Assembly (NCBI GenBank): GCA_008330645.1 | Contig: VLTN01000093.1 | Coordinates: 1-64,000, forward strand | DNA from: Cafeteria roenbergensis | Lineage: Eukaryota; Sar; Bigyra; Bicosoecida; Cafeteriaceae | Reading direction: 5' to 3' | Length of the DNA stretch: 64,000 nucleotides | Shown here: positions 1 through 64,000 of the stretch, one piece after another | Numbering within the stretch: the stretch's first letter is position 1 | Layout of the letters: every line of letters starts with the position of its first letter | Notes under the pieces: generated by a model | What the model was told of the DNA's origin: nothing | Databases searched by the model: none | The model's input: only the letters and a program-made list of their open reading frames with translations | Made by a program: the position numbers and the translations under genes

Positions 1-3000
1 CCCCGAGTATTTCGGTTTGCAACATCTCGGTGTCCGTCAAGGCAGGTGTACGGAGGCGGACAGCATGAAGGTTTGCGGCCAACGACCGCACATCCGCGTC
101 GATTTCAGTGAGGCTGCAAGTCTCCCGACCGATAAACTTCAACCCGGCTGCACTGCACGCTGACAACTCAGACGTGATATTTGCCGATGGAGTGCGTGGC
201 TGCACTTTGCCGACGGCCTCCAACTTCGACCCCCTGCACCTCAACGATGGCTCTTGCGAATTCCCAGCGATATTCAGCCAGGCTGCCCTTTACCGGCAGC
301 CACGAACTTCGTGTCAGCGTCTGTCGATGACGGATCTTGCGAGTTCCCAGACTTCGCGGGGCTGCAGCGCCTGTACACCGCCTCGAGGGTGAAGCAGCCA
401 TCCTCCGGGTGCATCGGCCGAGCGCACGGCACTGAGTGCGAGAGTCGACGAGCTTGGTGTCAGCTCGAGGCGTCAGGGCTGCAGCAGCCACTCTTCGGCT
501 CTTCTGCGGGCGATGGATCAGTATGATGCCATTGCAGAGTTGGGCCAGGTCCAGGCAAACCTGACTGGCTGGGTGCAGCGCTATACCAGGCAGCCGCAGC
601 GTCGTCGACGTGCCAGACCAGCTTGGCCAGCGAGCGTGCGCGCTGCAGAGCAGCGCCAGCAAGCTAGCCGATGCCCAGGCGGCAACTCAAGTGCAAGCCA
701 GCCGCGCGGATGCAGCAGAAGCGACAGCGGAAACTTGCAAACCCGGCTCACTGCTGCGGCAGTCCGACCTCGCAACGGCTGCGAGCGAGTTGAACTCGGC
801 GCAGTCGGACCTGGCAAGCAGCCAAGCTCTTGTTGCTGATCGCCAGCGCACGATCGCCTCTCTGACCGTCGGAGGCAGCGACCCTCAGGACAGAGCTTGC
901 TTCGCTGAGGGACCAAGTGGCCGCTGCTCAGGCCAACTTGTCAAGCGAAGCCAGCCGGGGCGGATCAAGCAGAGTCGTCCATGGCTTCGCTTCAGGATGA
1001 AGTAGCCGTTCTCAAGTCGCAGGTGAACGTGTCCGCTGACAGGCTGGCACTGGCGGAGGGCAAAGGCGACAGAGGAAGAGGAGCTGGCCCGCGAAGTGTC
1101 ATCCCGGCTGGCAGCAGCCGAGCAAGACCTGGCCGCAGCCAGCGCGAACCTGTCCAATACTCGAAGCACCCTCGCTGCAGCTCAAGGCGAGCTGTCGGAG
1201 GCACGCGCCGCCCTGGACAGGACGGCTCAGCTGACGAATGCTACGTCCGTTCAGCTCGATGCCGCCAACGCGCTGGCCGCCGCTCGACAGGTGCAGGTGG
1301 AGCGGCTCAAGAACACGTCGCTTGCCCTTGAGGCAACTTTGAATGCCACAAAGCAGCTTCTTGACCAGCAGGGCTCGAACTGCGCGCCCGCAGCGTTGGA
1401 CTCCCCTGTGGACCCTTTGCCCAATCGGCGGGGACATGAACTGCTCCGACCTCACGGCGCCAGGAGGCGACTGCATGCTCAATTCCGAGTGCGCAAGCGG
1501 AATCTGCTCCTTCGGGGCGTGCGCTGCTCCCACATGCTCTGACGGAATCCGCCAGGGCAGCCCCGGAATGGACCACTTCGAGTCCGACACCGACTGCGGT
1601 GGGACGTGTGGCGGGTGTGCGGAAGCGAGTCTTTGCCTGGCCAGCGACGACTGCTCCAGCGGGCTCGTGTGTTTCCAGGGTCAGTGCCGAGTGAGCCCGT
1701 TTGAAGGCCTGGCGACCAGCGGCACGAACGCCAGCTCCGTGGACCAGACGCAGAGCGTCGATCCTGACGCAGCGGAGCTGGTTGCGTTCGCACCTTGCCT
1801 TCGCTCAGACCAGTGCCAGTCCGGAATTTGCAAACGCCGTGAGCAGCAGCCGCTCCGTTGCCGGAGCTCGCGTGTCTGTCGGCAGCGTGGCCCTTGGCCT
1901 CTGTGCCCCTGCCTCCCTGACAGACGGCCTGCGCAACGGGGACGAGCCCTGCGTGGACCGCCTGCCCGGCGCCGGCGAGTGCCGAGAGGGCGAAACCTGC
2001 CTCGTTCCCACCGATTGCGAAACTGGAGGTGCCTGCTTGGGCGGAGTATGCCAGGCTGCAACTTGTCAAGACGGCATCTGGAACGCCGTGGCCGAAACCG
2101 ACGTCGACTGTGGCATGGTTGGACCAGCGAGAGACAATCCCAGCGCATCTTGCGGCAAGTGCAGGGTCGGGGCCAAGTGCGACTCCCAAGATGACTGCGA
2201 GTCTGGGGAATGCTCTGGCGGCAAGTGCGTGGCTCCTCCGTCCTGCAACAACGGCAAGCAGGATGGAAACGAAACCTGTGTGGACGGGGGGGGGGGCAAC
2301 ATGCCAGCCCTGCGCTCCACTCGCGAGCTGCGCCCTCGACCGCGACTGCGACTCGGGGCACTGCAATGCTAAGGCGGGTGTTTGCGAGCGGCCCACTTGC
2401 TTCGACGGCCGACGCAACGGGGGCGAGACCGGGACAGACTGCGGTGGCACTTCTGGCTGCCAGCGGTGCTCCGTTGGGAGCGTGTGCTTGGTAGGGTCCG
2501 ACTGCTCGTCCAGGTCTTGCTCCGGCGGTGTGTGTGCGGCGCCAACTTGCTCGGACGGCATTGCCCAGGCAGACGAGGCACCAGGCGGGGACTGCGGCGG
2601 GGGGCGGTGCGAACTGTGTGGGCCCGGTGTGTCGTGCTCGTCGTCCGCGCAGTGCACGGGGCAGTGCGTGGGCGGCATCTGCCAGGCACCGCGCTGCGAC
2701 AACCGGCTGCTCGACGGGTTGGAACAGGACGTCGACTGCGGTCCCCCGTCTTCAGGGTGCCAGCTTTGCATGCCCGGAGACCGATGCCTCAGCGGGTCGG
2801 CGTGCTTGGGCGGGATGTGCACAGAAGGTCGGTGCGCGGCGCTCACCGCCCAGACCATTCGCAACCTCACAAGTGCGGTCGGCGGTGTGACGGGCACTGG
2901 CCTTGGCAGCACGCATTCTGGAAGCACAGAGACCCCCCAGCTTTGCCCGCTGGGCAACGGCACGTGCGGTGGGCTGTGCGGCCCTTGCCCTGCGGGCGCG

Positions 3001-3660
3001 CTGCTTGCAGCGCGTCCAGCGACTGCGGGGACGGATTGCGTTGCTCCGCAAGCCAGTGCACGGCTTCCTGCGAGGGCAGATGTGGGGCAAGCGGGTGCCC
3101 ACTTTGCCAGACCGGCCAGGCCGCTTCGTCAGCGTCGATGTGCGTGTCAGGCATGCGGAGCTCGCTGACGGGACTGTGCGTGGCACCCAGCCACTGCAGC
3201 AATGGCAGGCACGATGCAGCCGATGGCGAAACAGCAGTGGACGTTGGAGGGCAGTGCGGGACGCTCAAGCCGGCGGGCGGGAGCTGTCGGTCGTCGTCGC
3301 AGTGCGTGTCTGGGTTTTGCCACCCGAGGAGTGCCGTTTGCAGCATCCAGCACTGCGCTGACGGCGTGTTGTCCGGCGACGAGACTTGTGTGGACGGCGG
3401 CGGCTCCTGTCCGTCAGGCTGTGCTCCTGGCAGTGCGTGTCTGGTGGCATCCGACTGCCGCGAGGCCGAGTCCGTGTGCGCTGATGCGCGCTGCACAGTG
3501 CCTCCCAACTGCAGCAACGGCAGGCAGGATGCTGGCGAGGTGGCGGCCGACGTAGGGCCAGTTTGTGGGCCCACTGCCGTGGGCGGAGCATGCAGCGGTG
3601 ATAGCCAATGCGCCTCGGGGTCGGTGTGTCCTCCTTTTCCCGGGGGCCGCCCTGGGGACG
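1..3660 (+). other. Frame-broken part of the giant surface protein gene
   Basis: One continuous protein can be followed only by changing frame about nine times. Approximate switches are near 270, 400-600, 890, 985, 1065, 1400-1440, 1835, 2290, 3000-3050 and 3640. Each segment keeps its module type across the switch, and no GTGAG...GCAG intron explains the changes. One switch falls at an 11-G run (2286-2296), which points to a homopolymer indel. Either the assembly is unpolished here, because the repeats defeat read mapping, or the 5' half is decaying. The intact 3.8 kb downstream argues for local sequence error, but I cannot decide. Confidence 0.6.
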
Positions 3661-6600
3661 TGCGGCGCGGGCACGTGCTCTGACGGGATCTGGCAACGCG
3701 ACCGGGAGGCGGACATGGACTGCGGCGCGTCCTGTGGCCGGGCGGCCTTGTGCCCCGTGTACTCGCGCTGCAGCGGGGCGGGTGACTGCACGTCTGGGCG
3801 GTGCGCAGCCGGCGTCTGCGTGCCCTCTTCGTCTTGCGAGCCCGGGCAGTGCGGAGGAGGCTGCGCGCCGTGCCCGCTTGAGAGCAAGTGCTCGCTCGCG
3901 AGCGACTGCATGAGCGGGTGGTGCGCGTCCGGAGTCTGTGCTCGGACCTCGGCAACGCCGGAGAGCAGCTCACCCGCGCTCGGCTCCAGCGCCTCGGGCG
4001 CGCTCGACGGACAGGCTGGGCTTTCGGATTGGGCAGGCGGCTCGCTGCAGCAGTCGAGCTTCTTGGTGGACGAGGGGGCCGTGATGCAGTCTGGAGTGCC
4101 GTTTGTGTCCTCTTTGTCACCCAGCTCGGGCCCGGCTGGCGGTGGTAGCAGCGTGCGTTTCCTCGGTGGCGACTTTGCGGTGGCTCCCTCCACGGTGTAC
4201 CGCTGCGTGGCAGTGGACCCGACCACTCGGCGACGGCTCCAAGGTTCGCTGGCGGGAGCCTGTCTGGCCCCGCGAGACGCCTTTGTCGAGTGCCAGGTTC
4301 CGTTGCAAGACCGCGGAAGTGCAATGCTGGCCCTCGAGTACTCGGCGCTCGGCTCCCCTATTGGTCCGTGGGAGCGAGCGCAAGCCTTTTTTGTCGACAC
4401 GGGCGCGTTTTTCGTCACTGGTCGCCGAGCTGTTGCGACTGGGCTCCGCGTGGATGCGATGCCGGGCGTGTTGGTCCAGGGCGGCGTCCTTTCTCCCGAG
4501 CCCCAAGTGAGTCTGGTCGACGACTTTGGGGCCGTTGTCGCGGCCGACTCGTCGACGGTGGTCCGCATGCGGGTGCTGCTGCAAGACGGCAGAAGCGTGT
4601 CCGAAGGGCTCGAGGCGGTCGGCCACTCGGCTGAAGGCGGGACCGACGTCCTTGCCGCCCGGGCCAACCTGGGAGTGGTTTCGTTTGGCCACGTGCGGGT
4701 GGCAGTTGGGGGGGGCATCATTGGCACTGGGGTACGAATCGCCTTCTCAGCGGAGGGCTGCGACGGTGTCGGAGCCTTTGGTTTGGTCAGTCAGCCGCTG
4801 CGCGCCCTCGCTGCCAGCTCGCACCGGGTTGGCAGCATGTCTCACTGCACGCTTCGGGACGTGGCAGGCGAGTGCTGCTCGCCTCCCGCCGTGCTGGACG
4901 ACTGCGGTTTGTGCTCCGGCGACGGCACTTCGGCAGCGGCCGCGTGTGGCATTCGCGTGGACCTGCCCCTGTTGCTGAGCCAGGCTGCGACGACAGGCTC
5001 CAGCGGCCAGGCTTTGCAGTGGCCGGCAGACGTGCTGCTGGTGATCGAAGCGTCGCTGCGAACCGTGGTGGGCTACACGGTCACCACATTCCGCCACGGC
5101 GTAGTCGGCGCTGCAGGCACGAGCGCCGGCATTCCAATCACGGCGCCTCCTGCAGGCTCCCGAGACTGGGGCCTGCTGCCGGAGCCCCCGCAGCTTGGAG
5201 CCACAGTCAGCGTTGTTGTGTCGCTCGTCCTGCCGCCTCCCCAGACGGGCTGGACCGCTCAGGGGGCGCTGAGCCGGCGCCAGACCGAGCTGCGCCTTTT
5301 GGAGGCAGCGCGGAACGCGACGTCTTCAGCGTACGGGGCTGGCAGTGCACCCGCGAGAGCCATCACCGTTGCGCCCGACCTGGCTCATCCATCCGCGGCG
5401 CTGGTCCCTGAAGCATTTTGCGATGTGGCACCTTTTGCAATGACACCGACGGATTGCGAGCTGCTGGCGGCTGACCCAGAGGGGTTCACTTCCAACGTAT
5501 CGCTGGCAGCGACGAACTGCTCCACATCGCAGGAGAATGCCACTCACGACTCAGGGGGCCCGGACAGTTTTGGTGAGGAGCCGAAGGGAGGCCTGGATGG
5601 CTTCCAAACGTGGTCGAGCCCGGCAGACGAGTCCCTGGCGGTCATCCACGCGGCTGTCGTGGGCCTCGCAGCATTCCTAGCGTTGGTTCAGCGCGTGTGG
5701 GACGCAGTGCGCGCTTCGTGCGGAAAACCTGCGTTGCACGCCGGTCCAGGGTCAGCCATCGCGGGAGTGCTGCCGTCCATTGCAGTCATAGGCATGGGCG
5801 TCCTGGACTTGGCGGAACACGGGCACTTTGCGCTGCTGCTCTCGCAGATTCATGGGCAAAGCCCCCCTGTCGTTCGCCGCACAGGCGAGCTCATGGTAGC
5901 GTCGACGGGACTGATTCCCGGGCTGTGGGGTGTGCTTGAGCCGCTTCTCAGGCCAGGCGCTTCAGCGACCCAGGCCGCTGGTGCGGGCGAGCCGCTCGCA
6001 ATCAGGGTGCTGGCAACGACTCTGGGCACGCCCGCTGATGGCCTCATGTCACAAGCCGCTGTGACGCTTGCGGCGTCGCTGGCCCTGGTGCTCGCGTTTC
6101 ACGGTGCCCTCCTGCTCGTGTCGAGCTTCAGCTCCCCGGGCGAGCCTCTCGGGCGGTCGACCCGAGCAGCGCGGAGTCCCAGCGACAGTCTGGCGCTGGC
6201 CTCGCGCGTCCGCCGTCGTGAGGCCGACGAGTCGGGCCGAGGCCCAGGCGGCTTTTCGGGCACCCTCTCCTTGCTGCAAATGACAGCGACGGCCTTGGTA
6301 GGCGCAGTAGTCATCATGTTTGGGGCAACCTCTCTTGTGGCGCTCCATGACATTGAGGCGCCAGCGAGTGCTGCGGGCTACGACGGGCGCCGCGCAGGTG
6401 GCTGGGTGGCCATCGGAACGGTGCTGGTCGGCTTCTCGGTTGTGATTGCAAGCTGCGCGTTGGTCCGGCAGCCGATGGCATGCTGCCCGGGCCCCTGCAG
6501 TCGCATGTGGCGAGCCCACGACGCCGTGGCCGCCTCGCCTCACCAAGTTCACGCCTACGAAGGTCGCGGGGCGCGCGTGCTTGACCCCACAGCGAGGGCA

Positions 6601-7461
6601 GGCCACGAGGCAGCGAGTGGCCGGTCTTGGCTCATCGCAAGGCACGTGGACCGCATCGTGACCGCTGGCCTGCTGATCTGGCTTGCCGCGAGGCCGGGCG
6701 CGCAGGCTGCGGCCATCGTAGCGAAGCAGGTGCTCCTCCTCACAGCGCTGCTTGCGCTCAGGCCGACTCGCAGCCCCACTGCGTGGCTGGCCGAGCTGGT
6801 GGTCGTGGGGGGGCGCGTAGTGCTGCTGCTGCTCTCTCTGGCGTTCGTGTCACCAGCTGAGGCTCGGGACCTCGAGGCGGAGCATCAGATCGGTGTGGCA
6901 GTCGTCGTGCTGCAGATCCTTCTCGCACTGCTGATGCTGGCTTTGGTCGTCGTCCGGTTCCCTGCAGCCGCGCGGCTCGCTGCGCAGTGCTCTGGCGTGG
7001 CTCGGACAGCTGCAGGCAGCGCCGGCTCTGTGAAGGAGCCAAGCCTGCGGTTCGCGGCTGTGGCTCGGGGAGTCCCTTCCAAGATTCGCAAGACGTCTCG
7101 CAGGGAAGCCTCGAGGGCGCGGTCCGCCAGCTCTCAGCAGGAGTTGAGCATGCATAGCAACCCGATGGCAAGCGCTCCGACCTCCCCTGATGCGGCGGTT
7201 CGGGCCGGGCCTTCGCCGAGCACCCGCGCTCTGTTCGCCCCACTCGATATCGGGGGGGGTGCCGATTCTGACGACCAGGACTTGATCAAGCAGGCGGGGA
7301 GCGGCGGCCGTCTGGCGGAGCATCGTGACACGGGACCAGGCCCGGCCGATCTGCTGGACAAGGATGCCGTGGACGCGGCAGCCCGGGCTGGCCGAATGTC
7401 GGTCAAGCCAGCAGACAACCCGATGCTTAGCCCAAGGCGCCTCAAAACCAGCCAGCAGTGA
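1..7461 (+). CDS. Giant Cys-rich surface protein with IPT/TIG domain and polytopic C-terminus (5' partial)
   Basis: The coding region enters from the left edge and ends at the TGA at 7459-7461. Parts in order: DGSC-type repeats (about 110-350), an Ala/Leu/Asp-rich coiled coil (about 620-1390), roughly a dozen Cys-rich modules of the form C-DG-x-x-NG-x-E-x-D-x-DCGG (about 1430-3950), an IPT/TIG-like domain (about 4090-4400, SSGPAGGGSSV), a DDCGLCSGDG motif near 4900, and eight or nine hydrophobic helices between about 5635 and 6960. A Ser/Arg-rich, probably cytosolic tail follows. From about 3660 to the stop the frame is open and unbroken; upstream the same protein is spread over all three frames (separate entry). 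By architecture it is a plasma-membrane protein with a long ectodomain, perhaps for adhesion or prey recognition; that role is inference. The start codon lies outside the window. Confidence 0.7.
108..350 (+). repeat. DGSC-type protein repeats
   Basis: Two clear copies of about 23 residues are encoded at 198-266 and 281-349. Both read Gly-Cys-x-Leu-Pro-x-Ala-x-Asn-Phe, then eight or so residues, then DGSCEFP. A damaged third copy lies upstream (NFNPAALHADNSD, about 130-175). This matches the widespread extracellular repeat of GCTDPxAxNYxPxAxxDDGSC type found in bacterial and protist surface proteins. The two clear copies sit in different reading frames. Confidence 0.65.
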
Positions 7462-8532
7462 CTGCTGAGCAAGTTCCTTCCGATAGGCTCTGTTCGTCTC
7501 AATTCATTTCGGATTCTCGTCACTGGCTTTGGTGAGCCAGCCGTGTGACATCAAGTCTGATGTGCCAGCTCAATGACGAAGGGGCGATTGCAGTGGCAAT
7601 CCGCTGCTACGTTTGGCTGTGCCTGCATCATAGCTGAGCGCGAATTCGTATGACCGATTTGACGGAATCGAAACTAGCTCAAGAGAGCTGCTTGCGCAGC
7701 GGTCCGCAACGATGCTGCTGCATACTTGAAGTGTGGCCTCGGGAGGCTGTGTCAGAGTGAGCGCGCGAGCTTGACAAACTGGATCCCGTTCGGCGCGACG
7801 ACGCCCGCCCGGGGTCGCCGAAGGGCTGGAAGGCAGGCGTCAATCGAGTCGAGCACGGACACTCACTCACACACCAATCGGGGAGGGTGAGAACGGACAC
7901 CAATCGGGGAGGGTGAGAAGGGCGGGTATGAGGGTCCGGCGGAGAGCCCGACATGGAGTCGAGCCGGTGTGTTCGCCCCGCTGGGCGAGGGCCCGGAGCT
8001 GCTGCCGCAACCAGCGGACGGCAGACGCTCCCCTGTGTGCGTGTGGGGGGGGGGTGGCAGGGTCAGCAGCTCCAGACCCACACCACGATTAAGACTCTCG
8101 ACATGGTTGGAGGCAGCTCGTTTGCCGCTGAGTTCAGGAGATAATTCAACCCCCGCGCCGAGGCAGAACGTCGGTGGGGCCACACTGGGTGCTCTGGTCT
8201 GGGACGAGTGGCGGCCGATGCTGGCCTGGAGCGCTACCTGGGTCAGTGGCGTTGGGGGTGTGGGGGGAAAGAACGCAGCCTTTGGCTTCATGGCAGAACG
8301 GCCATCGGCAGCCAGTGAGCGAGGAGGGAAGCGGCGGGCAGCCAGTCGGTGGTGGCTCTGTTGGGGGGCGGATTCGCAGTCGTGCATCACTCGTGTCCGG
8401 CTTGCAAGCTGTGGCAGTTGTCCAGTCGACGCTTCGCGTCTCGAAAGCAAGCCAGATCGGTCATACACCCGCGCTCGCCTCTGTGGGTGTGGAGCTGAGC
8501 GCACGCAAGTCGTCGGCAAGCTCGCGGGCTGC
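7462..8532. other. Convergent spacer, no gene seen
   Basis: This lies between the stop of the giant surface protein and the stop of lysozyme-like gene A. It holds a short direct repeat (separate entry) and a G run near 8045-8053. Open frames here have no homology I recognise and no consistent splice structure. Confidence 0.6.
7872..7919. repeat. 26-bp direct repeat, two copies
   Basis: A 22-base core beginning CACCAATCGGGG and ending GGTGAGAA starts at 7872 and again at 7898, with four bases between. It lies in the spacer between convergent genes. Confidence 0.75.
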
Positions 8533-9620
8533 TCAGCAGACGCCGCACACGTGGCACGTGCTCCACAGCTTGAACGTGTTGCCGCCCCAGCGGTAGACGT
8601 CGATGGCGCACTTGAGGTTGGTCTCCACGTCGCAGGGGGCGCGGCCGCCGGAGCAGGCCTTCCAGTTCATGCTGCGGGGTGGGGCAGCGTGGGCCGGGAG
8701 GGGGGGGGGGGGGCGGCACGCGCGTAGAACCGCAAACAGCGCGACACCACGTTGCGAGCCAGGCTGTCGCGCACCCGCACTTGCAGGCTGGCTCGAGAGC
8801 TGGGGCAACCCAACTGCCGGCTCACGAGTTGACCTGCCACAGTCCGACGTCGAAGGAGCCGTTGCTGTTCTCGTTGACGGCGTTGGCGTTGCCCCCGGAC
8901 TCGTGGGAGACGATGCACCGGCAGGCCTTCTGGTCCCAGCTGTGCTTGGCGCACCAGTCGGCGATGCTCTGCGGGGCGCGTGCCGGGCGGCAGTGCACTT
9001 CGCTCTGGACTTTGTCGCGTGTCGCTTGCCTTTGGGAGGCGTGCGCGAGGGTCACAGGCTGCTTCCGCGGTAGCAAGCGTGCTACGCATCATCGCGAAAC
9101 CAGGTTCCCAGCTCGCTGGCGTGCGGGGCGGCCGCGGATCTGGGCGAGCGAGACGGGGCGCGTGCCAGCGACTCACGACGTAGTGCGAGGACTCGCCGCA
9201 GGGGCACTTGCTGCAGCCGCCGGGGCAGTTTCCCTGCGGGAGAGCATACGCACAAACGAAAGCGGGGCGCCACCGTTGAGCACATGCCATGTTTGCCGCG
9301 CCAAGGCGCGCAAAAAGGACGCCAACGTGAAGTGGAGCAAGTTGAACTGCGGCACCATGACCCGTCCAGCGGCAATTCGCCATCGTCTGGCGATGCGCGC
9401 GGCTACGTCGTGCTCCCAGGCGCAAAACGAGCACACGGGCGCTGCGTCCCTCCCTCCCGGGTGGCCGAGCGGAGCTGTGGTCGGGCGAGGCGAGAGCGTC
9501 CGAACAATGGGAACTCACACCGCAGCCAGTGCCGAGGTCAGTGGCGTTGGCGGGGCGCGTGCCCGCCGACACGGCGACCACGAGTGCGGCAAGGGCGAGG
9601 AGGAGGGACGCGACGCGCAT
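8533..9620 (-). CDS. Secreted lysozyme-like protein, copy A
   Basis: Four exons on the minus strand: 9620-9519, 9233-9177, 8968-8826 and 8671-8533, encoding 146 residues. All introns are GT-AG, with donors GTGAG(T/C). The N-terminus (MRVASLLLAL...VSAG) is a strong signal peptide. The core carries an SHESGGNAN motif followed by FDVGLWQVN, the Glu...Asp-x-Gly-x-x-Gln-x-Asn pattern of the lysozyme/SLT superfamily; the Glu is the likely catalytic acid. Fourteen cysteines suggest seven disulfides and an extracellular or phagosomal site. Peptidoglycan hydrolysis during bacterivory is the natural inference. It is one of two tandem copies, with near-identical exons and unlike introns. The exact lysozyme family is not certain. 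Confidence 0.75.
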
Positions 9621-9985
9621 GCTTTCGTCAGGACCGGAGTGGGCTCGACCGGCGGCAGGAACACTGCAGCACTCGCTGACAACGTCGAGCTGCAGATTTT
9701 GCTGGCAGAGCTGAGTGGCGAGCGAATGTGCCGAAGGTGCGGCTGGCGAGTTCGTGCCTTGTGACGGCGACAACGATTCACGAGTTGAAGCAGGCAGGTT
9801 GAGCCGTTGCGCTGTACAACGCAGTATTGGAAGCGGGGACGGCTTCGCGGCGCCACGCGCGTCTCTGGCGGGGCCGGCCTTGGCGACTCCAGGGCCACCA
9901 CCTCGTTGCAGTGCGTGCACCCGCGCTCGCCCCTCAGGGATATCAGTGACCGTGGGCAGAGCCACTTGGCAGGCGGCCTGGCTGC

Positions 9986-11045
9986 TCAGCAGACGCCGCA
10001 CACGTGGCACGTGCTCCACAGCTTGAACGTGTTGCCGCCCCAGCGGTAGACGTCGATGGCGCACTTGAGGTTGGTCTCCACGTCGCAGGGGGCGGCGCCG
10101 CCGGAGCAGGAGTTCCAGTTCATGCTGCGGGGGTGGGGCAGCAGCGCTTGGCTTGGAGCGGCGCGAGTCATTCCGAGGGCACCACATCCAGGTTTGGCAG
10201 GTAAAGGGTTGACGCTCGTCCGTCGGCGATCGCAACCGCAGCAAACAATGGCACGCGCGCAGGCTCACGAGTTGACCTGCCACAGTCCGACGTCGAAGGA
10301 GCCGTTGCTGTTCTCGTTGACGGCGTTGGCGTTGCCCCCGGACTCGTGGGAGACGATGCACTGGCAGGCCTTCTGGTCCCAGCTGTACTTGGCGCACCAG
10401 TCGGCGATGCTCTGCGGAACGAGCGAAAGAGAGGCTTGGCGCTGGCTGCGACGCGTGAGACATGGAGGTCTGGAGGAGCAGGAGGCCAAACACACGGGAG
10501 GCCGCGCTTGGTGGTCACGCAGCGCCGGTGCGCGCTGCAGCGCGCAGCAGAGGCAACAAGCCGCACTTGTGCGCGAGTGACTCACGACGTAGTGCGAGGA
10601 CTCGCCGCAAGGGCACTTGCTGCAGCCGCCGGGGCAGTTTCCCTGCGAGGGGGGCGAGGACGGACAGGCATGAGGCGGACGGGGGTGTGGGTGTCGAGGA
10701 AATGAGGCAACGAATGCTGCGGCCGAGCTTTCACCGCGAGCTGGATCTCGTCCTTCCAATTTGCACCCCGGCCCGCCCAGCAAACGCTCGACAGGGCGCC
10801 CCACGCCCCCTCCCTCCCCCGCCCCCCGAATCGAAAAAAAAAAACCTTGCCAACTCCTGGGGTCTGGGGACAGGTCAGCTACGGCGAGCGAGGCACCGTG
10901 GCGGCGGCGCGCCCGCGGCGGACAGCTGCGTGCTCAAGCTCACGCCGCAGCCGGTGCCGAGGTCGGTGGCGTTGGCGGGGCGCGTGCCGGCAGACACGGC
11001 GACCACGAGTGCGGCAAGGGCAAGGAGGAGGGACGCGACGCGCAT
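9986..11045 (-). CDS. Secreted lysozyme-like protein, copy B
   Basis: Four exons: 11045-10944, 10642-10586, 10411-10269 and 10124-9986, encoding 146 residues. Exon lengths (102, 57, 143, 139) and intron phases (0, 0, 2) are identical to copy A. Signal peptide, SHESGGNAN, FDVGLWQVN and all 14 cysteines are kept. The protein differences from A that I see are few: WCAKYSW for WCAKHSW, ACQC for ACRC, and NWNSCSGGAAPC for NWKACSGGRAPC. Intron lengths are 301, 174 and 144 against 285, 208 and 154 in A, and the intron sequences do not align beyond the splice-site edges. It lies upstream of A on the same strand with about 365 bp between the two coding regions, and divergent from the membrane protein starting at 11534. 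Confidence 0.75.
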
Positions 11046-11533
11046 TTTCGCTGTCAGAGCGTGGGGAGTGCGAGGCCGCGCTGCTTTCGCTGCCAGCGGA
11101 ATTTGTGCGTCGTCGAGATGGGAGCCGTTGTTGGCAGAGCATGGCCGTCTGCGTTGGCATGGCGTGGCCGAGGGAACAGGCCGGGTGTCGCCACGCCCGT
11201 GGCCATGAAGCCGACACACACAAAAAAGTTGACAGGCTCGGCCCTCTTGGCCTCGCACCGGGGTCGGTTGGGATTCAGCAGCACAGCCAATGTCGGATGC
11301 CAGCGAAATGGCATTGACTCTGCTTCAACTATGGCCCAGGTGCTCTGATTTAGCAGCGGGCGTGACGTCACAATGCCACACCAGACTGACCGCGGCCAGC
11401 CAGCCGCCCGAGGCCGACCGCAGTTTGGCAGCGCCCCGCACCCCCTGATTCGTGCGCGGGAAGGCCGAAGAGCCACCCTGGCGGCACAGCCCTGCCTCCC
11501 TCGCTGGTCTGAGGAGCAAGCACGGGCGGTGAC
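11046..11533. promoter_or_regulatory. Divergent spacer, lysozyme-like B / large membrane protein
   Basis: These 488 bp lie between two start codons pointing away from each other, so both promoters should be here. I see no TATA-like element, repeat or small gene. Confidence 0.4.
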
Positions 11534-14500
11534 ATGGCAAGTCGCCCAGACAAGTCAGCGACGCGCGAGCCCTCGCCCGCCGCCCCGCCCCGTCAGAGCA
11601 GGCGCCGACAGCGCGAGCGTGGTGGTCCGAGGCGAGACGACGGTCTGGACGAGCTGCGCCGCCCGCCCGCGGATGAGGCGCCTGCCCAGGCGCGCTGCTG
11701 CTCCGTGAGCGGCATCTGCGCCTCTGCCGGCGCCGGCGCCGGACTGCTGCTGGCCGCGGTCATCGGCTCCATCGTTTACGCCATGTTCATGCAGGCCATC
11801 CTCTGGCAGTCCCTCACGGGAGGCAAGGGCGCGCTCGACCCTGCGAACTGGAAGGAGGAGCTCAAGGGGTCCTCCTGGCTCGTCGGTGAGCGGGCGGCAG
11901 CAAGGTTGCGGCGCGTGCTCGACGAAATTGTTCTTGCTGCTCGGTTGGCACACCCCCTCCCGCCGGCCGGGCCCCAGCGCGCTCCCCGCTGCCCCTCCGC
12001 GCCCGCGGATGCCGCGCTGGCGCTGCCCCCGCGCTGCGCGTCGCGTGCGCGTGCCGGTGCCTGCGACCTTGGTCGCCGTCGCGCCGCTGAGCTGCGCGCA
12101 GGAGCGTCTTCGTTTCTGCTTCTGGCGACTTCAACGGCAGCGGTGTCTGCGTTTGTGTTGCCGATGGAGCCTACCTCCCCGATGGCGTTCTACTCGTACG
12201 CGTTCATGACGGCCCTGTTCATCATTCAGCTCGCGACGGTCCGCTACGCCAGCATGCGGCCAGGTGAGGGCGCGCACGCGCAGGGTCCGCGCAGCGCCTG
12301 CAACGGCCAATTGTGACGACGCTGCCTTTCACGGCCCTGCCGCCTGGCTCGCCCACGCGCCCGTTTGCTCGGCCCGCAGAGCTGTGCATCGTGACTCGGT
12401 CGGATTCGTCGTTCTTCTACGTGCCGGTGCCGCGCTGGTGGCCCAGGTGCTGCGCCACGAAGAGGGTCACCAGGCAGCGAGTGTCCGCCATGGGCGACCT
12501 GTCCCCCACGGCCGGATCTGCTGACGCACCGGCAAGGCGACAGCGGCCCAGCCGCGGCGAAACCGAGGGCGTGGACCCTTCCGAGTACACCGGCCCAATC
12601 AGCCCTCGCTCCTCCGCAGAAATGCCCGGCGCTCGCATTCGTCGCCCGGCCAAGGACGCGCGGGCCAGGTCAGTCCCCCCCCCGACGAACAAGGGCGCCT
12701 CTACCGTCGTGGCTGGCAGGCGCACTGCTGGTGTGCAGTTGCCAGCCGCACCCGCAGGCCGGGCAGCGGACGCGGACCGAGAGCATTCCCAGGGCAGCGT
12801 CGAGGGATCTGTCTCGCGATCCAGTTTTCGCATGCGGCGCGTGCCCTCCGCGCCCTCCGTCTCGCACGTTAGCCGCATGCTGACCGCGGACAACCGGCTT
12901 GCCCCTCCCGAGTTTCGCGCGGCCATCCAGCCCGCCGCCGGCCTCGGCATCACAATCGTGTCTGTCCTGTTCGGGTCCACTGTAACGAGCTTCGTTCTCG
13001 GCCCGCGCGGCCGGCCAGTCGCGTCCCAGGCGCCAGCAGCGGCGGCCACCGTCCCCTCCCACCACTCCAGGCACGCCTGGCAGGACGGCGGCTCCCTTGC
13101 TCCCAGTGAGGCGAGCATTGCAGCAGGCGCAGCCGCGAACGCCGCCCACCCGGGCAGCGCTGCCGCACGCAGCCAGGACGGCGTCAGGGGGGCGGCACCA
13201 ACTGCAGCGCACAGCAGCGGGGACCACTGGGGCCTCGGCCACCGCGGGTCGTGGTCAGTGACCATCGACCACGGGTCTTTGCAGCCAAGCCCCTCGGCCG
13301 CGTCCTCCGCCGCGCGCGGGAGCAGCCTTGGCTTCAGAGAGACGGCTCCGGGCGGGGTGACAGGAACGGGACTGGCAGTTGACTACGGGGCATCGGGAGC
13401 GCATCACGTCGCATCAACGACGCTTCACCAGACCGTCAGGCGGATGCGTCGAGCGTCCAGCGCATCGGTGCTGACCCGAAGCTCTGCCGCTGGCCACTTC
13501 TCAGGCGAGCCCGCGCTCAGCCCCCCCTCTGCGTCGGTTTTCGGCAGAGCCCTTCACGACCGGCTTGCTCCCGCTGCAGGCGGGACACCTGCAAGCGAGG
13601 CAAACTTCTCCGCGCGAAACCGCAAGCGGAGTGGCGATCGCGACGGAGCCTCGGCACCGAACAGCCGCAGCCACCACCGGCAGCAGCACGACGTCTCTGG
13701 CGTCGCGACTCCGCTCTCACCAGTGGCGCTGGCGGTTGCCGCGGGCGGCGGCGGCGGCGGCGGCGACGGCGGCGGTGGTGACGGCGGTGGTGACGGCGGT
13801 GGTGACGGGAGGGCGCGTGGCCGCAGCGTTGGAGGTCGCGCGGGAAACAGAGCCGGGAGGAGGAAGGGTGCCAAGCGAAACCGCAGCCTCAAGCAGAGCC
13901 ACGGCGCCGACCGAAGCGGAGGCGGCAGCAGCGCCAGCGCAGCCGCCAGCCGGGGCATGGACCGCCAGTTGACGGACATGACAGAGGCTGGGCCGTCGCC
14001 CGACCCGCTGCCGCACCGGGGCATCGCCGTCGTCGCTCCGGGCTCTGCCGTTGAAGTGGGTGGGTCGCCGTGGGGCGACGCTCGCGGGCTGCCCGGAATC
14101 GGCGCGGCTCTGCCGGGCGGGCCTGCAGGCACGCCGCCGTCGGCCGTCTGGGGGCGACGAGCCGTCGCCCCAGGATCGGGGGCGGCGGGTCTTAGCGCCG
14201 CAGGATCGGGGGCGGGGGCTTCTGCTGCCGCGTCTGGGGGCATTCTTTCCGGGAACGCTCCCGCCCGGAGCGGAACCATGGCTCCGCCCAGCTCGTTGGA
14301 AGGATTCAGCTTCAGCGCCCAGTCACTGGAGCTTCACTCTGGCATCGCCAGTCTGGAGCCGAGAGACGCCATGCCGTCGGGAATCTCAGACGGAGTGCGC
14401 ACCCCGGTGAAAGGAATTGCCGGCCCGGGCGCTCCGCGGGCTGGGACGAGCATCAACGCCAAGTCGTCGCTCCATCAACCGCATGTCACCGGCAACGGCG

Positions 14501-16293
14501 GGAGCATCGATGGGTCGGCTGGAACTCCGTCGCCCCATGGCGAGGGGGCCCCGTGGGCCCCCTCGGGGGCCCTTCCGCCGGTGATATCGCCTTCATCGGG
14601 CTCCGTGAAGCCGCGGTCCGGAAGGTGGATGCCGTCTGGCTCTGCCGTTGGTCGATCGCAGACAGCGACGGGAGTCTCCCCTGGAGGCGTGTACGCCGGC
14701 TCCTCCGGCTCAGGGCGAAGTGTGCCGTCGCGGCTGGCGACGGAGGTTCGGGCCGCTGTGCCGACGCCAGCGGTCCGTGGTGCTGTCGGTGCCGGAAGCG
14801 GCGGCGCTGGCGTGAGCAGTGCAGCTGGCGTGAGCGGTGGTGCTGGCAGCGGTGGTGCGGCTGGCAGCGGCGCCGGCGGGTCGGTCGCGATGCACGACAC
14901 GGTGTACCCGCTGTCCGTGGTCACCTCCGGAGCTGGTATGGGCCTCCCAGCGGGGGTGCCGGCGGAGGCTCTGGCAGGCTCCGCCATCGCGGCGGCGCGG
15001 CTCGGTGAGAGGAGTGCCATCCACGGCAGGGCGTCACCGGCCCATCACCTGCGGCCGGAGAGCAGTGGCCTGGGGCCCCACCTGTCGGTGAAACAAGACG
15101 CCGACAGGGCCTCCTTCGTGTCCAGCCGCTCAGGCGGCAGCGACGTGAAACCGCTCAATAGCTTGTCCCTCACGACGACGTCAGCGGGGCCGGTTCGAGG
15201 CGCCCCCCCGCGGCGAGGAGCCCCTCTGCGCCGCCGCCGCGGCAGGCGGTTTCTGCTGCGCTGCTCAATGGACCTTACATCGTGGCGGAACTACATCCAG
15301 CTCTGTATCACAGTCGTGGAGCTCTGCCAGCTCGCGTCTCTCGCGCTGGGCACTGACCAGGAGCGAGCCAGCGAGCGGGTGCGGAGCCTGCTTCCTGCAG
15401 GCACGGCGGAGTTTTTTTCTTCCGCGAGGGCCCTGATTTGGGAGGGAAGTGCCGTGGGTCTGACCCAGGCCCAAAAGGTTGACGTCGCGTTTGCAGCAAT
15501 CTCCGCCTTTGGGCTGACCTACACGCTCCTGTGCGGGGTGTTCATCGCGCTGGAGCTGACGGCAGAGTCGTGGCTTGCCCCCATTCTGTTCACCTTGATG
15601 GCGGGGGCAGCGTACGTGTCGGTCACGTCAGGCACGCTGTACGTGATGATCCACTCGTCCTCCGGCACGCAGGTGGTGTGCGCGCTGCTGATATTGCTGT
15701 ACTTCAGCTCGACCGCCGTCTTCGTGTCCATCTACCGCGGGGATGCCTCCGGCCCGCGGGGCGTGGACGAGGCTCGCATCCGGCCCACCTTCCTCGCGAT
15801 CGAGCGGGTTGTCAAGGGAACGCTGGCGGCAGCCTTTGTGTCGCTTGTGGGCGCGCCCGTGGTGCGCGCGCTCGTCGTTGCGGGGCTGCTGACGGCGTAT
15901 CTTGTCTTTTTCGTGGCGTCGGCGCCGTGCAGCGTGGTGTCGCTCAACGTGCTGCGCACGGGCGGCATCGCTGCTTCGTGGTGGTGTGCTGTGATCAGTG
16001 CGATTGCCCAGGCGCACGGGCCGGCTCTGCCGGAGCCGCTGCCCACTGACGTGAACGAGTGGCTGACGGGCGCTCTGGGCGTCGGGTGCGGTCTCATCTT
16101 CGTGCTCACGGTGCTGCTGACCAGCTGGCGGGTGGTGGACGCCATCGACTTCGCGCTGTGTGGGTGCTTCAAGCGAGTGACGCCCTGCTTTCGGCACAGG
16201 CAGGGGGGCAACGCTGCCAGCTGGGAGCGGGCGGCTCGCGTGCCCAGCGTCACAGCCGAGCCGCGCCGGAGCGCAAAGGTGGCGCCGGCGTGA
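11534..16293 (+). CDS. Large polytopic membrane protein of unknown function
   Basis: Three exons: 11534-11885, 12102-12263 and 12380-16293, encoding about 1475 residues. Donors are GTGAGC and GTGAGG, acceptors GCAG, and both junctions are phase 1. Exon 1 carries a transmembrane helix (about residues 60-87) after an Arg-rich cytosolic start, and exon 2 carries hydrophobic segments ending LFIIQLATVRY. Exon 3 opens with a short linker and one hydrophobic stretch (SVLFGSTVTSFVLG). About 700 residues of Ser/Gly/Ala-rich disordered sequence follow, including a Gly-Gly-Asp tract at 13740-13815, and then five or six helices (about 15290-16170). No family recognised. The broad plan, helices split by a huge disordered loop, could suit a receptor or channel-like protein, but this is speculative. 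Confidence 0.6.
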
Positions 16294-16487
16294 CAATTGG
16301 CTTGCAGACACTGTTGCGATCACTGCCTCGTGTTTTGAGCGCACTTGCGTGTTGTGTGGATCGCGCTGGCTTGCGAACAGCCAGGCGCGCCAACACGGCC
16401 ACCCCGTTGTCATGCGCACGCGGGCACCGACGCTGTGCGCGCAGGAGGCAGCTCGTTGCGACAAGCGTCAAGGCAGCGGGCTGGAAG

Positions 16488-18296
16488 TCATCCCTCGCGC
16501 TGCAACTCCTCGACGAGCACCGCAAGCTCGGCGCTCAGGCCCATCGCCGCTGCGATTCGGCAGACGCCGACGTCGATTTCGCCAAGCAGAGCGGCGTCGC
16601 GGTAGTTTGCTCGATCCGTGTCCGAGCCGGCAGCTGTCGCCGTGGAGGTGGCGCCAGCTGCTTCCGATGCGTCGAGCGCTGCCGGCGACTGTGCGCGAGC
16701 CGCGGGCCGCGCAGAGGGGCTGCCTGCTGCAGGATCACTCTCCGTCGGCGCACAGCTGGGCATGCCAGCACCCTCGCTGCCGTCGCAACGCAGCCCGCTC
16801 GCTCGGGCCCTGACGCTTCGGTTGCCAGCCGGCGCCGCAGCACCTGTGGCCTCAACGTCGTCCCCAGTCTCCGCCCGGTCGTCGAGGCCGACAAGCTCTC
16901 TGTTGATGAGCAGCCGCGGAACAAGCGCGCCGGCGTCGCGAGGCTGCGACGCCACCGGCTGTACTCTGAGGGACGTTCCCATCACGATGACAAGATCGGC
17001 AGCCTCCATGTCCTGCCGCCGCACAGCAGCGTAGGACGGGGCAAGGGACTCCCCAAAGAAGACGATGTCAGGCTTCGCGAGTCCCCCGCAGGTGCCGCAC
17101 CGCGGCACCTCGCCCTGCACCAGCGCCGTGTTCACGTCGCTTGCGGCCGCTGCCGCACCGCAGCCCTCTGCCACGCACGAGGCCGACGCAAACGAGCCGT
17201 GTGCTTGCACCACTGACCCCGGCGGCAGCCCAGCCGCCCGCTCCAAATCGTCAACGTTTTGTGTGTAACATCGCAGCAGCTGCCCGCGATCGCTGAGCAG
17301 GCGCAAGAACGCATGGCCGGCTGTGGGCCGCGCGCCCCCGCTGGAGGCCGGCCCGCCCGCACGCAGGTGGTGGGGGACGAGCGTCCCAGCCATCGCTGCG
17401 AAGTAGGAGGGGTTCCGCTTGTACTCTACCAAGTCGAACAGCTTCTCAGGGCGGCCTGCAGCGCAGGGCGCCGCACGTCGCGCGGCATTCGTCTCCCCGT
17501 CTCCGCCGGCTCCGCTCACCGCGCCCTCTGCGCCCCCTCCGTCCCCAGAGCCTCCCAGCGGGTCGGGAAGAGCAGCGGCCCTCCCGCTACGCGCTAGCTC
17601 GTAGATTCCGCCGGGAGAACGAAAGTCTGGAATCCCAGCACTGGTGCTGACGCCAGCACCGATGATCGCCACAATGCGGCGAAACCGCCGCTCTTGGATG
17701 CCCTTTGCGATGGCCAGGACGGTTGGTGGCCTGCCCCCAAACACTTCGGCTTTTTCCTCGACCGAGGGCTCCGTCCACGCGGCCGCCCCCTCGGCCGCGA
17801 GCGAAGCTGCGATGCTGCCCACGAGCGCCGACATGGAGCTGTCGAACCGGTCCTTGAACGCCTGCCACCGCAGCTCGAACGACTGGGTGGCACGTCTCGC
17901 CGACAGGTGCGCCTCGCGGAGTCGCTGGTCTCTGGCCGCGCGACGCTCAGGATACAGCCAGTCCAGGTTGCCGTACCTGGCGGTGTGGAGGTGCTCCAGG
18001 GCGTCGCGCAGGGTTGGAATGGCAACTGCCTCGGCGTTGGGCACGGACCGCTTCGCAAGCAGGTTGCGGATGGTGAACGATGTCACGTTCATCACCAGCG
18101 AGTGCGCCGCGCTGCCGCCTCGAGACAGCCAGTGCACGACCTCGGACTCCGAGTCGCTGTCGACCACGTCGCCGCACGAGAAACAAACAAAGTCGGCCAG
18201 GTTGCGCCTCAGGGCGGCACGGTCGATGGCGGCCACCGACTTGACCGCAGGAGCGTCGCAAAGCCCACCCGCGGCGCTCTGCGCGGGCTGCTCCAT
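16488..18296 (-). CDS. Class I-like sirtuin (NAD-dependent protein deacylase)
   Basis: A single exon of 602 residues; ATG at 18296 chosen as the first ATG giving the long N-terminus without overlapping the divergent gene. Residues about 212-228 hold GAGVSTSAGIPDFRSPG (NAD binding). QNVDDLE is near 347 and the catalytic His is in HGSF. A four-Cys zinc site (CVAEGC ... CGTC) follows, then KPDIVFFGE and VIVMGTSLRV. Sirtuins transfer acyl groups from lysine to NAD, giving O-acyl-ADP-ribose. The roughly 200-residue N-terminal extension contains CFSCG followed by an acidic stretch. A low-complexity insert follows FRSPG, and an acidic Ser/Ala-rich tail completes the protein; these are unlike compact bacterial sirtuins. 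It is divergent from the PhyH gene, 201 bp between starts. Confidence 0.9.
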   Translation of the reverse strand: MEQPAQSAAGGLCDAPAVKSVAAIDRAALRRNLADFVCFSCGDVVDSDSESEVVHWLSRGGSAAHSLVMNVTSFTIRNLLAKRSVPNAEAVAIPTLRDALEHLHTARYGNLDWLYPERRAARDQRLREAHLSARRATQSFELRWQAFKDRFDSSMSALVGSIAASLAAEGAAAWTEPSVEEKAEVFGGRPPTVLAIAKGIQERRFRRIVAIIGAGVSTSAGIPDFRSPGGIYELARSGRAAALPDPLGGSGDGGGAEGAVSGAGGDGETNAARRAAPCAAGRPEKLFDLVEYKRNPSYFAAMAGTLVPHHLRAGGPASSGGARPTAGHAFLRLLSDRGQLLRCYTQNVDDLERAAGLPPGSVVQAHGSFASASCVAEGCGAAAAASDVNTALVQGEVPRCGTCGGLAKPDIVFFGESLAPSYAAVRRQDMEAADLVIVMGTSLRVQPVASQPRDAGALVPRLLINRELVGLDDRAETGDDVEATGAAAPAGNRSVRARASGLRCDGSEGAGMPSCAPTESDPAAGSPSARPAARAQSPAALDASEAAGATSTATAAGSDTDRANYRDAALLGEIDVGVCRIAAAMGLSAELAVLVEELQREG

Positions 18297-18497
18297 CTGG
18301 CGGCCGCGGCCTAAGCAGCAGCTGCCCAAGGACTGCCGCTGCACTGGCTCGCGGTGCCCTTTCCGCTGGTGTCTGCGCCGTTCGCCAATGACAGTGATGC
18401 TCCCCGCAAGCGCCTCCGAAAACTCGCCCTGCAGAGCTGGCCGCACTGACAGCCGAGCGAAGCGCACTCGCGGCCCCCTCGTGCGCGAGCGCGAACC

Positions 18498-19612
18498 ATG
18501 GCGGGATCGGCGGCATGCGAGTCGTCTGCCGCGGGCGTCGCACCGGCGTGGGCGAGCGGCTATGGGCTGTCGGACGAGCAGCTCGCCACGTTCGATCGCG
18601 ACGGCATTCTGGTCGTGCCAGGCGCCCTCTCGGAGGAGGCCATGGAGGCCATGAGGTGCGCCCCTTCCGCACCTTGCAGCCGTGCACGTGCAGTTGCGAT
18701 CCGAGCATCCGTCCCCGTCGTGGCGTCCTTTGGGAGGGGGCCGTTGGCCGGCGAGCTTTCGCGAGCGCGAGTTGCCGAGAGCCAGTCGCGAGCCCATCTG
18801 CCGAGAGCCCGCCGTGCGACCCCCTCTCCCCCCGTCCTCCCGCACCCGCCCGCCGCAGGGACCGCGCCACGGCAATTGCCGACGCGTGGGACGGCAAGGA
18901 CGTGTCCGTGTTTGAGACGAGCAAGGAGCAGGCTCGGGACGCGTTCTTCCTCGAATCCGGCGACAAGGTCCGCTGCTTCGCAGAGCAGGAGGCCGTGGAC
19001 AGCGGCGCCGCGCTCGTCACTGGCGCGGCGGGCGTGAACAAAATCGGCCACAACCTCCACCAGCTGGAGCCGGCGTTTAAGGCTGTGTGCTTCTCCGAGG
19101 AAGTGCGGGCAATCTACCGGTCGCTGGGGTTCCGCCGCCCCATGGCGGCGCAGTCGATGTACATTTTCAAGAACCCGCGCATCGGGGGCGAAGTTTCCCC
19201 GCACCAGGACGGAACCTTCCTGTGGACGGACCCGCAGTCGTGCGTGGGCGTGTGGTGGGCGCTGGCCGACTGCACGCTCGAGAACGGCTGTCTCTGGGCT
19301 GTTCCGGGCAGCCACAAAGCGGGCGTGGAGCGCCACTTCGTCCGCAACGAGGCAGGGACGGGGACCACGTTCGAGCCCCTGGAGGCGACGCGGCCCCTCA
19401 CCACGGAGGGCGGCGTGCCGCTCGAGTGCCCCGCCGGATCGCTCGTGATCATCCACGGAGCGGTGGTGCACTGGAGTGCCCCCAACAGGTCAGACACGCC
19501 GCGGCCCGCCTTCTCCCTGCACGTCGTGGAGGGCGACGGCGTCGAGTGGCCGTCCTCCAACTGGCTGCAGCGCCCGCCGTCGGACCCGATCCCGCCCCTG
19601 TTCGAGGAGTGA
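18498..19612 (+). CDS. Phytanoyl-CoA dioxygenase family protein (PHYHD1-like)
   Basis: Two exons, 18498-18655 and 18859-19612, encoding 303 residues. The donor is GTGCGC, an exception to the usual GTGAG; the acceptor is CGCAG, phase 2. Sequence features are those of Fe(II)/2-oxoglutarate oxygenases: an HQDGTF motif supplies the His-x-Asp metal ligands, HGAVVHWSAPNRS supplies the distal His, and an Arg that would bind 2-oxoglutarate follows. The start (DEQLATFDRDGILVVPG) is the typical PhyH N-terminus. No PTS2-like peroxisomal signal is evident, so a cytosolic PHYHD1-type enzyme is more likely than peroxisomal PHYH; its substrate cannot be told from sequence. Confidence 0.9.
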
Positions 19613-19975
19613 GCCCGTTGCCCCCCCACCCTGCGCGCGCCAAACCACGCCGCAATTCACCCCCTGCTCTTGCTCTGCTGCTGGAGTCGTTGCGTGTCCG
19701 CTGTGCTCGTAATCTGTGCCCGCCGAGGACAGCGCCACTCGCCGCGCCAACGCGACGCTGAAACCCCACCCCCCGTGCTCTTTCGTCGCGGTTCTGGCTT
19801 CACAGCGGCCCAGCGCTCATGCCCGGTGCCGAGAATTGCCCTGCCTGTGGTCGGTGTCCCTTTCACGCGCTGCAGCGCCCTCCGAGAGTTGCCGCTGCAG
19901 AGCTGCGAGACGCATCAATGAGCGCGGCCTTGGCGGAACCCGTCGTTGCCCACAGCGCCGCCCTCCGGGATCAGA
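19613..19975. other. Spacer between PhyH and b561 genes
   Basis: These 363 bp between two plus-strand genes hold the 3' end of one and the promoter of the next. I see no gene or repeat. An in-frame TTG at 19946 extends the next frame upstream, but the ATG at 19976 is the plausible start. Confidence 0.5.
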
Positions 19976-20686
19976 ATGGCGGCTGCTGAAGCCTGGGAGT
20001 CTGAGTACGGCAGGCGGGCTGCGATTCTCTCCGTGGTTCTCGGCACCATGGCGGCGATTCTCTGTGTTGCAACTGCCATTCAGAAGTCCTCCTTCATCGT
20101 GTTTCTGCTGCACCCCATCGCGGCATCTGCCGCGTTCGGGGGCTGCATGATGTGGGGCGTGGGCGCGTATTACGGGAGCGCGGCCAGCGTGCCTCGTGTG
20201 GATCGGCGCTCCGTTCACAGGCGCCTGAACGTCGCAGCCGCGGCGCTGCTGCTCGTCTCCGCAGCGGCCATCGTCAGCAACAAGGTTGTGCAGGGAAAGT
20301 CCCTGGTGCCTCGTTCCTTCCATGGGTGGGCGGGCCTGGCCGTGTTGGCGGCCGTTGGCGTGCAGGTGTGGAGCGGGCTCAACAAGGCGCGGGCTCTGGC
20401 AGCGGGGGCTGGCCGACGACACCCGTGGCACGGCAACTTGGGGGTCGCCGTGCTGGTGGGGGGCATGACCGTGATGGTGCTGGGGGCGGTGCTGATGCGA
20501 GGGGCGCTCGACCTGGTGTCGGGCGCGGCAGCGGCTTTGGCTGCCGGGGCAGTCGCGGCGGCCGTGCTGTCGCTGTGGTGGGGGCGGCAGGCGGGCGCGG
20601 CCAAGGCCAAGGCGCCCGAGTCTGCGGCTCGGGACGACGACACAGCGGGGCTGGTGGCGGGCGAGGACGCCGATGCGGCCGTATGA
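19976..20686 (+). CDS. Cytochrome b561 domain membrane protein
   Basis: A single exon of 236 residues. Six hydrophobic helices are visible, with the four His that coordinate the two hemes of the b561 core: LLHPIAA, RSVHRRLN, SFHGWAGL and HPWHGNLG. Family members pass electrons across membranes, often from cytosolic ascorbate to ferric iron or monodehydroascorbate. No extra domain is present, so it is closest to the stand-alone b561 or CYB561D type. The tail is Ala/Asp-rich. It runs convergently into the PPOX gene, 125 bp between stops. Confidence 0.82.
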   Translation: MAAAEAWESEYGRRAAILSVVLGTMAAILCVATAIQKSSFIVFLLHPIAASAAFGGCMMWGVGAYYGSAASVPRVDRRSVHRRLNVAAAALLLVSAAAIVSNKVVQGKSLVPRSFHGWAGLAVLAAVGVQVWSGLNKARALAAGAGRRHPWHGNLGVAVLVGGMTVMVLGAVLMRGALDLVSGAAAALAAGAVAAAVLSLWWGRQAGAAKAKAPESAARDDDTAGLVAGEDADAAV

Positions 20687-20811
20687 CAGACTGCGCGCTC
20701 TATTATGGTTGGCACTCTCGTGCGCGTGGCCGCCGCGCCGCGCCCTTGGCAGGGTCGGGTATACAACGTCGTTCCGATATTGCAACATGATCTTCGGCAC
20801 TCAACACACGC

Positions 20812-22614
20812 CTACGAGCGAGCGGCCGCTGCCTCGTCGACCAGCAGCTGGTCTGCGACCTGCTTGGCCGCTCCGCGGGCATTCACTAGGCACGCCGCCG
20901 CGCCAACCCCGTAGTACGAGTTGCCAAGGATGCGCATCCAGGGAGCGGTCTGCGACAGGCCCTGCTGCAGGGCTGCCATGCGGTCGAGGTGGCCCACCGT
21001 GTACTGCGGAATGGCCTCCGCCGCCACCCAGGTGTTGACCTCGTCAGGCGCCACGGAAGAGGGCACGCCCGTGTCCGCCTCCAGGCTGCGCATGGCTTCG
21101 TCGCGCAGCTGCTGGGGGGACCAGGAGGCCACGTCGGGGTTCCGGCGGCCTCCCATCATGACCGAGGCGCGGTCCTCGGAGAGGTACCGGCCCTCCACCG
21201 CCTGGTGGGGGAAGACGCAGCTGTCCCACACGGTGCCCAGGACGGACGCGTCCTCGCGCGTGGGCGACAGGAAGCCAAAGCCACGGCGGCCGGCGACCTC
21301 CCGGATAGCAGGCGTCTTCCAGCCGGTGCAGACAACGCCCACAGACGACCGTGGGATGGAGCGCAGCAGGGACACGACCTCGCTGCCGGCCCAGCCGCCC
21401 GACGCCTCCAGCGCCGAGGCGAGGGCGGGGGAGGGCTGCGCAGACACCACCAGGTCGGCCACGATCTCGCGCCCGTCCGGCCGCCACTCGGAGCCAAAGT
21501 CTGAGAGCGGATTCCCGGATGCCGCGGCCGCGGGAGTGGCGGCCAGGCTCAGCCGCGCAGCGGACGTCTTGGCGTCGGGCGGCGTGACGCGTACGACGGC
21601 CGAGTTGTCGAGCAGAGTCACGTTTTCGCACCGCTCTAGCTCGGCGCGCAGGCGACGCACGAAGCCCTCCGTGCCCATGGTGGTGGAGACGGAGGTGGCG
21701 CCAACGAGGGGAGAGGACTGGAGCTCGGGGCTCGCCCTGAAGGATGCTTCTGCCTCGGCCACAGCGAACTCCTTGCCCTGCTGGAACCACGGCGTCAGAG
21801 GCGGCTGCCACCGGGCCGACGACGATCCGACGCCGAAGCGGGCCAATGCGCGCTTGGCAAAGCCGCCAGTGAGGGATCCGCCCTCGGCCTCGAGCGCGAC
21901 GAGGTCGGGGAAGACGGCGGCGGCGGACAGCTCGTTGATGCGGCCCGCCCAGACACCTGCGGCCATGGCATCGACGAGGTTGTCTGCTGCCTCCTCGCCA
22001 AGGCGGCGGCTGATGAAGTCCCGCACCGTCTCGTCCTCGTTGTCCACGGGGGCAGGGCGGAACGGCTCCGAAAAGGCCATGCGGAGCGGTGAGGGCAGGG
22101 GCGGCCAGCTGAGGAGGCCAGCGGGCGACACGGGCATGGCGTGCAGCGACCCGCCGTGCTTGATGAACCGCTGCCGTGCGAGGCCGTGGTTGCCGACGGC
22201 CTGTCCGAACTCCGAGTCTTCGTGCATGCCGAGCTCGTGCATCGTCGAGATGACGACTGCGCCGTCACCGACGGGCTTTCCGCCGCGCAAGCCGCGGCAG
22301 CCCTTTTCAAACAGGAAGCCGTCGTCAGAGCGGTGGGAAAAGAGCCATCCCCCCGTCCTGCTCGACGCCTCGACCAGAGTGATGGCCACGGTCTTGGGGA
22401 CGACGCGCTGAAGTGCCCACGCGAAGGTCAGCCCAGAGAGCCCCCCGCCGACCACAGCGACGCGCTGGGCCATGACAAGCCTGCGGAGGCGGAGCATCGA
22501 GAGGGAGGTGCACAACAGGGGAGCGGGGGGTGGGCTGCGGCCGCGCTGGCCGAGCGAGGCGGCGGCCTGGCCGAAGCGAGTCCGAATGCCTCGTACGCAT
22601 AAGGTTCCGTTCAT
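20812..22614 (-). CDS. PPOX: Protoporphyrinogen oxidase (PPOX)
   Basis: A single exon of 600 residues starting at the ATG at 22614. An Arg-rich, acid-poor leader of about 47 residues precedes MAQRVAVVGGGLSGL, the FAD-binding dinucleotide motif with its downstream acidic residue (VEASSRTGGW). The C-terminus carries GNSYYGVGAAACL, the typical second FAD contact of PPOX. It oxidises protoporphyrinogen IX to protoporphyrin IX, the penultimate heme step; the leader suggests mitochondria. Ferrochelatase, the next enzyme, is encoded about 14 kb away in this window. It is divergent from the spinster-like transporter, with an AT-rich patch directly upstream of its ATG. Confidence 0.92.
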   Translation of the reverse strand: MNGTLCVRGIRTRFGQAAASLGQRGRSPPPAPLLCTSLSMLRLRRLVMAQRVAVVGGGLSGLTFAWALQRVVPKTVAITLVEASSRTGGWLFSHRSDDGFLFEKGCRGLRGGKPVGDGAVVISTMHELGMHEDSEFGQAVGNHGLARQRFIKHGGSLHAMPVSPAGLLSWPPLPSPLRMAFSEPFRPAPVDNEDETVRDFISRRLGEEAADNLVDAMAAGVWAGRINELSAAAVFPDLVALEAEGGSLTGGFAKRALARFGVGSSSARWQPPLTPWFQQGKEFAVAEAEASFRASPELQSSPLVGATSVSTTMGTEGFVRRLRAELERCENVTLLDNSAVVRVTPPDAKTSAARLSLAATPAAAASGNPLSDFGSEWRPDGREIVADLVVSAQPSPALASALEASGGWAGSEVVSLLRSIPRSSVGVVCTGWKTPAIREVAGRRGFGFLSPTREDASVLGTVWDSCVFPHQAVEGRYLSEDRASVMMGGRRNPDVASWSPQQLRDEAMRSLEADTGVPSSVAPDEVNTWVAAEAIPQYTVGHLDRMAALQQGLSQTAPWMRILGNSYYGVGAAACLVNARGAAKQVADQLLVDEAAAARS

Positions 22615-22617
22615 GGA

Positions 22618-22655
22618 GAATCACACAATGTAGATAATTAATATTCTTTCATTGG
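22618..22655. promoter_or_regulatory. AT-rich putative core promoter between PPOX and spinster-like gene
   Basis: About 35 bases including GATAATTAATATTC and CATTGGC (an inverted CCAAT core) form the most AT-rich patch in this part of a very GC-rich window. It starts only a few bases upstream of the PPOX ATG. If it is the core promoter, the PPOX 5' UTR is very short or absent, or the start lies further in (MAQRV). Confidence 0.4.
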
Positions 22656-23402
22656 CATCGGCTCGGGGCAAGGCGCGCGGCGCTGCAGCGCCCTCAAGGC
22701 TGTCCCTCAGTCAAGCCCAAAGCCGTCAAGCTTGGGCAACGACGTTTTCACAGCACAGGTTTACGTCTCTCAGATCGCCCGTCGCCGGGTTCTCGTCATC
22801 GGGAAGCCTTGAGGGGGCATGCGGCGCCCACGGTCGGGCCGGGGGGGGGGAGCGCGGCTGGGCGGCGGCTAGGGGCCGGGAGGCCGCAGCTGCGCTCGAC
22901 GCGATGGCGGGATCGCCGCGGCGAAGTGCTCGCCGTCCCGCCTCACCTGCTGGAGCGCGCCTTCCGGGCGGGCCCCTTGCCGTGCGCGACAAGACGAGGC
23001 TTTGTGTTGTGTTCGCGCTGGGGCGCGGCCTCGCGGCTAGCCCTGCGGGCACAGGAGTGCGGCGTTGGCCGGCATCGGCCGAGCCAGTCGAGTGGCCAAT
23101 CACGCACTCCCCTCGCCGATCCGAGGCTCAATCCTACCCAACTGGCTCTGCCGCCCGGGGCATTGGGCAAGCGGCTCTGGCGGCGCTGCGGAGCGGCAAC
23201 TGGCGCGCCCCTCAGCCGGCGGAGGGCCCGGCGCGCACCCCCGCGCGGCCGGCAACCAGCGCTGCTTGCGCGCGAAGGGCCCCGCGCGGCCCGCTCGCCC
23301 GACAGCCTCCAGGCCCGCGCGGCCGCGCGACCGGCTTGCGGCGCCCTGGCGCTTTGGACCTGCAGTTGAGCTTTCCTGGCTGCTTGCGGGGCTCTCCTTG
23401 CG
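22656..23402. other. GC-rich spacer upstream of spinster-like transporter
   Basis: About 750 bp without a supported gene. Open frames run through it on both strands, but their sequence is Arg/Pro/Ala-rich and resembles no family. It probably holds the promoter and 5' UTR of the plus-strand transporter. Confidence 0.5.
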
Positions 23403-25289
23403 ATGGCGAACTACCGCTTGGCGATCATCTTCTTCATCTGCATCAACTTCTGCATCTATGTGGACCGCGGCATCGTTCCCGGCGCCTTCCAGCAGTTCGA
23501 CGCCATGATCGAGCGCGAGCTCGGGCCCGACAACGTTGACACATACTTTGGCGCGCTCACCTCGGTGTTTATCATCGGCTACGCGGTTGCGAGCTTCGTT
23601 GTGGGCCAGCTGGTGCACCTCGCCCCCCCGTTCCGCATCGTGGGCTCGGGGCTCCTGCTCTGGACTGCCTCCATCGTCCTCGCCGCGTGCGCCCCCAGCT
23701 ACTGGGTGCTGCTCGTCGCGCGCGGCCTCAGCGGCGTGGGCGAGGCCTCCTTCCAGTGCATCATCGCCCCCTTCATCGACGACTTCGCCCCCCAGGACTC
23801 CAAGGCCCTGTGGATCGGGGCCTTCTACGCCGCCATCCCCGTGGGCTCCGCGCTCGGCTACATCTACGGCGCCGACGTCGCCTCCGCCTCCCCGCTGTCC
23901 TGGCGGGCCCCCTTCGTCGCCGAGGCCCCCGTCCTCCTCCTCCTCGCCGTGGCCGTGTTCTTCGTCAACGTGCCGCCCCCTAAGGGCATGCAGGGCGCCA
24001 AGCTCGTCCCTCAAGCCACCGCACAGGTATCCGGTGGCGACGTCGACGGGGCGCCTCACGCCGACGCCACGCCAGCTCCTTCCGCCGATCCTTCCGCCGA
24101 TCCTTCCGCCGCTCCTTCCGCCCCCGCCAAGGACGTATCGCTGGCCGTGGGACTCTGCCGGGTGCTGCGAAACCGCGTGTTCATGCTGGTGGCGCTCGGC
24201 TACGCGGCCTACAACTACTCCCTGGCCGGTTTCGGCGCCTTCGCGCCCAAGTTCCTCGTCGCGCTGCGCCTGCTCAAGGACGAGTCCGAAGCCTCGACCA
24301 TCTTCGGGGCAGTGCTGTGCGTGTCGGGCTTCGTAGGCACACTGCTCGGCGGCTACGCAACGGACAAGGCCATCGCGTGGGTGGTGCGGCGGGCGGCGGC
24401 TGCCGACGCCGCCGCAGCGGGTGCTGCTGGTGCCGGCTCAGGCCGCTCCGCCGGCAGAGCCGGTCGTGGCCGCTCCGGTGGCGGGAGGGCGTCGCTCGCC
24501 GGCGGCGCGTCGGGCGCGCCCCTGCTGCGCGCGGGGGCCGGGCCGTCGGCAGGAGGGACGCGCCCTGCGCCCCGGGGAACGGAGGGTCGACGCAGCTTCG
24601 GCGGCGAAACCGCTGGAGGCGGCGGCGGTTACGCGCACGACGTGGTCCACGCGGCGGACCCCGACACGGCGCTGGCCTCAATCGCGCCCCCGTCGCCGGG
24701 GCCGGCGCACCCGGCGGGCGAAACCGCCGCCGCAGCATCCTACCGGCGCAGCGGGGAACTGGTGGGCATTCTGATCGTCAGCGCCGTGTCCATGACCACG
24801 GGGGCGGCGCTGGCCGTATCCATCGCCTTCGCCACCGGCTCGCTGGCGGCCTACCTGGGGGTGACGGCGGCAGCCTGCCTCCTCCTGTTCACGTCCAACG
24901 GCTCTGCGCCGCTGGCCATGATGACGGCGGTTTCGCCGGAGGACCGCGCGCTCGCCATGGGCGTGGGGCAGGTCATCCAGCACGCCCTCGGGGACGTTCC
25001 CGCCCCCACGATCATCGGGCTAATTCTGGACTCCGTGGCGCCCAAGACGGCGCACGGGCGCAGCAGGGAGGGGCTGGAGCTGACCATCCTGGCTATCATG
25101 GGATGGCTCGGATGGGCGGTGCTGTTCTGGCTGGCAAGCCTCGCCGTGGGATGGCGGTTTCACTTCGGGCGCGACGCCCCGCAGGGCGAGGAGGACGCCC
25201 ACCCCGCCACCGCCACCGCCGCCGAGGCCGGGGCAGGGCCCCTCGGCGCGCCGGAGACCGCACGGCTGCTGACTACAGACCGGGTGTAG
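23403..25289 (+). CDS. Spinster-like (SPNS) MFS transporter
   Basis: A single exon of 628 residues. It starts MANYRLAIIFFICINFCIYVDRG, so helix 1 begins within ten residues. ARGLSGVGEASFQ (about residue 110) and the following APxxxDDFAP match the spinster family signature after helix 4. Twelve helices can be counted, with a long Gly/Ala/Arg-rich loop (about residues 325-455) between helices 8 and 9. Animal spinster proteins export sphingosine-1-phosphate or lysophospholipids from lysosomes or cells; the substrate here is unknown. A short repeat encodes Pro-Ser-Ala-Asp units (24078-24120). Confidence 0.78.
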   Translation: MANYRLAIIFFICINFCIYVDRGIVPGAFQQFDAMIERELGPDNVDTYFGALTSVFIIGYAVASFVVGQLVHLAPPFRIVGSGLLLWTASIVLAACAPSYWVLLVARGLSGVGEASFQCIIAPFIDDFAPQDSKALWIGAFYAAIPVGSALGYIYGADVASASPLSWRAPFVAEAPVLLLLAVAVFFVNVPPPKGMQGAKLVPQATAQVSGGDVDGAPHADATPAPSADPSADPSAAPSAPAKDVSLAVGLCRVLRNRVFMLVALGYAAYNYSLAGFGAFAPKFLVALRLLKDESEASTIFGAVLCVSGFVGTLLGGYATDKAIAWVVRRAAAADAAAAGAAGAGSGRSAGRAGRGRSGGGRASLAGGASGAPLLRAGAGPSAGGTRPAPRGTEGRRSFGGETAGGGGGYAHDVVHAADPDTALASIAPPSPGPAHPAGETAAAASYRRSGELVGILIVSAVSMTTGAALAVSIAFATGSLAAYLGVTAAACLLLFTSNGSAPLAMMTAVSPEDRALAMGVGQVIQHALGDVPAPTIIGLILDSVAPKTAHGRSREGLELTILAIMGWLGWAVLFWLASLAVGWRFHFGRDAPQGEEDAHPATATAAEAGAGPLGAPETARLLTTDRV

Positions 25290-25681
25290 CGCCCTGCCGA
25301 CCGCCGCACTTTTCGCGAAGAGCTGCCTCCTCCGTCACTGCTATGTATGTGTGCGAGCATATATGTATACGAGCGCACGGCGCCGGGCGTCAACGTACGG
25401 CGTGTCGTCGCCTGGCCACATAGTCGCTGTGCCCCCCGCACCGACCCCCCCGGCCAACACCCACACACCCACACAACCAGTCACCCACACCCGATCCGTC
25501 GCTGTGCCGGCGGGGGGCTGCCACCGGCGCAGTCAGTCACCCCCCTTCGGCGCGCACCTTCCGAGCTCGGTTGCGCAATCGCACGCCGCTCCTCCACCCA
25601 AGTCACCGCCAAGTCACGGCCAAGTCACCGCCGAGTCGCCGCCAAGCCACGGCCAAATCACCCCTTCCCACGTGCGCCGCG
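25290..25681. other. Convergent spacer between spinster-like and UBL-RING0 genes
   Basis: It holds a patch of TATGT/ATATA-type sequence (25340-25375), likely 3' UTR of the transporter, CACA-rich sequence, and an 11-bp minisatellite at its right end. No gene seen. Confidence 0.5.
25599..25664. repeat. 11-bp minisatellite, six copies
   Basis: Six imperfect tandem copies of CAAGTCACCGC, with variants CAAGTCACGGC, CGAGTCGCCGC and CAAGCCACGGC. It sits just beyond the stop of the minus-strand UBL-RING0 gene. Confidence 0.85.
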
Positions 25682-27357
25682 CTAGTCCTGGCCGGCGGCG
25701 GCTCGCTGCAGGGCAGCGAAGAGCGCCTGCCTGCTGGAGCCGTCGAACACGTAGCTGAACTGGCGGTGCTTGAGAGACGCGTCGCTGCTCACCACGCGCC
25801 GCGACGGGCAGAGCTTGCCTGTGGTGGGATCCTTCCGGCAGCAAAGGAAGCCGGTGGCGGCGCTGACGTTGGCAGCCCCGCACTCGAAGCACTCCACCCG
25901 CAGACCGAGCAGCTGTTCCCACCGAACGGCCCCGACGGCGCAGCTGCCCGCCGTCACCTGCACCGCCTCCGACTCGCAGCGCGGGCAGAGCGGTCTCAGC
26001 TGCATGGGGGCGTCCGGTGCCGCGCAGTGCCTGCACGCGAACACCAGCTCTGCCGCGGAGGGCTTGGCCGTGAGCGACACCGCTGCCTGCATCAGCTGAA
26101 TGCGGTCGTGCGGGCGAAGCCCGAGGCTTGCCGGGGTTGCGTCGGGCTGGACCCGCTTCCCGGCGAAAAGAAACGCCGCACGCGCAGCGGGGATGCGAAG
26201 CTCAGGGTGAGACACGACGCGCCCCAGCAGGGCCCCCATGGGCTCGTCAGGGCTCGCGGCTGTCACTGGAACAAGCCGCCCGCTCCCGAGCCGCACCTCC
26301 AGCGGAACGGGACCCGTCACCGGCCCACTGGCAGCAAGTCTCGCAGCCTCATCCGCCTCTTCAATCGCCCGCAGAGCCTCATCGGCCTCACGCTTCGCCG
26401 CTTCCGAAGCGGGGTCAGACGCCGGAGGAGCCGGCGCGGCAAAAGGCGGCACCGGCTTCCCCGTGCAGAGAACGGCCGTGACCTCCGCGCCAGTGCCCGC
26501 ATCGATGCCCGCATCGTCCACGCGCTCAGCGTCGGACAGGAGGCGCTGCGCGAAGACGAACCGGAGCTCCTCCGCCTTGACTCCAGCGGCAGCCTGCGCG
26601 CCGCCAAACACGCGCGCAGACACGGGATCGCAAGCGCACCCGCCATCGAGTCAGCGGCAGGAGCACAACCACACGCGTGCTCAAAACGGGGAGCGCGTGC
26701 ACGGGCAGGGCGCGCGGGAGGGCAGCGGGCGGCGCAAGGGCGAAGGCGCCTTGGCAGCAAGCACCATCAGGTCCAGCAACCCCTGCCACGCGGACCGGGG
26801 CGATGGCCTCTGTTGGGAGCAAGCGCGCAAACGGGTGACTCGCAGAGTGGTCCCCGTCGCGCTCCCCAATGCCGCCCCAGCGGGTGGGCAGGCCTGTAGC
26901 GCGCAGCCGCGCAAGCAGAAACACTCGCAGCGTTTTCCGGCGCCCAGCGCTCACCGCCACAGCCTCCCGCAGACTCGCCACGGTGGCGTCCCGCCGAAGG
27001 GGCACGTTTGTGGTGTCACCTGCGCACCATGCGCGCCACGAGAAAGGCGGAAGGGGCGCGGCAAGCGACCGGGTGGATGCAGGAAAAACCAGTCGCGCTG
27101 AGACACAAAGCTGTTTGGAGCCGAGCGGCCCGCGACGGGCTGCCATCGAAGCTCAGCGGGCAGCACGCCCAGCGAAGCCTTGGGCCGTCTTGGCTTGCGC
27201 AGATACACCAGGCTGGTCCAGGCGGGCCTTCCCTCGGCGTTTGGCAGGCCGGGCAGCAAAGGCCACTCGATTGCGCAGCGTTGCCTCAGCCAGCGCAACG
27301 GACGCTTCGTGGCCCGCGACGAAGCTCACCCGACACGACCCGAACGCAGACTTCCAT
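25682..27357 (-). CDS. Tandem ubiquitin-like / parkin RING0-like zinc protein
   Basis: Three exons: 27357-27330, 27019-26955 and 26593-25682, encoding 334 residues. Donors GTGAGC and acceptors GCAG are canonical; the 28-nt first exon supplies the first ubiquitin-like strand (MEVCVRVVSG), joined in frame to DTTNVPL. Residues 1-78 form a ubiquitin-like domain (ELRFVFAQRLLSD, DDAGI). An acidic/Ala helix (79-126) follows, then a second ubiquitin-like domain (127-201: AAFLFAGKRVQPD, LGLRPHDRI). Residues about 214-290 carry C-x2-C pairs around W-x-x-L (ACRHC, LCPRC, VECFECG, GFLCC), closest in my reading to the RING0 domain of parkin. There is no RING1-IBR-RING2, so it is not a complete E3; it may be an adaptor. 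The RING0 call needs a profile search. Confidence 0.62.
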
Positions 27358-27498
27358 TTCGCCCAGGGGCCCTCGCGGGAGCGAACTCCGCGCACGCTCT
27401 AGGGGCGGAGTGACGGCCCGCGCGGCAGCTTCGGGTTGCAGCCTCTAATGCAGATTTCGCATATTCGGGACAATTACGGCGGGGTAGTTCGACGCAAT
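27358..27498. promoter_or_regulatory. Promoter region of the UBL-RING0 gene
   Basis: Between the stop of the WBP11-like gene and the ATG at 27357, both minus strand. The 27440-27490 part is locally AT-richer (GATTTCGCATATTC, GACAATTAC), like other putative promoters in the window. Confidence 0.35.
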
Positions 27499-29138
27499 TC
27501 ACTCGACGCCAAGCGCCTGCAAGTCCTTCATGAACGAGCGATACGCATCATCAACAGCGCCACCTGCCTTGACCGCAGGCCCAGCGCTGGCTTTGCCGGC
27601 GCCTGCGCTGCGAGCGGAACCACCAGTGGCGGCGGCCCCGCTGGCGGCGGCGGTGCCGGCGGAGCCCGCAGCACCTGCCGAAGCAGCCTCGCCGCCGGCG
27701 GGGCCGCCCAGAATCCTCACCTGCGGCCCCGGCGCCGCCACCCGCTCAGCCGGCGCGCCCGCCCCCTCCGCCTTGCTCGCATCCGGCCGCTTGGCCGTAT
27801 CCGCCGCGGCCTTGGGAGGCGCCCTCCGCACCGCGCGTGGCTTGAGCCGCAGGGCAGCCTTGCCCAGAGTCACTGTGCGAAGTGGCAGAGCCTTCTTGGG
27901 CTGGGGGGCTACCGGAGCCGACCCGGAACTGGGAGCAGTCGAACCCGCCGCCGCGGATCCTGCCGCCGCTGATCCTGCCGCCGCTGATCCTGCCGCCGCG
28001 GATCCTGCCGCCGCTGGCATGACGGGTCGCGGCGGGGGCAGCGCCTGCCCGGCGGCTCCCATCGCGCTCGCAGCCCCCCGCGGCAGCGCAGGCCCACCCG
28101 CTGGTCGCTGCGGGGGCCCCTTCCCCCGACCCGGGCCCCGACCCGGGCCCTGCCCCGGAGGCGGGTGCAGGGGCCGGTGCCCCGCCGCACCCGGGTGCCC
28201 CGCCCACTGGTGAGGCGCCGCGACATATCCAGGGTGGCCTTGGCCGTGGCCGTGGCCGTGGCCGTGGCCGTGGCCGTGGCCGTGGCCGTGGAAGCCGCCC
28301 CCCACCGGCGCCGGGAAGAACTGGGGGCGGGGGAACGGCCCGGGCCGGGGACCGAGGAAGCCGGGCCCGCCATAGGGGCCCCCAGCCATGGGCCCCGGGT
28401 GGCCGTAGGGCCCAGCTCCCGACGCGCCACCCGGCGGAGGCGGGGGCGGTCTGGCGCCGGGGGGCAGGCCAGGCGGAGGCGGGGGCGGCGCTCCCCCTCT
28501 GGCCATGGCAGCGGCAATGTGCGGGGGCAGTCCCGGCGGAGGCGGCGGCGGCGGGGCCGCAGCGCCCGGGCCTGCCGAGCCGGCAGCAGGGCCGGGAGCC
28601 GCAGCGGGGCCGGCGGCGCCAGACTGCGCCCCGCCGCCGTCTGCCGCCGCTGCTGACGCCTCCCCATCAGCAGCCTGTCCCGCCGCAGTCTGCTCCTTGA
28701 GCATCAGCGACGCGACCCCCCGCAGGCGCGCCGGGCCCACGCCCTTGTCCGCCTCGGCAGCCTGCTCCTTGGCCTGCAGCTCCAGGCACTGCTTGTAGGC
28801 GGCCTCCAGCTGCTCCACGCGTTTTCGGATGTGCTGGTCGTCGGGCTCGCGCTTTGCGGCGAGGCGCACGCGCTCCAGCTTCTCCAGCACCTCCTGGGGG
28901 TCCTTGAACCGGAGAACCGTCTGCCTGATCTCCATCCGCTGCTTCTTGTTGCGCTCGTTCTCCTGCGGAGGAAACGGGGGGCGCGCCGGGGAGCAGCGAG
29001 GGGCGTGGCGGGACGAGCGCGCCGGAGCCCGGCCAATTTGCGCAGCAACGCCGGCCGCGGGCGGGCACCCACCTTGATCCGCTGCATCCGGCGGAACTGC
29101 GCCGCCGGGTTGGAGCCCCCGCTCTTGGACTTTCCCAT
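27499..29138 (-). CDS. WBP11-like pre-mRNA splicing factor
   Basis: Two exons: 29138-29073 (22 codons, MGKSKSGGSNPAAQFRRMQR) and 28962-27499, encoding 509 residues; donor GTGGGT, acceptor GCAG. The N-terminal block matches the Wbp11 domain: a short Ser/Lys start, then ENERNKKQRMEIRQTVLRFK and a predicted coiled coil (KLERVRLAAKREP...). Long Pro-rich tracts follow (seven-Pro and six-Pro runs with GLPP), as expected of a WW- or PP1-binding nuclear protein. It also has an eight-fold His-Gly repeat, a five-fold AAAGS repeat, and a basic C-terminus with LPLRTVTLGKAALRLKPRA, then AYRSFMKDLQALG. The last motif resembles that of WBP11/spliceosome proteins. It is divergent from HMGR, 211 bp between starts. 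Confidence 0.75.
27955..28017. repeat. 15-bp coding tandem repeat (AAAGS)
   Basis: Four to five copies of GATCCTGCCGCCGCT, inside the WBP11-like gene, encode Ala-Ala-Ala-Gly-Ser on the minus strand. Confidence 0.8.
28244..28294. repeat. 6-bp coding repeat (His-Gly)n
   Basis: About eight copies of GGCCGT encode an alternating His-Gly tract in the WBP11-like protein. Such tracts can bind metal; no function is implied. Confidence 0.85.
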
Positions 29139-29177
29139 GGCCCCCGCAGCCAGGCGCGCCAGAGAGGTGGGCCGCGG

Positions 29178-29205
29178 GCAATACTGAGCTGCGGCACAAT
29201 ATTGC
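29178..29205. promoter_or_regulatory. Inverted repeat in WBP11 / HMGR divergent promoter
   Basis: GCAATA at 29178-29183 is matched by TATTGC at 29200-29205, and the right arm lies within the palindrome CAATATTG. It sits 40-70 bp upstream of the WBP11-like ATG and about 145 bp upstream of the HMGR ATG. It is a locally AT-rich patch, so a shared bidirectional element is plausible. Confidence 0.4.
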
Positions 29206-29349
29206 GCGCTCGGAACCAGCGGCTCTGCTGGGGGCGAAACGTGTCTCGGCTCTGCCTGGCGTGCAACTTGGGCGCGTCGCTCGCCCAGCTGCAAGAACGG
29301 CCGACCTCGAAAGGAATCACTTTCGCGTTGCGAAAAAGGACCTCCCCAG

Positions 29350-31469
29350 ATGGCTACCGTCGGTGCCCGCCTCGCCGCCGCCACCCGCGCTGTCGCGCAC
29401 CGCGCCCCTGCGTGGCGCTCGGTGCTCGGAGCGCGCGCGCTGTCCACCCCGCCCACGGGCGCGATGGCGCAGCCCGCCCTCGCTTCTGAGGAGCGCAAGC
29501 CCGCCCCCGCGGCCCACACGGACGCCTCCGTGGCCGCCATGACGGACGACGCCATCTTCGATGCCCTCGTCTCGGGCAAGATCAAGTCCCACAACCTGGA
29601 GAAGGCCCTGGGCGACCGCTCGCGCGCGGTGACCCTGCGCCGCCGCCTCGTCGAGCTTCAGGCTGCCATGGCCGGCAGCGCCGAGCTCGCGGGCTCGGCC
29701 ATCAAGGGCCTGCCCCACTCCGACTTCAACTCGGCCGCCTTCTACGACGCAGTGGACGGCAGCAACTGCGAGAACGTCATCGGGTGAGGATCGCTTCGCG
29801 CGCGCCTCGTGGCGCCGCTTTCCGCGTGTTTGCCACCTCAACCTCTGCGAGTGGCGCTGCGCCCGGGCGCGCCGTTCGCCCCGCGGCGCCCCCCGCGGCC
29901 TCCGCCCTTCCCCCCCAACGGGTCGAAGGCCGTTCCCTCGTGCGCTTCAGGGGAGGCGGCGGCCTCCACGGCGCGGTCCGGCGCAGCGCCGGCTGTTTGC
30001 GCGCCTGCTGATTCCTTTTCCCGTCGCTCGGATCGCGCACGTTGAACCGAACCTCGTGTTCCACGCTCGGCAACGCAGCTCTCCACCCGCTGTCGCCCCT
30101 CCTCCCCTCCCTTCCCCTCTCCCCCCTCGCCCGCAGCTACCTGCCCCTGCCCGTGGGCGTGGTCGGCCCGATGCGCGTGGACGGCAAGGACTACATGGTG
30201 CCGCTCGCCACCACCGAGGGCGCCCTCGTGGCCTCGACCAACCGCGGCGCCCGCGCCATCAGCATGGCCGGCGGCGCCCGCACCGTGCTCACCGGCGACG
30301 GCATGACCCGCGCCCCCCTCCTGCGCATGCCCTCGCTCGAGGCCGCCGCGGAGCTCAAGGCCTGGGTGGAGAACCCCGAGAACTTCAAGCTTGTGGCCGA
30401 GGCCTTCTCTTCCACCAGCCGCTTCGGCCGCCTCCAGTCCCTGGTGGTCAGCACCGCCGGCCGGAACGCCTACCTCCGCTTCAAGTGCTCCACCGGCGAC
30501 GCCATGGGCATGAACATGATCACCAAGGGCGTGAACGCCGCCCTCGCCGCGGTGGTGGAGCGCTTCCCCACCGCCCGCATCCTGTCCCTCTCCGGCAACG
30601 TGTGCACCGACAAGAAGCCCTCGGCCATCAACTGGGTCGACGGCCGCGGCAAGTCTGTCACCGCCGAGGTGGTCCTCTCCCGCGACATCGTGGAGAACAC
30701 CCTCAAGACCACGGCCGACGCGCTCGTCGAGCTCAACACCGGCAAGAACCTCATCGGCTCTGCAGTGGCCGGCTCCATCGGCGGATTCAACGCACACGCT
30801 GCCAACATCGTCAGCGCAGTCTTCCTCGCCACCGGCCAGGACGTCGCCCAGAACGTGGAGTCCTCCATGTGCCTCACCCTCCTCGAGCACGACGACGACC
30901 CCGCCAACGAGGGCGGCATCATCGCCTCCGTCACCATGCCCTCCATCGAGGTCGGCACCGTCGGCGGCGGAACCTCGCTCTCCTCCCAGGCCGCCTGCCT
31001 CGACCTCCTCGGCCTCCGCGGCGCCGCAGCCGAGCCCCTGACGCCGGGCTCCAACGCCTCCCAGCTCGCGCGCATCGTCGCGGCCTCCGTCCTCGCCGGC
31101 GAGCTCAGCCTCATGGCCGCCCACACCACCGGCGACCTCCTCCGCGCCCACATGGCGCTCAACCGCAAGCCCGCGGCAGGCTCCGCCCAGCCAGGCGTCA
31201 CCGGCGGCGGCGCCGCGGCCGCCGCTGCCGGCCGCATCCCCGCCCGCGTGGCCTCCCCCACCCACGGCCTCGCCGCCGTGCAGGGCGGCGCCGGGTCCTT
31301 CCGCCACCCCACCGCCGCCGCGGTGCCCCCCGGCCGCCGCTACTTCGCGGCCGCCAACCACCGCGCCGCCGACAAGCCAGTCAGCCCGGCCCGCGAGGCA
31401 CCCGCCTTCCTCTCCCGCCACACCACCACCCCCGTGGGCGACGCCTGCCCCATCCTCCGCGGCGTATGA
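29350..31469 (+). CDS. HMGR: HMG-CoA reductase, soluble form with presequence
   Basis: Two exons, 29350-29783 and 30137-31469, encoding 588 residues; donor GTGAGG, acceptor GCAG, phase 2 within the Gly of ENVIGYLPLPVG. Class I catalytic motifs in order: TTEGALVASTNRG (catalytic Glu), MNMITKG, CTDKKPSAINW (catalytic Lys), GSIGGFNAHAAN, GQDVAQN (Asp), MPSIEVGTVGGGT, and AHMALNR (catalytic His). It reduces HMG-CoA to mevalonate with NADPH. The N-terminus has no membrane helices. Instead it has an Arg/Ala/Ser leader with almost no acid (MATVGARLAAATRAV, then RALSTPP), which looks like a mitochondrial targeting peptide. An unusual tail of about 90 residues, Ala/Pro/Arg-rich, follows the catalytic domain. 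Confidence 0.95.
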
Positions 31470-32301
31470 GCGCGCGGCGTATGAGCGCGCAGTCTTTGCC
31501 CGCCGCTGCGCTCAAGCCCCTCACTTGCGTTTCTTCCATCGGGCTGCCTGCGTCATCCTCGCGCGTGTGTGAGTGACTGAGTGACTGACTGTGAGTCCCG
31601 TCCGCACCCGGCAGCCGCCCGTGCTCTCTGTTCGGCGGTTGCGGGTTTGCGCCGGCCGGACCATTCAAGAATGGGACAATGTTTGCCACTGCATTGCATA
31701 GCACAGATTCGGCCCAAGCCTGCACACTTGACCAGCGCAGCCCACTCGTTCCGGGACTGCATCCGTGGAATGGGGGGGCGAACGCTGCCGCAAAGACGCG
31801 ACAAATGCAGAGAGTGCGAGTGGGCAGAGGTGAGCCGTGCAGACAGTCGACTGGGCAGAGGTGAGCCGTGCAGACAGTCGACTGGGCAGAGGTGAGCCGT
31901 GCAGAGAGTCGACTGGGCAGAGGTGAGCCGTGCAGACAGTCGACTGGGCAGAGGTGAGCCGTGCAGAGAGTGCGAGTGGGCAGAGGTGAGCCGTGCAGAG
32001 AGTGCGAGTGGGCAGAGGTGAGCCGTGCAGAGAGTGCGAGTGGGCAGAGGTGAGCCGTGCAGAGAGTGCGAGTGGGCAGAGGTGAGCCGTGCAGACAGTC
32101 GAGTGGGCAGAGGTGAGCCGTGCAGAGAGTGCGAGTGTTGGCGCCGCCTCGAGTGCTGCGTGCGCCGGTGGTGGCAGGCACCCTTGTGGGCGCTGGCGGC
32201 CAAGCAAGCCCCCCCGGGGCCGCCGCCGACCGAGCAGGCACCGCCCAGCGCTCACTCAACGCAGCCGCAGCAAGCTGCGCTGCGGTCTAGCCCGCCAATG
32301 G
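31470..32301. other. Convergent spacer with minisatellite
   Basis: Between the HMGR stop and the stop of the minus-strand unknown gene. Left part: GTGAGTGACTGA-type short repeats (31570-31595) and a lower-GC patch (31665-31700). Centre: a 10-copy minisatellite. No gene seen; open frames across the repeat are by-products. Confidence 0.6.
31807..32140. repeat. 31/32-bp minisatellite, about ten copies
   Basis: Ten copies of a unit with core GGTGAGCCGTGCAGA, starting at 31830, 31861, 31892, 31923, 31954, 31986, 32018, 32050, 32082 and 32113. Two unit types occur: one with CAGTCGACTGG or GAGTCGACTGG (31 bp) and one with GAGTGCGAGTGG (32 bp). They are grouped: 31-bp units on the left, 32-bp on the right, which points to local expansion. 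Confidence 0.95.
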
Positions 32302-35300
32302 CTACTCCGCAACCGCGTCGCTCCGGCCGGCCGCAATCGCGTCGCTCAGCGCCCCGGCAACGGCCCCGAGGTCCGACGTCACGTCGTGGCCCGCTGCGTC
32401 GCTCAGGCGCCAGGCCGCCCAGTCAAGCACGTCCAGGAACACCCGCCGCCGCGCCCATACGAAGAGCGGCGCCGGAACACCGTTGACCCGCTGCCGCGCC
32501 GCCTCGGCAGACGGGGCGACTGCCGGCGCTCGCAGGGCCTCCACGGTGGCCATGCCGCCGACAGCGACGGCATCGAGCTCTGCCGCGAAGTGCGACACGC
32601 AGAGCCCTGTCTCGCTTTGCAGCTCTTCCCCGGTCACTAGAAGCAGAGCCGCAGCGCGCAGAGCCGCGCCGACGTCGGAAGACGAGGCAGCGACCGACTC
32701 CGCGTCGCTCAGCTCCATATCCTCGTCGCTCGCGGCCCGGGTCGGAAGAGCCGGCGCGGCGTGCGAGTCAGACCCGGCTCGGCCAGCGGTATCCGCGCCA
32801 GCTCCGCGCGTCGCCGAAGCGAGCTCTGCCGAGGCGGCTGCCGCCCCGGGCCTTGCAGCTGACTCAGCTGCAGCGTGGGCTCCTCCGGCAGAGCCAGACA
32901 GCGCGGCGGGGCCGGTCACTTCGTCTAGGGCCGCGGGCCAGCCGTGGACCATCACGCTTGCCAGGGCGCTCGTGCTCATGTGCTGGCTCTGCCGGCGCAC
33001 TTCACCGGCGGAAGGATTCGACGTCGGCTGGGATTCCGCAGCTGCGGTGTGCGTCATGGGCGCGTCACGGCTGGCAGATCGGGACGATGCGGTTTCGCCT
33101 GCAGTTGGAAGCGCCGGAGGCACGGAGGAAGGTTCCGCCGACGACGCCGCCGCGGCCAACGACGACGACGATGACGACGATGACGACGACGATGATGACG
33201 ACGACGAGGTTGCGGCCTTGTGCGGGTTCCCAGCAGGCGTCGCCGCCGCAGCGTTGGAGGGCGTATCCCCCGCGATGGGCGCGTGCCGCTGTGGGGCTTG
33301 CGGCGGCGCCGCGAGCGGCAGAGCCCTCGCCCACACAGGCACGGTGAGTGACATGTGGGCCGGCAGTGACTCGTCCGTGACCCACACCTGATGGGGCTGG
33401 CAGAGCCCCGCCGAGGCCGTTTGGCATCGGGATCCCGGTTCGCCCAGGTTGTCTCGACGGGCAGAGCCACTTTCCTTGCCAGGTGGCAGAGCCGATGAGT
33501 GTCCACGGGCTCGGCCACCTGCAGTGGGCACTGCGATCGACAGGGCGCCTTCCGCTGCAGCCGTTGCCGCTTCGACCGCTGCTGGCTCCGCCGCCGCTGC
33601 TGCCGCCACGCGCTGGTGGCTGGCGCCGCTATCTGGCTGCGTTGCGACTGGATTGGGCGGTAGGGCCATGGCCGGGGTGGCGGGCAGGTCGGAGGCGTCT
33701 GACTCCAGAGACAGCAGTGCAAGCACCGGCTCATTGTTTGCCCGCTGCGGGGCTGTCATGCGATTCAACGCGTCATCGTCAGTCGTGATGGTGGCGGGGA
33801 TGTCTGCGGGTTGCGTTGCCAACGGGGCCTCCTGGGAGGCCCGCTGGGGCCCCGCTGCCTCCGGCTCGGCAACGGTGGTCGCGTCGCTCGCCACGTCGCT
33901 CTCTTGGCTGGAGTTGCTCAGAGAACTCAGGGCTCTGCCCGAGCGGCTCTGCCGCGATCGCCGCTGGGCTGCCGGCGTCAGAGCCCTGGGAAGAGAGCTT
34001 GACCGCACTGGCACGCGTGCGGCAGCGGCTCCTGCCGACGACGCTTGATCGGCTGCTGACGGGGCGGCAGAGTCACTTCGTTTGACGACGATGCCTGGGA
34101 GCGGGTGTGGATCCGGAAACCCACCAGCTCTGCCGGCGAAGCGAGTCAGTGTGACATCAGCCTCGAGCGGCGCGCCGGCTCTCAGGCTAGGGTCAGACCA
34201 CACCGGCAGGACGTCGCCAGGGACCTTGCGGCAGGCACCCGCCAGCGATGGCGCAGTGACCTCAGGGCCCCGCAGCTCTGCCAAGGACACTCCGCGACGA
34301 GGCGCTACCGCCTGACCTGCCGATGATGCGGCGTTGACCGGGTCAAGCGGCTGGCCTGCCGGCACGCCCGGCGCTCCAGACGCTGCCTCTGCAGCTCGCC
34401 GCTCAGAGTCCTCGCCCAACTTGGAAACATAGTCGAACTCCAACTCAGAATCCGAGCTTGACTCTGGCGCCAACCCTGACTCCGAATCTGAGGCTGCGTT
34501 TGGCAGCGCCGATGCCCTCCTGCGTCCGCGCCCAGCCTCGCTGTCGCTGCCTCCGTCTCCCAGTGATTCACCATCACTGTCAACAAGAGACTCGCCGAAA
34601 TTGTCGCCCAGCGATTCAGCGTCGCTGTCGCCCAGCGACGCCTCGGCGCCGCTGGCGCCCGCGCTCATGCCGCCTTCGCTGTCGACCCCCAAACCGCCGC
34701 CAGCCTCGGCCACGCTGCCAAACATGGCAGGGTTGCCGCTCGCAGTCACGGTGCAGTCACCGTCCTCTGTCATCGCCCGCCGCGACCCAGTCCCAGCAGC
34801 GGCACTATCGGCAAAACGTTTCGCCGAAACCGCGGCATCCGCTGCCGCCTCGTGCCGACCAGTGACCGTTCGCCCGGTGATACAGTGCGCGTGCAGAGCC
34901 GACGCCGCCACGAAGGACCAACATTGGCCCTGGACAAGCGGCCGCCGGGTCACTCGGCAGAGCTGCACGATGCATGCGTTGACTGCAGCATCAACGAAGG
35001 CAGCGTCGCCCGAAGCCATTCCATACAGAAGAGACCCCCCCGGGGGCCTCATCGGGGCAAGGCAAGCCACCTGGGCGAGCGTTCCCGCGGGGCACACCTC
35101 CAGCTGAGAGGCTAGGCGGTCGCTGCCACCGGAATCACCAGCACCAGCACCGGCGCCACCAGCATCGGCGCCACCAGCAGTGCCAGCAGTAGCACCAGCA
35201 GCACTAGCGCCAGCGTCGGCATCTCCACCGGCAGAGCTACTGCTCCCGGCAGAGCCCTCACCGCCACAAGCCCCAGCCGATGCCGCGACCCGGCGACGCA

Positions 35301-35886
35301 TGGGGACCAGCATCGCTGTCGCGCCGGCGTCCACGGCGGCGAAGAACGAAGTGCACTCCCTCACCAGGAGACGCCTCCCGGTAGAGCCAATCACCCCCGC
35401 ATCGCCGGCCGGGGCAGCCCACCTGATCGTGTGGCGGGTGGCTAGCCCCGCAACCGCCGTCGCCGCCGTGGCATGCACTCTCCGGCTCAGCGGCGGGCCC
35501 GCTGTCCCCGGGCTACCGGCAGAGCTGGCTGCGGCGTCGGCAACGGCAGCGAGCGCCAGCCGGCGGACGTCTCCGAAGAGAGCTTCACGGCGAATGGCGC
35601 GGCTGCTGATGCAGTCCCCGGCAGCTTGCGGCTGGTCGGCGTCCAGCCTTGCTCGCTTCGTCGCGTCCGGGCGGTGCCAGCCGAGCAGCACCTCGCGCGC
35701 CGCGCCGGCGGACCCGTGGCGCGCAGCCGACTCCCAGCCGTCGAAACCAAGCACCACGCGCTCGTAGTCTAGCTGCTCGCTCACGTGGGGAGACAGCAGC
35801 CGCTGGGCCGCCTTTGCGCGCGGGCGAAGCGCGCGACGAATGCTGGGCGGCGGCAACTGCGCCCCTGTGGCAGCGGCAGGCAGCAT
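32302..35886 (-). CDS. Unknown Ser/Ala-rich protein
   Basis: A single open frame of 1194 codons starting at ATG 35886. No family recognised. The N-terminal about 370 residues and the last about 110 look most ordered (for example SLLYGMASGDAAFVDAAVN and the C-terminal VWARRRVFLDVLDWAAWRL). The middle is low complexity: acidic Ser-Asp repeats (DSDGESLGDG, about 34440-34640), a run of about 18 Ser (33150-33207), and many Ala/Ser/Pro stretches. No signal peptide or membrane helix is apparent. It lies tandem to and downstream of ferrochelatase on the same strand. That the frame stays open for 3.6 kb with changing composition supports a real gene. Confidence 0.6.
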   Translation of the reverse strand: MLPAAATGAQLPPPSIRRALRPRAKAAQRLLSPHVSEQLDYERVVLGFDGWESAARHGSAGAAREVLLGWHRPDATKRARLDADQPQAAGDCISSRAIRREALFGDVRRLALAAVADAAASSAGSPGTAGPPLSRRVHATAATAVAGLATRHTIRWAAPAGDAGVIGSTGRRLLVRECTSFFAAVDAGATAMLVPMRRRVAASAGACGGEGSAGSSSSAGGDADAGASAAGATAGTAGGADAGGAGAGAGDSGGSDRLASQLEVCPAGTLAQVACLAPMRPPGGSLLYGMASGDAAFVDAAVNACIVQLCRVTRRPLVQGQCWSFVAASALHAHCITGRTVTGRHEAAADAAVSAKRFADSAAAGTGSRRAMTEDGDCTVTASGNPAMFGSVAEAGGGLGVDSEGGMSAGASGAEASLGDSDAESLGDNFGESLVDSDGESLGDGGSDSEAGRGRRRASALPNAASDSESGLAPESSSDSELEFDYVSKLGEDSERRAAEAASGAPGVPAGQPLDPVNAASSAGQAVAPRRGVSLAELRGPEVTAPSLAGACRKVPGDVLPVWSDPSLRAGAPLEADVTLTRFAGRAGGFPDPHPLPGIVVKRSDSAAPSAADQASSAGAAAARVPVRSSSLPRALTPAAQRRSRQSRSGRALSSLSNSSQESDVASDATTVAEPEAAGPQRASQEAPLATQPADIPATITTDDDALNRMTAPQRANNEPVLALLSLESDASDLPATPAMALPPNPVATQPDSGASHQRVAAAAAAEPAAVEAATAAAEGALSIAVPTAGGRARGHSSALPPGKESGSARRDNLGEPGSRCQTASAGLCQPHQVWVTDESLPAHMSLTVPVWARALPLAAPPQAPQRHAPIAGDTPSNAAAATPAGNPHKAATSSSSSSSSSSSSSSSSLAAAASSAEPSSVPPALPTAGETASSRSASRDAPMTHTAAAESQPTSNPSAGEVRRQSQHMSTSALASVMVHGWPAALDEVTGPAALSGSAGGAHAAAESAARPGAAAASAELASATRGAGADTAGRAGSDSHAAPALPTRAASDEDMELSDAESVAASSSDVGAALRAAALLLVTGEELQSETGLCVSHFAAELDAVAVGGMATVEALRAPAVAPSAEAARQRVNGVPAPLFVWARRRVFLDVLDWAAWRLSDAAGHDVTSDLGAVAGALSDAIAAGRSDAVAE
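33157..33207. repeat. GAC/GAT trinucleotide tract (poly-Ser)
   Basis: About 17 consecutive GAC or GAT triplets, read on the minus strand as Ser codons TCG, TCA and the like, inside the unknown Ser/Ala-rich gene. Confidence 0.85.
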
Positions 35887-36410
35887 CCTGGCGCCGCGAG
35901 CAGCCGAGTGCGCCCCCAGCGACTGCAGAAGTGCAGAAAAACTTCGGGCAGCGGGTCGCCTGTCGCTTTCCGCAACCCGGCCGGGCCAAGCTCGGGGTGC
36001 GCAAGTGCGTCATTGCCGGCGGCGGCTCTGCCCGGCAAGCGTGTGCGGCGAAGCTGCTTCGGCGGCGACGCAGCGCCCTGGGAGCACCTGCTCGGAGCGC
36101 ATGTGCGCGGCTCGCGTCCCCATGGCATGCCCCCACGGGGCGCTGCGCCGGCCGGTTCTCGTGCTGTCAGTGGCGCAGCGGCAGCAGAAGCGAACAAGCA
36201 CCAGTTGTGGTTTCGGCGGCAAAAGCCGACGACACACACGCACGCGCCGCACGCGCAGGCGGCGGCCCACCTGCTAACGAGAGGGCTGGGAGACACAAAG
36301 ACAGAACACGCGGGGCCCGGCTAACCGCGCCGCGGGGGCCGGCAGTGGGTGCGCCGGGTGCAGCTTGCAAGCCGCAGACCTCAGCGCAAGCCGCCAGCGG
36401 TCCCCGCCGC
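35887..36410. other. Spacer between ferrochelatase and the unknown Ser/Ala-rich gene
   Basis: 524 bp holding the 3' end of ferrochelatase and the promoter of the downstream gene, both minus strand. Antisense open frames cross it, but none has a recognisable product. Confidence 0.5.
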
Positions 36411-38075
36411 TCAGCGCCTTTCGGGGCCGGTGTTGGTGAATGGCGCGGGGGCCTGGAGGCTAGGCTCCGGCGTGGACCCCTCCGGCCAGGTGGGCACGGG
36501 GGAGGGCTTGCCGTAGCTGTCGCGCAGCTTGGCGTACGGGGCGATTGGGTCGAGCACGGTCCGGCAGGTTGCGTTGTCGCAGGCGTGGCAGTTGATCTGG
36601 TACTGCGGAGTGCACACCTCGCCCGACGCAAGGTGGTCGGCAACCACCTCCGCCATGGCCGTGGTGACCAGGTCCGAGGCGTTGAGCGAGGGCGCCCGGC
36701 CGAAGTGCCTGATGCCGGCCTTCTCCGCGTCCTCTCTGTACTCCACGTCGATCTCGAACAGCGTCTCGATGTGGTCGCTGGTGAAGCCCAGAGGGGTCAT
36801 CACCACGGCCTCGTGACCCTGCCGCCCCAGCCCCTCCAGCACCTGCCCGGTGGAGGGCCCCATCCACGGCAGGTACCCCACCTTGCTCTGCCACGCCAGC
36901 ACGTGCCGCGGCACCGGCACGCCCCACTCCGCGGCGCGCTGTCTGACCAGTGCCATGACGGCGCCCACCGTCGCCGTCACCTCGGCGGGGTACTGGTCCC
37001 CCTTGTACACCACCTTCATCGGCAGCGAGTGCGCCGTGAAGACCAGCACCGCGCGGGAGCGGAGCGCGGGGTCGTCCGGCAGAGCCTGCAAGCCCTGCCG
37101 CACCTGGTCTGCAACGGCCTCGATGTAGGTCCTGTTCGTGCTCCAGCGGTCCAGCACGGAGAACTTGAAGCGCCCCTCCAGACCCCGCTCGCGCAGGGTA
37201 CGCCACAGGTGGTTGTAGCTGCTGCCGGCCGTGGTGCAGCTGAACTGAGGGTACTGCGAGAAGGCGACGACCCGCTCAACGCCGTCCGCGGCCATGGCGT
37301 CGAGCGCGTCCTCAGTGAGCGGCGGCGCGTAGCGGAACCCGACATAGGCGCGGTGCGGGCCAGTGGAGGGCGACAGCGCGTCCAGCTTCCGCTCCATATC
37401 GCGGCCCTGCTGGCGGGTCCAGTCGCCGATGGGGCTTTTGCCGCCAATCTGCCGGTACTGCTCGATGATTTTCGGCGTGCGCCGCCGCGCGATGAACGAG
37501 CCCTGCGTCGCACGCAAGCGCAGGTGGGCGGGCGGGGTTGCTCCCGGGAACGCACGGTGGAGGCAGGCGCGCGCGCAAGTGGGCGGGGGCGGGGCGAGGG
37601 CCGCAGCGGCCAAGGGGCGAGCAGCTTGCGACGCAGCTGCCAGCAAGACCATCGCACGGCCGGGCGGGTTGGGGCGGTGGGCCGGGAGGGGCCATCGCGG
37701 CTCGGGGGGAGCCCGGGCAGGTGACGCGACGGGCTTGGCGCGCGGCGGCGCGGTCTGGGCAGGCCGAGGCGGCAGCTCGGCGGGCCCGCGCATGTGACGT
37801 CACGCGCGCGTCGGGCTCACGAGGCTGTTCTGGAGGCGGCCCAGCGTGATGATCTCGCCGTCCTCGAACAGCCGCCGCAGGAACGCGCCGACCCCGTCTC
37901 GCTCGCCCTCCAGAGACGAGGGGCCGCCCATGTTCAACATCAGCACGCCCGTCTTGGGCGTGCCCGTCGGAGCGTCGTCACCCCCTGCCCGCGTTGCAGT
38001 GGAGCTCATGCCCCGCAGCGCAGGGGCCTGGCGCCGGGCAACGGCCCGTCGCGCCCATGGCACAGCACGGAGCAT
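36411..38075 (-). CDS. FECH: Ferrochelatase with [2Fe-2S]-type cysteines
   Basis: Two exons, 38075-37821 and 37502-36411, encoding 448 residues; donor GTGAGC, acceptor CGCAG, phase 0. It inserts Fe2+ into protoporphyrin IX, the last heme step. An Arg-rich leader (MLRAVPWARRAVARRQ, then SSTATRA) indicates mitochondria. Family motifs: GVLMLNMGGP, RRRTPKIIEQYRQIGG, FTAHSLPM (catalytic His) and PLGFTSDHIETLFEID (catalytic Glu). The cluster ligands known from human FECH are all here: the Cys in QYPQFSCTT and the C-terminal trio in NCHACDNATCR (C-x2-C-x4-C). It is divergent from the SLC38-like gene, 258 bp between starts. Confidence 0.95.
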
Positions 38076-38333
38076 CGTGGTGCACGGGCCGAAGGGTCGG
38101 CCGGCGGGCTTCGGGCCGCGCGCAGTGGCGCCTCAAGCCGCAGGCCGGCTGCCGGGGCCGGGCAGAGCCCCAGACGGAGAGGCCAGCAGCAGGTCTTTGG
38201 CGCCCGCGCCCGACTCGCCATCCGCCGTCGCCCCTGCGGCCAGGCGCACACCCAGCCGCGCCGCGCGCAGCCCGGCAGTCGGACCGCGCGCCGCTCGTGC
38301 CTGGCGACCCCTTCGCTCTTTGAAGGCGCCGGC

Positions 38334-40553
38334 ATGGCGTCCAAGCTGGGAGCATCGCTGCTTGGCAGAGGCGACGCGCTCAACCATTCCGGCCCGCAAG
38401 ACGACGTGCTGGAGCTGGACTACGACGCTGACATTGGCGCGATCGCCCAGGCCATTACGCCGGGCGGCCACGATGCCAGGCCAAAGGGGGCGCCGGGGGG
38501 CACGCCATTTCTGGTGAGCCGGAGTCGCTTTGCGGCGGCGATGCAACTCTCGCCACGCGCAGCGGTTGACCGCCCGGGCGCCTCGCCGATCCCTCCACCA
38601 GGCGACGCACTGCCCCCTCTCTGCGAGCCGGGCCGGGGGCGGCGCTCCGAGCGGGCCTCGCGGCTGACTGGCGGCCTTGCGGCGAAGGGGCGCAGTTGCC
38701 CGCGGCATCAGTCGCTTTTGCTGTCGCAGGCGCTGCCGCTGCGTTTCCAGTGCCCGCGACGATTGCGAGTGGCGGTGGACTGCGCATCCCGCCCGGCCCA
38801 CCCAGCGCGCACTCTGGCTCGCCACGAAGCGGACCCGCCCGCCCTGCCGCCCGCCCCCGCGCGCAGCGAGCGGTGTTTCTGCTGAGCAACTGCATCCTGG
38901 GCTCGGGAATCCTGGGGCAGGCCTACGCGATGCGGCACAGCGGCTGGGCGGTGTTTGTCGTGAGCCTGCTGCTCATGAGCGCCGTGGCGGCGTACGGGGC
39001 GTGGCTGCTGCTCTGCTGTTGCGAGACGACGGGCGTCACCTCGTACGAGGAGATTGGCACCGCAGCCTACGGCAGGTGGGGCAAGGGCATCGCCACCGCC
39101 GCGATCCTCGTCCAGAACGCGTCTGCCATGACGTCGTACCTCGTCATTCTCGGCGACCTGCTGCCCACGCTGGTGCGGGAGGCAGCGGGCCTGCCCGTAG
39201 CCGCGGAGCCCTCTGACCCGATCTGGGCCAACAGGGCGGCGCTCATGACTGCGGTCGCGGTCCTAGTCATCGTCCCGCTCGTGTCGCTGCGCAACATAGG
39301 GACGCTCGGGTACTCCTCCGGCCTCTCCATCGCTATCATGGTGTTCTTCGCAATCGTCGCCGTCGTCACGGCATTCAGCGGGCTCCCCTGCCCGCTCCCC
39401 GCCGACCGCCTCCCCCCCACCCTCACCCCCACCACCGAGTGCGCGATCGAGCCCGTCTCCATCGGCCTGGACACCTTCTACGTGCTCCCCTCCCTAGCCT
39501 TCAGCTTCGTCTGCCACACGGGCCTGCTGCCAATCTACACCGAGCTGCGCCGCCGCGACAGGCCCACCATGATGCGCGTCGCGGGCGTGTCCATGGCCTC
39601 CTGCCTCGCCCTGTACCTCGTCGCCGGTGAGAAGCCGCGCCCGCACCCGTGGCCATGCACGCCCCCCGCCCCCCCCCCCCCGCCCCCACCCCCGCGTTCC
39701 TATCCGCTCCACCGGCCGTCGACGAGCGGCTCGGCGCCTTGCAGACCCAACGGTTACCCCGCTGCGCCATCGCCGCCCCGTCGTGCCCGGCTCTCAGAGC
39801 CATCACTCACCTCACGCCCCCCCCCCCCCCCCCCCCTCTGCCGAGTTACCCACCACCCCCCGTCCCGCAGCCATCTTCGGGTATGCCGCGTTCCGAGGCT
39901 CCACCGCGTCTGACGCGCTCAAGAGCATGACTGCGGCTCTGCCGGATGACGGGCTGGTCACGGCAGCGCGGGTGCTGGTGTGCGTGTCGGTCACCGTCAC
40001 CGTTCCGCTAATCAACTACCCAGCTCGTGAGTGCGGCGGCCAGCGACGGCTCCTGGATGCGTGTGGGTTTGCTGGCCGCGCGGCCCGGTCGGCCGCTGCC
40101 CTCAGCGGAACCCTCCGCCCGTGTTGCTACAACTGCCCCCGTATTTCTGGCTCCTATTTGACCGCTGAACTCAGCCCCCCGCCACGTCCCGCCTCGCCTC
40201 CCGGCCCCGCGCCCGCCGCAGGCAAGGCCATCACGCTGACTGCGTTCCCCGGCGCTGCCTTCAGCTGGACGCGCCACGTGTCCCTCGGCGTTGTAATCGT
40301 GGCAGCCATCCTCCTCGTCGCAATTTTTGTGCCCGACGTCCGCAACGTGTTCGGCGCCGCGGGCGCCACATCGTCAGTCACTCTCATGGCGATCCTCCCG
40401 GGCCTGTTCTACAGCAAGCTCCACACGGGCACGTCAGACCCGGCAGTCAAGCGGCACGTGCAGGCGGGCGTCGCCTTTGCTGTACTCGGCGCCGTCATCG
40501 GCGTGGTCTCGTTTGCGGGCGTGATCATGTCTTGGGTGGATGGCGGAAAGTGA
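38334..40553 (+). CDS. SLC38/AAAP-family amino acid transporter
   Basis: Four exons: 38334-38513, 38867-39626, 39871-40026 and 40222-40553, encoding 475 residues; all introns are GTGAG...GCAG. Exon 1 is a cytosolic N-terminus (DVLELDYDADIG). Exon 2 begins RAVFLLSNCILGSGILGQAYAM, the hallmark first helix of the AAAP family, and continues through most of the eleven helices (SYEEIG, SAMTSYLVILGD, CHTGLLPIYTEL). The exon 3/4 junction restores NYPARKAIT, the conserved NYPxR motif before the last helices. Members carry neutral amino acids, often Na+- or H+-coupled, at the plasma membrane or lysosome. Intron 2 contains a 20-C run (39817-39836). Confidence 0.88.
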
Positions 40554-40734
40554 ACAAATTGGCACTGTATTGGGCGGCGGTGGGCACGTTGCGTTGAGGG
40601 CCGAACACCGCTGCAAGCCGCATGCCCGGGGGCCGTGTGACGTGGTGCTCTGCCTCGGCCCACATGGCTGCCGGCCACGGCACACACACCGTCATCGCAG
40701 CGGGACGAGCAACGGTGGTCCCCGCCAGGTAGCG

Positions 40735-42502
40735 ATGGTGCAGCCGTCCGAGCGCGTCCGAGTCTCGGACTGGGCTGCGTTCGTGGCCGTGGCCGTGGCG
40801 TTCACGTATTCCTTCTTTCAGCGGGCGGCGCCGTCAAGGTGAGCAATCGCCGCGCCCATACGGCCTCATGCCGCCGAGACAGGCAAAGGGCGTGCCCCAG
40901 CACGCCCCGGACGCAGCAAGCCACCGTCTGCGAGCGGATGTGCGCCGGGGAGGGGTGGTGTGGCGTCGGGGGGCGCCAGGTTGCCGTGCGCTCCTCCAAA
41001 CAGCAAGTTCAAGCTCCGGTCGCGGCTGCGCCGCGTGCCGGTGGCAGACCCCGCCGGCCCACCGAGTCGAAAGTGCAGCTGGTCCTCCCCCTCCTCCACC
41101 GTTCCAACATCGCAGCATGGCGGCTTCGCTGCAGCAGGAGTTCGACGTGGACGGCGCGCAACTGGGGGCGCTGTCGTCCGCCTATTTCTGGCCCTATTTG
41201 GGAATGCAGTTCGTGTTGGGCTACCTGTTTCTGCGGTTCGGGGTGGACGCGGTGGTGTGCGCATCCATGGCAATCGCCGCTACAGGCTCGCTCGTGTTCG
41301 CCCTGTCGGAGTCGCTCGGCGTGGCGGTGCTGGGCAGGTGCCTCATCGGCTCCGGGGTCGCCGCAGCCTGGCTGGGAGTCGTCACAGTGGCGCAAGGGCC
41401 CGCGTTTGAAAAGGCCGGGCTGTCCACGACGGTGACTGGCGCGGGGGTGCTGTTCGGCCTGGCTGGTGCGCTGATTGCGCAAACGCCGCTGACGTCGGCG
41501 ATTGAGCTGTTTGGCTTCCGGCCGGTGCTGCTGTGGAGCACCGTGGCGCCAGCCGTCGTGGCAGCGGCATTTTTCGTGCGAGCCCTGATCGGGGCGGGCG
41601 TGTGCTGCAGGGGCGTGGATGCAGCCAAGGATCGAGGCGCCATTCAAGCCGTCGACGGCGGCAGGGCTCCCGCTCTCGACGCCTTGTTGGACGGGCACGA
41701 GACTGCCTCGGATGACGCGGCTGCGGTTGAAGGCCTTGCCGAGACCAAGCCCGAGGCGCCGCCAACCGTGATGGCGGCGTACTGGGCCGCGCTGCGGAGC
41801 CCGATCTTGCTGCCCGTTGTGCTGTACGGGTTCGGGATCGCTGCGCCCCTCCTCGCCTTCGCCAGCCTGTGGGCCACTCCCTTTTTCGAGGACGTGTACG
41901 ACCTCGACAAGCCCACCGCCTCGGGCGTGGTGAGCGCGTTCCTGGTGGGCTGGGGAGTCGGCGGGCCGGCGCTCGGCTGGGTAGTGGACCGGCTTGGGGG
42001 AGGCCCGCGTGGGGCCCAGTGGGTGATGATGCTGTGCCCCGTTGTGGGCGGGGTTGCGCTCACGCCGGTGCTGCTGGCTGATCTTCCGGTGTGGGCCGCC
42101 GCCACCCTGATGGCAGTCGCGGGGCTGGCCTCGTGCATCGCCATCGTGCTGGCGTACACCCGCCTCGTCATCGTCAGGCCGGAGGGCAGAGCCACGGCGG
42201 TGGCCATTGTCAACGCGGCCATGATCCTCGCCGGGGCTTCGCTGCAGCCGGCGATCGGCCTCGTGCTGGACGGGGTGGCTGGCGGGCGAATTCACGAGCT
42301 GCCGTCGGGCCGCAAGGTGTATCCTCCGGACGCGTACCGCTGGGCCCTGATGGTGCTCCCGGGGTGCTACGTCCTCTCCACCTTGTCCTTCGCTGTGGCG
42401 TGGTGTGTTTGCGGCCACGGCATGGCCCGGAAGGAGCACGGGGACGGCCCAACGCCGCCGCTCCTCGCGAGGCCCGTCGTTGGCGGCGCCGGCAAGCCGT
42501 GA
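40735..42502 (+). CDS. Prokaryote-like MFS transporter
   Basis: Two exons, 40735-40838 and 41116-42502, encoding 496 residues; donor GTGAGC, acceptor CGCAG, phase 2. Exon 1 gives helix 1 (DWAAFVAVAVAFTYSFFQRAAPS); exon 2 continues SMAASLQQEFDVDGAQLGAL, so the junction lies in the typical F-x-R-x-x-PS / L-x-x-x-F-x-x-x-x-x-x-LG start of many bacterial MFS sugar-acid and peptide transporters. Twelve helices can be counted, with a cytosolic loop at about residues 215-255. Substrate unknown. Family resemblance to bacterial proteins could mean old lateral transfer, but the intron and composition are native. Confidence 0.8.
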
Positions 42503-42743
42503 GAACTGCGGCCTGGCCCCCTTTCCGCCGACCCCGGGAGAGCCCCGGGAAGGCGCGTGTGTGTTGCATGTTTCGGAGCGTGCTGGGCGGGCTGGCAGGC
42601 CTTGCCGGGTCGCAACGCGCTCGATGACCGCACGATTCGTGCCCCATGTCCCACACGAATCCTTGGCGGCAGAGCCGTCGCTTCGCCGCAGAGTTGCGGC
42701 GAGACCGACGCATCGCGGCGAGACACTCCCCCTGCAGGCAAGC

Positions 42744-44880
42744 ATGGCAGCTGCTGAACCCGCGGCCACCGCAGCGCCCGTCGCCGCCGAGCCGGCACCT
42801 GCCGTTTCCGGCGCCGGCGAGGCCGATGTGCCCGGCGCCAAGCCCAAGGAGCTCTCCAAGAAGGAGCTTCGCAAGCTCGAGCGCGAGCGCAAGGCCATGG
42901 AAGCTGCGGAGGCCAAGGCCGCCGAGGATGCCGCCAACTTCAAGTTCTACGGCGACTTCCCCCTGAACCAGTCCAGGGAGGTCACGGACCGCGTGTGGAC
43001 CCGGTGAGAACACTTGCGCCAGTCGCTCTGCTGGGAAAAGTGGCCGCTTTGCGGCGGACCTGGCGCCTTGCCCTGGCCAGGGATGGCGCGTGCGCCGCGC
43101 CCAAGCGGGTCGCGACAAAGCCTCCGCGGTGTGGGCGGCGGAGTGGGGCAGAGGTTCCTTCTTGGTCCCGACCGAAACTCGCGTTGGCTGGGCTGGCGGA
43201 ACGGTCGGAGGCAAGGGCAATCAGAATGGTGGGCAGCGCCTCTCCCCCAACCCGGCGGACACTTGCGCGCGCACGGGCGGGGCTTGAGTTGGAGGAATAT
43301 TTTGGGGGGCTGGCTGCCTTGTGGGCCGCGGCCTTGCTGGGGCACTGCGCGTGTCCCGAGCCGCCTGCTCGATTCGGAGACCTGCACTCGCCACACTTGC
43401 CCCGAATCGTGTCCGCGCCCGCTCCCCCGACTCCCGCAGCCTCGCCGAGCTCACCCCCGCCCTCGTCGGCAAGTCCGTCCTCGTGCGCGCCCGCTTGCAC
43501 AAGTCCTCTGGCAAGGGCAAGATCGCCTTCGTCGTGCTGCGCCAGGCGCTCGAGACGGCGCAGGTCGTCATCGAGTCCAGCGACACGCTGCCCAAGGCCA
43601 TGATCAAGTTCGCCACCAAGATCCCGCGCGAGTCCATCGTTGACATCGCGGGCGTCGTCCGCGCCGTGGAGCCGGCCGTCAGCTGCACCCAGTCCGACGT
43701 TGAGATCGTGGCCACCTCCGTGCACGTGGTCAGCCGCGCGCTCTCCGAGTGCCCCTTCACGGTGGAGAACGCCATGCGCCCCGGGGAGGTGGCCGACGAG
43801 GAGGAGGCCGCCGAGGGCGCTACCGCCGAGGGGTCCGCCGCCGCCGCCGCCGCCAGCGCCGGTGAGGAGGGCTCGTCCTCCGGGCTGGTGTCGCAGGTGG
43901 TGCGCCTGAACAACCGCTGGATCGACATGAGGACCCTGGCCAACCAGGCAATCTTCCGCCTCTCCAGCGGCGTCTGCACCCTGTTCCGCGAGGCGCTTCT
44001 CGCAAAGGGCTTCGTTGAGATCCAGACCCCCAAGCTCCTCGCCGGCGCCTCCGAGGGCGGTTCCGAGGTGTTCACCACCACCTACTTCGGCAAGCCCGCC
44101 TGCCTCGCGCAGAGCCCCCAGCTGTACAAGCAGATGGCGGCGGCCTGCTCCGACCTCGAGCGCGTGTTCGAGATCGGCCCCGTCTTCCGCGCCGAAAACA
44201 GCCAGACCCACCGCCACCTCTGCGAGTTCCACGGCCTCGACATGGAGATGACCTTCAACGACCACTACCACGAGGTGCTCGACGTCTTCAGCGACCTCTT
44301 TTGCTCCATCTTCGAGGGCCTCCAGACCCGCTTCGCGCGCGAGATCGCCGCCGTCAAGTCCCAGTACCCCCACGAGGACTTCAAGTGGTCCAACCCGGCC
44401 CTGCGCCTCACCTTTGCCGAGGGCGTCGCCCTGCTGAAGGCCAACGGATACCCCGACAAGGACCCGCTCTCCGACCTGACCACCGCCGAGGAGCGCACGC
44501 TCGGCGCCCTCGTCAAGGCCAAGTACGACACCGACTTCTTCATCCTCGACAAGTTCCCCATGGCCGTCCGCCCCTTCTACACCATGCAGGACCCCGCCAA
44601 CCCCGACCTCTCCAACAGCTACGACTTCTTCATGCGCGGCGAGGAGATCCTCTCCGGCGCCCAGCGCGTGCATGACCCGGCCATGATCGCCGCCCAGGCG
44701 GAGGGCAAGGGCATCCCCCTCCCCGGCATCCAGTCCTACATCGACGCATTCAAGCACGGTGCCTTCCCCCACGGCGGCGGCGGCGTCGGCCTCGAGCGCG
44801 TCGTCATGCTCTTCCTCGGGCTCAACGACATTCGCAAGGCCGCAATGTACCCCCGTGACCCGCGCCGCCTCACCCCCTAG
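42744..44880 (+). CDS. DARS1: Aspartyl-tRNA synthetase, cytosolic type
   Basis: Two exons, 42744-43003 and 43440-44880, encoding 566 residues; donor GTGAGA, acceptor CGCAG, phase 2 (Arg). The Lys/Glu-rich N-terminal helix (KKELRKLERERKAMEAAEAK) is the eukaryotic appendix. The OB-fold anticodon domain follows (VGKSVLVRARLH). The class II core shows motif 2 (FRAENSQTHRHLCEFHGLD) and motif 3 (GVGLERVVMLFLGL), plus AVRPFYTMQDP and SYDFFMRGEEILSGAQR. It ends YPRDPRRLTP, as cytosolic AspRS does. An Ala/Glu-rich insert (about residues 205-235) interrupts the link after the OB fold. It charges tRNA-Asp with Asp. Confidence 0.95.
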
Positions 44881-45501
44881 GCGGCCGGCGCCGCCGGCGC
44901 ACCGGCAGGCCGCATAGCCTCGCTGGTCGCCCCGCCCTCCCCCCTAGCCTCCGTCCATCGTCGTCAGCGGACGAGGCCGGCTCCGCCGCGCCCGCCCCCG
45001 CCCCCCGCGTGTGTCTTCGTATCAGGCGCACAGCGCGCCCGCAGTCGCCTCCCAATCACGGCTCTGTCGCCGCGGCACCAGCGCGCTCACACAACCCGGC
45101 CGCCGCGCCGTAAACCTGGTTCGACACTCGCTGCACGCGCGTCGGGCTGGTTTCTCCCCCGGCCGCTAGGAGGGGGGGCAGCTGCACCACGGCCGGCCGC
45201 CCCACCGCCCAAGCCAACACACAGCTCGCACATACACCGTCACGCAGCTGCCGCCCTGTCACACCGTCCGCACCCAACAGAGCAGGGCCAGAGCAGGGCC
45301 AGAGCAAGGCCAGAGCAGGGCCAGAGCAGGGCCAGAGCAGGGCCAGAGCAGGGCCAGAGCAAGGCCAGAGCAGGGCCAGAGCAAGGCCAGAGCAGGGCCA
45401 GAGCAGGGCCAGAGCAGGGCCAGAGCAGGGCCAGAGCAAGGCCAGAGCAGGGCCAGAGCAAGGCCAGAGCAGGGCCAGAGCAGGGCCAGAGCAAATGCTC
45501 C
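44881..45501. other. Convergent spacer between AspRS and VPS16
   Basis: The left half is GC-rich without a supported gene; the right half is an 11-bp minisatellite that stops 14 bp from the VPS16 stop codon. Confidence 0.6.
45279..45487. repeat. 11-bp minisatellite, 19 copies
   Basis: 209 bp of perfectly phased tandem copies of AGAGCAGGGCC with an interspersed variant AGAGCAAGGCC. No unit length change is visible. All frames are open across it, giving spurious LLWPCSGPALA-type peptides on the minus strand. Confidence 0.97.
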
Positions 45502-48500
45502 TCACCTGCCGGATGCAGCGAGCGCCTCGAGCTTGGCGCGCGCCTCTGTGCCTGACCCGCGCATCCCCATCGCCTGGAGCGCTTCGATGGCCGCCGCGGC
45601 CGTCCCGATGCGCCGCGCGGTCTCCGCCGCGTCGTCCCAAGCCTCGCACTCGCACTGCAGCCGCAGCCGCTCCGGCGGGTCCTCCACCTTGGGGCACACC
45701 CGCTTCGCTTGCGCCATGGCCCGGGGCCTCGCGTCCAAAAACGCCCGCACAAAGGGCGCGTAACCGACGGGGGAACGTTTCGCCGCCAGGGCCGCCAGCT
45801 CGTCAAAGGCCCTCGCCGCGGCCAGCGCCTCGATGCGCAGGTACCAGAATCGTGAGTCCGGCACCTTGAGGCGCGCTGCGAGCGCCTTGGCCCGATCGCT
45901 GCCGTCGCCCTCGAGCCGAAGCAGCTCCAGCAGCGTGTCGGCCAGCGAGCGGCCGACGAAGCGCATGGGGGCGTCGAAGCTCTGCTCCAGCTTCACCTGC
46001 GCCGACAGCAGCTCCATCTGATTCTGCACCGCGGTTCGAAGCCCCGTCAGGCTGCGGTCGCCGCCGTCAATGCCTCGCGTCAAAATCGCAACGGCGTTGC
46101 CCAGCTCGCGAAGCCGCCTCGAGAACCGGGTTTCGCGTCCCGCCAGGCGAAGGCTCTCCTGCGCTGCCCGGCGAAACCGCCCGGCCCCCTCCAGCAGCTG
46201 CTGCAGCATCACGGGGTCGTCCTCCGAGAGCTGTTCCTCGGCCATGGCCAGCGCCTGTGGTCGGCCGGACAGCAGGGCGAAGAGTCGCTCCTTCCCGGCG
46301 CCTTCGGCGGCAGAGCTTCCTTCCGAATCAGCGGCTCTGCCCGAAGCGCCTGCGGCGGCCCCGTCCTCCGCCATCCCCCCGGCAGTCACTGCCCCCTCGT
46401 CGCCGCCGTCGTCGGCGTCGTCGAGGGCCGTGCCGGCTCTGCCAGCGCCCTCGAATCCGACGTCGTTGTTGACCGCGAGTCGCTCACGCAGCTGAGCGAC
46501 GGTGAGCGACACCAGGCCGAGGTCCGCCCCCCGGAGGGCGGCGTCGAGCGCGGCCGCGCCCTCCCGCATCTGCAGCAGCAGCGGCACCTTGCGACGCAGG
46601 CGCGGCTCCAGCCGGAGAAGGCTCCGCGCGATGTGGGCGCGGCCGGAGGCGTGTGCGGCGGCTGCCACGTCCGCGAAGGATACGCCGGGCTCTGCCTGCA
46701 GGCGCTGCGACACGACCTGCAGCGTGGCCGCCTCCTCGTCCGGCCGGCACTTGGCCACCTTGGCGGCCGCCCAGTGCTCCAGCACGCGCCGCGTCGGCAG
46801 CCCCATGCACTGGCAGACTCGCAGGGCCGCGTCGTGCTGGAGCTGCTGGCTGAGCCTGTCGGCGGCGGCGGCGGGGGTGAGGACCTCGAGCTGGAAGGCG
46901 GTCATGGCACAGCCCACGGCGGGGCGGCGCAGCGCGTTGAGCACGCGGATGCGCCTGCACACGGCGCTGAGCGACGCGGGGGAGGATCCCGCGTCGCTAG
47001 CCCGGGTCCCAAAGTAGGCGGCTGCCAGGAGACGCTGCTGGACCACCCGCGAGTGCTCCTCCTCCGCCGCGGCGAGGCACTGGTCCACGGCGGCGGAAAG
47101 TTCCCCCGCCCGCTGCAGCGACTGCACGGCCTCCATGGCCGACGCGTCGCGCGTGTCGAACAGCTCCGCCGCGTTGACGAGGCGCGCCCCGGGCTGGGAC
47201 ATGTCCAGCCGGGCCCAGCGAGAGTCCTCCACCACCATGGCCAAGAAGTCGTGGTGGTCGGCTGTGAGCACGCGCAAGCCGTCTCCCTCGCTCAGCACGG
47301 CGGAGGGCTTGGCGTAGCGCCAGCCGCAGCAGCTGCCGTCCTGCCCGACGATGAGGATGCCCCAGCCGTCCCAGTGCAGGGCGATACCGTCCTCGTCCCC
47401 GAGCCAGGCGAGCGTGGTCGGGGGCGGGGTGCGGCCGACGTCCCCGCCAGGGGACGATAGGCCGGCCCCGCCCGCCGCCCCCGCCAGGTCGGCGAGCAGA
47501 TCCGCGACCTCCACCACCAGCAGCGGCTCCGTCAGCGCGGACCGGTACACGCGCAGCTGCGACCCGCAGAGCAGCGCGACGGACCGCCCGTCAGGCGAAA
47601 CCGCCATGCGGTCGGCCACGGCGGGGAGACCCGAGAAGCCGGACACGGCGCGCACGGGGTCGCAACCGTCCTCCGACACCACCACCAGCGCGGGGCTGCT
47701 CAGGTCTGAGGTGGCCAGGATGACGTCAACGGGGGCGTCGCCCTCGAAGTCCAGCAGAGCCATGCTGGCGGGGGGCCGGCCGTCGAGCATGCAGGGCATC
47801 GGGTGCGTGCAGCGCTGCCCGGGGGCGTCGGAGTCGAGGTCCCCGCAGATGACCAGCTTGAGCGCTGACACCGTGACGGTGGCGCCGTCCGGGGCGTCCG
47901 GGTCGTCGGAGGGCACCTCCTCCTCACAGAGCAGCAGAGCCGCTAGGCCGCGTCTTCCCACTTCAGCCATCACGACGGAACCGGCTCTGCTCCTGCCGCC
48001 GCCCAGCAGCGCCCCCAGGTCCGCGGGGCCGCTCCCCGGGGCGCCGCCCGCCGGGCCCCCCACAGAGGCGCAGGTGGAGCCTGGCAGCGAAAACGACACG
48101 CGGAGGCGCTCGCCCAGCGGCGAGAACAGGTCGACCGCGCCGTCGGAGCGCACCACCACCACGCGGCAGCCGTTGGTGATGCCCGCCGTCACCAGCCGCC
48201 CGCCCGACGAGGGAGGGTCGATCACAGCGAGACGCATGCCCGCGCCGTTGTACACGCGCACGGCGTCGTGGCGCGTGCCGGTTCCGCCCATGACCGAGAA
48301 CGCGCCGCGCTGGGGCGCTACCACGATGGGCCCGCCGCAAGGCGCAGCGCGCACGATGTGAGACCCCAGGTCAGGCTCCTTCCTGCGGAGCGCGACACAA
48401 GTCAAAAGCACGCGCGAGCGCGCGCGCGCCGGCGCGAACACACACATTCGCATGGACGGGTCGCTGTCGAGGCAGGGGGCGAGGGCGGGCAGCCGCCACG

Positions 48501-48804
48501 GCGGCTGCCCACGCACTCTCAAAAGCGCTCGCCGGTGCCCTCAGGTGCAACAAGGCATGATGCCGCCGCGCAGCCGGACGAGCCGAAGCCAGAGCGCGCT
48601 GCCTCACCACACCATGTCAAACATGCGCCACCTGCGCATGTAGAATGTGTCCGTGATGCGCTTCCAGTCCATCACGTCGTCCGTGGTGACCACCTCAGCC
48701 GGCGCCAAGTCCAAGGAGGATTCGTCGTCGCCGTGCTCGCCCAGGCTCTCTGCGGACGGAGCGTCCGGCAGCCCGGAGAGGACGATCGGGGCCATGTCCG
48801 CCAT
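45502..48804 (-). CDS. VPS16: VPS16, core subunit of HOPS/CORVET
   Basis: Two exons, 48804-48608 and 48382-45502, encoding about 1025 residues (human VPS16 is about 840). Exon 1 ends DTFYMRRWRMFDMVW, matching the family start FYRKYELYxMDW; the splice (GTGAGG / CGCAG, phase 2) gives VWKEPDLGSHIV, then APCGGPIVV. The first half is a beta-propeller (VRVYNGAGMRLAV, CRVVVVRSDGAVDLF). The helical Vps16_C part follows, with LKVPDSRFWYLRIEALA and SPVGYAPFVRAFLDARPRAMAQAKRV. Extra length comes from Ala/Gly/Asp-rich loops near 46320-46450. It scaffolds vacuolar and endosomal tethering with VPS33. The stop codon overlaps a possible donor site (AG-GTGAGG). Confidence 0.88.
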
Positions 48805-49397
48805 GGCGCCTGCTGGTGGCGTCGGCCGGGGGCGCCGCGTGCGCGGCTGCGGCCCCCAAGCCGATTTCAGCTTTGCCGGCTGGCGTGGGCTCCATCTCTC
48901 CGGCGCGGCAGAGCCAGATTGTTGTGCAAGCCCAGCGCGCCCTCTCCGTGCCGGCCCGTCGCGGCAGTGGCGCGGCCTCAGCAGCAGGAGGCTATGGGGC
49001 CATGTGTGGCTCGGCTGTGACTCGGTTGCGGGGACGAGAGGGCGTGTTAGGGTGGCGAGGTGGCTGTGCTGCTGCGGGCAGCGGGCGAGCGCGTCGGCGA
49101 CGGCCTTTCGGCGAGCAGCACGCCGAGTCGAAGGGGCGCTCAACAGCAGGGATGGGGTGGGGTGCCAGCGGTGGGGGATTGCGAGGCGGAGCAGCGCACG
49201 TGGCGCGTCGAGAACCCCGCTTTCGGGGCCAGGGCAGGGAGTTTGCGGAGCGGCGCCGCAGTCCGGTGGCTCGTTCGCTCTGGGCGCTGCTTGCCGTGGC
49301 TCTGTGCAGGGCAGCCGGATGCCAGCCTGCGCTCTGCACGCGCGGGGGTGCGGGCAGGCTGCTTTGCAGGGCACATCTCCAAATCTGACTGCGATCG
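48805..49397. promoter_or_regulatory. Divergent spacer, VPS16 / small spliced gene
   Basis: 593 bp of GC-rich sequence; no gene or repeat recognised. It should contain the VPS16 promoter. Confidence 0.4.
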
Positions 49398-50276
49398 ATG
49401 AGAGTGTCAGCGAGACTATTGCAAGCAGGTGAGCCGCCGCCCCGCGCCGCAGCCGGCAAGCACGGACACAACGGGCGCTCAGAACCGGCGGACGGAGAGG
49501 GGGCGGGGAGCCGTGCCTGCCCGGCGGCGAGGCTTCCAGGGTGATTCCACACCTCCGGCAGTTGCAGCTGGCGCAGCGGTCCGCGTTGGCGGGCTCAGCC
49601 GCGACAGCCCGGCCGCAGCCCGAGCCAGGCCGGGCCCACCGCTTGCCGAGGAGCAGTGCCCGCGTGTTGGGGCCGCCAGGCCGGTATGGTCCCGGCGCGG
49701 CCCGCGTTGGGATCCATTCCGGCGAATGGAAGCCTTGCGACGGCTCTTGCCGCGCCAACTGCAACCGGTCGCGCGCCCGAACAATCCCGCCCCCGCCACC
49801 GAGACGGACAACGCTTCCCTCTCCGCCATCCTTAAATCCGTGCCGTTCGCCGCTCGCCGCAGCTGAGAGCGCCTCGGGCGCCGGGGCATCGCGGGCCTTC
49901 TGGGCTCGACCGAGCTCCTACATCGTGAGCCGGCGCCTTCCCCCCGCAGCGCAGCGCCGCGCCGCGCCTCCCCCCGCCCGGTCTGCCCCTCGGAAGGCGT
50001 GCGACTGAGCCATTGCCCTTTGCGTCGGCATGCCGTGCCGTCCCGAGCTGCCAGCCGCGGCAACCTGTTCGTGTTCTCGGTTCCGGCTTCGCGCGACCGC
50101 AGCTCCTGGCGCTGATGGGCGGGTCTGCGTACGTGCTCGCCGCCCGCGGCCCCATGCGCGCCGAGCCGAGCGAGGTCGACAAGGAGGTCTTCAGCGACAA
50201 GTCGCCTAGCGTGTACGAGGCCACCTGGGCGCGAGACCACACCACGGTGGTCCGCCCGCCGAGCGACCGCGCCTGA
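49398..50276 (+). CDS. Putative small single-helix mitochondrial-type protein (three exons)
   Basis: Predicted exons: 49398-49428, 49863-49924 and 50103-50276, encoding 88 residues. Both donors are GTGAGC, both acceptors CGCAG, and phases (1, then 0) match. The product starts MRVSARLLQAAESASG and RAFWARPS, an Arg/Ser/Ala leader without acid. One helix follows (YILLALMGGSAYVLAARGP), then a charged tail (AEPSEVDKEVFSDKSPSVYE). This has the shape of a small respiratory-complex or inner-membrane subunit, but I recognise no family. The exons are far shorter than open-frame finders report. The case rests on splice consensus and a sensible joined product; transcript evidence would decide. Confidence 0.45.
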
Positions 50277-50600
50277 ATTCGACTCTGCCAGCGCGAATTG
50301 TCTGTTTTTTGCCGGCTGAATGCCAGCCATGACCCGGAATGCCGCTTTGCCTCCCGATTGAGTGATGGGCCCTCTGGAGCGCGCCTGCCAATGTTGACAA
50401 GGTCTGGCTGCGCGCCCCCCGCGCCCGACGGTCCGATCGAATCACGCCCACGGCGGCGCACGCAGCAGAGCCATGCGGAGATGCGAACTCAACGTGGCAA
50501 CGCATCTCGTCGCCACGCACGGGCGGCTGCAGCCCTCGTTAAACGCCGGTTCGGGCACCCCGCCGCCGCCGGGCAGCGCAGGTGGCCGCTGCGAGGGATC
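50277..50600. other. Spacer upstream of MFSD4-like gene
   Basis: 324 bp; the transporter frame stays open through it, with in-frame ATGs at about 50391 and 50478, but the peptide is Arg/Pro-rich and unlike the family. Part may be 3' UTR of the small gene before it. Confidence 0.4.
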
Positions 50601-52424
50601 ATGAAGGCGGGACGATGGCTGCTCGTGGCGGCGTACTGCGCGTCCTTCGTCGGCCTGGGTCTGTGCATTGCGGCGCTCGGGCCGGCGCTGCTGCCCCTGG
50701 CGACCCAGTCGGGCACCACCGTTGCGGGAATGGCACCTGTGTTCGTTGCGCGGAGCGCGGGGTACCTATCGGGGAGCCTCAGCGGGCCCCTGTTTGACAT
50801 GCCGTGGTGGGACGGTGACGGGCTCATCGCCGCTTCACTTGTACTTGCGGGCATTGGCGCTGCGCTGCTCCCGGTAGCCACCGCCGTGGGGTCGCAGGCC
50901 GTCCTGGCCGCCATGCAGGGCGTTGGCATGGGCTTCCTCGACACTGGCGCCAACGTGATGACCCTGCAACACTTCCGCAACGAGGGCGGCGAGCCAGACC
51001 CAGCGTCAGGCATGGCCCTCCAAGCCCTGCACGCTTCGTTCGCCATCGGGGCGATCCTCGCCCCGCTCCTTGTCGGAGGGGGCGGCGACCGGTGGCAGTG
51101 GGGCCTTCTTGGTATCGGCTTGTACTGCGCTGCGCTGGGCGTGGGCATGGCGGTTTGGCGAGCGCACGCGTGCCTCCGTTTCCGCGCGGCAGCCACGGCT
51201 CGGGCCATCGAAGGCCCCGCGAGTGGCACCGATGTCGCGTCGCCGACCGCATCCGCGTCTGGCGTGGCCGCTGCGCCTGCGGTCGACGCGCGAGCAGCCG
51301 GCCCGCGCGCCGCCTCGGCCGGCACCGGAGCCGCGCCCGGCGATGAGACGAGCCCAGCGCCGGCTCCAGCGACCGCAGCGCCAGCCTCCACCGCAGGCGG
51401 CGCCGTGGCGCCGGGGGGCGACTTCACTCTGCCGCACGGCGGGGAGCTGGCATCCGCTCAGACTGCCGAGGCGCGCACCCACGGCGCGACGCCGCTCCCG
51501 GAGGAGACAGCGTCCGGAGCACTGTGCTGCGGCCGCATGGGCGCAGGGGCGGCCCTCGTGCTGTCCACGGCCGCGCTGCTGGGCCTCTACGTGGGCTGCG
51601 AGGCTTCCTACGGCGGCCTGCTCGTCGCATACTGCGTGCAGGCCGTGGGCCTCTCGGAGCCCACCGCCGCCGACATCACAGCGGCGTACTGGGGCGCGAT
51701 CGCCGTGGGGCGGGTGGGCGGCGTGTTCATGGCGCGGGGGCTTTCTGCGCGGTTCATGATCACGTGCGCCGTGGCGCTGAGCTGTCTGGCAGCGTCTGGC
51801 CTGGTCGTGACCGACACGCTCGGCCTCGGCAACACGGCGAGCGGCGGCGGCGGAGCCGGCGGGGCCGTGGAGGTCGCCCTGTGGGTGCTTGTTCCCTGCC
51901 TCGGGCTAGGCTTCAGCATCATTTTTCCGTCCGCCATCGCCCTAGCCGAGTCCTTCGGACCGCTGGCGGGGTGGCAGGCCACTGCGATGGTCATCGGCGC
52001 CGCCATCGGGGAGGCATCCGTGCCGCCCGTGGTGGCCGCGCTCTTCGGCCCAACGGACACTGCGGCAGCGGCTGCCAGCGGGTCGGTGAGCGGCTCGTCT
52101 CTGCCCATCGCGGTGGTGGCATGCTGCGCCGGCATCGTGCTCTTCCTGTGGGCTGAGATCAGCGCCGGCACGCGGGTGGCCGGCCGGCGGAGCAAGACCA
52201 AGGGCCTCCCGGCGGCGACGAGCGAAGCGCCTGGCAGCGATGACGACGAGGAGGGCGCGGCGACGCCGGGCGCGGGGCTGTCCGCGGGCGAGGTCGAGCT
52301 GGCTCCCTCACAAGGTGGCAGCGCCGCCGGCGACGCTGGCAGTGCCGCCGGCGACGCTGCCGGGCAAGGCGCTCCGGCCCCCGGCCCGGCCGCGGAGCCC
52401 AGCATCACCGGTGCTTCCGTGTGA
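50601..52424 (+). CDS. MFSD4/NaGLT1-like MFS transporter
   Basis: A single exon of 607 residues. The ATG at 50601 is chosen because helix 1 follows at once (MKAGRWLLVAAYCASFVGLG). GMGFLDTGANV and ALQALHASFAIGAILAPLL match the helix 4-5 region of the MFSD4 / sodium-dependent glucose transporter 1 family. A loop of about 130 residues, Ala/Pro/Thr-rich, divides the two six-helix halves. The second half has GRVGGVFMARG and LGFSIIFPSAIALAE. The tail is acidic and Ala/Gly-rich with a repeated SAAGDAG unit. Sugar transport is a family-level suggestion only. The gene is convergent with the SLC49-like gene. Confidence 0.65.
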   Translation: MKAGRWLLVAAYCASFVGLGLCIAALGPALLPLATQSGTTVAGMAPVFVARSAGYLSGSLSGPLFDMPWWDGDGLIAASLVLAGIGAALLPVATAVGSQAVLAAMQGVGMGFLDTGANVMTLQHFRNEGGEPDPASGMALQALHASFAIGAILAPLLVGGGGDRWQWGLLGIGLYCAALGVGMAVWRAHACLRFRAAATARAIEGPASGTDVASPTASASGVAAAPAVDARAAGPRAASAGTGAAPGDETSPAPAPATAAPASTAGGAVAPGGDFTLPHGGELASAQTAEARTHGATPLPEETASGALCCGRMGAGAALVLSTAALLGLYVGCEASYGGLLVAYCVQAVGLSEPTAADITAAYWGAIAVGRVGGVFMARGLSARFMITCAVALSCLAASGLVVTDTLGLGNTASGGGGAGGAVEVALWVLVPCLGLGFSIIFPSAIALAESFGPLAGWQATAMVIGAAIGEASVPPVVAALFGPTDTAAAAASGSVSGSSLPIAVVACCAGIVLFLWAEISAGTRVAGRRSKTKGLPAATSEAPGSDDDEEGAATPGAGLSAGEVELAPSQGGSAAGDAGSAAGDAAGQGAPAPGPAAEPSITGASV

Positions 52425-52759
52425 CGCGGCTTCGAGCCGCCAGCCGCTTCCGCCCAGCTTTCGGCAACTGGACCACGTGCCACCAGGAGCGCGTGCGACA
52501 TTGCACGGTTCGGCACTCTCTGAGTGTGCATCGGCGGCAGCGGGCCGGTGGGCCGTCGAACAGCGCACAGCGTCGCCTTTGCGTGGCTCGACCTCCGTTC
52601 AGCCCGCCCACACTCTGCCTGTCCCCCAGCCCCCCATCGCAACGGGCCCCGAATCAGAAACGCAAAACTAACACCCACTCACACACTCGTGCACTCGCAT
52701 GAAGATACGCCATCGGCTGACCGCAGGCAGTCGCGCCCTCGTCGCGTGCCCTTCGCGCC
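52425..52759. other. Convergent spacer between two MFS genes
   Basis: 335 bp with both 3' ends. It contains a CACTCACACACTCG-rich patch (52672-52702) but no clear tandem repeat and no gene. Confidence 0.5.
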
Positions 52760-53696
52760 TCAGAGCACCTGGATCGAGTCATAGAGCGGGCTCACGTCCA
52801 CGCGCTTCACTGCGGCCGCGCCAGCCGCGTCCAGGTCGATTGCCTTGCGCCTTCCGCGCTCTTTCCACAGCGCAAACACGACGACAAACACGGCCACGGC
52901 CCCCGCCATGGTCCAGTTCATCCACGCCGTCGACCCGGAGCCGATTGGCACCGCCAGGAAGGCCAAACAACAGATGTTGTTCACCAGCGCAAGCACGGCC
53001 CCCACGCTGCCCTCGTCCGCCTCGCCGAACACGGCCTCGACCGAGGCCTCGTACATGAGCGGGATCATGGCATTGACGCAGAACCCGCCCACCGTTGCGG
53101 TGAGGAACAAGAGCCATTCGGGGTGCGGCAGCGCGGTCGAGCGCGGAGCCGTCGGCTGGCACGAGAGCGCAAACACCACAAATGCGGCCGTTGCCACTGT
53201 CAGCAGTGCAAGCAGCATTGGCCGCACGCTGCCGACCCTCGAGTGTACGAAGCCCACCGCCAGCCCGCCGACCGCGCCGCTCATGGTGGCGCTGAACCCG
53301 ATCCAGCCGGCCACCGACTCTGACACGTGGACGGACCGCAGGTTGATTGAGAGCAGGGGGCCCCAGCCGCTGTATATGCCGGCGCTAGCAGCATACCCCG
53401 CCGCCAGCACTGCAAAGTCAAAGTTGAACAGCAGAGCCCGAAGCCTGCTCAGCCAGCCGCAGGCGCCGGTCGGGTGATCCTTCGCAGCCCCGCGGGCGCC
53501 TTCGGGGTCGGCGCCGATCGCCGAGGCAGGTCCGGCGGCCGCGCGCGCACCGGCGCTCCTCCTCCCCTTCGCGCCCCCGCCCACATGCGCCGCCGCCACC
53601 GCCTCATCCTCCTCCTCCTCCTCCGCCGCCGCCGCCGCCGCCTCTGCCTCCTCGTCATCCAGCTGGGGTGGCAGCAGCGGAGAAGCAAGCTCGCCG

Positions 53697-53732
<36 letters not shown>

Positions 53733-54553
53733 TGCCCCCCCCCGCCCCCCCGCGCTGCCCGCAACACGGCGTCGTCCCGCTGCATCCGCGCCGACCTGCT
53801 GGGGGCGGTCTTCGGCGCGTCGGGGAAGTGAAGCAGCGCCACCAGCAGCGCCACTGAGGGCGGCACGGCCAGCGCCCACCACAGCGCGCCCAGCCCGCCA
53901 GAGCCGTCCTCGGGCGCCAGCGCGGGGCCCAGCACAAAGGCAATGGCGACGCCCGCCATGTTGAACTCTGCAGCCACGGCGGTGGCGAAGGACCGCTGAT
54001 GCGCCGGGAACCACAGTTGCGAGAGCCGGGAGACGGCTCCCATTGCGATGGGCCCGCCGGACGCGTTGAGCGCCTGCGCCACGTGCAGCAGGACCGTGAC
54101 GGTGCTGGTGTCGTCGATGTACGCCGAGGCCACGCGCACCCATCCCGAGGCGGTGACGAGCGCGGCGAGCAGCAAGGTCGAGCTCCGCAGCGAGTGGTCG
54201 ATCAGCCAGGCCTGAGGAAACGTGAACACGATGAACATGATGGGGCCCCAGTTCACGAGCAGCGCATCACAGTCGCTGTCGCACTGCAGCTCCTTGGCCA
54301 GGACGGCGCTGATGGGGCCTGGCACCGCCCAGACAAGTCCTTGCATGAAAGCGGCAAACGAGAAAACGGCCAGCGCGTACCACCGCCACGCCGTCACGCG
54401 GACCTGCTCCTCCTCCCCAGGGAGGACGCCCATGCGGCGCGGTGCGCGAAGCAGGCCGGAGCGGCTCTCCCCCGTGCTCTGGACGAGCGGCAGCCGCCGG
54501 CGGCGCGACGGGCGACACTGACCCTGCAGAGCCCGTTGCGCCGCAAGTTGCAT
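52760..54553 (-). CDS. SLC49 (DIRC2/FLVCR)-like MFS transporter
   Basis: A single exon, 597 residues from the ATG at 54553; a second in-frame ATG at 54433 (MGVLPGEEEQ) would give 557 and sits closer to helix 1. The helix 1-2 region (WYALAVFSFAAFMQGLVWAVPGPIS, then LLVNWGPIMFIVFTFPQAWL) is characteristic of SLC49A4/FLVCR proteins. Two six-helix halves are separated by a long loop with a poly-Ala run (codons from a GCC tract, 53693-53731) and poly-Glu. SLC49 members carry heme, choline or pyridoxine; which applies here cannot be judged. It is divergent from the ankyrin gene. Confidence 0.75.
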
Positions 54554-54795
54554 TCGCGATGCGCGTCGAACGCGCACGGCTGGCAGCCGGACCGTCCGTG
54601 CCCCGCGCCCGCCAAGGGCGCAAGCTCTCGACCATCAACACCCAGCCCCTGGGAGCGCCTCAGCACTCCCGCAGGCGCCGTCCTCGCCGCCGTCCGCCGC
54701 GGCAGAGCCGCGGAGGGCTGCTGACGACTGCCGCCGCTGCAACCGGCCTCGTTGCCTGACCGGCGCCGACACACGTCGGCTGGCCACAACTGCCC
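54554..54795. promoter_or_regulatory. Divergent promoter, SLC49-like / ankyrin gene
   Basis: 242 bp between the two start codons; GC-rich, with no AT-rich core visible. Confidence 0.35.
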
Positions 54796-57700
54796 ATGGC
54801 CGCGGCCGGGGGCGAGGCCGCTGGCGCGAAGCGGGTCATCCACTTCTTCTCCCCGGCGGATGTCGTCCGGACCCTGGAAGACCCCGAGCTGCTGCGGGAG
54901 CTGATCGCGGGGGGCTTCGATGTCAACTCGACGGTCGATGGCTCGGACGGGCGCAGGGGCACCCTGCTCACCGAGGCGTGCCACAGGCGCTGCACGGCCT
55001 CGGTCCGGGTGCTCACTGACTGCGAGCGCACCGATGTCAACCTGGCAGACGAGGTGAGGCTCCCGCTTGCCCCCGCCGCGGGAGCGCGTCTCGCTTCGGG
55101 GCAGCCGCTGCCAGAACGGGCATGACCCGCGCCGGAAAATCGCGCCCTGCGCCGCACTGGGCGGGCCTTGCTCGAGTGTTCGCCTCGCCACAAGGCCAAG
55201 TGGGGACTCTGTGGGGCGCCGGCCTTTGCCTTTGCGCCCGCCGGTGCGCGCCTGGGGCGAACGGCGCCGCCCAGGCGCTCTTTCCCGCCCGAACGCTTGC
55301 ACTTGGCGCTGCAATCGCTGGCGCCACCACTCTCCCCAGCCAAGCCACGCCGGGCCCCGCCAGCCCCATAGCTCGCCACCCCGAATGCGCTCCCATCTGG
55401 CCCTGCCCACCGCAGGAGGGGTACACACCGCTGCACATCGCGGCGGGGAGGAACGACGATGCCTCGCTTGCCGTCCTCATCTCGGAGCCGAACCTGCAGC
55501 TCGAGAAGCGCGTTCGACAGGGCGCCGGCCCCTGCTGGTGCGATGATGCGCACGCCGGGGGGGGCGCGGTTGCCGCCCCCGCAGCGGGCGGCAAAGCCGC
55601 GGGCAAGGGCAGGGGCTCGCCGGAGCGTGTGTCGTCGCAGCCCGACGCGCACGCCACCGAGGACGCGGCCGGCCGCACCGCCCTGCACATCGCCGCCCAG
55701 TACGGCTGCTACAGGGCCCTGCGCGTGCTTCTGGCGCACCCCGACATCGACGTGACCGTCACGGCCTCGGCGAGGCGGTTCAGCCCGCTCCACTACGCCT
55801 GCGAGCGCAACCAGGCGGCCTGCGCCAGGGCCCTCCTGGAGGACCCGCGGTGCGACGCAGCGGCCCTCAACGCGCCCGACGCAGAGGGAGCGACCCCTCT
55901 CGTGGCGGCCGTACGGTCCGCCGCCGCGCTCACCGTGCACGCGCTCTGCCGGCGGAAGGATCTGGACATGGGAGTCCGCTTCGGTTCCAAGGGGCTCACG
56001 GCCGTGCACGTGGCCACCATGGCCCCCGAGCGGGCCCCGTGCCTGCGCGCGCTGCTCCGGCGCCCCGACGCGAGACCCTCGGTGGAGTCCGCTGACGGCT
56101 GCACGCCGCTGCACGCCGCCATGTGGAGCAACTGCCCCGAGGCCGTGACGGCGCTGCTCTCCAACCCGCGGGTGGACGTCAACCACACGAACCGAATCGG
56201 GTGGACGCCCCTGACCATGGGCCTCCGCGGCCTGGCGCAAGCCCGCGACCGGATGTCGGGGGGGGGCGGCGCGGCCAGGGCGTGGCGGGTGGGCGGCAAA
56301 ACGGTCACGGCGGGGAGGACTGACGGCCCGCAGGGCCGGCAGTGCGACCAGGTGCCGGCGGTGCTGGGCGCGGCGGCCGCTGCGGAGGCGGAGCTTCCGT
56401 GGGCAGGCGCCATGCTGGCCGACGCAGCGACGGAGGACGACGGCGCCACCGTGGTGTCAGACGACGCGCGCGGCACAGGCAGCAGCAGCGGCAGCAGTGG
56501 CGGCGGTGGGGGTGGCGGCGGCGGCGGCGGGGGTGGCAGGGGTGGGGGGGGGTCTGTGGCTTCGGGCGCGTCGGCGGGGTCGGGAGGCGGCTCGACCAGG
56601 GGCGGCAGCGGCGCTGTGAGCGTCGGCAGCGCGCCCCGCGGGGGCGGCGGTGGTGGTCTGGCGCCGTCCGGCGGAACAAGGGGCCGTGCGGCGGGCATGG
56701 GCGGGTCGCACCACGGTTCGGCCTCGACAGGTGCCGGCCCTGCCGTCGCGAGCGACTCCGCGTCCCTCACTCTATCGGACGCGTCCGAGGCCGCGGTCCG
56801 CGACGCGTCGTCGCTCGTGCAGGCCCTCCACGTCCTCATTGCCGACCTCCGCGTCGACCTCCTGAAGCGGGAGGTGAAGCCGTGGACGCCCTTCAAAAAG
56901 GACGCGCTGGAAGTTGCGCGGAAATATCGCCTCAAGGACGCGGAGATGCTCCTGCAGTTCGTGACGGCGGCGCGGTCGCTCGAGGCGCTGCGCCGAGGCG
57001 CGTGCGACCCGGCCATAGCCGCGTGGTTCACAGCGCGGGGCATCGGGGCCAAGGCCTCTGCGGCCGTGATGGCATGCTCCATCGGCGTGCGGCAGCTGGC
57101 CGACCTGCGCCTGCTCGCAATCGCCTTCGAGGAGGACCCGGCGGCGCTGGCAGAGCTGCCTATGACGCTGCTCGACCGCACGCGCTTCGCGCGGGAGCTG
57201 CGGCTGCTTCGGGAGGACTGCGAGTGCAGGAAGCGGCAGCTGCCCACGGTTGCGCCGCCGTTCTGGGCAGAGGAGGAGGCGGACTTGGAGGCCGCGCTGG
57301 CGGCGGCGATGGCGCGGGCAGAGTCGGCACCGACCGTGTCCGACGCCGACTGCGGCTGCGACGACGACGGCGACGGCGACGATGACGAGGGCGGTGGCCG
57401 TGGCAGCGAGGAGGAGGAGGACGGGGCCGTGAGGGATAGGATGCCTCCCGGCGCTGCTGGCGCTGCTGAAGGCGGCGGGGAGAGGGGTGGTTCGATGGGA
57501 GGCGGCGCCGGCAGCAGCGGTGGCAGCAGGGACGAGGGCGGCGCCGGTGGGGCTGATGCTGGCGGGTCCGGCGACCAGCCGCACGGGTTCCCGCGGGACG
57601 GCGATTCGGGCACTTCGGGGAAGCCGGACGCAGGCTCGGGTGCAGCGTCAGCCGGGCAGGACGAGCGAGACAAGGAGGAGGCGGAGGCAAAGGAGGAGAA

Positions 57701-58436
57701 GGAAGGAGGGGGCGCGGGAGGGGGGGCGGGAGGGGGCAGCGGGGGAGACGGGCTGGGCCTCGACCTGCCCCTCCGCTCGCTGCTGGCGGACTGCGGGATG
57801 CTGCAGGAGCTAGAGGGGCGCTTGCTGATGCTTGACCCGCCGGTGACCAGCCGGACAGAGCTGGCTCGCCTCGGGGCGGGCCGCGAGGCCCTTCTGCTGG
57901 CCGGGCTGTCCGCGGACTCGGCCAGCAGAGCGAGGGCGGCGATTGCGGAGGCGAAGCAGCTGCCGCGCCACTCGAGCCGGGCGGCGCCGGAGGAGCTGGG
58001 CGCGTTCCTGCGCGAGAGGGGGCTGGATGACGATCTGTGGCGCCCCATTCTGACTCGGCTGGGGGCGCGACGGCCGTCCCACCTGGGCGCAGTGAGGAGA
58101 GAGCACCTCGAGGGGGAGGCAATTCCGCCGCTGCAGCGAGATGCTTTTTTTCGCGCGGTCGAGGGCCTCCCCGGGGCCTCGTCGGGCAGAGAGGGCGGGC
58201 AGGGGGCGGTGGCTGCGTCGCCCTCGCAAGTGCTGCTGGCCGAGCCACGAGGCTCCGCCGCTGAGGAGCACCCAAGCAGTCTGCTGGGCTTTGTGAATTT
58301 TTGGCTTTTGAAACTGTACCGCGACCGCCCGACCATTGCAATCGCTCTGGTCGTTGTGATCATTGTGGCCATTGTGGGCGGCATTGTGTTCGGCTCCATT
58401 TCGGCAGCCGATGCTGTGTCGAACGGGGAAAGCTAG
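54796..58436 (+). CDS. Ankyrin-repeat, SAM-like, tail-anchored protein
   Basis: Two exons, 54796-55053 and 55416-58436, encoding 1092 residues; donor GTGAGG, acceptor CGCAG, phase 0. Residues about 20-330 hold at least six ankyrin repeats (EGYTPLHIAAGRND, GRTALHIAAQYG, FSPLHYACERN, GLTAVHVATMAP, GCTPLHAAMWSN, GWTPLTMGLRG). A Gly/Ser-rich linker with a 13-Gly run follows. Then come a helical SAM-like segment (about 640-720: AAWFTARGIGAKASAAVM), an acidic and Gly-rich region, and a second SAM-like pair (about 875-1000: LGAFLRERGLDDDLWRPIL). The last 30 residues are a single helix (IAIALVVVIIVAIVGGIVFG) with a short tail, so it is probably tail-anchored in ER or outer mitochondrial membrane, facing the cytosol. 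Confidence 0.82.
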
Positions 58437-58927
58437 GGGACCACTTTTGCGCCAGAATTCGGGCCTTTCCGGCTTGCATCCGAGTTCACATGCGACGCGC
58501 CTCTGGCCGGGTTGGCATGCGGCCGACTGGCAGCGTGCTTTCGCGTCCGAACGCTGGCAGGCACTGGGTATATCCCCGATTCCCATCCACCCACCACCGG
58601 GTGCGGACTGCGAGGCAGCCCCGCGCCTCTGGGGGGGGCGCGCGGTTCGCTCGGTCGGCTCGCAGGCCGCGCCCGCACTTGTGCTTGTCGCAGGCATATG
58701 ATGCTCACGCCTGCGGGAGACGTGTCCAAGTATGTGCTTTGAGTGCGACGCCAGCCGGTCCCTCCCTCCCCGCCCCCTTCCCCCCTCCCTCCAAGCCTCC
58801 TTTTGCTGGCCGAATATGCTGAATCTGGCTGTATTGGCTATTTTTCAAAGAGGCAAACAACCTTTGATCTGGCAGAGCTTGCGCAGTTGAGCGCAGCGCG
58901 GCTCGCACTCGCTCGAGATCTGGGGCA
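58437..58927. promoter_or_regulatory. Spacer with AT-rich promoter of the dehydratase gene
   Basis: The left part is GC-rich and empty. At 58806-58872, 60-120 bp upstream of the ATG, lies an AT-richer patch (GAATATGCTGAATC, TGTATTGGCTATTTTTC) with an inverted CCAAT core (ATTGG), similar to the patch upstream of PPOX. Confidence 0.45.
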
Positions 58928-60744
58928 ATGGCAGCAGCTGCAGCAGGCGTTTCCGCCACGACCGGCGACAAGAAGTGGGAGCGCGTCATCATGGTGACTG
59001 GAGGCGCTGGTTTCATGTGAGCCCTGGCAGCTTGTGCACCTGCGCGGCCCCGGGCGGCGCTCCGAAGTCTGCGCGCCTGTCTAGGCCGTCGCGCATCGGA
59101 GCAGCGCCTGCCGCGCGGCTGCCGGCGGCCCTTGGATCCTCGGCGCCGCCCTCGGGGCCGCTTTGCCGTGCTGGCGAGAGGGGTGGGGTCGGCACGCAAA
59201 CGCACTGGCGGCGCTGCGCGAGACAGGACAGGCGGGCAATCGCGCCCGGGCGGCCGATTGCACCGCAAGCTGCCTCTGGCCCTTTTCCGCGGACGCCCAC
59301 CGCTCCCGTCGCGCTCGCCTTGCCCGCAGCGCCTCCCACGTGGTGATCCTTCTGGTGAAGAAGTACCCCACGTACAAGATCATCAACTACGACAAATTGG
59401 ACTACTGCTCGAGCCTCAAGAACCTTGAGTGCGTGGAGGACTACCCCAACTACGAGTTCGTGCACGGCGACATCCTCGCTGCGGACCTGGTGAACTTTGT
59501 GATCCGCAAGGAGAACGTGGACACCATCATGCACTTTGCTGCCCAGACGCATGTCGGTGAGCCTGCCTGGCCTTTCACGATGCCATGGCGCGTGGCGGGC
59601 TGGTTTCGCGGCGCGCGCCACCCCATACCCGCTCTGCCCTGCCCTCCTCCGCTCGCCCCGGCCCGCAGACAACTCGTTTGGCAACTCGCTCACCTTCACG
59701 CGTAACAACGTGCTCGGCACCCACTCCCTGCTCGAGGCTGCCAAGGCCAACCGCGCAAGGGTCTCGCGCTTCATCCACGTGTCCACCGATGAGGTTTACG
59801 GCGAGGGGTCTTCCGGCGAGCCGTCGCACGAGGGTACGGAAATGGACCCGACCAACCCGTACAGCGCCTCCAAGGCGGGCGCTGAGCACCTCGTTACCGC
59901 ATACCGCCGCTCCTTCGACCTCCCGATCATCATCACCCGAGGCAACAACGTGTACGGACCCCACCAGTTCCCCGAGAAGATCGTGCCCAAGTTCATCGCC
60001 CAGATCGTGAGCTGCGCCCTGTCCGCCGAGCCTGTGCCCCAGCCGCCGCGCGCCGGGGCTGCGCGCTCTGCACGCGGCCGTCGCCCTTTGGGGTTCACCT
60101 CGCGTCGCTTTGCCGTCGTGACCGGGCCCCCGCTGGTCGCCTCGCCACCGCTCGCCCCTCACGACACTCTCTCCCGTGATCCCTCCGCGACCCCGCAGTC
60201 CCGTGGCCGCAAGCTCACCCTGCACGGCACTGGCACCAACACCCGCAACTACCTCTTCGTGGAGGACGTGGCCCGCGCGTTCGACGTGATCCTGCACAAG
60301 GGCGAGATCGGCGGAGTGTACAACATCGGCGGCGACAACGAGCGCTCCAACCTCGAGGTAGCCAAGACGCTCCTTGCCGCGATGGGTGTCATCCCCGACC
60401 CCGATGTGGACGCAGATGCCACCGCAAAGCACATCACCTTCGTGTCGGACCGCCCCTTCAACGACCTCCGCTACCCGCTCGACTGCAAGCGCCTCGCGGC
60501 CCTTGGCTGGACCGAGGAGGTGTCCTTCACCGATGGCATCGCCCGCACCATCGAGTGGTACAAGACCAACAGCGGCAACTGGGGCGACATTGAGTCTGCC
60601 ATCGTCGCCCACCCGCGCCGCGGCAACCTCACCACGGAGGTGACGGAGGGCAAGGCGCCCAGCAAGGCCATCACCGACGACGAGACCGCCGTCGAGCCGG
60701 CCTCCACCCCGACCGCTGCCGCGGCCGCGGCCAAGACCACGTGA
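58928..60744 (+). CDS. TGDS: dTDP-glucose 4,6-dehydratase (TGDS/RmlB-like)
   Basis: Four exons: 58928-59016, 59330-59556, 59669-60006 and 60199-60744, encoding 399 residues; donors all GTGAGC, acceptors all CGCAG. The first junction rebuilds the NAD-binding VTGGAGFIASH. Others join QTHV-DNSFGNS and ensure FIAQI-SRGRK. Catalytic set: STDEVYG (Thr-Asp-Glu) and YSASKAGAEHL (Tyr-x3-Lys). Later motifs are TRGNNVYGPHQFPEK, NTRNYLFVEDVA, VYNIGG and DRPFNDLRY, all typical. It converts NDP-glucose to the 4-keto-6-deoxy sugar, first step to rhamnose and other deoxysugars in the cytosol. It could act on UDP- rather than dTDP-glucose. The tail of about 40 residues is Ala/Thr/Pro-rich and not conserved. 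Confidence 0.93.
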
Positions 60745-61108
60745 TTGCGTCCTTGCTAGACACTCGGTGCCCAGCCCAGCCGCGGCCGCCGCCATTGTTT
60801 GGTGCTTGGCCAGCGAGCTCGGGGGAGCGAGCTCCGACCGAACACAGCTGCGTCGGGCCGAACAACCCCCGCTCCCCCGCCTCACTGACGCGCCTCGCCA
60901 CCGGCTCACCCAGGCACACACTCGAATACCCGCGAACTCATCGGGGTTGGGCGTGGAATGGGGCCGCCCTTCGTCGCAGAAACGCTTGCTTGCCGACGAA
61001 AGCTCTGCCTGGGCAGCTGCCGGACACGCAGCGCCCGTCCGGCGCGGCACGCCAGCGGGGCCTTGAGCCCCACCCTGTCAGGCCCCACCTCGCTGCTTGC
61101 CGGGCCTG
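60745..61108. other. Spacer between dehydratase and 7TM-RGS genes
   Basis: 364 bp between two plus-strand genes. An open frame crosses it, but the receptor start is supported only from the ATG at 61109. No repeat seen. Confidence 0.45.
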
Positions 61109-64000
61109 ATGGGGGCCGACATGATGACGGTTCCCTGGGCGAGCATGCTCCCTGCGCCGGCAGTCAGCCCAGCCGGCGCGGCGTTGGCGGGAACGCTGTC
61201 CGCCGCCCCGACGATAATCGGGACGTTGTGGGGCCTCGCCTGCGTGGCCAGGCGGCGAGGCCACGCGTACATGAAGGTGAGCCAAGCAGGCGTCGGGCTG
61301 ACCCCCTGGCCATCGGCGGACTGGTGACGTCGCGTCGCCCTTGCGGCCTGAGGCTTGCCACGCCCGCTTGCCCGGCGCGCCCCGCTGCTGCGCTCCCGCA
61401 GACCCGGTGGTGGTTCCTGGGCTTCCTGCAGTGCCTTGCAGTGTATGTGTTTGCGCTCGGCCCGTCGTCAGTCCAACAGGCGACAGTTGCCTCTTGCTAC
61501 AGGGGCCACGCGAGCGGAGCGGGGACGGCGCTCGAAGCGGTCGTGCGGTCGCTCCAGTTGCCGTGGGACGAGGCCTCCACCGTGGACCGCTGCGCCTCTG
61601 AGGCAGTGCTCGACGAAACTCTGGGGCCGGGTTGGACCACTGAGGAGCGCCCCGCGTCGCCGTGGAGCTTGACCAGCAACGCCGACGCAGGCTTGTTTGA
61701 TAAGCCGTTGAGCTGCCGGTCACGGTCTGCCATTCCGGCAGTGCTCTCTGCCAACGAGAGCTCGCCTTTGCTCCTGCTGCGCGGCTTCTACTACCAGCAG
61801 TTTATGCAGTTTGTCGAGACTGCGACTCTTGCCGAGGCGGGGCTTGCCCAGCGCCTCAGCGAGGACAACCGCAGCCCGGAGGGAAACGTGGCCGGCAGCG
61901 TGCCCCTCCCTGACGCGTTCGACCAAGCGTCCACGTCGCTGTTCGGCGTCTACGACAGCGCCATCGTGCAGAGCGCGTCGGGCTTTGCCGTCGTCAACGC
62001 GGCCTACTCGCAGGCGCTCAACTGCGCCTCCCGCTCCGCCGACCCGGCAGCCGCCGAGGCGGAGGTGGGCCTGCAGTGCTTGTCGGAGCGGTCCCTGACG
62101 ATCCTGTCGTCGGGGATGATGTTCGTGATCCTCTACGTCAGACTTCGGCGCCTCATTGACCTGGCCGACGCGCAGACGCTCGCCGCCGACCCTCTGCAAA
62201 CGCCCGCAGACATGGTTCGGCTGGGGCGGCTTCGCGCGGGCGCGTCGGCGCTGAGCTCGCTGCGGGACGTGGCGTTGTTCATGATCCCGACAGTGCTTCT
62301 TGTTGTCATTTTCGTCGTTTTGACCACGGCAGGCGCTTCGCACGCGTGCGAGGACTCCTTGCTCGTCAAGATGCTCACACTCGCTGCGTTTGCCTTGCCG
62401 CTGCCCGACCTCGCTGCGCGCGGCCTGTTTCGCCTGGCCTCTCGGCACGAGGTGCTCGGCTTCAGGGTCGAGGCGTGGCTGACCGCGGTGTTGCTTCTGC
62501 TGGCCTTTGGCCTTCGCATCATCAGCCGAACGATCTTGTTCCGCTTTGTCATTGCAAGCGGCGCGATGGCAGGCATCGTGTGCGGACTGGTTGTGCTTGT
62601 CACGCTCGCCCTGCCTGCCCACTGGGCCGCCTACGACGTCTGGCGGGACCCCATGCACCGCTTCACCAACAGGTGCGGCCGCAGGCTCCTCCGCAGGTGC
62701 CGCCCCGCCAGCTCGAGCATCAGGCAGGCCGCATCCAGCAGACGACGATCATCCATCGACGATGTAGAGCTCGCGCACAGCGCGACAGGCTCGGCGCCGG
62801 ACGGAGCATCCAGGCCCGGCCTGGTTGGCAATGGCGGAGGCTGCTGCTTGTGCTGCCGCAGCAGCGACCATGGGCTTCGGCGGAGCTTGGTGAGCGTGCT
62901 GACGCACGTCGTGGCGATGCTGGACAACCTCGCGAGCCCGGCGGTGCTGGTGGTGCAGCTGCTGCTCGGGGCATCGCTGCTGTGCGCGTCGGGCCACGGG
63001 GTGGGGTGCCTGGAGCAGAGCCAGCCGTGGCGTCGGTGGTGCGGTCTGTGCAGCTTCGTGTGCCACTGCGGGTGTTGCCGCTACCGGGTGCGGTCGGGCA
63101 GGCGCTGTGGCTGCAGTGACGCGGCGGTGGGAGCGTGGGCGCTCGCCGTGGAGCGGTCCACTGGGCTGCAGGTCGGGCCTCTGGCCCGCGAGGGCGCGGC
63201 CGTGAAGCCGCGGTACGGCGACGCGCCGGGAGCCAAGCCCGACCCGGGGCAGCCGGCGGCGGAGGCCGCGGCCACCCACCTGTCGGCGACGTCCCGGCGG
63301 CAGAGCGGCTCCTTGCGCTTCGGAGGCGGCACGAGCGCGGGGCCCCTTGCGGACGACGAGTCGGATGACAGCGAGGGCGTGGGCGTCGAGGAGGTGCTGC
63401 GGACGGCAGGCGCGCGGGAGGTGTTTGTGCAGGTGAGTCGCGGCGCTTCGACGCCGAGCGGCACCGCGCGGGGGTCCAGCGAGGGCGGGAGTCACGCGCG
63501 CGCCGCGCAGTGCCCGCGGCCTTGGAGGCTGCCGGTGGGGCTCTCGGCATCAGTGGGGTGGATGGGGGTGGGGGGGCATCGCATCGGGCCGCCATCAGCG
63601 GGGGCGCTGTATCCACGCCGCGCGCACGGTGCCGGGCGGCCGGGGCAACGGCTTTGGGAGGGGGGGGGGGGGGGGGGGGGGAGAGAGAAAGTGCGCTTTG
63701 AGGCTTGCGAGCTCGCCTGACCGCTCTCACGCGCCCGCTGTTGCCGCCGCCTTGCTCCTCGGGGCTCGTGATCGCAGCACCTTCGCCAGGAGTTTTGCGT
63801 GGAGTCGGCGCTGTTCGTGCTGGAGTGCTGGCGGCTCGAGGACGAGGACGCGGTGCACGACGCCGACGCGGAGGGCGCTGCGGGGCTGATTTGGGACCGC
63901 TTCGTGCGGCCTGGGTCGGAGATGTGGGTGAACCTGAGCTCGCGTGCGGTCCGCAGCGTGTCGCGGTCGCTTCGGGAGCTGAACGAGCTCGGGCTGCAGA
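61109..64000 (+). CDS. Seven-helix receptor-like protein with C-terminal RGS domain (3' partial)
   Basis: Exons seen: 61109-61276, 61402-63432 and 63790 to the window edge; donors GTGAGC and GTGAGT, acceptors CGCAG and CCAG, phase 0 throughout. Exon 1 gives helix 1 (AGAALAGTLSAAPTIIGTLWG). Exon 2 begins TRWWFLGFLQCLAVYVFALGP (helix 2), then an extracellular-looking loop of about 180 residues with cysteines. Helices near LTILSSGMMFVILY, FMIPTVLLVVIFVVL, MLTLAAFALPL, WLTAVLLLLAFGL and FVIASGAMAGIVCG follow. The cytosolic part leads into EVLRTAGAREVFVQ, spliced to EFCVESALFVLECWRLED and GLIWDRFVRPGSEMWVNLSSR, an RGS domain (GTPase accelerator of G-alpha). The combination resembles plant RGS1-type receptors. 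Intron 2 holds a 22-G run. Confidence 0.75.

What the first reader, a model, noticed from the sequence alone, without database searches (positions are those of the whole stretch)
8533..11045. Lysozyme-like twins: exons almost identical, introns unrelated
The four exons of copies A and B have identical lengths and phases and differ at only about 13 of 441 coding bases by my count (exon 1: 6, exon 2: 1, exon 3: 2, exon 4: 4). Synonymous change is nearly nil in exons 2-4. The introns at the same positions do not align beyond about 15 bases at the edges. Purifying selection does not protect synonymous sites, so exon-limited homogenisation is suggested, for example conversion templated by spliced cDNA. 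Rapid intron turnover is the alternative.
Basis: partly seen in the sequence, partly recalled or inferred. Interest (0 to 1): 0.7.

Follow-up and report, generated by a model that had tools for sequence, protein, structure and literature searches.

The report
Twin lysozyme-like genes kept alike
Two neighbouring lysozyme-like genes of a bacteria-eating marine flagellate have almost the same coding sequence but unrelated introns, most likely because an old gene pair keeps copying its exons from one another while strong codon preference slows the rest; this is a tidy example of a known process rather than a new one.

Summary
Copies A and B (minus strand) have four exons each of 102, 57, 143 and 139 nt and differ at 13 of 441 bases (6/1/2/4); 7 changes are synonymous, 6 of them in exon 1. 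Intron cores align no better than shuffles. The assembly matches Cafeteria burkhardae strain BVI by size; no third copy was found. Extreme codon bias (GC3 0.95) explains much of the low dS: at saturation only about 34 of 133 shared codons would differ. But 7 do, and in exons 2-4 only 1 of 100 against about 20 expected, rare codons included. So exons look younger than introns. Unlinked actin and beta-tubulin pairs of the same genome show near-identical coding blocks beside saturated patches, with unrelated non-coding DNA. I favour an old tandem duplication with ectopic gene conversion confined to exons because introns no longer match. A cDNA template is not shown (both copies keep the same introns, no retrocopy found) but not excluded. 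All five amino-acid differences lie in exons 3-4, four of them basic to neutral, with no synonymous change there, suggesting selection keeps the proteins distinct.

The parts
9519..9620 (-). copy A exon 1 (102 nt, start codon; signal-peptide-like stretch by eye)
   Evidence: gene model by GTGAG..GCAG borders and open frame; 6 synonymous differences from B
9234..9518 (-). copy A intron 1 (285 nt)
   Evidence: unrelated to B intron 1
9177..9233 (-). copy A exon 2 (57 nt)
   Evidence: 1 synonymous difference
8969..9176 (-). copy A intron 2 (208 nt)
   Evidence: core unrelated to B intron 2
8826..8968 (-). copy A exon 3 (143 nt; carries the ESGGN..NGSFDVGLWQVNS lysozyme stretch)
   Evidence: 2 nt differences, both amino-acid changing
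8672..8825 (-). copy A intron 3 (154 nt)
   Evidence: core unrelated to B intron 3; last 17 nt match B intron 3 with one 1-nt indel
8533..8671 (-). copy A exon 4 (139 nt, stop)
   Evidence: 4 nt differences, all amino-acid changing
10944..11045 (-). copy B exon 1
10643..10943 (-). copy B intron 1 (301 nt)
10586..10642 (-). copy B exon 2
10412..10585 (-). copy B intron 2 (174 nt)
10269..10411 (-). copy B exon 3
10125..10268 (-). copy B intron 3 (144 nt)
9986..10124 (-). copy B exon 4
8466..8482 (-). 17-nt 3' flank stretch of A matching 9918-9934 of B (16 of 17, one base out of register); relic of the duplicated segment or a conserved 3' element
   Evidence: 3 of 300 shuffles as good; window coordinates converted by me from the alignment offsets

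Best explanation
A and B are an old head-to-tail tandem duplication of a secreted lysozyme-like gene in a bacteria-eating flagellate. Non-coding DNA (introns, flanks) has diverged to the point where it can hardly be aligned. The exons were made alike again by ectopic gene conversion between the copies, which can only run where the copies still match, that is inside exons; exons 3 and 4 (and probably 2) were reset most recently and exon 1 (signal peptide) is older. Very strong codon preference slows the drift between resets and so magnifies the contrast. Selection keeps five amino-acid differences, four of them basic in A and neutral in B, so the two enzymes may work at different charge or pH. 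Shown: the pattern, the codon-bias baseline, the excess identity, and the mosaic in two control pairs. Inferred: that conversion, rather than some site-by-site constraint, made it; that the template was DNA; that the protein is secreted and acts on cell walls; and that the amino-acid differences matter.
For: Synonymous identity far above a saturation baseline built from the genes' own codon use: 126 of 133 shared degenerate codons equal against 98.7 +/- 3.2 (maximum 110 in 5000 permutations); exons 2-4 99 of 100 against 79.9 +/- 2.7, maximum 90. With codon use pooled from five families, lysozyme included (2771 codons), exons 2-4 expect 19.7 differences, 1 seen, 0 of 20000 simulations as low. 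The baseline is calibrated: two alpha/beta-tubulin comparisons give 1.00 and 0.95 of saturation. Codons rare in the other families are shared: 26 of 27 occurrences in exons 2-4 (a shared position counts once from each copy) against 2.4 expected; alpha/beta controls 4 of 27 (2.8 expected) and 6 of 30 (3.1). Synonymous differences are clustered; simulations as extreme, scan test and clean-run test: lysozyme 17 and 70 of 5000, actin 25 and 6, beta-tubulin 250 and 10. In actin codons 4-166 have 0 differences against 31.9 at saturation, codons 167-224 10 against 10.6 (borders chosen after seeing the data). Beta-tubulin exons 2, 3 and the first 40 codons of exon 4 are at saturation (4 vs 3.8, 3 vs 1.8, 7 vs 7.5) while the other 349 codons have 10 vs 54.2, so block edges lie inside exons. 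In the near-identical pair C36/C100 introns 1 and 2 have 0 of 351 substitutions against 12 of 1944 in exons. A second tandem pair on the same contig carries a near-identical block that includes a putative intron.
Against: No orthologue from another strain or species was available, so the decisive sign of concerted evolution (copies within a strain closer than orthologues between strains) was not tested. Exons of 57, 143 and 139 nt flanked by non-matching DNA are short substrates for recombination. Exons 2, 3 and 4 are all alike across unrelated introns, which DNA conversion must reach by separate events. With pooled codon use exon 1 is not clearly below saturation (6 vs 10.3, P 0.064) and exon 2 only marginally (1 vs 3.9, P 0.049). 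Control pairs were picked from family searches for similar scores, not at random; HSP70 copies and other tubulin and protease hits were not compared. The cathepsin pair shows an intermediate 0.64 of saturation without clear blocks and 20 of 48 rare codons shared. In C36/C100 intron 3 has 11 substitutions in 245, all in its last 90 nt, so some intron stretches change fast.
Confidence: 0.68

Rival explanations
1. Conversion templated by spliced RNA or cDNA: reverse-transcribed message of one copy pairs with the other gene; exon mismatches are corrected while introns are looped out and kept.
For: Three consecutive short exons (57, 143, 139 nt) are alike across unrelated introns, and a spliced template would be one continuous 339-nt match. 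In lysozyme and beta-tubulin the alike part is towards the 3' end, as with 5'-truncated cDNA. The species carries Ngaro retrotransposons with reverse transcriptase (PMC8547959, passages).
Against: Both copies keep the same three introns; no intronless copy found in the genome. In actin the longest clean run is towards the 5' side and a saturated patch is in the middle. The 17-nt match at the 3' end of intron 3 next to exon 4 (score 14; none of 114 other intron pairs reaches it, maximum 12) could not come from a spliced template, though it is C-rich and weak evidence.
Confidence: 0.15
2. No conversion: an old pair in which selection on protein and on codons keeps exons alike while introns drift freely.
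For: Codon bias is extreme (GC3 0.95; Cys 28 of 28 TGC and Asn 23 of 23 AAC in A plus B) and the permutation baseline already gives 98.7 of the 126 equal codons. Some shared rare codons are AGC serines, which change slowly.
Against: Weakly biased and rare codons such as GGA, GGG, ACG and CTG are also shared, differences are clustered, and saturated stretches sit next to clean ones within one exon of beta-tubulin and of actin.
Confidence: 0.13
3. Recent duplication followed by rapid intron turnover.
For: Overall dS is only 0.073; in beta-tubulin intron 3 lies 12 nt apart in the two copies, so introns can shift; intron 3 of C36/C100 has a dense patch of changes.
Against: Intron cores cannot be aligned and flanks hardly; no relative of either intron set was found elsewhere in the genome; in C36/C100 and in the second tandem pair introns are alignable; intron order, phase and rough length are kept.
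Confidence: 0.04

Closest known systems
[quoted passage not shown]
   Same: Lysozyme gene copies with concerted evolution in part and divergence elsewhere (title seen in the reference list of PMC2720389; that Lyz genes evolve in concert in ruminants and rodents seen in passages of PMC3141428).
   Different: Vertebrate c-type genes; I did not see the 1999 paper itself. Here intron cores are beyond alignment and codon bias is extreme.
Leishmania beta-tubulin loci (PMC1533823, passages)
   Same: Protist paralogues with homogenised coding sequence and diverged untranslated and flanking DNA, explained there perhaps by ectopic gene conversion.
   Different: Introns are not dealt with in the passages read; separate loci rather than one tandem pair.
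Chlamydomonas beta-tubulin pair (recalled, not looked up)
   Same: Near-identical coding sequence, same intron positions, different intron sequence, GC-rich genome.
   Different: From memory only; two genes with identical protein.
Red and green opsin genes (PMC3924837, passages)
   Same: Conversion with selection keeping a few functional amino-acid differences.
   Different: There the introns are homogenised and the exons diverge: the reverse of this case.

Membership tests
Concerted evolution by ectopic gene conversion | Synonymous sites of paralogues more alike than the age of the pair allows | tested here: met
   Exons 2-4: 1 of 100 against about 20 expected at saturation, intron cores unalignable
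Concerted evolution by ectopic gene conversion | Mosaic of identical blocks and diverged patches | tested here: met
   Simulations as extreme (scan test; clean-run test): lysozyme 17 and 70 of 5000, actin 25 and 6, beta-tubulin 250 and 10; the cathepsin pair was not put through this test and shows no clear blocks by 40-codon windows
Concerted evolution by ectopic gene conversion | Paralogues within a strain closer than orthologues between strains | not testable with these tools
   No other strain or species of the group was found; the search for related loci gave no relative in genome contigs or viral contigs
cDNA-templated conversion | Intron loss or intronless copies | tested here: not met
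   Same three introns in both copies; own-genome searches found only the two copies
cDNA-templated conversion | All exons of the message homogenised alike, short ones too | tested here: inconclusive
   Lysozyme exon 2 (57 nt) 1 vs 4.3 or 3.9, P 0.026 or 0.049; beta-tubulin exons 2 and 3 not homogenised, exon 1 uninformative at 0 vs 2.1
C-type lysozyme, Pfam PF00062 | Score above the curated cut-off | tested here: not met
   23.4 (A) and 22.3 bits (B) against 27; yet the best PDB matches are lysozymes, first 1gd6 at E 4.7e-7
Lysozyme-like SLT_3 (PF18896) and SLT (PF01464) | Score above the curated cut-off | tested here: met
   34 and 34.6 bits against 27; 28.7 and 28.7 against 21.3
C-type lysozyme / lysozyme superfamily | Catalytic Glu and Asp in ES..NGS.D | tested here: inconclusive
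   Both letters align with lysozyme chain 1gd6; that these are the catalytic pair is recalled; activity not tested

The most novel reading that the evidence does not exclude
In this flagellate, spliced messages (RNA or cDNA) act as repair templates that rewrite the exons of related genes while leaving introns in place, so that coding sequence is homogenised genome-wide between tandem and unlinked paralogues.
Probability: 0.12. Interest if true: 0.8.

Novelty: new member of a known kind. Interest (0 to 1): 0.38.

Why it matters
It warns that in a gene with GC3 near 0.95 a tiny dS is weak evidence by itself, and gives a simple calibrated way (permuting codons within the gene) to see what is left over. 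What is left over points to conversion between paralogues in a stramenopile reported as apparently diploid with no known sexual cycle (PMC6972860, passages), in tandem and unlinked genes alike. Assemblies of four strains of the species are published (same paper), so the template question (DNA or spliced message) is open to a direct test.

Tried and rejected
Recent duplication: rejected because intron cores cannot be aligned and flanks hardly. Intron donors or mobile introns: none found (this DNA search skips simple repeats and very common words). Pure codon-bias saturation: rejected for exons 3 and 4 and for exons 2-4 together. A bacterial, archaeal or viral source of the gene: the search for related loci confirmed no relative in genome contigs (449 pattern matches) or viral contigs (38) (single-protein queries reach close relatives only). 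Light-harvesting genes (PF00504): none found, which fits a non-photosynthetic host. A blind survey of 180 kb of contig C1 plus contig C93 gave, on C1, only repeats near the contig start and one short tandem repeat, no usable gene pair. Rfam: no match in the window. Assembly artefact: the source assembly was polished with long and then short reads (PMC6972860, passages); I judge it unlikely that polishing made exons of up to 143 nt alike, since 2 x 300-base reads reach into the differing introns, but reads were not checked. Structure prediction was not run. Literature: listings (18 of 18 papers; 20 of 47; 9 of 9; 10 of 10; 10 of 102; none; 7 of 7; 7 of 7) show no title on this gene pair; papers were seen as listings or passages only, none in full.

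Full report
WHAT IS THERE. On the minus strand of the window two genes lie head to tail, B (11045 to 9986) upstream of A (9620 to 8533). Each has four exons of 102, 57, 143 and 139 nt with GTGAG donors and GCAG acceptors, giving 146-residue proteins that differ at five positions. Differences number 13 of 441 nt (6, 1, 2, 4 per exon). Seven are synonymous, six of these in exon 1 and one in exon 2; exons 3 and 4 have no synonymous change but six amino-acid-changing bases. By the Nei-Gojobori method dS is 0.224 in exon 1, 0.086 in exon 2, 0 in exons 3 and 4, 0.073 overall; dN is 0.018 overall.

INTRONS AND FLANKS. Introns are 285/301, 208/174 and 154/144 nt. Aligned whole, introns 2 and 3 score above nearly all shuffles (0 and 1 of 200 as good; intron 1 35 of 200), but trimmed by 20 nt at each end the scores were matched by 146, 21 and 136 of 200 shuffles. 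Local matches after trimming 8 nt were likewise ordinary: 61, 230 and 76 of 300. At the edges only the 3' end of intron 3 stands out: its last 17 nt match with one 1-nt indel, a score that none of 114 other pairings among 16 introns reached, though one came to 12. Faint homology remains in the flanks (global tests: 1 of 200 for the first 100 nt upstream, 0 of 200 for the first 150 nt downstream; local: one 16-of-17 match in the 3' flank, 3 of 300). So a DNA segment larger than the coding exons seems to have been duplicated, long ago.

HOST. The window is the first 64 kb of a 77,465-base contig (C93) in an assembly of 36,303,456 bases in 167 contigs. The window's G+C is 70.2%. The published assembly of Cafeteria (C. 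roenbergensis in that paper, C. burkhardae in later ones) strain BVI has 170 contigs, 36,327,047 bases and 70.1% G+C (PMC6972860, passages). I take this as the source; it is a match by size, not a stated identity. It is a bacteria-eating flagellate that appears to be diploid. A DNA, a protein and two family searches of the genome found only these two copies; such searches give lower bounds.

THE PROTEIN. Both proteins begin with a hydrophobic stretch that looks like a signal peptide (by eye). They score above the cut-off for SLT_3 and SLT and below it for c-type lysozyme, while the best matches in the PDB are lysozymes, first 1gd6 at E 4.7e-7 (that it is the silkworm enzyme is recalled). A secreted or phagosomal peptidoglycan hydrolase is the natural guess. 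All five differences fall in exons 3 and 4, and four replace H, R, K, R in A by Y, Q, N, A in B; computed pI of the part from residue 27 is 6.35 against 5.06.

CODON BIAS BASELINE. GC3 is 0.95 in both copies, and many residues use one codon only. Permuting synonymous codons within B shows what two fully saturated copies would share: 98.7 +/- 3.2 of 133 codons. So about three quarters of the codon identity is free. The observed 126 is still far above (maximum of 5000 permutations: 110), and in exons 2-4 it is 99 of 100 against 79.9 +/- 2.7, maximum 90. Four estimates of expected differences in exons 2-4 run from 18.4 to 22.9. With pooled usage exon 1 is not clearly below saturation (6 vs 10.3, P 0.064; with own usage 6 vs 13.0, P 0.005) and exon 2 is marginal (1 vs 3.9, P 0.049), whereas exons 3 and 4 are far below (0 vs 8.2 and 0 vs 7.6). 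The method gives 1.00 and 0.95 of saturation for alpha against beta tubulin. Codons rare in the other families are shared in 26 of 27 occurrences in exons 2-4, where usage alone predicts 2.4; several are AGC serines, which change slowly, but GGA, GGG, ACG and CTG are among them too.

CONTROLS IN THE SAME GENOME. Actin copies on contigs C57 and C69 differ at 23 nt over 374 codons, with unrelated sequence on both sides of the shared exon (184 and 97 of 200 shuffles as good); synonymous differences are 16 against 71.5 at saturation and are clustered. Codons 4-166 have none against 31.9 expected, codons 167-224 have 10 against 10.6, codons 225-374 have 5 against 28.7 (borders set after seeing the data). 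Beta-tubulin copies on C13 and C50 have unrelated intron cores (19, 120 and 84 of 200 shuffles as good); exons 2 and 3 and the first 40 codons of exon 4 are saturated, the remaining 349 codons have 10 differences against 54.2. In both pairs the edge between the two states lies inside an exon, which selection on the whole message does not explain and a conversion tract does. A cathepsin pair (C54, C63) is intermediate at 0.64 without clear blocks. A near-identical pair (C36, C100), perhaps alleles, has 0 of 351 substitutions in introns 1 and 2, 11 of 245 in intron 3 and 12 of 1944 in exons: introns are alignable there, though one has a fast patch. A second tandem pair on C93 has near-identical blocks that include a GTGAG-to-GCAG stretch read as an intron. 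HSP70 hits were not compared, and pairs were picked for similar scores, so this is not a random survey.

MECHANISM. The simplest account is an old tandem duplication whose non-coding parts have drifted past recognition, with later conversion events that could start only where matching sequence remained. Exons 3 and 4, and probably exon 2, were reset recently; exon 1 was not. Codon preference then keeps the reset exons alike for longer. The retained amino-acid differences, without a single synonymous one beside them in exons 3 and 4, suggest that selection holds the two proteins apart against conversion, as described for opsins (PMC3924837, passages), though six changes are too few for a firm test.

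DNA OR cDNA. For it speak three short neighbouring exons alike across unrelated introns and a tendency to 3' homogenisation in lysozyme and beta-tubulin. Against it speak the unchanged set of introns, the lack of intronless copies, the unreset short exons of beta-tubulin, the actin pattern and, weakly, the intron 3 edge. I put it at 0.15. Orthologues from the other strains would settle it; none was found with these tools.

KNOWN OR NEW. Coding homogenisation with diverged non-coding DNA has been described, for instance in Leishmania beta-tubulin (PMC1533823, passages), and a paper on mosaic evolution of ruminant lysozyme genes is in print (title only seen). This is a new example in a stramenopile, with an unusually sharp contrast because of codon bias.

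Noticed in passing
window 61380-64000, continuing to C93 68001 (L015): A second tandem gene pair: blocks of mostly 95-100% identity per 60-base window (including a putative intron at 63433-63777) broken by short patches that are nearly unrelated, in a frame that stays open in both copies; looks like conversion plus a hypervariable region, perhaps of a membrane protein. No Pfam hit for the first copy's frame; an RGS-like 3' exon is my reading by eye only.
   Followed up: partly
G000 C57:14900-17100 (L049) and C69:7700-9900 (L050): Unlinked actin copies, coding sequence almost identical with differences clustered in patches, flanks unrelated from a few bases outside the coding exon.
   Followed up: yes
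G000 C13 (L038) and C50 (L039): Beta-tubulin pair: intron 3 sits 12 nt apart in the two copies, suggesting intron sliding or separate gain; 5' part saturated at synonymous sites, 3' part homogenised.
   Followed up: partly
G000 C36:130700-133700 (L047) and C100 (L048); also C10 and C110: Near-identical actin-related genes on a large and a small contig: probably alleles left as separate contigs; C10 and C110 hits have the same exon spacing; intron 3 of the C36/C100 pair has a dense patch of changes in its last 90 nt.
   Followed up: partly
C93 71172-75030 (L015, L016) and C1:6-3662 (L017): Related repeats (about 92-98%) at the right end of C93 and the left end of C1, inverted relative to each other; possibly subtelomeric.
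   Followed up: no
G000 C154:1943-6982: HSP70 matches on contig C154, some with an in-frame TGA; not explained.
   Followed up: no
window 31806-32137 and C93 73307-73842: Local tandem repeats with copies about 63 nt and about 272 nt apart.
   Followed up: no
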